Below are positions 1-36,442 of a stretch of 36,442 nucleotides of DNA, piece after piece. Below the pieces are notes generated by a model that ran no database searches, was not told where the DNA came from, and worked only from the letters and a program-made list of their open reading frames with translations. The position numbers and the translations under genes were made by a program. This DNA comes from Candidatus Geothermarchaeota archaeon (GTDB taxonomy: Archaea; Thermoproteota; Nitrososphaeria; Geothermarchaeales; JDFR-13), in NCBI GenBank assembly GCA_015523605.1, contig WAKC01000039.1, positions 1 to 36,442 on the forward strand, read 5' to 3'. The stretch's first letter is position 1. Each line of letters starts with the position of its first letter.

Positions 1-82
1 CATCTTTAATTATCGAGTCTGGCTCTATAAGCTTTAATATTATCGGGATAACATCTCTTAAAATACCTTCCCTATCCCACAT
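1..82 (-). CDS. N-terminal fragment of an unidentified protein, truncated by the window edge
   Basis: Minus-strand ATG at 82-80 overlaps the stop of the asparaginase gene (TAATG). The frame MWDREGILRDVIPIILKLIEPDSIIKD stays open to the edge. Confidence 0.4.
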   Translation of the reverse strand, partial: MWDREGILRDVIPIILKLIEPDSIIKD

Positions 83-993
83 TACTCGTTTGAATCTAGT
101 TTAAACATCTTCTCCCTACCATCATAGTATGCCACCATCATATGCTTTGTATTGAATCTATATGCGATAGAACCATGTTTATCCAATGCTATTAAACCGG
201 TTGATTCGGGCATTATCCTCCTAGCCTCATCTACTGAGACCATCAATGACCTGTATACATCTCCCGTTAACATATATTCCTGATATGCTCTATAGGATAT
301 CAATCCCCTCATTATAGCCTCTCCAATACCAGTTGCACATACTGCATAGTCCTCGGATATGTAGAATCCCCCGCCAAATATGGGTGTATCTCCAACTCTT
401 CCGGGAAGTTTAAGCCAGATTCCCCCAGTGCTTACACCTACTGCTAACCTCCCCTCCATATCTAAAGCAACTGCCCCTATCGTATCTCCATATAGGTATT
501 CAGCTACCCTCCTATTCCTATCGAACCGTCTCATCCCTTTATATCCATCTATCAATTCTCCATATCTCTTGACAATCCTCTCGTTGGGCGGCCCTATCTT
601 CTCCATGCCTAGCCTCGCCGCTAGTGAGTCCGCCCCCTCACCTGCTAAAAGTAGATGGTCCGTATTTTCTGCAACATATCTAGCTAATATGATGGGGTTT
701 TTAGGATATCTTACTGAGGCGACCGCACCGATGTTTCCTTCGGAGTCGCCATATGCTGCATCCATCTCTCTAACTCCTTCAACGTTTAACACACTCCCAG
801 AACCCGCATTGAAAAACCCTGAGTCCTCCATTATTACAAGGGCTTTTACAACCGCATCTCCAGAAGAACCTCCTTCCTCAAGGATTTTTAGGCTTGCTTC
901 TAAGGCTTCCTCAATAGCCTTCAATGCTCCTTCGACTCTATCCTTATTTCCCTGCCAAGAACCTGCTCCTCCATGTATTATAATACGATACAT
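82..993 (-). CDS. Isoaspartyl peptidase / L-asparaginase, Ntn-hydrolase (T2) family
   Basis: N-terminal IIHGGAGSW, GDAVVKALVIMEDSGFFNAGSGS, and the autoprocessing-site-like GDTIGAVALD...GVSTGG. Confidence 0.93.
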   Translation of the reverse strand: MYRIIIHGGAGSWQGNKDRVEGALKAIEEALEASLKILEEGGSSGDAVVKALVIMEDSGFFNAGSGSVLNVEGVREMDAAYGDSEGNIGAVASVRYPKNPIILARYVAENTDHLLLAGEGADSLAARLGMEKIGPPNERIVKRYGELIDGYKGMRRFDRNRRVAEYLYGDTIGAVALDMEGRLAVGVSTGGIWLKLPGRVGDTPIFGGGFYISEDYAVCATGIGEAIMRGLISYRAYQEYMLTGDVYRSLMVSVDEARRIMPESTGLIALDKHGSIAYRFNTKHMMVAYYDGREKMFKLDSNE

Positions 994-1073
994 TTTTAAT
1001 CCCTCTTTTCAAATTACATTTATAGTATTTCCCCAGATGATATTATTATCTTTCTCTCTAGGTGGTAAATAAA

Positions 1074-3818
1074 ATGAGGTATATCTACTCATTTAAGGAA
1101 GGCGATTGGAGGAATAAGAGGTTATTAGGTGGGAAGGGAAGCAGTCTGGCTCAGATGACGCAACTAGGTTTCCCCGTCCCACCAGGTTTTACAATCACCA
1201 CAGATGCCTGCCTAAAATTCTACTCTCCTGTTAAGGAAGAGTTGGATAAGTTGGTTAATAGGTTGAAGATGGTGCTTGATGGGAGTGAGAGGGATGAGAT
1301 TCTTAATAAGATTCAAGAATTGATTAGAGATTTAGAGCTTCCCAATGGATTGATGGATGAAGTCAGGAGATATATGGATTGGCTGTCTAAAGAGATGGGG
1401 AGAAGCTTCGGTGATCCGGAGAATCCACTCCTGGTCTCTGTGAGGAGTGGAGCACCCGTCTCCATGCCTGGTATGATGGATACAATATTAAACCTAGGCC
1501 TCAACGACGAGACTGTCAAGGGCCTTGAGAAGTTAACTGGTGATAGGAGATTCGCGCTTGATGCATATAGACGTTTTCTACATATGTATGGTACTATTGC
1601 ACTGGGTATCGATAAAGAATTGTTTAGAGAGGTTGAAGAGGAGATATTAGCCAAGTACGGGGTTAACGATCCATCTGAGCTTGGTATAGAAGGTTTGGAG
1701 GAGCTTGTAGATAGGTTCAAAGAGATTGTTACCAAGATGTATAGCGAGGACGTCCTAGATCCTTGGGTTGAACTTGAAAATGCTATTAAGGCTGTTTTTA
1801 GGAGTTGGATGAATCCCAGGGCAATAGTATATAGACTTATAAATAACATTACCGAGGACCAGGCACATGGAACCGCCGTGAATATACAGGCGATGGTCTT
1901 TGGAAATATGGGTTTCGACAGTGGTACAGGTGTCCTATTCACACGTGACGTTGCAACCGGTGAGGATAGGATATACGGTGAGTTCCTACCTAATGCCCAG
2001 GGAGAGGATGTAGTAGCGGGTATAAGGACTCCGAAGCCAATCGAATATTTAAGGAGTATAAGTGAAGACCTGTATAACACATTGGTTTCTAAAGCCAAGG
2101 AGTTGGAGAAGAGGAATGGTGATGTCCAGGATATAGAGTTTACAGTTGAGAGGGGGAAGTTGTATTTTCTACAGGCTAGGAATGCGAAGATGACGCCCAA
2201 GGCTAGGGTTAAAACAGCTGTTGACATGGCTAATGAGGGGATTATATCTCGGGAGGAGGCGGTCTTAAAAGTCTCTCCAGAAGTTGTACAGAGTCTCCTA
2301 TATCCTTCTATAAAAGATGGTTATGAGGGGAAGCCTTTGGCCAAGGGTATTCCAGCATCACCAGGTGCTGTATCGGGTATAGCAGTATTTGATCCTGATA
2401 CTGCTATTGAGAAGGCTAATCAAGGCTATGACGTGATCCTTGTCAGGGTTGAGACTACACCTGATGATGTACATGGGTTCTACGCATCTAAAGGTATATT
2501 GACTTCTCGCGGCGGTAATACAAGTCATGCGGCTGTAGTGGCTAGAGCGATGGGTAAATCGGCGGTTGTCGGTGCAGAGTCTATAAAAATAGACTATTCA
2601 AAGAGAATGTTTACAGTGGATGGTGTGGTTGTTAAAGAAGGAGACTGGATTACTATAGACGGTACAAGTGGGCATATCTACCTGGGTAAGGTGCCTACCG
2701 AGATTCCAGAGCCTCCAAAGGAGCTCGACCAACTCCTTCAATGGGCTGATGAGTTTAGAAGACTGGGTATATGGGCTAATGCCGATCTCCCAGAAGATGC
2801 TGAAGTCGCTAGGAAATTTGGTGCTGAGGGTATAGGGCTCTTAAGGATTGAGAGGATGTTTAGGAGGCCTGAGAGACTCAAGATTCTTAGAAATGTGATC
2901 CTGAGTAAGTCCAAGGAGGAGAGGCTTAAGCATATGGTTAAACTTGCAGAGATGATTAAGGGAGATTTCAAAGAGGTTCTCAAGGTTATGGATGGTCTAC
3001 CCGTCATCATCAGACTTATTGATCCTCCCTTACACGAGTTCCTCCCTGATAGTAAGGAACTGCTTAGAGAGATCTATGAGGGTAGGATGAAGGGGGAGGA
3101 TGTGAGTGAATTAGAGGATATCTATAGAAGGGTTGTATCGATTGAAGAGGCTAATCCGATGATGGGTCATAGAGGGGTTAGGGTAGGCATAACACACCCA
3201 GAGATTTACTGGGGTCTAGCCATAGCTATTCTTGAGGCCACCGCCGAACTTAAGAAGGAGGGTTATAACCCGAAGACTGAGATTATGATTCCACAGGTAG
3301 CTATTCCAGAGGAGGTTGACTATGTATTAGAAAATGTGTTAAAGCCTGCGGTTAAAGAGGTTGAAGAGAGGTATGGAGTGAAATTGGATGTTAAGCTCGG
3401 TAGTATGATCGAGACTGTAAGAGCTACACTTCTAGCTGGGGAATTGGCGAAGAGGCTTGACTTCTTCAGCTTTGGTACGAATGATCTGACTCAAGCAGTA
3501 TTTAGCTTCAGTAGGGATGATGTAGAGAATAAGTTTATGGCTCAATATCTAGAGCTAGGCATATTGAAGGATAATCCGTTCCAACATCTAGATAAGGAGG
3601 GTGTGGGTAGGTTGATAAAATTATGTGTAGAGGAGGCTAGAAAGGCTAATCCAAATATAGAAATAGGATTGTGTGGTGAACATGGTGGTGACCCCAAGTC
3701 GATAGAGTTTCTGCACAAGGCCGGTCTAGACTATGTAAGTGCAAGTCCCTATAGAATATTACCCGCTAGAATAGCAGCGGCACATGCAAATATTAGGGAG
3801 AGGCTCGGGATTGTTTAA
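1074..3818 (+). CDS. ppdK: Pyruvate, phosphate dikinase
   Basis: LGGKGSSLAQMTQLGFPVPPGFTITT N-terminus, catalytic-His segment GGNTSHAAVVARAMGK, C-terminal FFSFGTNDLTQ and GLCGEHGGDP. ATG at 1074 has a GGTGG SD upstream and is preferred to the GTG at 1062 in the track. Confidence 0.97.
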   Translation: MRYIYSFKEGDWRNKRLLGGKGSSLAQMTQLGFPVPPGFTITTDACLKFYSPVKEELDKLVNRLKMVLDGSERDEILNKIQELIRDLELPNGLMDEVRRYMDWLSKEMGRSFGDPENPLLVSVRSGAPVSMPGMMDTILNLGLNDETVKGLEKLTGDRRFALDAYRRFLHMYGTIALGIDKELFREVEEEILAKYGVNDPSELGIEGLEELVDRFKEIVTKMYSEDVLDPWVELENAIKAVFRSWMNPRAIVYRLINNITEDQAHGTAVNIQAMVFGNMGFDSGTGVLFTRDVATGEDRIYGEFLPNAQGEDVVAGIRTPKPIEYLRSISEDLYNTLVSKAKELEKRNGDVQDIEFTVERGKLYFLQARNAKMTPKARVKTAVDMANEGIISREEAVLKVSPEVVQSLLYPSIKDGYEGKPLAKGIPASPGAVSGIAVFDPDTAIEKANQGYDVILVRVETTPDDVHGFYASKGILTSRGGNTSHAAVVARAMGKSAVVGAESIKIDYSKRMFTVDGVVVKEGDWITIDGTSGHIYLGKVPTEIPEPPKELDQLLQWADEFRRLGIWANADLPEDAEVARKFGAEGIGLLRIERMFRRPERLKILRNVILSKSKEERLKHMVKLAEMIKGDFKEVLKVMDGLPVIIRLIDPPLHEFLPDSKELLREIYEGRMKGEDVSELEDIYRRVVSIEEANPMMGHRGVRVGITHPEIYWGLAIAILEATAELKKEGYNPKTEIMIPQVAIPEEVDYVLENVLKPAVKEVEERYGVKLDVKLGSMIETVRATLLAGELAKRLDFFSFGTNDLTQAVFSFSRDDVENKFMAQYLELGILKDNPFQHLDKEGVGRLIKLCVEEARKANPNIEIGLCGEHGGDPKSIEFLHKAGLDYVSASPYRILPARIAAAHANIRERLGIV

Positions 3819-3888
3819 CGCCAGCTTGTTGGATATTTATCCCATCTTATTTCTATCTAGTTCACAATCAATACTAATGTGAATCCAT

Positions 3889-5037
3889 ATGTCTGGATAT
3901 GATGTATTAGTCCTTGGAGTCGGGAATGTAGGTCGGGTCATAATTAGAGACTTGATCCAAGACAGGAATGTGAATAGGATATACGCAGTTGATTATAATA
4001 TTAAGAGTGTAGAGGATTTTGCATCTACACTAGAGAGTGAGAAGGTTATCCCGTTAAAGGGGGATGTTAGAGACATCGATTTAACTGCTAGCCAGATGTC
4101 TAAGGCAGATTACATTATAAATGCATCGTGGTATGAATTCAATATTCATGCTATAAAGGCTATGTTAAAGGCCAAGAGGGATATGCTCGACCTAGGCGGT
4201 CTCTATTGGATGACTAGGAAAGAGTTGGAGTGGGATGAAGAGGTTAGGAAGGCGGGTCTCACACTCTTATTGGGTGCAGGTGATGATCCAGGAACCTCTA
4301 ATATACTCGTTAGATATGGAGTGGATAAACTGGATTCTGTTGATGAGATTCACATTAGATGGGGGAGTAAGGGTGGTGAGGAGGATGCCTTTGGATTCTC
4401 TGTCGTAACTATCATGGATGAGGCAACAATGGATGCAGTTATGTATATAGATGGCAGGCTTGTTAAAGTCCCTCCTCTCAGCCATAAAGAGGTTACATGG
4501 TTCCCCGAGCCCATTGGATACCTAAATACCTATGCCATTATACACAGTGAATTGGCTACCCTACCATATACGATAAAAGGTGTGAAAACGATTACATATA
4601 AAGACTCTTGGGATGAATCTATCTTTCCTATCATTGATTTCCTGAGGAAGACGGGGCTTACATCTAGAGAGGAGGTTGACGTTCTAGGTGTTAAGGTTTC
4701 ACCGTTGAGGCTAGTAGGGACACTCATAAAGCCTAAGGAGGATCCGGCGACGCTAGGTGCTCTAAAGGTGGTGGTTAAGGGGGTGAAGGATGGTGAGGAG
4801 GTTAGATATACATATATACTTGGGCCGACAAGTGGTAAGGCTGAGTGGGGTGCTGGTGTAACGGCTGTGACTACAGCCTTTGGTGCAGTAGCTGGATTGA
4901 AATGTCTTGTAGAGGGGTTAGTCCCTAAGGGGGTATCCCCTCCCGAGTTGATTGAGAAGCCTAGGGTATGGATTGATGAGTTGATAAAGAGAGGAATACC
5001 AATTATGGAGATTGAGGAGCGGGTTAAACCTCTATAG
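3889..5037 (+). CDS. Saccharopine dehydrogenase-like NAD(P)-binding protein
   Basis: N-terminal Rossmann motif VLVLGVGNVGRVIIRDL; saccharopine dehydrogenase-like layout (DYIINASWYEFNIHAIKAMLKAKRDMLDLGG). Confidence 0.87.
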   Translation: MSGYDVLVLGVGNVGRVIIRDLIQDRNVNRIYAVDYNIKSVEDFASTLESEKVIPLKGDVRDIDLTASQMSKADYIINASWYEFNIHAIKAMLKAKRDMLDLGGLYWMTRKELEWDEEVRKAGLTLLLGAGDDPGTSNILVRYGVDKLDSVDEIHIRWGSKGGEEDAFGFSVVTIMDEATMDAVMYIDGRLVKVPPLSHKEVTWFPEPIGYLNTYAIIHSELATLPYTIKGVKTITYKDSWDESIFPIIDFLRKTGLTSREEVDVLGVKVSPLRLVGTLIKPKEDPATLGALKVVVKGVKDGEEVRYTYILGPTSGKAEWGAGVTAVTTAFGAVAGLKCLVEGLVPKGVSPPELIEKPRVWIDELIKRGIPIMEIEERVKPL

Positions 5038-5060
5038 CTATTATTGCTAAAATAATAGCT
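5036..5060. repeat. Perfect 10-bp inverted repeat with a 5-nt loop overlapping the stop of the upstream gene
   Basis: AGCTATTATT (5036-5045) - GCTAA - AATAATAGCT (5051-5060). Confidence 0.8.
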
Positions 5061-5084
5061 CTATATGGATTATATGATTATGGG

Positions 5085-5140
5085 ATGATGACGGAGGTGA
5101 ATATGAGCCGAGAGGCTATGAAGACTCCTTTAAGTTCTGA
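5085..5140 (+). ncRNA. Candidate C/D box sRNA predicted to guide 2'-O-methylation of 16S rRNA
   Basis: C box ATGATGA 5085-5091, degenerate D' CCGA 5108-5111 (or ATGA 5103-5106), C' ATGAAGA 5118-5124 (6/7), exactly 12-nt guide CTCCTTTAAGTT 5125-5136, D box CTGA 5137-5140. Guide reverse complement AACTTAAAGGAG shares 11 nt with the conserved archaeal 16S AACTTAAAGGA(ATTGG). Confidence 0.65.
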
Positions 5141-5204
5141 CTATCTAACCCATATTTAATGTATTAGGATTACAGAGTATATGGTAAAAAGGAGGTTTAA
5201 TAAT

Positions 5205-6305
5205 CTATTTCTTCTTTACCACTCTCTCCCTTATCTGCTCTATATGTTTCTTTGGCAGTATTGGATCGGGCTTCTCCGGTATAATACCCTGTGGTCTGAA
5301 GAGTGATATCAACACAATTACTAATCCAATCATTATATATTCTAGCCATGCCACCTGGATAGGTATAATTGCTTCTAACAGGAATTTCTGTGAGAATATG
5401 AGGGTCCTGAAGATTGTGAAAATAAAGACTCCAAGCACCATTCCGAAGTTGTTGCCTGTCCCACCTAACATCATGAATGCCCATGGCCAGAAGGTCCATG
5501 TAACTCTATCATAGGTTATAGCTTTCATAGAACCTGTATACATAGCGTATAAAGCCCCTCCAATAGCTGCTATTGCACCTCCTATCATGAGTGTATAACC
5601 TCTTATCCTTGGTATGTTAACGCCATATACATTTGCAGCGGTCTCAGAATCCCTCATAGCCTTTAAAGTCCTTCCGAATGGGCTCTTTGATAATCTCTCT
5701 ATAAATAGGAATATCAGTGCTGCTAGAGCTAGCATAATCACTATTCTAGCTGTAAATTGGATGCCTCCTCTACCTATCCATCCATATACATTTGGTACGA
5801 ATACACCTTGTGTAGCCCCAACTATAGGTTGATAGTTCTCAGCAATGAGTTTAAGTGCATCTCCGAAGGCGAGTAGAGTAATACCTAGATAGGCTTCTCT
5901 AAGCCTAAGAGCGGGATATGAAGATAGATATCCAAGGAGGGCTCCGAATACTGCAGCTAAAGCCAGTGTCAGTATGAAGATGAATATGGAGAGTGCTGGA
6001 TTCGGATATAGAATTTCCCTATTTATCTGGTCTATGATGGGGAAGTTTAGAAGGTGATTCGCGTATTCAGAACCTAATGGGGTGATAATCTCACCCTTCC
6101 ACTCGACCTGAATGTTATATAGTAGAACAAGGAGACGTCCAGGGATCGCACCGGCTACAATAGCTCCTGCCAGAACTGCTAAGACCCTACCGAATTGTGG
6201 GATACCTGCATATCCTACTTCCAGGTTTAGGCTGAGTGTTACTATAAGGAATATCGAGAAGTTCATCAGGATGTCTATCAATATTGGTGGGATTTGTATA
6301 GGCAT
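5205..6305 (-). CDS. livM: Branched-chain amino acid ABC transporter permease LivM
   Basis: Multi-spanning protein with LivM-type ALRLREAYLGITLLAFGDALKLIAEN and SPFGRTLKAMRDSETAANVYGVN. Strong SD GGAGGTGA upstream of the ATG. Confidence 0.93.
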   Translation of the reverse strand: MPIQIPPILIDILMNFSIFLIVTLSLNLEVGYAGIPQFGRVLAVLAGAIVAGAIPGRLLVLLYNIQVEWKGEIITPLGSEYANHLLNFPIIDQINREILYPNPALSIFIFILTLALAAVFGALLGYLSSYPALRLREAYLGITLLAFGDALKLIAENYQPIVGATQGVFVPNVYGWIGRGGIQFTARIVIMLALAALIFLFIERLSKSPFGRTLKAMRDSETAANVYGVNIPRIRGYTLMIGGAIAAIGGALYAMYTGSMKAITYDRVTWTFWPWAFMMLGGTGNNFGMVLGVFIFTIFRTLIFSQKFLLEAIIPIQVAWLEYIMIGLVIVLISLFRPQGIIPEKPDPILPKKHIEQIRERVVKKK

Positions 6306-6307
6306 CT

Positions 6308-7255
6308 TTATTCACCTCCTCCAAATAACCCGATTTTCTTACGGACCTGGCTCCATTTAATTCCTCCAAGTCCTTCAGGGAAGAACAGCAATGCCAACAC
6401 CATCATCATAAGTGGTATCAAGGGTCTATATCCTGTGATCCAAGCTCCGAATGTAATGCTCAATGCATATATCCCAAGCTGTTGGCTCAGGCCTATTAAG
6501 AATCCACCTAGTAGGCTTCCAAATACACTATATAATCCTCCTACAATCGAGCCTGCGAATAGAGGTACTATATATCTAATACCTACATATGGTGATCCAG
6601 TCTCAACCATCGAGAGTACCGCTCCTCCTAGACCGGCTAGGAATGCTCCTAGGAACCAGGCTGTTACATATACATATTCAATGTTTACCCCCATTATCTT
6701 GGCTAGGGTAGGGTTTTCAATAGCTGTTCTCATAGCAATTCCGAACTTCGTTTTTGTGAGGAATGTATGGATACCTAATATTATAATTAGGACTATGAAT
6801 AGGCTGATGGGGACTATAGCCTTTAGAGAGGCTCCAAATACTTCTGCAACCTCGAAATCATATACTCTGAGTAGGAATGAACGTGGTTCTCCCTTGAATA
6901 CTTCCCTTATGAAGTCGGCCCAATGGTTTATAAATCCGAATAGGATAAGGTCTACACCAAGTGTCGACATCATGAGAGTTACCATTGTAGCACCTCTCCT
7001 CAAGAGCCACCTATTAACAGTAAAATATGTAGTGACTCCGACCAATCCTGTTAAAACGGCTGCTGGTATGAAGTAGTAGTATGGTGAGCCTCCATACATT
7101 AGGAGTAGCTGGTAGACGATGAAGAATCCAAGTGTCGTGAAGGATGCATGGGCGAAGTTGAAGGTCTCAGTAGACATATAGATGATGGTGATTCCCGCTG
7201 CCGATAACGCTATTCCACTGGATATTACTAGTGCTGGGAATAGTACTTCTAGCAT
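6308..7255 (-). CDS. livH: Branched-chain amino acid ABC transporter permease LivH
   Basis: LivH-like TKFGIAMRTAIENPTLAKIMGVN, ALSAAGITIIYMSTETFNFAHASF. ATG at 7255 preceded by GAGGTG is preferred to the track GTG at 7264. Confidence 0.92.
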   Translation of the reverse strand: MLEVLFPALVISSGIALSAAGITIIYMSTETFNFAHASFTTLGFFIVYQLLLMYGGSPYYYFIPAAVLTGLVGVTTYFTVNRWLLRRGATMVTLMMSTLGVDLILFGFINHWADFIREVFKGEPRSFLLRVYDFEVAEVFGASLKAIVPISLFIVLIIILGIHTFLTKTKFGIAMRTAIENPTLAKIMGVNIEYVYVTAWFLGAFLAGLGGAVLSMVETGSPYVGIRYIVPLFAGSIVGGLYSVFGSLLGGFLIGLSQQLGIYALSITFGAWITGYRPLIPLMMMVLALLFFPEGLGGIKWSQVRKKIGLFGGGE

Positions 7256-7289
7256 CGAGTACACCTCGACTATTTAGGTTATTTAATAA

Positions 7290-7352
7290 AAATGTATGTT
7301 TCATACGTTATTAATGTTTTAAATGTATCGAGGTTTTAAAAATACATTTAAA
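7290..7352. promoter_or_regulatory. Divergent liv promoter region with three AAATGTAT elements and an 11-bp inverted repeat
   Basis: AAATGTAT at 7290-7297 and 7321-7328, reverse complement ATACATTT at 7342-7349; TTTAAATGTAT (7318-7328) and ATACATTTAAA (7342-7352) are perfect inverted arms; also GTATG-TTT-CATAC at 7294-7306. The right arm overlaps a TATA-like TTTAAATAT upstream of livK. Confidence 0.6.
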
Positions 7353-7399
7353 TATCGTATTCCCCTTATTTTTTAGAGGTTAATTTTAGGTGATTAGTT

Positions 7400-8719
7400 A
7401 TGTCCATGCCTGCTAATAAGGCTTATACTCTTATTATTGTGGCCCTCGTTGTCGGTATTATCCTTGGCTACATCTTCGGACTTGCAATGGCACCTCCTAC
7501 GGTGGAGCAGCCCACTACTGAACAGCCTGTTGAACAGCCAGTTGAGCAGCCACCAGCCCTCTCAGGTACTATAACGGTGGGTGCCCTCCTCGATCTCAGC
7601 GGTGGACTCGCTACATATGGTGAGAATAGTAAGGCTGCTTTAGAACTTGCAGAGTCTGAGATTAACGAATGGTTAGAGGCTATTGGAGCTGATTGGAGGA
7701 TTGAAGTTAGATTCGAGGATACACAGGTAAAGCCGGCTGTTGCTCTAAGCAAGCTACAGACCCTAGCTGGTGAAGGTGTAAAATTCGTGATAGGGCCGAT
7801 GTCAAGTGGTGAGGTATCCGAGATAAAGAGCTTCGCGGATGAGAACAAGATTCTTGTAATATCACCATCTTCGACATCTCCAGCTTTGGCTATTCCAAAC
7901 GACTACATATTTAGATTCTGTCCTACCGACTTGTTCCAGGGTCCAGCAGCTATTGAGATGGTTGTAGAGGCTGGTATTGAGCACCTTGTCATCATGTGGA
8001 GGGGTGATACTTGGGGTGATGGTCTGAAGGAGTCTATGGCCGAGGCCGCTCAGGAGGCTGGAATCACGGTATATGAGGCTGCTAGGTATAACCCTGAGGC
8101 TGAGGAGTTCTCTTCAGAGGTGGCACAATTAGCTTCACAGGTGCAGAGCTTGGTTGATCAGTATGGAGCAGACAAGGTAGGTGTTACTCTCATATCATTC
8201 AAGGAGGCCGCGGCTGTATTCGCAGCTGCCAGTGAATATGATGTTCTGTGGCAGGTTAGGTGGTTCGGTAGTGACGGTACCGCCCTATTAAGTGAGATAG
8301 TTAACAATCCTGATGTGGCGGAGTTTGCAGTCACGGTTAAATTCTTAAACCCGATCTTCGCACCGGGTGATTCACCATATAACGAGAAGCTTAAGAAATA
8401 CGTTATGGATAAGCTTGATAGGGAGCCGGATGCATATGCATTCGCATCATACGATGCTTTATGGGCTATTGCCTTATCTATCCAGTTGACACAGAGTGAC
8501 GATCCAGAGGTTATCAAGGAGGTTCTTCCAAAGGTTGTAGAGAGGATGGTGGGCGCCTCAGGAGCTTTCTCCTTGGATGAGAATGGTGATAGGGCAGCAG
8601 CTGATTACGATCTCTACGTCCCTGTAAAGGAAGGCGGTCAATACGTTTGGAAGAAGGCTGGTACCTGGAGGTTCACCACTGGCACGATTGAGTGGGCCAG
8701 CTGGTGGCTCGAGTCTTAG
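7400..8719 (+). CDS. livK: Branched-chain amino acid ABC transporter substrate-binding protein LivK-like
   Basis: N-terminal TM segment, PxEQP-rich linker, then type I periplasmic-binding fold (ITVGALLDLSGGLATYGENSKAALELAESEIN). SD AGGTGA before the ATG. Confidence 0.93.
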   Translation: MSMPANKAYTLIIVALVVGIILGYIFGLAMAPPTVEQPTTEQPVEQPVEQPPALSGTITVGALLDLSGGLATYGENSKAALELAESEINEWLEAIGADWRIEVRFEDTQVKPAVALSKLQTLAGEGVKFVIGPMSSGEVSEIKSFADENKILVISPSSTSPALAIPNDYIFRFCPTDLFQGPAAIEMVVEAGIEHLVIMWRGDTWGDGLKESMAEAAQEAGITVYEAARYNPEAEEFSSEVAQLASQVQSLVDQYGADKVGVTLISFKEAAAVFAAASEYDVLWQVRWFGSDGTALLSEIVNNPDVAEFAVTVKFLNPIFAPGDSPYNEKLKKYVMDKLDREPDAYAFASYDALWAIALSIQLTQSDDPEVIKEVLPKVVERMVGASGAFSLDENGDRAAADYDLYVPVKEGGQYVWKKAGTWRFTTGTIEWASWWLES

Positions 8720-8736
8720 AATTATCCCTCCCCAAC

Positions 8737-8742
8737 TTTTTT
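8737..8742 (+). terminator. Putative T-tract terminator downstream of livK
   Basis: CCCTCCCCAACTTTTTTATA shortly after the livK stop; archaeal terminators are typically short T runs. Confidence 0.4.
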
Positions 8743-8813
8743 ATAGGATGTTTTTACCTAACACTCCGAATATAATGGTATTATTTATTTGTCTTCTAGT
8801 CTAAACTATTTTT

Positions 8814-9593
8814 ATGCAGAATTCTGGGATGGACAGGAACCGATATATCTTAGAGACTCACAACTTGCTCAAGAGATTTGGAGGTTTAGTCGCTGTTAAC
8901 AATGTCAGTCTTAAAGTAGAGAGGAATAAAGTGACGATGCTTATGGGCCCGAATGGAGCGGGTAAATCCACATTTGTAAATGTATGTACCGGCGTGTTAA
9001 AACCTGATGGTGGAAAAGTGATTTTCGATGGAAAAGATATAACCGGATATCCCCCCCACGAAGTTTATAGACTAGGATTCGTAAGGACCTTCCAAATACC
9101 CGAGCCCTTCATGGGGTTGACCGTATTAGAGAATGTTTTGGTAGCGCTTAAAAACCCAGGGGAACATCCTCTAAAAGCCCCCATTAAAATGTTCTGGATT
9201 AAGGAGGAGGAGAAGAATATTGAGAGGGCTTTTGAGATTTTGGAGAGTGTGGGACTTGATAATCAATGGGACCAGGTGGCCTCTTCTCTAGGTGCGGGTC
9301 AGCTGAAGATGTTAGAGGTTGCCCGTGCATTAGCCACAGATGCAAAGTTGATTGCTCTTGATGAGCCTATTGGAGGGACTGACCCAAAATATGCGGGAGA
9401 CATTCTATCATATATTAGGGGTCTGCTTGATAAGTGGGATGTGACCTTCCTACTTATTGAGCATAGGATTGACATAGCCCTTCCATATGCTGATTATGTA
9501 TATGTAATGGATAGGGGTACTCTGATTGCGGAGGGTCTGCCGGATGAGGTTGCTAATAATCCAAAGGTAATTGAAGTCTATATAGGTGAGTAG
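8814..9593 (+). CDS. livG: Branched-chain amino acid ABC transporter ATPase LivG
   Basis: Walker A GPNGAGKST, LivG-like GFVRTFQIPEPFMGLTVLENVLVA, Walker B LIALDEP, signature region LGAGQLKMLEVARALA. Confidence 0.94.
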   Translation: MQNSGMDRNRYILETHNLLKRFGGLVAVNNVSLKVERNKVTMLMGPNGAGKSTFVNVCTGVLKPDGGKVIFDGKDITGYPPHEVYRLGFVRTFQIPEPFMGLTVLENVLVALKNPGEHPLKAPIKMFWIKEEEKNIERAFEILESVGLDNQWDQVASSLGAGQLKMLEVARALATDAKLIALDEPIGGTDPKYAGDILSYIRGLLDKWDVTFLLIEHRIDIALPYADYVYVMDRGTLIAEGLPDEVANNPKVIEVYIGE

Positions 9594-9596
9594 AAT

Positions 9597-10319
9597 ATGA
9601 CGGAGAATGTACTTGAGATTCGAAACTTATACAGTGGATATGGGAAGCTCCAGGTACTATTCGATATTAATATGGATGTTAAGGAGGGTAGTATAACTGT
9701 TGTCGTTGGACCAAACGGGGCTGGAAAAACTACACTATTAAATACAATAGCAGGGCTGACAACAGTCTATAAAGGGAGTATCAAATACTATGGGGAAGAG
9801 ATTGTAGGTGTATCCCCTCATAAAATTGCGAAGATGGGTATATCATACCTTCTACAGATGAAGAATGTAGTCTCGAATCTAACGGTTAGAGAGAATCTGG
9901 TTCTAGGTGGTTATCTACTTCCTAAGGATGAGGTTGATAGGAGGATTGAAGAGGTTCTAGAGCTCTTCCCAAGGCTTAAAGAATTTATTGAGAGGAAGGC
10001 AGGTACCCTAAGCGGTGGAGAGCGTAGGATGCTTGCGATTGCAATGGCTCTCATGAGGAGACCCAAGCTTCTTCTGCTGGATGAGATGTCGACCGACTTA
10101 GCACCTATACTTGTTAAGATGATGATGAAGAAGGTTGTAGAGTTGAGGGATGAGCTTGACCTCACTATTTTATTGGTGGAGCAGAATGCGAAGCAGGCCC
10201 TAGAAATCGGTGATTATGCATATCTTCTCGTCAGTGGAGAAATTAGGTATGAAGGAGATCCAAAGGAGCTTCTTGAACATCCTGAATTCGCTCAGCTCTA
10301 TCTTGGAGTAAAGAGATAA
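9597..10319 (+). CDS. livF: Branched-chain amino acid ABC transporter ATPase LivF
   Basis: Walker A GPNGAGKTT, signature LSGGERRMLAIAMALM, Walker B LLLLDEMS, LAPILV motif. Confidence 0.94.
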   Translation: MTENVLEIRNLYSGYGKLQVLFDINMDVKEGSITVVVGPNGAGKTTLLNTIAGLTTVYKGSIKYYGEEIVGVSPHKIAKMGISYLLQMKNVVSNLTVRENLVLGGYLLPKDEVDRRIEEVLELFPRLKEFIERKAGTLSGGERRMLAIAMALMRRPKLLLLDEMSTDLAPILVKMMMKKVVELRDELDLTILLVEQNAKQALEIGDYAYLLVSGEIRYEGDPKELLEHPEFAQLYLGVKR

Positions 10320-10347
10320 ATTTATATTGTTTAGATTCATTCATCAT

Positions 10348-10356
10348 TTATATAAA
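10348..10356 (+). promoter_or_regulatory. TATA-like box for the subtilase gene, implying a leaderless transcript
   Basis: TTTATATAA starting 26 nt upstream of the ATG at 10374, with no SD between. Confidence 0.5.
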
Positions 10357-10373
10357 AATAAGAGTGGTTTCTA

Positions 10374-13300
10374 ATGAGGTCGAAATATTTTGCTATATTA
10401 GTTGTGATTATACTTCAGGTTTTACTTATTGGACCTGCAGTATCTACATCAAATGACAACTCTTTAGACGGATTGAGATTTGATGAGATAGGTAATGGTC
10501 CTGGGTATGCAATTATAGTTGTTGATGACAAGCCTTACATAGCCTTTGCACCACATCTGCTTTATCCGCTGGATTATATCGATAGTGTAAATATTGATGA
10601 TCTGAAGGTAGGCCTATTAGATCCTAGGGATATTGCCAATGAAAAGGTTAACTTGATAGTAGAGTATACATCTGATACTGAGAAGGAGTATCTTATAGAA
10701 AATATACTAGATATGGGAGGTAAAATCAACTTTGTCTATAAGTACTTGCCGTTCATAGCATTTGAGATAGAGGTTGGTAAGGTTGGTGATCTTATAAAGA
10801 GTTATGAACCGATGTATTTTAGCGTTGACTATAGGGTTGAGCTAAATCTGAATGAGAGTGTTGGGATGATAGTAGATTTTGATAGGCTAGCGGTTTTAGA
10901 GGCTAAACTAGCTGTAAAGATAGATGGCTCAGGAATTAAGATAGCAATTTTAGATACTGGTATTGACTGGACTCATCCAGACTTCTTCTTCCCAAATGGG
11001 ACCTCGAAGATTGTCTATAACGTTTCCATGGTGCCCGATGAAGATCCATATGACTATTATGGACACGGTACACATGTTGCAGGTATAGCCGCTGGAACTG
11101 GATTGGCAAGTAATGGAGTGTTCAAGGGCGTGGCCCCTGGAGCTCTACTAATGAATATAAAGGTATTGAGTAGTCAGGGATTTGGATTGACGAGCTGGAT
11201 TATAGCTGGTATTGAGGAGGCTGTGGCTAATGGGGCTGATGTAATCAACCTAAGCCTAGGAGGTGGATTAAACGGAGATGGTAGTGACCCACTTAGCAAG
11301 GCCGTCGACTGGGCGGTACAACAAGGTGTAGTTGTAGTTGCCGCCGCTGGTAACGATGGACCTAATTATGGGAGTTTAGGGAGCCCGGGAGTATCTACAT
11401 TGGCTATTACTGTTGGTGCGGTTGATAAGAATGGAGAGATTGCAGATTTCAGTAGTAGAGGACCAACTGGAGATTTGAGGGTTAAACCTGATGTATTAGC
11501 TCCTGGTGTGGATATCATAGCACCACTTGCTAAAGATAGTCTTCTTGAACGTGTGTTGGGCGACTCCCGTATAGAGGGGTCTGGCGGCGACTACATATCG
11601 TTAAGTGGTACCAGCATGGCCACACCTCATGTTGCCGGTGTCGCCGCGTTGATACTCCAGGTAAGGCCTGACATGAGTGCCCTGGATGTCAAGAATCTAA
11701 TAGTATCAACTGCTGATCCAATTGATTCAGATATTTTCTCATATGGAGCGGGTCTGGTTAATGCTGTCGACGCCTTAAATGCATCCCTCCTCTTCAAAAA
11801 TGTAAGTTTCAATGTTAACATGAGGAAAGTCTTTAGCAATACATATACCACTAATATAACGGTATTAGACTTGGATGGCCAACCCACTAATTTGTATGTC
11901 AAGAATATATCTATGACTGGATTTTATAATCCGGGATTCAACCTAACTTCATCAGTAAATGTAGATGTAATTGACTTGAATGCAACAGTAAAAAGGATAT
12001 CTATTGAGATTCCAATTGTAACCGATCAAGACCTGTATATGGGCCGTATAATATTTGGAACTTCGGATAATGAGGAGTATCAACTTATATTTACAGCCTA
12101 TAGACTCTTCGATGTATATCTAAACACTACATATAACGGCGAGGTATACTTCACCTTCTTCATAGCATATGACTCGGTGAATCCGGATAGATGGATCCTA
12201 CCGACGGGAGGAAGGATAGCAAGTGATGGAGAAGCATATTCCCTATGGTTTAAACTCCCATATGGAACATACAAGTTTATAGGGGTCTCGATAAACTCAT
12301 TCATGTCTGAAGATCTGCTTGAGGGACCGGTAACACTTATCTCTCGTGAGATTCAGCTAGATAGGGATGTGATCCAAACTATAGAGGTAAGTGGGTTTAG
12401 AAAAGTTACTTTACCAGTTAAGTATCGTGGGAATGATTTGGTGCCTATAGGGCATCTTTATGGATTATACACGCCCCAGAGGGATGTTGCAACTATTTAT
12501 CAGTATGGAGTATGGAATGTATCGGCAGATTATGAAATGTATGTATCTCTAGAAACTAATGATAAAATATATTTAAATATTCAGTATCTCCAAGTTCCAT
12601 ATAATGTGTCTGGATGGAATTATACCGAGATCCTTGACTACGCCACTACATATATAGACTCTTCATGGATTATCTCCCAGGCTTCACGTTCCCTCTTATT
12701 CCCAAGACTAACCTCATTCACATTAGATACTGGCTCTCAGGCGGGTAACGAGTCATATCTAGGTGGATTTGCAGTCTTCCCACCCCATCAGAGCTTTACA
12801 TTCCTAGTGCTTGGACCTGCATATCAAGGTGCAAGCTATAAACTTCTAGTCTCGGAAGACACTCAGATAGCGGGAGAGACAGAGAGTAAATATTTCCTAA
12901 CCTTCAATTCAAATGGATCCATATCTAGCTTAAGTGTCTTAGATACTTCCGCCACATCAAAGTCTTTAAGTCCAGCGACTCCGCCATATTTCCTCTACCA
13001 TAGAGTTGAGAAGAAGAGGATAGCTGGAGGACCAGCTATGAATATCACAACTTTCCTACTCTCGGATTTGGATCCTGTCCAGATGCCAGGGCCATACACG
13101 ACGGAGTATAAATTGATTTATAATGGAAGTGTTGTGGATAGAGATGTCTCTACAGGCTTGCCAATAGTAGGTTTCGATAATCTCAGGGATCTCGAACTAC
13201 CATACTATTTAATCGTGAATATGTCAAATACCAGAATGAATCTATTCTCAGATATCGATACAGTATTCTTCATCAATAGTTCCCAGCCCGATCCAGAACC

Positions 13301-15038
13301 GCCAATACTTTATGGGCTATATTCATACTTTATGGGAGATGTCATAGACTTTAGTTTATCCATCCTAGAGGGATTTGAACTTGAGAGGTTTGCAGTTTAC
13401 GTCTCTTGGGATGGGAGAGTGTTCAGAGAGGTAACCCCTAGATTGGAGAGTACAGAGGCATTAAGTACATACAATAGGTATAACTATCAGTTTTCAGTTC
13501 CTATTGAGGGTACAAGACTAGATATTAAACTCTTCTATATGGATTGGTATGGAAACTATGTGGAAACGGTATATAGGAATGTATATGTTAGGCAGATAGA
13601 TAGATACGATTTATTCCCAGAATTTGATGTATATCCGAGACTTCTGAGTGGGGATAAAACATTTAAGATTGAAGTATCTTCAGAAGGCGACTATTTATAT
13701 GGAGTTAGTCTATATATCAACGCTAGCCCAGTAATCAATATTCCGGTAAAAGGTGGTCAGGAGGTATTCCAGTTCTCAAAGGAGTTGTTAGGGGCTTCTC
13801 AGTATGACGTTGTTAGATTCAACGTTTTACTTTCTACATCTCCATATGTGCCTGAATTGGAGAAGAGGATTGGATTCCAAGTTGTATACACCAAATATGT
13901 GGTAAATTATACAGTCGCTAAGGATAGATTCAGTTTGGATGAGGTTGGACAGATAGAATTCAGCGTTTCATATCTACATAATGGTTCTCCCGCTAGTCCT
14001 GTAGAGCTAATAGTGAATGGATCGACATATCGGGTGGAGGATGGAAGACTAGTGATTAACGCCTCTATGGATTCACCGGGAACTTTGGTATACTATGTGG
14101 AAGACGCTAGATATGTTGATAAATATATTAACGTGACAGATTCTATATTACCCGTTGAACCGGCTAAATTAGTGTTTGACTCTATAGATGTATCATACCT
14201 TGGTGAGGATAGTTATAGGGTTGACGTTACAGATAGCGTCAGTATTAGATATGTGTTTAAGCATATGCTCGATTCGACAAGTGTTAAGGGATATCTGGAG
14301 TATATGTTGAATGACGAGGTTAGGAGGGTAGATTTAATCGACGGTGAAGCGACTATAACAGTATCTTCAGATGATGTAGGTAGGTACGAGGTCAGGCCAT
14401 TAAGAGTTGTAGATACTGAATATAATATAACCAGTGACTTATCTGATAGTCCAGCTATAGAGGTGGTCTTTGATAAGGTTGTTATAGAGTTGTCGACTGA
14501 TTACGAGGTTGTACAGGTAGGCCGTGAAATAAACATATACGTTAATGCATACTATGCCTATGACGGGACACCGTTTGATGGTCAAGTCTTTATAGAGCCA
14601 TTCCCCTATACAAAGGCCTCCCCTGGAGAGCTCGTCTTCAAAGTCTCTGGAATAGTTGATAATAAATATGGATTGACGAGCTTCATATCCAACGAGATTG
14701 AGGTATACTTTGACGAACTTGATATAAGAACTGTGGTAGAACCTTCACTAGGAAGGGTTAAGGTGACGATCGATGTCTATTTAAAGAATCTCGGGAGACC
14801 GGTGGATATCTACAAGATAAATGGTGTGGAGTATAGTGGGACATTTACAGAGGAGATTGGCGGCTTCATGATACAGTTTGAGAAGACCTATACAGTTTCT
14901 GTTCCAGGCTTCGATGATGTAACGATTGATGTACAGACTATGAACATGTACAACTTGGGTGTATTGGTGGGTGGAGTTCTGGTTGTGGCTGTAATTGCCT
15001 TGGTAATATTAAAGAGGTTTAGAGGATCGCGGGCCTAA
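10374..15038 (+). CDS. Secreted, C-terminally membrane-anchored subtilisin-like (S8) serine protease, 1554 aa
   Basis: Signal peptide; catalytic triad motifs ILDTGIDWTHPD, YGHGTHVAGIAAG, SGTSMATPHVAG; long beta-rich C-terminal region; terminal TM LGVLVGGVLVVAVIALVILKRFR. Confidence 0.96.
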   Translation: MRSKYFAILVVIILQVLLIGPAVSTSNDNSLDGLRFDEIGNGPGYAIIVVDDKPYIAFAPHLLYPLDYIDSVNIDDLKVGLLDPRDIANEKVNLIVEYTSDTEKEYLIENILDMGGKINFVYKYLPFIAFEIEVGKVGDLIKSYEPMYFSVDYRVELNLNESVGMIVDFDRLAVLEAKLAVKIDGSGIKIAILDTGIDWTHPDFFFPNGTSKIVYNVSMVPDEDPYDYYGHGTHVAGIAAGTGLASNGVFKGVAPGALLMNIKVLSSQGFGLTSWIIAGIEEAVANGADVINLSLGGGLNGDGSDPLSKAVDWAVQQGVVVVAAAGNDGPNYGSLGSPGVSTLAITVGAVDKNGEIADFSSRGPTGDLRVKPDVLAPGVDIIAPLAKDSLLERVLGDSRIEGSGGDYISLSGTSMATPHVAGVAALILQVRPDMSALDVKNLIVSTADPIDSDIFSYGAGLVNAVDALNASLLFKNVSFNVNMRKVFSNTYTTNITVLDLDGQPTNLYVKNISMTGFYNPGFNLTSSVNVDVIDLNATVKRISIEIPIVTDQDLYMGRIIFGTSDNEEYQLIFTAYRLFDVYLNTTYNGEVYFTFFIAYDSVNPDRWILPTGGRIASDGEAYSLWFKLPYGTYKFIGVSINSFMSEDLLEGPVTLISREIQLDRDVIQTIEVSGFRKVTLPVKYRGNDLVPIGHLYGLYTPQRDVATIYQYGVWNVSADYEMYVSLETNDKIYLNIQYLQVPYNVSGWNYTEILDYATTYIDSSWIISQASRSLLFPRLTSFTLDTGSQAGNESYLGGFAVFPPHQSFTFLVLGPAYQGASYKLLVSEDTQIAGETESKYFLTFNSNGSISSLSVLDTSATSKSLSPATPPYFLYHRVEKKRIAGGPAMNITTFLLSDLDPVQMPGPYTTEYKLIYNGSVVDRDVSTGLPIVGFDNLRDLELPYYLIVNMSNTRMNLFSDIDTVFFINSSQPDPEPPILYGLYSYFMGDVIDFSLSILEGFELERFAVYVSWDGRVFREVTPRLESTEALSTYNRYNYQFSVPIEGTRLDIKLFYMDWYGNYVETVYRNVYVRQIDRYDLFPEFDVYPRLLSGDKTFKIEVSSEGDYLYGVSLYINASPVINIPVKGGQEVFQFSKELLGASQYDVVRFNVLLSTSPYVPELEKRIGFQVVYTKYVVNYTVAKDRFSLDEVGQIEFSVSYLHNGSPASPVELIVNGSTYRVEDGRLVINASMDSPGTLVYYVEDARYVDKYINVTDSILPVEPAKLVFDSIDVSYLGEDSYRVDVTDSVSIRYVFKHMLDSTSVKGYLEYMLNDEVRRVDLIDGEATITVSSDDVGRYEVRPLRVVDTEYNITSDLSDSPAIEVVFDKVVIELSTDYEVVQVGREINIYVNAYYAYDGTPFDGQVFIEPFPYTKASPGELVFKVSGIVDNKYGLTSFISNEIEVYFDELDIRTVVEPSLGRVKVTIDVYLKNLGRPVDIYKINGVEYSGTFTEEIGGFMIQFEKTYTVSVPGFDDVTIDVQTMNMYNLGVLVGGVLVVAVIALVILKRFRGSRA

Positions 15039-15294
15039 TGCCTAGGGTTATTTCAATCTCTCTCCACCTTATTTTTTTCTCGTAGTATCCCGGCTCTCTA
15101 TAGAGATATACGTAAGTTATCTTTAGGTCTTTCAGAAGCTTTTTAATGATATTCTTCAGGTCTTCCTCCCTTAGATCCTCACTATATACGAAAATCTCAA
15201 CTCCATAGTCAATATCCAGATCCAACTCCTCTATTAACTTCAATACCTCCCGCTTAATTGTGTTAGCAAGTTCATCTATAGAGTATGTATTCAT
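15019..15294 (-). CDS. Small conserved-looking hypothetical protein, 91 aa
   Basis: ORF 4 nt downstream of the NUDIX gene on the same strand; 3' end overlaps the convergent subtilase gene by 20 nt; charged alpha/beta composition. Confidence 0.65.
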   Translation of the reverse strand: MNTYSIDELANTIKREVLKLIEELDLDIDYGVEIFVYSEDLREEDLKNIIKKLLKDLKITYVYLYREPGYYEKKIRWREIEITLGIRPAIL

Positions 15295-15298
15295 CTTC

Positions 15299-15787
15299 TT
15301 AGAAGTAGTATGTCTCCAGAAACTTTTTTAATATTCTATATGTCATACCCCATATAACGATTTTACCTATTTTGAAACAGTCAACCTCTCTAACCTCATT
15401 CCTCATCCTTATAAGCCTTAGGCATCTCCCCTTTACAAGGTTGTAGGGAGATATCCAGAATATACCGTCTATCTCATCACCCTGGAAAGTCTCTATCCTA
15501 TCATCTACCCAGAAGTTATAGGCATATACCCTATAATTGGGAAATGATAGTGGACTGAATACACCTATTAATATCGGCTCCTGACAATACCTATCAAGCC
15601 TTATACCAACCTCTTCATACACCTCTCTAACAACTGTATCGAGTAGATCTCTATCGGTATCTATTCTTCTCCCCCCTGGGAATGCAATATCTCCAGACCA
15701 AGGGTCGTTGGGATTTTCCCGTCTACGTATAAAGAGTATTTCATCCCTCCTCGTAGATATAACAGCTACGGCGGCGTACCTCCTCAT
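15299..15787 (-). CDS. NUDIX hydrolase, CoA pyrophosphatase-like
   Basis: SGDIAFPGGRRIDTDRDLLDTVVREVYEEVGI matches the NudL-type box (FPGG...D...REx2EEvGi). Confidence 0.88.
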   Translation of the reverse strand: MRRYAAVAVISTRRDEILFIRRRENPNDPWSGDIAFPGGRRIDTDRDLLDTVVREVYEEVGIRLDRYCQEPILIGVFSPLSFPNYRVYAYNFWVDDRIETFQGDEIDGIFWISPYNLVKGRCLRLIRMRNEVREVDCFKIGKIVIWGMTYRILKKFLETYYF

Positions 15788-15874
15788 TCAAATATTTAAA
15801 ATGTTTTTGCATTGGTAATAAATTGGGCTATGGTTCTCTGTAAATACTTTTTATATTGTGATAGGTAATCCAAG

Positions 15875-15891
15875 ACATATTTTTAATATGT
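15875..15891. repeat. 7-bp perfect inverted repeat ACATATT-TTT-AATATGT in a divergent promoter region
   Basis: ACATATT 15875-15881, AATATGT 15885-15891, between the NUDIX and geranylgeranyl reductase genes. Confidence 0.5.
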
Positions 15892-15930
15892 AACAATATA
15901 TAATTTACTCTATCTAAACGGTGTATAGTT

Positions 15931-17370
15931 ATGGGTAAATCCAAGGATTTCGATGTGGTTGTGGCTGGAGCTGGTACAGCCGGTATGACTGCTGCTTATC
16001 TCCTTGCTTCTAAAGGATTGTCCGTAGCATTGGTCGATAGGAGAAGGAAGGAGGATATTGGTGACAAGATATGTGGAGACGCTATAGCCGCACATCACTT
16101 CACCTCCACAGGTCTACCACATCCTACAGATAAAGTGGTAAGGGCTTATGTAAAGGGTATAAAGGTGTATCCAAGGGATATGAGGTATAGCATCTCCGTT
16201 GCCACTACAGAAGGTGGATATGTAGTTGATAGACATGGGTGGGGGCAGGAACTCCTTGGATATGCTCTTGAGAAGGGTGTCGAGCTATATAGCGACTCCA
16301 TTGTACAGGACCTAGTTTTAGAGGATGGATACGCAAAGGGAGTAAAGATTTTCAATCGGTCTTTAAAGGAGTCGATGACTCTAAACGGGAAAATAATTGT
16401 AGATGCAACTGGATATTCATCGATTTTAATTAGGAAGGCTCCAGAGGCTTGGGGTATCGAGAAGGATATTCTTGATAGGGATGTCATCAATGCTTATCGT
16501 GAGGTTGTCAAGCTTAAAAAGAGGTTTGACGATGTGGATTATGTCCATTTACATTTCATTAGCGAGTACGCACCCACTGGATATGTGTGGCTCTTCCCAT
16601 GGGATAGAGATGGATATATGTTAAATATTGGTAACGGTGTTATGCCACATAGGGATATTCCAAAGCCACATCTCCTAATGGAAAGATATATTAGAGAAGT
16701 CTTCCCCGACCTTTTAAGGGATAGGGAGATCATAAAGAAGGGTACCTGGAACATCCCTAATAGGAGGCCGAGGCACGTCTTCGTAGGGAATGGCTTCGCC
16801 GCTGTGGGGGATTCAGCCATTATGATTGACCCTGCTACTGCAGAAGGTATAGGATATGGGTTATATGGTGCCTACCTCCTTTCCAAATATATACCTGAGG
16901 CCCTCGAGGCTGGAGACTATAGCCAGGATATGCTATGGAAATATCAACATGCGTATATGACGAGTCCATATGGTTTGAGACAGGCAAGACTAGATGTATT
17001 TAGGCATTTGATGCAGGCTTATAGCGATGCCGACTATGAATTTGTAATTAAACATGGTATATTGACGGGTAAAGACGTGTCTAAGGCGAGGGATGAAGAC
17101 GATATTATAAACTCATTTGACAAGGCTTTGAGAGTTTTGAAGTCGGTTGTCCATGGGAAGCTATCGATAATCAAAGATCTGGATTATACGTTGAAGGTAA
17201 TGAAGACAGTCAAATCCCTTTATCTTAACTATCCTGAGTCTAAGGATGGTATTAAGGAGTGGTCTATGAAGGTCGACGGAATATTTGCAGAGCTGAGGAA
17301 TAGGTTCAGACCATATGTACCTCCAGGGCTTATGGAGAGGACTAATAAAGCTTTCCAGACGACTGGTTGA
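15931..17370 (+). CDS. Geranylgeranyl reductase family FAD-dependent oxidoreductase
   Basis: VVVAGAGTAGMTAAYLLASKGLSVALVDRR FAD-binding motif; GDKICGDA; AAVGDSAIMIDPATAEGIGYGLYGAYL. Confidence 0.9.
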   Translation: MGKSKDFDVVVAGAGTAGMTAAYLLASKGLSVALVDRRRKEDIGDKICGDAIAAHHFTSTGLPHPTDKVVRAYVKGIKVYPRDMRYSISVATTEGGYVVDRHGWGQELLGYALEKGVELYSDSIVQDLVLEDGYAKGVKIFNRSLKESMTLNGKIIVDATGYSSILIRKAPEAWGIEKDILDRDVINAYREVVKLKKRFDDVDYVHLHFISEYAPTGYVWLFPWDRDGYMLNIGNGVMPHRDIPKPHLLMERYIREVFPDLLRDREIIKKGTWNIPNRRPRHVFVGNGFAAVGDSAIMIDPATAEGIGYGLYGAYLLSKYIPEALEAGDYSQDMLWKYQHAYMTSPYGLRQARLDVFRHLMQAYSDADYEFVIKHGILTGKDVSKARDEDDIINSFDKALRVLKSVVHGKLSIIKDLDYTLKVMKTVKSLYLNYPESKDGIKEWSMKVDGIFAELRNRFRPYVPPGLMERTNKAFQTTG

Positions 17371-19267
17371 GCCACTCTTCAACCATCTCACTCATTAGGT
17401 CAATCACCTCATTAATATCATTGAGGGTATTATACATTCTCTCCACCTCATCCTTTAAATTGTTGAATGCCCTGTCTAACAGACTATAAAGCTCTTCTTC
17501 AAGCCTCTCCCCTTCCAGAGTTATTAAACTATGTGTATTTAGATATGGATATACGGCATTATAAGCCCATTTATCACCCCTTCTAAACATATCTAGTAAT
17601 GTCTGTACCGTCTCATTGGAGAGTGTATATGCCCATCTATTTATACTCAGGTCCATAATAAGTTCCTTCGCAAGTTCCATCTTTCCATTGGAGATATAGT
17701 GTAGTATTGTTTCAATATTTCCAATTAACTCATTATAATATTCTGGGAAGTAAGTAGCATATTTCTCAGTTGGATAGTCCCTCCCCAATCTATACACCGA
17801 TTTGAATATGCTTGCTCTAACTATATTTAATAGCTTGACTATACGGCTTGAACGTCTATACCTACCTAGGATCTCAAGCCTATACTCTAAATCGATAAGT
17901 CTCTCAATAGCCTCATCTACTACCTCAATAAGATCGGACTTCCCAATTGGCTTGAGATAGTGTGGCTTCAATTTACCTCTGAAATCTCTTAGGAGCTCAC
18001 TTAATGTGTAGTGGGGATATAAATCCATATTATTAAGTAAGATGGTATATCCGAGGGCGAATCCCTCTCTAAAAACCTTCTCATCCATCAATGTTAAATC
18101 ATCCTTCTCAGTGTGGTAGTATCGTTTAAAGTAGTAGTTTCTAGCTATATGTGTAATGGTTAACCCCGTTATCCCCTTATGTATCGCTGGCCATGAATCA
18201 ACCCATAGACTAGGCATTCCACTAAGCTGTACCCCTGATGAGATATCATCATATAACTTTGAGACTATTCTAGAGATATGTAGATTCAAGTCGTAAGTAT
18301 AGTTCACACCTATAGGTAGAGCCTTTAAACCTATCAGGTCTACATTTAAAACCATTATATAGTCCTTTGGATCAACATTTGAGAAGAAGTGTTCACTCCC
18401 AATTAAATAATCGTATGAGCTACCTCGATATCCATATTCCTCTGCTGTAAAGCTTATAAATTCTATGTTATATGGGGGTTTATACTCGCTTAATAGCCGA
18501 GCCATTTCCAGGATATAAGCTAATCCGGATAGGTTATCCATTACACCGGGGTTATATCCATCGTGATGGGCTGACACCACATAGTTGAGGGGTTTATCTC
18601 CCTCTAAAAAACCTATAACATTATAGCTATATCCATTCATCGATTCACACTCAATCTTTACATATGCCTTGTGGCCTACCCGCTTTAATAGCTCCTCTGC
18701 ATCTTTCGGTCTTACAATCCCTATAACACCATCTAGCCAAGGCTCTCCATCATATAGATAATACGTGTTATCCCTATAGAGTTCTAACCCACTATCCTCT
18801 AGGTATGTAAATAAAACAGCCTTTGCACCTTTCTTAAACGCCTCTAGCGCCGGCATAACATGTGAATCGTAAATATTAAAATCTAGGTTTATGAGGACGA
18901 TCTTGCCGTTAAGGTCGTGGCTCCAATCCCCCTTACCAATATATATAAGTTCTCCATCAGCCTCTCCACCAGTGATCCCTGCAAAAGTATAGATATCGGC
19001 ATTATATCCATCGTCAACCTCGATATATCCACCTTTATATCTCCATATATCTACAGGGACTTTTTGAAGCTCGATCTTATATCCATATTCATTCAGTTTC
19101 TCAGCGATGTATTCCGCGGTCTTTACCTCCCAATTTGACCCTGCAAGCCTATATCTATCCTCCCCTCTAAATGAGAGTATCTTCTCAATATGCTTCAATA
19201 CCTCCTTAAAATCCAGTTCATCATATCCCCGCTCGAACAACTTTTTTATATCTTCCATACCAACCAC
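17342..19267 (-). CDS. M28 family zinc aminopeptidase-like protein
   Basis: VVSAHHDGYNPGVMDNLSGLAYILEMARLL, EFISFTAEEYGYRGS; PA-like insert; no signal peptide; helical C-terminal extension. Confidence 0.88.
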   Translation of the reverse strand: MVGMEDIKKLFERGYDELDFKEVLKHIEKILSFRGEDRYRLAGSNWEVKTAEYIAEKLNEYGYKIELQKVPVDIWRYKGGYIEVDDGYNADIYTFAGITGGEADGELIYIGKGDWSHDLNGKIVLINLDFNIYDSHVMPALEAFKKGAKAVLFTYLEDSGLELYRDNTYYLYDGEPWLDGVIGIVRPKDAEELLKRVGHKAYVKIECESMNGYSYNVIGFLEGDKPLNYVVSAHHDGYNPGVMDNLSGLAYILEMARLLSEYKPPYNIEFISFTAEEYGYRGSSYDYLIGSEHFFSNVDPKDYIMVLNVDLIGLKALPIGVNYTYDLNLHISRIVSKLYDDISSGVQLSGMPSLWVDSWPAIHKGITGLTITHIARNYYFKRYYHTEKDDLTLMDEKVFREGFALGYTILLNNMDLYPHYTLSELLRDFRGKLKPHYLKPIGKSDLIEVVDEAIERLIDLEYRLEILGRYRRSSRIVKLLNIVRASIFKSVYRLGRDYPTEKYATYFPEYYNELIGNIETILHYISNGKMELAKELIMDLSINRWAYTLSNETVQTLLDMFRRGDKWAYNAVYPYLNTHSLITLEGERLEEELYSLLDRAFNNLKDEVERMYNTLNDINEVIDLMSEMVEEWLNQSSGKLY

Positions 19268-19314
19268 TTGATATAATAAAAACTATATAGTGATTGTGAT
19301 TTAATTCCTTCTTT

Positions 19315-20322
19315 ATGGCGTTGCTACCAGGTTCAAAAGCTTTATTATTTGCTTCCGGTGGAGGGGGAGATATAGCTTCGGCTGCACTCCTAAAATATCT
19401 TTTAAATGATGTATATAACTCCATATTGCTCGGTTCCATACCATGGGAAAGGTTTAAATATGATCCTAAGCCTGGCCCGATTAAATACGAGGAGGTTAGG
19501 AATGGAGTGGTTCGTGATGGCTATATGATCGTATCTGGAGATTCTTACGCGATTCGAGATGGTAGAGAGGTCTTCTTCCAAGCGGCTAAGGTGGCTAGGT
19601 TTTTGGATGAGGAGGTCTTCATAGTATCTCCTATATATGGCTTCAAATCATTTGTCAAGGGGATTCGAAATGTGATGGTAGACTATGGACTGGATACTTT
19701 TATAGCTGTGGATGTCGGTGGGGATATCCTATGTAGGGGTGATGAGGATGAGTTGTGGAGTCCAATGGCGGATGCATATGGATTGGCAGCTGCCTATCAA
19801 CTATCACTAGATGGGTTTAACAGTATGGTGGCTGTAGTCTCCCCAGGTTCTGATGGCGAGCTTCCATGGAATTATCTGAGGAAGCGGCTTCACGAACTTT
19901 ATATAGAGGGGTCTATTATACGGGTAATTGGATTTGGATCTGGCGATACCGAATTTTATAGTGAACTCCTTAAATATGTCGATACGGAGGCCAGTCGATT
20001 GGCTTATGACGCCTTGGTTAATGGGTTTGGGGAGAGGAGGATAAGGGGTGGGTCTAGACATTTAGAGTTGGGAATCCACTCTACTCTGACATTCTTTATA
20101 GACCCGAATCCAATTTATAGGGATAGTCTGCCGTCTCACGTTATAATAGAGTCTGACTCTTTTGAAGAGTCGAATATGAAGCTGATTGAGAATGGAGTCC
20201 CTACAGAGTATGAGTTGGAGAAGTTGATATTTGATTTAAGTAGGTTTTATGTGGATGAAAAAGAACTTTATACTATTGCCAGGAATAAATTGATGGAATA
20301 TATTAAAAGAAGAAGACATTAA
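19315..20322 (+). CDS. DUF1152-like protein
   Basis: N-terminal LLFASGGGGDIASAALLKYL glycine-rich motif and DVGGDILCRGDEDELWSPMADA. Confidence 0.75.
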   Translation: MALLPGSKALLFASGGGGDIASAALLKYLLNDVYNSILLGSIPWERFKYDPKPGPIKYEEVRNGVVRDGYMIVSGDSYAIRDGREVFFQAAKVARFLDEEVFIVSPIYGFKSFVKGIRNVMVDYGLDTFIAVDVGGDILCRGDEDELWSPMADAYGLAAAYQLSLDGFNSMVAVVSPGSDGELPWNYLRKRLHELYIEGSIIRVIGFGSGDTEFYSELLKYVDTEASRLAYDALVNGFGERRIRGGSRHLELGIHSTLTFFIDPNPIYRDSLPSHVIIESDSFEESNMKLIENGVPTEYELEKLIFDLSRFYVDEKELYTIARNKLMEYIKRRRH

Positions 20323-20403
20323 CTTTTAACATCAATAATATACTTATATTTAAATCTTTCCTGTAACAATAAAAGTAAAGTATAAGGTATTTCGGGTGGG
20401 ATT

Positions 20404-21612
20404 GTGGCATCCCGTCGTGACTTCCTTAAGGTTGCAGTGGCTGGTGCGGCTGGGCTGGCGCTTGGCGGAGCGGCTGGATATTTCGCGAGGCAGGGGGAGG
20501 TGGACCGCCTCCAGAAGGAGGTTGAGAGGCTGATGGAGCAGGCTGGGGTGGAGGCCCCCCAGTTAGAGGAGAATTTCAACCTGTTTAACTGGACTTGGTA
20601 TGCCAATCTTGCTTTGATTGAGGAGTGGGCTAAAGAGAATAATATTAAAATTCAGATGGACTTTTATGAGAGTAATGACGAACTTGTGGCTGAGTTAGAA
20701 TTGGGAGCTAGAGCCTATGATGTGGTTGTCCCATCAGCCTCCTATATACCGTCTCTAATTGAGAAGGGTCTCCTCCAGAGAATAAACCTGGATAAGATTC
20801 CTAACCACCAATACATTCCAGAGTCTTTTATGGGTCGGGAGTGGGATCCAGATAATGAATATACCCTCATCTATAGCTATGGAACGACTGCAGTGGCATA
20901 TAACGAGGATAAGATGGGTGGTGATACAATAACTAGCTGGGGTGACCTGTTAGACGCTGACAATCCTGATTCTATTCTTAGGAGACATGCCGGTAAGATC
21001 ACCATGTTAACAGAATCTATCGAGGTTATGGATGCTGCTGCTATCTACTTGGCCACTCAGAAGGGAGAGGATGTAATGGATTGGATTACCACACTTGATG
21101 AGAATAAGTTGGAGGAGATGGCTAACGTCCTGATCAAGCAGAAGCCATACCTATATGGATATGCGAGTACTGAGGAGTATATGGAGGAACTCCCCATAGG
21201 CGAGAGGTTCTATATATCCCAGAGCTGGAATGGAGATATTGCCGGTATTATTTGGGACTCTGACGAGTATGAAGTTAAGATGACGATTCTAAACGAGAAT
21301 ATCAAGTACGTAGTACCTGAAGAGGGTGCAATCGCTTGGTTCGATAACTTCGCTATACCAGCTAATGCAGAGAATATAGAGAATGCCCATGCATTTATAA
21401 ACTGGTTCCTAGAACCCGTTATCTCAGCTATTCATACGATGACAATCAAATACCCATTCCCAGCAGGTATTAAATACGTGGCTCAAGAGATCAGGAACGA
21501 CCCAACGATATTCGTGCCTGAAGATCTCTATGACAAGCTATACTGGACGTCTTTGACCCCCGAGATGGAGGCGCTGTGGAACGACTATTGGCAGAGGGTA
21601 CAGAGTGCATAG
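20404..21612 (+). CDS. potD: Spermidine/putrescine-type ABC transporter substrate-binding protein with Tat signal
   Basis: GTG start with GGTGGG SD; Tat motif SRRDFLK plus hydrophobic stretch; PotD-like body (NLFNWTWYANLALIEEWAKENNIKIQMDFYESNDELVAELE). Confidence 0.9.
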   Translation: MASRRDFLKVAVAGAAGLALGGAAGYFARQGEVDRLQKEVERLMEQAGVEAPQLEENFNLFNWTWYANLALIEEWAKENNIKIQMDFYESNDELVAELELGARAYDVVVPSASYIPSLIEKGLLQRINLDKIPNHQYIPESFMGREWDPDNEYTLIYSYGTTAVAYNEDKMGGDTITSWGDLLDADNPDSILRRHAGKITMLTESIEVMDAAAIYLATQKGEDVMDWITTLDENKLEEMANVLIKQKPYLYGYASTEEYMEELPIGERFYISQSWNGDIAGIIWDSDEYEVKMTILNENIKYVVPEEGAIAWFDNFAIPANAENIENAHAFINWFLEPVISAIHTMTIKYPFPAGIKYVAQEIRNDPTIFVPEDLYDKLYWTSLTPEMEALWNDYWQRVQSA

Positions 21613-21615
21613 GAT

Positions 21616-22518
21616 ATGGAGGGAGATACGTTTATAGATAAGATACGTAGATCCCGATCCCTCAAACTTTTTTTATTACTAGGGCCGGGTCTAATATTCC
21701 TAGCTATATTCTTCTTTGCACCCTTCGTAATCTCCTTGATGCTAAGTCTTGGAATGCTTGATAAGGAGGTATATACATGGTATCTGACCTTTGAAGTAAC
21801 CCTCAGATACTATATAAGATTCTTTACTAATCCAGGTACGGTTAGGGCTATAATACTGTCTTTTTACTATGCATCTGTAACCACTATTGGAACGTTGCTT
21901 CTCGCATATCCCATGGCATATTATATGGCGTTTAAGATGGATAAGAGGATGAAGACGACGGCTGTCTTCATAATATTCCTACCTTTCTGGATAAACTTTA
22001 TATTAAGGGTTTATGCGATGAGGTTTATACTTCATGAGGCTGGCCCCCTTCAGCAGGGGCTTATATCCATTGGGCTCCTTAGCGAGCCTATACCTATATT
22101 GGGTACAGATATAGCTGTCATTATAACCATGATCTACAGCTACTTAATATTCATGCTACTCCCAATATTTGGGGTGGTAGAGAAGATTAATAAGGAGTAT
22201 ATAGAGGCTGCATATACTCTTGGAGCCCCTCCCCTAAAAACCTTCCTTAAAATTACCTTACCCCTCTCGAAACCTGGTATAATAGCTGGTTCCCTACTCG
22301 TCTTCATCCCCGCACTAGGGGAGTTCGTCATCCCAATACTGGTGGGGGGTGGTAGGGCATATACAATCGGCCGTTTAATATATGACAATTTCATTAGGAT
22401 AAGCGGTATATTGGGTTGGGCTATGGGTTCCGCGGCTGCAATGGTCTATATAGGTTTGATCCTGATATCTACGTATATCTATTTCAAGTTTGTAGGGAGG
22501 GAGATAACGTTAATATGA
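21616..22518 (+). CDS. potB: Spermidine/putrescine-type ABC transporter permease PotB
   Basis: Multi-spanning; EAA-like loop EAAYTLGAPPLKTFLKITLPLSKPGI; position between potD and potC. Confidence 0.9.
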   Translation: MEGDTFIDKIRRSRSLKLFLLLGPGLIFLAIFFFAPFVISLMLSLGMLDKEVYTWYLTFEVTLRYYIRFFTNPGTVRAIILSFYYASVTTIGTLLLAYPMAYYMAFKMDKRMKTTAVFIIFLPFWINFILRVYAMRFILHEAGPLQQGLISIGLLSEPIPILGTDIAVIITMIYSYLIFMLLPIFGVVEKINKEYIEAAYTLGAPPLKTFLKITLPLSKPGIIAGSLLVFIPALGEFVIPILVGGGRAYTIGRLIYDNFIRISGILGWAMGSAAAMVYIGLILISTYIYFKFVGREITLI

Positions 22519-23285
22519 GCATGGTAGATAGAGCTTTAAAAATAATATTTTGGTCGATAGTCACGCTTACATATCTACCTATAGTTGTTATGATACTCTT
22601 CTCCTTCAATTCATCCAGGTCAAAACTAGTCTTTACTGGGTTTACTCTTGAGAACTATATATCCTTGATTAACAATGCAAATGTTTGGGAGTCCTTCATA
22701 AATTCTATATGGACCGCTGCAGTGGTGGTGTTAGTATCACTACTACTCGGAATTCTCATGGCATACGCCGTTGTAAGATATAAACCTAGAGGGTCTACCT
22801 TATTGGACTCGCTTATAATGGTACCCATTATAATACCAGAAATAGTTGAGGCTGTTACCCTCGTTATCTTCCTGATTATAGTAGGGTTTAAACTAAGCCC
22901 CCTAACGATAATTATTGGCCATGTAGCTTTTGATGCTCCTCTTGCATATCTTGTTTTGAAGGCAAGGTTCCAGGGATGGAATAGGGAGTATGAAGAGGCG
23001 GCAATGACGCTTGGAGCGGATGAAATAACAACATTTTTCAAAATTACTATCCCCCTTATGATGCCAGCTATTTTAGCTGCGGCATTTCTAACTTTCATAT
23101 GGAGTTATGACGACTTTATAAAGACCTTCTTCACAAGACCTACAGGATTCGATACACTCCCAGTATATATCTGGAATAGGGTGGCAAGAGGTAGGCTGGA
23201 ACTAGATATAAATGCGTTATCCACCATTATCGTGGCGATATCATTCCTCTTCACATATGTAAGGATGAAGCTGGTGAAAGAGTAG
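22515..23285 (+). CDS. potC: Spermidine/putrescine-type ABC transporter permease PotC
   Basis: EEAAMTLGADEITTFFKITIPLMMPAI EAA loop. Start at the ATGA overlap with the potB stop (MSMVDRALK) is preferred to the track start at 22416. Confidence 0.9.
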   Translation: MSMVDRALKIIFWSIVTLTYLPIVVMILFSFNSSRSKLVFTGFTLENYISLINNANVWESFINSIWTAAVVVLVSLLLGILMAYAVVRYKPRGSTLLDSLIMVPIIIPEIVEAVTLVIFLIIVGFKLSPLTIIIGHVAFDAPLAYLVLKARFQGWNREYEEAAMTLGADEITTFFKITIPLMMPAILAAAFLTFIWSYDDFIKTFFTRPTGFDTLPVYIWNRVARGRLELDINALSTIIVAISFLFTYVRMKLVKE

Positions 23286-23324
23286 AGATAAAAACTTATT
23301 TCTCAGCATAGACTTCATATTCAT

Positions 23325-23825
23325 TTGATGAATAAATCTTTTATACCGAGGCTTGTAAACATCATCCTAATCATAGCCTTCGTCTCCCCATTGGTATATG
23401 GATTATACCTTTATAATTGGGATATAGAGAGGTTTATAGGGTTTAAGGCTTCAGAGGTCTCTGTTAACATATCCTATACAGTTGATCAGGTCTATGTGAA
23501 GGAGAATTATATCGTCTTCTCCATAGAAATAGTGAATACGGGTGATGTTCCGTTAACAATTAGAAGGTTAGATGCAACTTTGAATGCGACTCTCGATATG
23601 CAGATGCATATATCATCTAAAAGTGAATATGTATTTCCAGAAGGTAGAGGCTTGGATGTAGGGGAATCCGTCAGCATAGATTTGAAATTTCCAGTAGCTT
23701 CACCCACTGGTGGCAGGCTATATTTTAAGGGCATCGAATACATGATGGAGTTGAGTTTGGAGGCTAAGGTATACGGTGAACCTATCGTTTTGACTTCGGT
23801 TATCAAGGGAGGGTTATCACGATGA
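23325..23825 (+). CDS. Membrane-anchored extracytoplasmic beta-domain protein, possibly LEA_2/WHy-like
   Basis: N-terminal TM; IVFSIEIVNTGDVPLTIRRLDATL resembles the LEA14-type repeat (NP..pltv..l). Confidence 0.6.
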   Translation: MMNKSFIPRLVNIILIIAFVSPLVYGLYLYNWDIERFIGFKASEVSVNISYTVDQVYVKENYIVFSIEIVNTGDVPLTIRRLDATLNATLDMQMHISSKSEYVFPEGRGLDVGESVSIDLKFPVASPTGGRLYFKGIEYMMELSLEAKVYGEPIVLTSVIKGGLSR

Positions 23826-24442
23826 GTGGGGCTGTTAAAGAACCCCTACTCACGAGACTAGCCTATTACCGGCATGTCAATCTATTTGCTTTGATCGCTG
23901 GTCTCATAACCTTATATCTAGTATTAAGAAGTGGGGAGTTGGTGATACTTGTTTCTAATATTGTGGAGGGAGATACTATAACGATCGGTTTGGGAGAGAT
24001 GGAGATAAACGTCTTGGGACGTAGCCTCTCAATACCCATTCTAGACTATCTAGTCATATCCTCTAAATTATCATATCTAGTCGCCTCCCTCTCCCTCATA
24101 ACAGGTTCTCTAGTTAAAGATGAAGAGCTATCAAAAGGTTTAATCGGGTTTAAACTTCCTAGCATGACAGGCCTGATCCTCACAGTGGTAGCCCTTATCC
24201 TAATGTATCTAGGCGGTTCCTTCAATCCCCTCAGTAACGAGGTCTCGATGGCACTCACCATCAATATAGGTGGTAGGATATACTCTATACCAATTTCATA
24301 CTCCATAAAACCCACTTTAAACACATATCTCGCATTAACGGCTAATCTCATGGCTATTCTTGGGAGACTTGCGGTAAGAGGTAAGACGAATTATATCAGG
24401 AGGCTCAGAGAACTATCGACCTCAATATTTATTCCCATATAG
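23822..24442 (+). CDS. Small multi-spanning membrane protein, unknown function
   Basis: Start codon overlaps the preceding stop (ATGA); about four hydrophobic segments. Confidence 0.65.
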   Translation: MSGAVKEPLLTRLAYYRHVNLFALIAGLITLYLVLRSGELVILVSNIVEGDTITIGLGEMEINVLGRSLSIPILDYLVISSKLSYLVASLSLITGSLVKDEELSKGLIGFKLPSMTGLILTVVALILMYLGGSFNPLSNEVSMALTINIGGRIYSIPISYSIKPTLNTYLALTANLMAILGRLAVRGKTNYIRRLRELSTSIFIPI

Positions 24443-24510
24443 TCCCACAATTTCCCATTAACTCCCTAAATAAAGACTATTGAGAGTTCTTCTATATGGT
24501 GAGATCTGGG

Positions 24511-25905
24511 ATGAAGGTAAGGATATTATCACTCACGATCTTGTCGATATTGCTGTTCTCACTATTTGGGGGATTCATAGGCTATACGGCTGGGAATGTA
24601 AATAGTTATATCAAGTCTGTAGAGGATTTCATAAATTATTATCTGAATTTGGCGGATGAGAATGGTATAGAGATTCCACAGGATCTAAGGGAGAAGGTGA
24701 ATAAGTCGTTTGAATATCTTGAGCTGGCTAGGAATGAATCTAACCGTTATAAGGCATATCAATATATTTTGGAGGCTATGCTGGAATTCTCACCAGTCTA
24801 TTTCTATATCCAATCAGAGTTGAATATGGAGTATACAATCGATAAATCCCTTTATTTAGAAACTATAGCTAAGAAGAGGGATATCCTGATTCAGATGAAT
24901 AGGACGTTAAGAAACTTTGAAGACACCGTGGTTATATGTCTAGATATTAATGTGGAGATTAACAAGTCAGATAGAATCCAAAACTATCTATATAGAGATA
25001 TATGTCTTGAATTGGATAGAGAGGCGTTAAGGAAGGGGATTAATGAGGCTCTGAACAAACTCAAGTATCTAGAGGAGAATCTAGGTAGGATGTCTCCAGA
25101 GGAGATTGAAGAGGTACTATCTGAAATAAACAGTATAATTGCCAATGTAACTATCCAGATTAATACCGCAGTTGGTAGGAATTGGAGAAGTGTAGGGATG
25201 GTACAGGGGGTATCAATAGCATTTAGAAAGATTCTAGTGAGTATAGTAAACAGTATAAACAGTTCGATTAGACATATAGAGGCTGGTAATACGGAAGGTG
25301 CACTTGAGATGTTAAGGGGTTTGGAGAATAGGTTGGAGGTATACCTTAATTTGTTAAACAAATCGATAAGATATGGGGAGAGATTCAATATATCAACCTC
25401 TATACTCGATAATGTAAGAGAGATGGTTAGAATACTCACTGATGTGAGGGAGTTGATAGCCTCAGCAATATCAGCCCTAGAAGCAGGTGACGAAGCTTCA
25501 GCCCTCACCTATCTCGAGCAGGCACTAAGTATTCTACTGGGTTACATATCAAATTATAGTAGTCAGCTACCAATACCAAGGAGGTACATCTCGATTATCA
25601 TCAACGCTTCTGTAGAGTTGAGGAATAGGATAAAGATGAGTATGAGGAGATTTATGCAGATGGATACTAAGAATGTTGAGAGGATGTTGAATAATTTGGA
25701 GAGTCAGATTAACCGGCTTGTTAGACAGTACGAATCTGGAATGCTTCCAAAACAGGTGTTCATAAATATGCTTAACAATATTAGGGAGGTTCTAATCAAT
25801 TTGAAGGATGAGCTTAGTAGTATGGAGGGTGTTAATCAGGAGTTAATAGATAGGGTGGACCAGTTAATAAGGTATATAGACTCTCTACTAGCTAAATATA
25901 GTTAA
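24511..25905 (+). CDS. Secreted alpha-helical repeat protein
   Basis: Signal peptide MKVRILSLTILSILLFSLFGGFIGYTAG; helical repeats such as IEAGNTEGALEMLRGLENRLEVYLNLL and LEAGDEASALTYLEQALSILLGYI. ATG at 24511 has a GGTGAG SD. Confidence 0.65.
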   Translation: MKVRILSLTILSILLFSLFGGFIGYTAGNVNSYIKSVEDFINYYLNLADENGIEIPQDLREKVNKSFEYLELARNESNRYKAYQYILEAMLEFSPVYFYIQSELNMEYTIDKSLYLETIAKKRDILIQMNRTLRNFEDTVVICLDINVEINKSDRIQNYLYRDICLELDREALRKGINEALNKLKYLEENLGRMSPEEIEEVLSEINSIIANVTIQINTAVGRNWRSVGMVQGVSIAFRKILVSIVNSINSSIRHIEAGNTEGALEMLRGLENRLEVYLNLLNKSIRYGERFNISTSILDNVREMVRILTDVRELIASAISALEAGDEASALTYLEQALSILLGYISNYSSQLPIPRRYISIIINASVELRNRIKMSMRRFMQMDTKNVERMLNNLESQINRLVRQYESGMLPKQVFINMLNNIREVLINLKDELSSMEGVNQELIDRVDQLIRYIDSLLAKYS

Positions 25906-25934
25906 GCCGTTGATAGTTATAATCGGGATAAGAT

Positions 25935-26801
25935 ATGAATAGAGACACGAGTAAGTCCCTCTACTCCATCCTCTTTCTATTATTAATTCTAGTCCTGTAC
26001 AATATAGTATCCACCTACCCACAGACTATAGTTAGGGATGTATCTATAGAAGTGAATATCGATGGGACCTCCATAATCTATTACAAGTTATACGTACCAA
26101 ATCCACCCGTAGACGTAACGATAAGAGTCCCGGATGAACCTATATATTTTACGGTTTATGTAAATGGCTCTGAAACTCCAGCATACTATGAGGATGGACG
26201 GCTTTCCTTCTATGCAGCTTCAAATAATGTGGAGATAGAGGTTTTATCTGGTGGCTTGACCCGAAAAGAAGGGATTAGATGGATATTTGAAGTAAGTATG
26301 CAATACCCATTTAAATTGATTCTGCCCAGGAACTCTCTAATACTCAATATTTCCACACAGGATTTCTCGATATCCGTAGAGAATGATGGTAGACTATCCC
26401 TCCTCCTACCAAAGGGAAACGTAACCATAGTTTACACCTTCCCACCGGCCACTGTAGTAGATGAGGGTGGTGAAGCCCAGCAGGTAGGCCTCAAACCTGA
26501 CTTTAATATAATACCTATTGCAATTCTAACTGGATTCTTGGCAATTATAGTTCTATATCTGCTTAAGGGAAGAAGAAACGTTGAGGTTGAGGTTATAGAG
26601 GATGAGTTGGATGATCGTGATAGGAAGATATTGGATGTTTTAAAGGATGGTATGAAGACTGCGCAGGAGATTATGGATGTAACAGGTATTCCAAAATCTC
26701 CATTATATAGAAGGTTGAAGAAACTCGAGTCTTTAGGCTATATAGGCTCTATTAGGAGATCCGGTGTAAAATATTTCTATTTGAAGGGGGAGTCTGAATA
26801 G
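25935..26801 (+). CDS. Membrane-anchored winged-helix protein with an extracytoplasmic beta domain
   Basis: N-terminal hydrophobic segment, beta-rich ectodomain, TM FNIIPIAILTGFLAIIVLYLL, C-terminal wHTH DRKILDVLKDGMKTAQEIMDVTGIPKSPLYRRLKKLESLGYI. Confidence 0.8.
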   Translation: MNRDTSKSLYSILFLLLILVLYNIVSTYPQTIVRDVSIEVNIDGTSIIYYKLYVPNPPVDVTIRVPDEPIYFTVYVNGSETPAYYEDGRLSFYAASNNVEIEVLSGGLTRKEGIRWIFEVSMQYPFKLILPRNSLILNISTQDFSISVENDGRLSLLLPKGNVTIVYTFPPATVVDEGGEAQQVGLKPDFNIIPIAILTGFLAIIVLYLLKGRRNVEVEVIEDELDDRDRKILDVLKDGMKTAQEIMDVTGIPKSPLYRRLKKLESLGYIGSIRRSGVKYFYLKGESE

Positions 26802-26835
26802 TTAATATCTTCACTATACACATTCTATTGTTGTA

Positions 26836-27909
26836 ATGATTCGGAGGGAGGCGATTGAAAACTATTTTAGAAGGTTGTATCCAAGGCTGGAGGATATCCG
26901 TTTTCTTGGTTTTGAGGGGGAGGATGTAAAGGGTTATGGCTATGGAGAGCCGGTTATGGTGGAGATCGTCGTCGATGGGGGGAGGAGGAGAAGGTTTGTC
27001 ATATCGACGGTGAAGGAGGATAGATTTGGCCATGAATATATCTCTGATAGGGCGGGTGAGATTCTCTGGAGCTACAAAGCCTTTAACAAGTTACCCAGGC
27101 ATGTAAAGGCGGTTGACGTAGGATATGTATCGGTAGATGGTGAGCTTAAATCAACTAGAGACTTCGATGAATTCTATTTGGTTACTGAGTATGTCTCGGG
27201 GAGGCTCTATAAAGACTTTCTCTTTGAAATATCTAACTTGGATAGGCCTAGAGAAGTGGATCTAGAGCTTGTCGATATACTAGTTAATTATCTAGTTGAT
27301 ATCCATAGTGTGAAGCCGGAGGTAGATCCCTGGCTTTATAATAGGAGGATTAGGGATTTGGTGGGGCATGGAGAGTGTATCATGGGGATTATAGATAGCT
27401 ATATATGGAGTGATAAAAAGGTTATAAACCCAAGTTTTCTCCAGGAGATCGAGGAGAAAGTTGTTAGATGGAGGTGGAGACTTAGAGAGTATATGGATAG
27501 GCTATCTATCGTACATGGAGATTTTCATCCATGGAATATCCTTGTAGATGAGAATTTGGAGATTAAAGTCTTGGATAGAAGTCGGGGCGATTATGGTGAG
27601 CCTGCGGATGATGTGGCAGCCCTTACAATTAACTATATATTCATAAGTCTATTGACGAAGAAAGGGTTTGAAGAGCCATTTAAAACTCTCTATAGAAGGT
27701 TCATAGAAGGATATATCGATAAGACTGGTGATGAAGATATTCTAAGGGTTATACAGCCTTTCTATACATGGCGTGCCTTGGTAGTCGCTAATCCTGTATG
27801 GTATCCAGAAATGAATAGGGAGATTAGGAGGAAGATTCTGGAGTTCGCATCTAAAGTCTTGGACCACGAATATATCACCCTAGATGTAATTGAGGAATTG
27901 GTGTCTTAA
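26836..27909 (+). CDS. Aminoglycoside phosphotransferase (APH)-fold kinase-like protein
   Basis: Brenner motif VHGDFHPWNILVD followed by VLDRSRGDYGEPADDVAALT. Confidence 0.85.
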   Translation: MIRREAIENYFRRLYPRLEDIRFLGFEGEDVKGYGYGEPVMVEIVVDGGRRRRFVISTVKEDRFGHEYISDRAGEILWSYKAFNKLPRHVKAVDVGYVSVDGELKSTRDFDEFYLVTEYVSGRLYKDFLFEISNLDRPREVDLELVDILVNYLVDIHSVKPEVDPWLYNRRIRDLVGHGECIMGIIDSYIWSDKKVINPSFLQEIEEKVVRWRWRLREYMDRLSIVHGDFHPWNILVDENLEIKVLDRSRGDYGEPADDVAALTINYIFISLLTKKGFEEPFKTLYRRFIEGYIDKTGDEDILRVIQPFYTWRALVVANPVWYPEMNREIRRKILEFASKVLDHEYITLDVIEELVS

Positions 27910-28428
27910 ATGGCATTTATAATATGGTTTACTGGCCTACCCTCCGCTGGGAAGACAACCCTCGGTAAACTCTTGACTGAATACCTAACTAATAAAGGTA
28001 TTGAAGTTGAATGGCTGGACTCCGATGTTCTGAGGAGGGTTCTAACGCCTAAGCCTAGATATACGGAGGAGGAGCGGGACTGGTTCTACAGTGTCTTGGC
28101 GTGGCTAGCATATAGATTCTATAGCCATGGTATAACAGTCGTTATATCTGCGACTGGGAATAAGAGGAAGTATAGGGATAGACTAAGAAGTATGACGAAG
28201 GATTTTGTGGAGGTCTATCTCAAATGTAATATCGATGTCTGTATAGAGAGGGATGTTAAGGGAGTGTATAGACTTGGCTTGACGGGAAAGTCAAAGACTG
28301 TTCCCGGTATTGGAGTCTCTTATGAGGAGCCTATGAATCCCGATATCACTATCGAGACTGATAGATATAGTGTTGATGAATCGTTCAATATCTTAATAGA
28401 AAAATTGAGGGGGATGGGTCTAATCTAA
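27910..28428 (+). CDS. Adenylylsulfate kinase (CysC)-like P-loop kinase
   Basis: Walker A TGLPSAGKTTLGK, WLDSDVLRR, GIGVSYEEPMNPDITIET (APS-kinase-type YEEP). Confidence 0.85.
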   Translation: MAFIIWFTGLPSAGKTTLGKLLTEYLTNKGIEVEWLDSDVLRRVLTPKPRYTEEERDWFYSVLAWLAYRFYSHGITVVISATGNKRKYRDRLRSMTKDFVEVYLKCNIDVCIERDVKGVYRLGLTGKSKTVPGIGVSYEEPMNPDITIETDRYSVDESFNILIEKLRGMGLI

Positions 28429-29648
28429 GAGTGCTCCATCCATATTCCAGACTTCTTCAAACCATCTCTTATCTTCTTTACAGCCTCGGTGGTGGGTACC
28501 TCAACAATTATCCTTAGCAGAGTATATCCTGGAGGTGAGTAGATATCCATTCTATCATGGAATACATCAACTATATTACCTCCATTCCTGGCTATTATCC
28601 CCGTAATCTTATTTAGGGTGCCTGGTACATCTAATGCATATCCTTCTAAAGTGACTATTTTTCCGGCCTCGGATAATCCCCTCAGTAATATTCTATATAT
28701 GTATGTCAAATCAATGTTTCCTCCTGACAATAGGAGCACAGTCTTCTTACCTCTAAATATCTCTCTATATCCATCAAATATCGTGGCGACTGTTGTGGCG
28801 CCGGCTCCTTCAACAACCAGTTTATTGCGTTCGAGTAGGAAGTATATAGCTTGTGCAATAGACTTTTCAGTGACTGTTATAACTTCGTCTACATATCTCT
28901 TGATGAATTCAAAGGTTATATCGCCGAGCTTCTTAGCAGCCAATCCATCAGCCAGTGTAGGCTTAAGCTCAACCTCGGTCAACTCACCCTTCTTCAATGC
29001 CTCAGAAGCTTTAGGTGCGGCTTCGCTCTCAACGCCGATCACCTTAATCTCAGGCTTTAATTTCTTGGCTATATATGCTATCCCAGATATAAGGCCGCCA
29101 CCGCCTATCGGGACTACGATGTTATCTACGTCATATAATTCGTTTAGGATCTCCCATGCTAATGTCCCTTGTCCCGCGATTATCACTGGGTCATTGAAGG
29201 GATGTACAAACTCATAGTTCCGCTCCTTAGCTATCTGATAACCCTTTTTAAATAACTCTGCAAAGGATGCATCTAGCAGGACAACCTCTCCACCATAGTT
29301 TTTGGTGGCCTCCACCTTCGATATACTGGCGTTATGGGGCATTACGATAACAGATTTCAAGTTATATATACTGGCTGCATATGCCACTCCCTGTGCATGG
29401 TTCCCAGCGGATACCGCTACAACCCCCTCAACCTTATCCTTCAACTGGGATATCTTTGTAATGGCTCCTCTAACCTTGAAGCTTCCAGTCTTCTGGAGAT
29501 TCTCACATTTCAAGTATATATCTCCCTCTACAATATTCGATAATGTCTTGCTATGCTCCATAGGAGTTTTATGGATATATTTGTAGACGGTTTCAATTGC
29601 ATGTTGGAAGTTCCTATCCACCTTAGAAATTATCTCTTCAAATTCCAA
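28425..29648 (-). CDS. Threonine ammonia-lyase (threonine dehydratase) with C-terminal ACT domain
   Basis: PLP-Lys motif KTGSFKVRGA, VAVSAGNHAQGVAYAA, VPIGGGGLISG, ACT region VTLEGYALDVPGTLNKITGIIARNGGNIVDV. TTG start set by an immediately preceding in-frame TAA and a GGTG SD. Confidence 0.94.
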   Translation of the reverse strand: MEFEEIISKVDRNFQHAIETVYKYIHKTPMEHSKTLSNIVEGDIYLKCENLQKTGSFKVRGAITKISQLKDKVEGVVAVSAGNHAQGVAYAASIYNLKSVIVMPHNASISKVEATKNYGGEVVLLDASFAELFKKGYQIAKERNYEFVHPFNDPVIIAGQGTLAWEILNELYDVDNIVVPIGGGGLISGIAYIAKKLKPEIKVIGVESEAAPKASEALKKGELTEVELKPTLADGLAAKKLGDITFEFIKRYVDEVITVTEKSIAQAIYFLLERNKLVVEGAGATTVATIFDGYREIFRGKKTVLLLSGGNIDLTYIYRILLRGLSEAGKIVTLEGYALDVPGTLNKITGIIARNGGNIVDVFHDRMDIYSPPGYTLLRIIVEVPTTEAVKKIRDGLKKSGIWMEHS

Positions 29649-29681
29649 TTAGGACACCGATAGATATATACCTAATCCAGA

Positions 29682-29697
29682 TTATAACATGTTATAA
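29682..29697. promoter_or_regulatory. 16-bp perfect palindrome overlapping the presumed TATA box of the threonine dehydratase gene
   Basis: TTATAACATGTTATAA is its own reverse complement; it lies 34 nt upstream of the TTG start. Confidence 0.6.
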
Positions 29698-29705
29698 ATA
29701 CATAT

Positions 29706-30632
29706 CTAATCCTCCCTACCCCCCAATACAAGGGTTATCCCTAATATTGTTATGCCCATATAAACGATGATATAGGGGGAGAGGTATTCTTTAAAGAGGA
29801 TATAGGCTAGTATGGATGATACGATGGGCTCTGTAATCACAGGTGCTGTTACCGCGGCCAGTTTCATCCTCTTCAACAGGTAGTTTAGAAGTGTATGACC
29901 CCCAAGCATCGGGACCGTACCTAGTAGGAGGAGATAGAAATATGATTCTAATGGATATCCGGTCATAGGCTCCCCGATTATGTAAACCATAACTAAGCTG
30001 GTTAAAGCCGCGGTAGTATATACATATCCGGTATATGTCATTGTATCGATATTCATACGGATATACTTTCCGATAGCGAAGTAGATTGCGACGGCTATCA
30101 TCCCTAAAAATGAAAGTATACTCCCTAAAATCGGGTCTCCACCCGGTGGAGCAACACCTTCTCTAAACGACTCTATAGATAAGAGGGCTACACCGGAGAA
30201 GGTAAGCCCTATACCAGTATACTCCTTCATAGTATAACGTTCTCCAAAGAAGATGGTTCCTATGACGGCTAAGAGGGCTGGATATCCGTCGACTATAGTG
30301 ACGCTCGGACCTACATTGAGGTGTTGGAGGCTCCACATCCACAGGCCAAAGTGTAATGCCAATGATACTCCGGAGATAACCATATAAAAAACTTCCTTTG
30401 GTGTAGGCTTCTGTAGGGGAGTACCACGTCTAAAAAGGAGTAGCAGTGCAAGTGTCAGAATCGATCCTATTATGAGTCTCCATGAAGCTGCTACGAATCC
30501 GTGTACAGATGCCAGTCTAACAAGTATTGATGCTGCCGATACGTTGACCAATGCTATAGATAATATGATATAATCGAGTGTCCTACTCTCCCTGAACTTC
30601 AAGCATCTACCCCCATATACATATCTACTCAA
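29706..30632 (-). CDS. EamA/DMT superfamily transporter
   Basis: About ten hydrophobic segments; EamA-like [44 protein letters not shown] repeated in the second half. Confidence 0.88.
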
Positions 30633-31005
30633 TATATGCTATAGCCTCAACCTCCAAATCCACTCCTTTAGGTAGATTCGATACTCCTACAACCACCCTT
30701 GAAGGCTTTGAACTACTGAAATACTCACTATATATCTTGTTAAACTCCCCATACATGTTAATATCCTTGAGATATACCGTCACCTTTACAACGTCGTCGA
30801 GACTCCCTCCAGCAGCCTCAACAATAGCCTTTATATTATCCAAAACTCTCCTGACCTTCTTCTCAAAATCCCCTTCAACAAGTTCTCCAGTCTCAGGATC
30901 TAATGGTATCTGACCAGCTACAAATAGGAAGGGACCTGCCTGAATACCCTGGCTATATGGGCCTACTGGCTTAGGGGCTTTATCTGTCGAGATGACCTTC
31001 TTCAT
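30625..31005 (-). CDS. ridA: RidA (YjgF/UK114) family enamine/imine deaminase
   Basis: [34 protein letters not shown] ... [12 protein letters not shown] ... [25 protein letters not shown]. Confidence 0.96.
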
Positions 31006-31091
31006 AGGAATAAATATCTTATTTAGTTATACTTAACCATTTAAATAGCCTTTTAAAATATTGAATACAAGGTAGATGCAGGTGTATAGAT

Positions 31092-31952
31092 GTGTCGGAA
31101 AAAACGGTTTATACATCATATGTATTTGTAGGTCTAATCACGATACTTCTGATATTCTATTTGGGGATATCCGTATCATCGGGATTCTCTGTTGAAGGTG
31201 CTATTTATATTGAGTCTGATGGTGTACCTAGAATAGTTTTAAATGGGACTGTGGAGAGGAGTCTTGAAAAGATACCCCTCCCAGCTAAGCCTCTCCCAGC
31301 CTCGGTAGCTTTATATGTAAATGGGGAGTTGATAGCCCCAATAGTTGTAAACAATAGTGTGGTAATATCAAGTAGCCCAGGAAGTGAGTTCAGTATCTCA
31401 TATATACCCGAGACCAATATCCAGGATGGTATAGTCATGTTTACATACTTTTCAGATTTCGAGTCATATATCTATGTAGATAAGAATATAGTCCTCCTCA
31501 GCTTACCGACCAACATCTTAGACTCCAGCTATATAGACAATACCTTAGTAATCAAGTTTAAGGGCGGCTATGACATTCAATATGCAGTTAAAGAAGGGGT
31601 TACAACTCCTCCGCCTGAGGTTGATGGCACCAACCTCATGGATATACTCCCGATACTCGTCATTGTATTAGGAGGGGCTGGGATTGCATCTCTTCTACTC
31701 CTTAGGAGGAGGGGGAAGTCTAACACGGAGGAGATAATCGAAGAGTTTATAGATGAGACTGACCGAGCCATATTGGATGTACTTAAAGAAAAAGGAGGCG
31801 AGCTATACCAGAGTGAGATAATGCGGATATTAGGTATTCCCAAGACCACATTGTGGAGACACCTACGTAGGTTGGAAGTATTGGGCTATGTGGAGATTAA
31901 GAAGGAGTATAAGAGGAATAGGGTTATACTGAAGCGTCACTATAGCTCCTAA
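31092..31952 (+). CDS. Membrane-anchored winged-helix protein, paralogue of 25935-26801
   Basis: N-terminal TM, beta ectodomain, TM ILPILVIVLGGAGIASLLLL, C-terminal wHTH DRAILDVLKEKGGELYQSEIMRILGIPKTTLWRHLRRLEVLGYV. GTG start with AGGTG SD. Confidence 0.8.
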   Translation: MSEKTVYTSYVFVGLITILLIFYLGISVSSGFSVEGAIYIESDGVPRIVLNGTVERSLEKIPLPAKPLPASVALYVNGELIAPIVVNNSVVISSSPGSEFSISYIPETNIQDGIVMFTYFSDFESYIYVDKNIVLLSLPTNILDSSYIDNTLVIKFKGGYDIQYAVKEGVTTPPPEVDGTNLMDILPILVIVLGGAGIASLLLLRRRGKSNTEEIIEEFIDETDRAILDVLKEKGGELYQSEIMRILGIPKTTLWRHLRRLEVLGYVEIKKEYKRNRVILKRHYSS

Positions 31953-32023
31953 ATCCTGTGTTCCATATGTTCCGCGTCATCCCTTAATATAGTGAAACAT
32001 ATTCTATTCCACTCGGTGAAAAC

Positions 32024-33985
32024 ATGAATAGAGGTTTAATAGCACTATCAATACTTGGGATGTTACTGGCGAGCATTGGATTGGGGTTCTTGGGCGTTGG
32101 CTATGCACAGACACAAGACCCGGTTAAGGAGTTGCTGATTAGGGAGATAACGGTTTATAGAGATGCTATAACGAGGATATTGGATCTAGTGACTGATGAG
32201 ACTCCCTATATCCAGGAGATTAGAGATTATCTTGCCACTTTAAACGCTACAGACCTTAACTCACTTTCTCAGGAGGAGCTGGAGACGATAAGAGATACGC
32301 TTAAGGATTATTTCGATACTCTAAGGGAGATGGTCTCGGTAGACCCAACAATTGGTGAGGAGGTTAGAAAGAGGATTATGGAGGAGGTCTCAGCGGTTAT
32401 CGAGCTTATAGTAGAGAAATATAATATGACTTCCATGAGGGAGTTATACGACCAGGTTAGACAGTATATTGCTACTGGCGAGGTTGACAAGGCCTTAGAG
32501 ATATTGGGTGAGCTTGATAAGGTATTAAGTGAGGTTAGCGTGGACACTCAATCGGAGGAGATTATAAGTGGGATACTGGATATGCTTAGATCCCTAAGTA
32601 GGGATGGTAATGCAACCTCAGTAGAGGCGTTGAATCTGAGTATTGAGAATATTAAGTCGGCCATTGAGGTTTTAATCGATGTTAAGGAATATCTAAGGTC
32701 GATAAATGCTTCTGAAGAGAGTATATTGGCTGTAGACCTTGCTATATCTACACTCAACTCAACAGTATCGATACTTGAGAATGTTAAGTCGAAAGTGGGT
32801 GATACTGTTGTTCCTGGCGAGGTCGGTAAGGCTGTGAATACTACTATGACGGCTGAACTTTTGAGTGAGATTGCAGAGTATAGATGGAAGGTCTCAGCAT
32901 TACTTAACGAGTCCAATAGGCTGGAGAATATGTCGTTGGCCATGAACAAGAGCTATCTATTAACGCTTATAGAAGAGGCTAGAACTGTACTGGTAAATGC
33001 ATCTAACTATCTGAATAAGTCTGAAGCGGCTGCTGTGGAAGGCAACTTGACTGAGGCCTTCAACCTATTCAATAGGGCTAAGGTGGCTGTTGACTATGCA
33101 GAGGAGATCCTCGAGGATGTAGCCAAGGTTTTGGGTACAGAGCTTAAATATAAAGATGAGTATATAGAGAAACCCCTCCCAATGCTGGCTGGTAAATTGG
33201 AAGACCTATCGGGTGATATACAGGAGCTCATGGCAGAAGCGCAGAGGCTGATGAATAATAGTGAGGTGCAAAACAATAACGTGACCCTGACGATGGTCCA
33301 AAAGGCATTAGAATATCTTAACAATGCATCCACATTACTAGATAACGCATGGATACAGTTCTACGCTGGAAACTATACAGAGGCGCTTAAACTATACCGC
33401 GAAGCCTATAAAATGTATGAGGCTGCAGAGCTAAATATTGAGATGGTTAGGGAATGGCTTGATGAGAGTGATGATAGGGATGTCATGGGCCCGATGCTAG
33501 ATAGGATATATGAGTATAAGGAGGAGATTGAGGAACTGAGTACCTGGGCTCTTAGCCTTTATAACAAGGCCGTTGAGAAGAATAACAGTGAGGCTGCACA
33601 GCTAATTCTCGATGCTCAAGAGAAGCTTAAGAATGCTTCAGACCTTCTATACCAAGTCTCAGATCTACTTGCTATAGGGGCATATAATGAGGCATCTGAT
33701 ATTCTAAGTCAGGTAGCTATGCTAATCTCAGATGCAAGACAGAATCTAAATAAAGCGGCTGCAAAGCTTGATGCGATGATGTGGGATGATGGAGATGACG
33801 ACGACACGGATGACGATTCAGACGATGGAAAGGGTGATGGCCGAGAAGGGCATGATGACTGTGAGGACTGTGGCAACGATGGTGATGGAAGGAATGATGG
33901 CGGAGATAGAGAAGGAGGTAGGGACGATTCTGGTAGGAGGAACGGGGATGATAGAGACCGGGGTGATGAAGACGAGAGAGAGTAA
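32024..33985 (+). CDS. Secreted alpha-helical repeat protein with Asp/Gly/Arg-rich C-terminal tail
   Basis: Signal peptide; repeated helical units (AAAVEGNLTEAFNLFNRAKVAVDYAEEIL, WIQFYAGNYTEALKLYREAYKMYEAAEL); many N-x-S/T sequons; tail DDGDDDDTDDDSDDGKGDG...DEDERE. GGTGA SD. Confidence 0.75.
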   Translation: MNRGLIALSILGMLLASIGLGFLGVGYAQTQDPVKELLIREITVYRDAITRILDLVTDETPYIQEIRDYLATLNATDLNSLSQEELETIRDTLKDYFDTLREMVSVDPTIGEEVRKRIMEEVSAVIELIVEKYNMTSMRELYDQVRQYIATGEVDKALEILGELDKVLSEVSVDTQSEEIISGILDMLRSLSRDGNATSVEALNLSIENIKSAIEVLIDVKEYLRSINASEESILAVDLAISTLNSTVSILENVKSKVGDTVVPGEVGKAVNTTMTAELLSEIAEYRWKVSALLNESNRLENMSLAMNKSYLLTLIEEARTVLVNASNYLNKSEAAAVEGNLTEAFNLFNRAKVAVDYAEEILEDVAKVLGTELKYKDEYIEKPLPMLAGKLEDLSGDIQELMAEAQRLMNNSEVQNNNVTLTMVQKALEYLNNASTLLDNAWIQFYAGNYTEALKLYREAYKMYEAAELNIEMVREWLDESDDRDVMGPMLDRIYEYKEEIEELSTWALSLYNKAVEKNNSEAAQLILDAQEKLKNASDLLYQVSDLLAIGAYNEASDILSQVAMLISDARQNLNKAAAKLDAMMWDDGDDDDTDDDSDDGKGDGREGHDDCEDCGNDGDGRNDGGDREGGRDDSGRRNGDDRDRGDEDERE

Positions 33986-34044
33986 CATTACATCCTTTTC
34001 CCCATTATTTTTATATAAAAAGAAGGGTTGTGGATGTATCTAAC

Positions 34045-35775
34045 CTATTTCTTAAGTTTCTCATTTAGGAATAGTATAGCGGGTAGCACTATCTTAACTA
34101 TATCGTCGATCCTGGATATTGTATGGCCCATCTCCGGTATTATATGCATCTCAAATGGATGTCTCTTCTCCAGTAATTTATAGACATAATTCAAAACAGG
34201 TTTTAACGGTGTCCTTGTATCGTACTGTGGATGTATGATACATAGTGGAACCTTCAAATTATCTACGAAGTGAATTGCACTCCTATCTTTCCTAAGCTCA
34301 GCATTTCTATCGAATAACGTATCTATGAAGGATTTGAAGATGGGGTCACTCAACTCATAGGTTAGATCCCAATCTACTATCCCCGCTCCAGCAACTCCAA
34401 CATCCCATACATCAGGCTTCTTCACCGTTGCAAGGAACGTCATAAAACCTCCATAGCTGTAGCCCATAATGGCGGTTTTATCGGCCAGTCCGATATCCTT
34501 TGCATATTTGGTTGCAGCTACTACATCCTCCATATCCATCCCGCCAGGATCTCCAATATCCAGCTTCATAAACCATGAGCCATAACCTGTCGAGCCTCTA
34601 AAGTTTGGAGCCACCACATGATATCCGGCTATGACAAGTGCACCCATCAATATACTCCAGGAATCTAGCACATGGCTCCATGGCCCTCCATGCACATATA
34701 TAACTGTCGGTCCAGGCTTTGGAGCATCACTCTCTATTATATATGTGGGTATCTCCAGACCATCCACACTCTTAATCCATACATGCTCGGTCTTCCTAAA
34801 CATCTTCTTTAGATCCTCATCCATCACACTCTCGATTACAGGCTTAAACTCGCCATTGACAACCTTATATATAGAGTTTGGCTGTGTGAAGGATGTATAG
34901 TTGACGTACACCTCACCTTTATACTCATTTACAGAGCCTACTACACCCCTCTCATATCTAATCTCAACACCGTCTATGAATGTTCTGTAACCCTCTCGAG
35001 TATTTACTGTATACCACATCTTTCCATCATAGGTCCATCCATAGCCTAGGAAGTCTAAGGGCTCTACATCCGATGGCATCTCAACCTCTTTAGGATTCAA
35101 TTCATCCTGATCCATGATATAGAGTTTATTACTTCCTTCATAGTCTGACGTGAAGAGTACCTTACCATTATAGACTGTTGGAGCGCTGTTCATAGAACCC
35201 TCTTTAGGGGTATAAACTGTAAACTCACCCTTCTCTACGTCATATCTAAATATCTCGTAGCTCCTAGGATTTCCATGTAGCTGTCCAACTCCGAAGATAT
35301 ATTTACCGTTGAAGTCTGAGGTAAACATTAGAGCCATTTTTGTATATAGCTCCTCGGCCTTACCCCCTATATCAGCCATATATAGTGAGACGCCCTTCTC
35401 TGAAGCACCCGTATAAACAATCCTCTTTTCATGCATAGCCACACCTATAACTCTAGTTGGCCTCATCTCAATGGCAGGCTCCTCCTTATCCCCTAAAACA
35501 CTGTTTATATAGAGTTGGGTAAGCTCCATCCCCTTAGTTGTATCCCTACCGTATACCAGAAAGTCATACTCTGGCTTTGGCTTGACAAGTGAGGTGACCC
35601 TCTCCCCAGAAACTGGTCTCTTATCACTACCGTCTAACTCACTGCTCCATATACGAAGTATATTCTCAGTCGAGGAATAGTATATCAGTCTCTCACCAGC
35701 TATCCCCAACATCGAATAAATAGGTGTCTTAGCCAACCTCTCAAACCTATCGATCAACTCTGAATAGCTATTCAT
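34045..35775 (-). CDS. S9 family (prolyl oligopeptidase / acylaminoacyl-peptidase-like) serine peptidase
   Basis: Beta-propeller-like N-terminus; nucleophile GYSYGGF; HPQYDTRTP Asp; MGHTISR His. Confidence 0.93.
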   Translation of the reverse strand: MNSYSELIDRFERLAKTPIYSMLGIAGERLIYYSSTENILRIWSSELDGSDKRPVSGERVTSLVKPKPEYDFLVYGRDTTKGMELTQLYINSVLGDKEEPAIEMRPTRVIGVAMHEKRIVYTGASEKGVSLYMADIGGKAEELYTKMALMFTSDFNGKYIFGVGQLHGNPRSYEIFRYDVEKGEFTVYTPKEGSMNSAPTVYNGKVLFTSDYEGSNKLYIMDQDELNPKEVEMPSDVEPLDFLGYGWTYDGKMWYTVNTREGYRTFIDGVEIRYERGVVGSVNEYKGEVYVNYTSFTQPNSIYKVVNGEFKPVIESVMDEDLKKMFRKTEHVWIKSVDGLEIPTYIIESDAPKPGPTVIYVHGGPWSHVLDSWSILMGALVIAGYHVVAPNFRGSTGYGSWFMKLDIGDPGGMDMEDVVAATKYAKDIGLADKTAIMGYSYGGFMTFLATVKKPDVWDVGVAGAGIVDWDLTYELSDPIFKSFIDTLFDRNAELRKDRSAIHFVDNLKVPLCIIHPQYDTRTPLKPVLNYVYKLLEKRHPFEMHIIPEMGHTISRIDDIVKIVLPAILFLNEKLKK

Positions 35776-35818
35776 GACAATTCACTATATAATCCCTCGA
35801 CAGATATAAAATTGGTTG

Positions 35819-36073
35819 TCAAGACCACTCGACAATAGGGAGCTCTGGATCCTCAATCACCAAAACCTTGTCGAGGATTGAATTCTCAATCTTCATAATC
35901 CTCCGGCCAAGCCTAACTATAGAATATTTTTCTCCCCTATGGATTAGGATAATGGGATTACCTGGGTAGAAACCCATATTAAAATATCTATAAATCTTCT
36001 CATCCACCTCAACATATACAACCCGGCCCCTAAAGCCAGTATCTGCTTCAGACAGTTTAAATACTTTATACAT
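35819..36073 (-). CDS. FeoA-like SH3-fold small protein
   Basis: NMGFYPGNPIILIHRGEKYSIVRLGRRIMKIENSILDKVLV follows the FeoA pattern (mG..pG..i......y.v.l....i.i....a..i.V). Confidence 0.65.
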   Translation of the reverse strand: MYKVFKLSEADTGFRGRVVYVEVDEKIYRYFNMGFYPGNPIILIHRGEKYSIVRLGRRIMKIENSILDKVLVIEDPELPIVEWS

Positions 36074-36118
36074 ACTACATAAGGATATTTGAGGATGGTA
36101 ATATTTAGGTGAGTCTAT

Positions 36119-36442
36119 ATGGAATTAAAGGATTTACAGAAGCTACAGAAGGAATTTGACCTCAAGTATTTCCCAGAGTTTTGGAGGATAAAGGATTATG
36201 AAGACTTCTTAGATAGGCTGGAATATCTCACTGTGGCTCTTGCGGGAGAGGTGGGTGAATTCGCCAATTTAGTTAAGAAGATGAGGAGGGAGTATCTACA
36301 TCGTAAAGTGGAGAAGAGGGATGTGATGGAGGATTTGAAGGAGGAGCTTACCGACGTATTTATATATGTATTGATAACGGCGAATCTACTGGATATGGAT
36401 CTGGAGGAATGGTTCCATGATAAATCCAATCGAAATAGGGAC
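36119..36442 (+). CDS. MazG-like nucleotide pyrophosphohydrolase, truncated by the window edge
   Basis: Not in the ORF track because there is no stop. ATG at 36119 gives MELKDLQKLQKEFDLKYFPEFWRI...LTVALAGEVGEFANLVKKMRRE...EELTDVFIYVLITANLLDMDLEEWF, with MazG EVGE and EExxD motifs. Confidence 0.82.
   Translation, partial: MELKDLQKLQKEFDLKYFPEFWRIKDYEDFLDRLEYLTVALAGEVGEFANLVKKMRREYLHRKVEKRDVMEDLKEELTDVFIYVLITANLLDMDLEEWFHDKSNRNRD

Follow-up and report, generated by a model that had tools for sequence, protein, structure and literature searches.

Does the short gap between two convergent genes of Candidatus Geothermarchaeota archaeon carry a gene for a small guide RNA, and which nucleotides would such an RNA reach? 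We analyzed a window of 36,442 nucleotides (contig WAKC01000039.1, the whole stretch), in which a 167-nt gap separates a saccharopine-dehydrogenase-like gene from a convergent LivM-type permease gene. The first-pass annotation had placed an unannotated C/D box sRNA between these genes, and Pfam matches support its naming of both neighbors; the span that it gave, 5080–5153, comprises the core of the RNA and a loose distal stem. The C, C', and D boxes that it named, as well as the 12-nt spacing between C' and D, are all found in the sequence (Table 1). For the D' box it had offered either CCGA or ATGA, and of these ATGA stands, being invariant in four species at a spacing of 11 nt, whereas CCGA was rejected because it is not conserved among them. 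With ATGA as the D' box, an 11-nt D' guide, CGGAGGTGAAT, is exposed. The terminal stem, already described as weak, consists in the window of the distal 6-bp pairing alone, while in two members of the genus (G002 and G003) a GGGA/TCCC pairing abuts the boxes directly. The D'-C' linker varies among the four species of the genus (11, 12, 17, and 18 nt), and its hairpin varies with them, from 3 bp closed by a GAGA loop in the window to 6 bp in G002 and G003 and 2 bp in G001. Elsewhere in the window, positions 10374–15038 hold a gene for an unusually large subtilase-family (Peptidase_S8) protein of 1554 aa.

Table 1. Coordinates of the predicted sRNA, its parts and the neighboring genes in the window.
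Feature	Position	Strand	Basis or remark
Core of the C/D box sRNA, 56 nt from C to D box	5085..5140	+	R1 model and pattern matches in 4/4 genus members, E about 1e-20 to 1e-21; alignment
C box ATGATGA	5085..5091	+	Identical in 7 sequences, 4 from Geothermarchaeota and 3 from Asgard archaea
D' guide CGGAGGTGAAT, 11 nt	5092..5102	+	Complementary to 16S 3' end UCACCUCC; predicted D'+5 = A1534 (E. coli numbering)
D' box ATGA	5103..5106	+	Genus-invariant at 11-nt spacing; CTGA in Asgard relatives
D'-C' linker GCCGAGAGGCT, 11 nt	5107..5117	+	Small hairpin GCC-GAGA-GGC; genus length range 11–18 nt
C' box ATGAAGA	5118..5124	+	Kept in the genus, with variants
D guide CTCCTTTAAGTT, 12 nt	5125..5136	+	Complementary to 16S AACUUAAAGGA (E. 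coli 908–918); predicted D+5 = U912
D box CTGA	5137..5140	+	Unchanged in 7 sequences (4 Geothermarchaeota and 3 Asgard)
Possible terminal stem, 5' arm TATGGG	5079..5084	+	Pairs with CCCATA at 5149–5154; weak, not conserved in this form
Possible terminal stem, 3' arm CCCATA	5149..5154	+	Starts 8 nt past the D box
Saccharopine-dehydrogenase-like gene	3889..5037	+	Pfam PF16653/PF03435; upstream syntenic neighbor on the same strand as the sRNA
LivM-type branched-chain amino acid permease gene	5205..6305	-	Pfam PF02653; convergent neighbor

A DNA search of relatives recovered the stretch in all three remaining genomes of the genus. The sRNA keeps to the same convergent gap, the gene order being visible in G003 and G001 (L058 and L060), while the copy in G002 immediately follows this dehydrogenase gene; conservation of synteny and guides in close relatives, one of the checks that the first-pass annotation had proposed, therefore has a positive outcome within the genus. 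Between diverged species pairs the region from C to D is 71–81% identical, against 42–49% in the 60 nt upstream and 17–39% in the 60 nt downstream. Box order and guide lengths (11 and 12 nt) are kept in 4/4 genomes while the flanks have diverged, and no letter differs among the four species in the C and D boxes, in the D' box ATGA, or in the guide stretches GGAGGTGAAT (D') and TCCTTTAAGT (core of D). Furthermore, the window species encodes a fibrillarin in its own genome (PF01269, 2.2e-77). A search of 401 genomes of the class with the R1 model matched the four genus members only. At the dehydrogenase-gene loci of other genera of the same family (g2–g5) neither GGAGGTGA nor CCTTTAAGT was found, and the sRNA thus looks genus-specific at that place. 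No Rfam family reached its gathering score for the sRNA stretch in searches at gathering and relaxed thresholds; matches below threshold, at 8–12.5 bits, include the archaeal C/D families sR41, sR33, sR5, sR2, and sR3. By every core sequence feature tested, the terminal stem apart, this is a C/D box sRNA, and conservation marks 5085–5140 on the forward strand as a real, previously unannotated gene of that archaeal type.

Because the window's own assembly lacks a 16S sequence, we used the same-genus 16S of G003 (L023) as the pairing reference. The D guide had first been matched, over 11 nt, to a conserved archaeal 16S segment, and the match survives comparison with L023: the window guide forms 11 contiguous Watson-Crick pairs (AACTTAAAGGA; guide-shuffle p = 0.002). 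This segment is the best 16S site of the D guide, which forms 10 contiguous pairs in the other three species of the genus, and p ranges from 0.002 to 0.008 across the genus. The N+5 rule places the target at the second U of AACUU, which we take to be E. coli position 912 from the standard primer covering 907–926, so that the register in the same-genus 16S agrees with the U912 predicted earlier. In the established 16S structure, the segment 908–918 includes the central pseudoknot's 3' strand. Several other families of Thermoproteota likewise have C/D sRNAs in which this D guide to 912 follows a C'-like box and stands beside CTGA, and there CCTTTAAGT-N-CTGA occurs with differing D' guides (L124, L125, L127, L129, L132, L135, L140, L141, L145, L146, and L148); one such partner, GAACTCCCCAGT, matches 16S CTGGGGAGT. 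The sharing of one D guide by several families indicates that 16S 912 is itself a recurrent target.

Several features of the rRNA sequences were observed in passing. In six genomes (G005, G006, G020, G489, G708, and G639; L031–L037, L193–L195, L200, and L202) the matches to 16S are interrupted close to model position 857, after GGAATTGGCGGGGGAG and just 3' of the D guide target; those inspected (L031, L033, L035, and L036) stop at contig ends, so the breaks are probably an artefact of metagenome-bin assembly. The 16S (C4:194063-195561) and 23S (C4:112285-115359) genes of G003 lie about 80 kb apart and share no operon. The full 23S of this genome (L041, on C4) shares 94% identity with the 23S of G000 (L043, G000:C25) but only about 70% with a second 23S-like stretch (L044, C3:31-2035), which is either a copy that has diverged or part of a contaminating contig.

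The target of the D' guide had been left open by the first-pass annotation. We found that its best 16S site is the extreme 3' end, UCACCUCC, which forms the anti-Shine-Dalgarno tail, in 4/4 species of the genus. The pairing comprises 8 contiguous pairs in three species and 9 in G001, with A1534 at +5. Taken on its own, the guide of the window species is not significant (8 bp, guide-shuffle p = 0.083), and its pairing is mismatched at -2 and has a G-U pair at -1; the case for 3'-end targeting rests on the relatives. Matches of the D' guide to tRNA loci, to the available 23S, and to other 16S sites were weaker or inconsistent across species. Under the Watson-Crick +5 rule, the same-genus 16S shows complementarity at both 908–918 and 1532–1539, and the +5 register at the 3' end varies by lineage, A1534 in some and C1533 in others.

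The same pair of guides occurs outside the genus. An exact two-guide pattern (TGATGA-N0-4-GAGGTGA-N15-45-CTTTAAGT-N-CTGA) was scanned against one genome per species from 85,488 prokaryote species (264 Gb), for which our own arithmetic gives about 0.07 matches expected by chance. Six matches were returned, three in this genus (titled Candidatus Geothermarchaeota, Nitrososphaeria, and Thermoprotei) and three in Asgard/Njordarchaeota (2/3 titled Candidatus Njordarchaeota), with none elsewhere. The Asgard sRNAs have canonical C, D', C', and D boxes, a D'-C' linker of only a few nucleotides, and a D' guide GGAGGTGATCT (in the forms GGGAGGTGATCT or TGGAGGTGATCT). Measured against a Thermoproteota 16S reference, these guides form 10 Watson-Crick pairs and a wobble with GGAUCACCUCC (p 0.003–0.008), and their complementarity reaches upstream into GAUC. 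As these extra pairs lie outside the Shine-Dalgarno core, they favor the 16S 3' end as target over a chance Shine-Dalgarno motif.

The 3'-end guide is also spread more widely within Thermoproteota, where its module form, beside the C box, reads C box-N-GGAGGTGATC. In a model-free count across 400 Thermoproteota genomes, we recorded the spacing between TGATGA and GGAGGTGAWC over 13 lengths. A spacing of exactly 1 nt was found at 21/33 loci (P about 6e-16 under uniform spacing) and, counted by genus, in 11/23 genera (P about 3e-7) belonging to 9 families. One of the 21 loci, that of G045, has the appearance of an ordinary translation start, while most of the others are followed downstream by D', C', and D boxes. 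Relatives with a 12-nt 3'-end guide keep the register, with C1533 at +5. On these loci, about ten further genera of Thermoproteota have the predicted 3'-end guide beside their C box. Its partners differ. In family f63 the D guide finds its match at the 5' end of 16S, CCGGTTGATC (p 0.005 in G582 and 0.007 in G662; 0.05–0.17 in the others). In genus g185 the partner GATAGCAG resembles the 5'-region segment CTGCTATC, a comparison made without g185's own 16S and offered as a lead only. Several relatives with the 3'-end guide showed no convincing D target, which argues that a bridging of two 16S regions is not general. As a separate observation, C/D sRNAs in genus g154 of f63 (L147, L150, and L174–L178) match both ends of 16S with a single RNA, the D' guide the 3' end and the D guide the 5' end (GATCAACCGG type).

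We consider it probable (roughly 0.85) that the locus encodes a dual-guide C/D box sRNA directing methylation of U912 through its D guide and of A1534 through its D' guide. L7Ae, Nop5, and fibrillarin would assemble on the C/D and C'/D' motifs; the D guide, paired with 908–918, would direct 2'-O-methylation of U912 (Um912), and the D' guide, paired with the 3' tail at 1532–1539, that of A1534 (Am1534). Where the guide of a relative extends by one more nucleotide, C1533 would be methylated instead. Against this reading count the weak terminal stem, the D' box, which reads ATGA in place of CTGA, and the shift of register between A1534 and C1533 among lineages. With one guide on 908–918 and the other on the anti-Shine-Dalgarno tail, a single RNP would touch the central-pseudoknot strand and the tail together, and its binding may transiently occupy both, or hold them close, during 30S assembly. 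What the sequences themselves show are the boxes with their spacings, the complementarity, the conservation, and the synteny; expression of the RNA, assembly of the RNP, methylation, and any secondary effect of occupying the pseudoknot strand and the tail are inferred. A chaperone role, in which the sRNA would bridge the region of the central pseudoknot and the 3' end of 16S, is a tentative proposal, which we think unlikely. We hold to be equally speculative the broader idea of a widespread archaeal class of sRNPs, present in Geothermarchaeota and Asgard archaea, that would bind the 3' tail and the central-pseudoknot strand in advance, hide and methylate the anti-Shine-Dalgarno sequence, and so prevent premature folding or initiation by the immature 30S.

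A narrower form of the dual-guide reading, to which we give about even odds, has the sRNA as an ordinary guide for 2'-O-methylation of two separate 16S nucleotides with no part in bridging or chaperoning. Methylation alone accounts for the whole anatomy of the RNA, and the guide pairs of archaeal sRNAs recombine freely (PMC4644070). In other Thermoproteota the 912 guide stands with unrelated D' guides, and the 3'-end guide stands with varied D guides across relatives. Against so simple an account stand the recurrence of the same unusual, far-apart pair of sites in both Geothermarchaeota and Asgard archaea and the identity of the second partner that could be resolved, in f63, as the 16S 5' end, which is the other side of the central pseudoknot.

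It is also conceivable, but improbable, that the RNA regulates translation or serves as a decoy, GGAGGTGA being a Shine-Dalgarno mimic that binds the mature 30S, whether or not it also directs methylation. The D' guide complements the anti-Shine-Dalgarno sequence almost perfectly, and occupancy of the tail would be expected to block initiation. However, the complementarity of the Asgard guides extends upstream into GAUC, and many families keep +5 in register with the end of the guide, as methylation of 16S predicts. We give still less weight to a short protein-coding gene, in which GGAGGTGA would serve as the Shine-Dalgarno sequence of an ATG followed by 18 codons in the window. Although GGAGGTGA-AT-ATG of the window species resembles a strong translation start, the putative peptides of the four species have 18, 12, 14, and 3 residues and are dissimilar, so the stretch does not look coding; the linker varies by single nucleotides that shift the frame, the Asgard relatives carry CTGA in place of the putative start ATG, and the conserved letters are exactly those of the boxes and guides. 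With neither frame nor peptide conserved, we rejected a small ORF after GGAGGTGA. Finally, a chance motif with no gene behind it, suggested by the shortness and degeneracy of C/D boxes, is refuted at the sequence level by conservation in four species against diverged flanks, by the kept synteny, and by the Asgard occurrence.

As a dual-guide RNA, the predicted product shares with known archaeal C/D box sRNAs (Dennis et al. 2015, PMC4644070; Breuer et al. 2021, PMC7994747) an RUGAUGA C box, a C'-like box, and CUGA-like boxes, together with two guides of 11–12 nt, the N+5 rule, a small intergenic gene, and a fibrillarin in the genome. It differs from them in the D' guide to the 16S 3' end and anti-Shine-Dalgarno tail and in its D'-C' linker, which is a short loop in the known sRNAs but measures 11–18 nt and contains a hairpin in this genus. 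The D guide of Pyrobaculum calidifontis sR56 is probably directed to the same 16S stretch, its target U894 (an alignment position) corresponding approximately to E. coli 912 by interpolated numbering offsets only; the D' targets of sR56 are G1358 and G925, unlike the 16S 3' end here (PMC4644070). Earlier work proposed that dual guides chaperone 16S sites lying far from each other (PMC4644070; PMC7994747), and Nanoarchaeum equitans sR17 and sR15, which are proposed chaperones (PMC4644070), likewise place two guides on far-apart 16S sites. Whereas these hold both strands of helices 28 and 30, the sRNA described here would hold a central-pseudoknot strand and the 3' tail. The main texts consulted on archaeal C/D box sRNAs carry no mention of a guide to the 16S 3' end or anti-Shine-Dalgarno sequence, the 195 published 16S sites being listed in supplementary tables, and paper searches on such a guide returned nothing relevant; it may be previously undescribed.

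Two further likenesses are resemblances in action, as we read them by analogy, and not membership. The eukaryotic U3 snoRNA is likewise part of a C/D-type RNP acting at the pseudoknot strands: its box A pairs with the 5' side of the 18S central pseudoknot and potentially the 3' side, pairings that exclude folding of the pseudoknot (PMC4340053). U3 membership was considered and rejected, since the sRNA has a C-D core of only 56 nt with two ordinary guides, unlike U3 with its long 5' region bearing box A/A' and its B/C and C'/D motifs (PMC8162545). The bacterial GTPase Era, like the D' guide, occupies the 16S 3' end, GAUCACCUCC, during assembly; Era is a protein, however, and archaea lack it (PMC10582724). 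U3 is much longer than the sRNA, has atypical boxes and no known methylation role, and there is no evidence for common descent of the two. We know of no pairing of U3 with the 3' tail.

If the pre-binding idea were true, such an sRNP would be the RNA-based equivalent of two factors, U3 at the central pseudoknot and the bacterial Era at the 16S tail. Guide pairs are reportedly poorly conserved between archaeal species, yet the combination of a guide to 912 with one to the 3' end is shared by Geothermarchaeota and the Asgard archaea, which are the closest group to eukaryotes. By 2'-O-methylating or transiently occupying the anti-Shine-Dalgarno tail, a guide RNA would act on the step that makes the archaeal 30S subunit competent for mRNA selection, and would tie this step to folding of the central pseudoknot.
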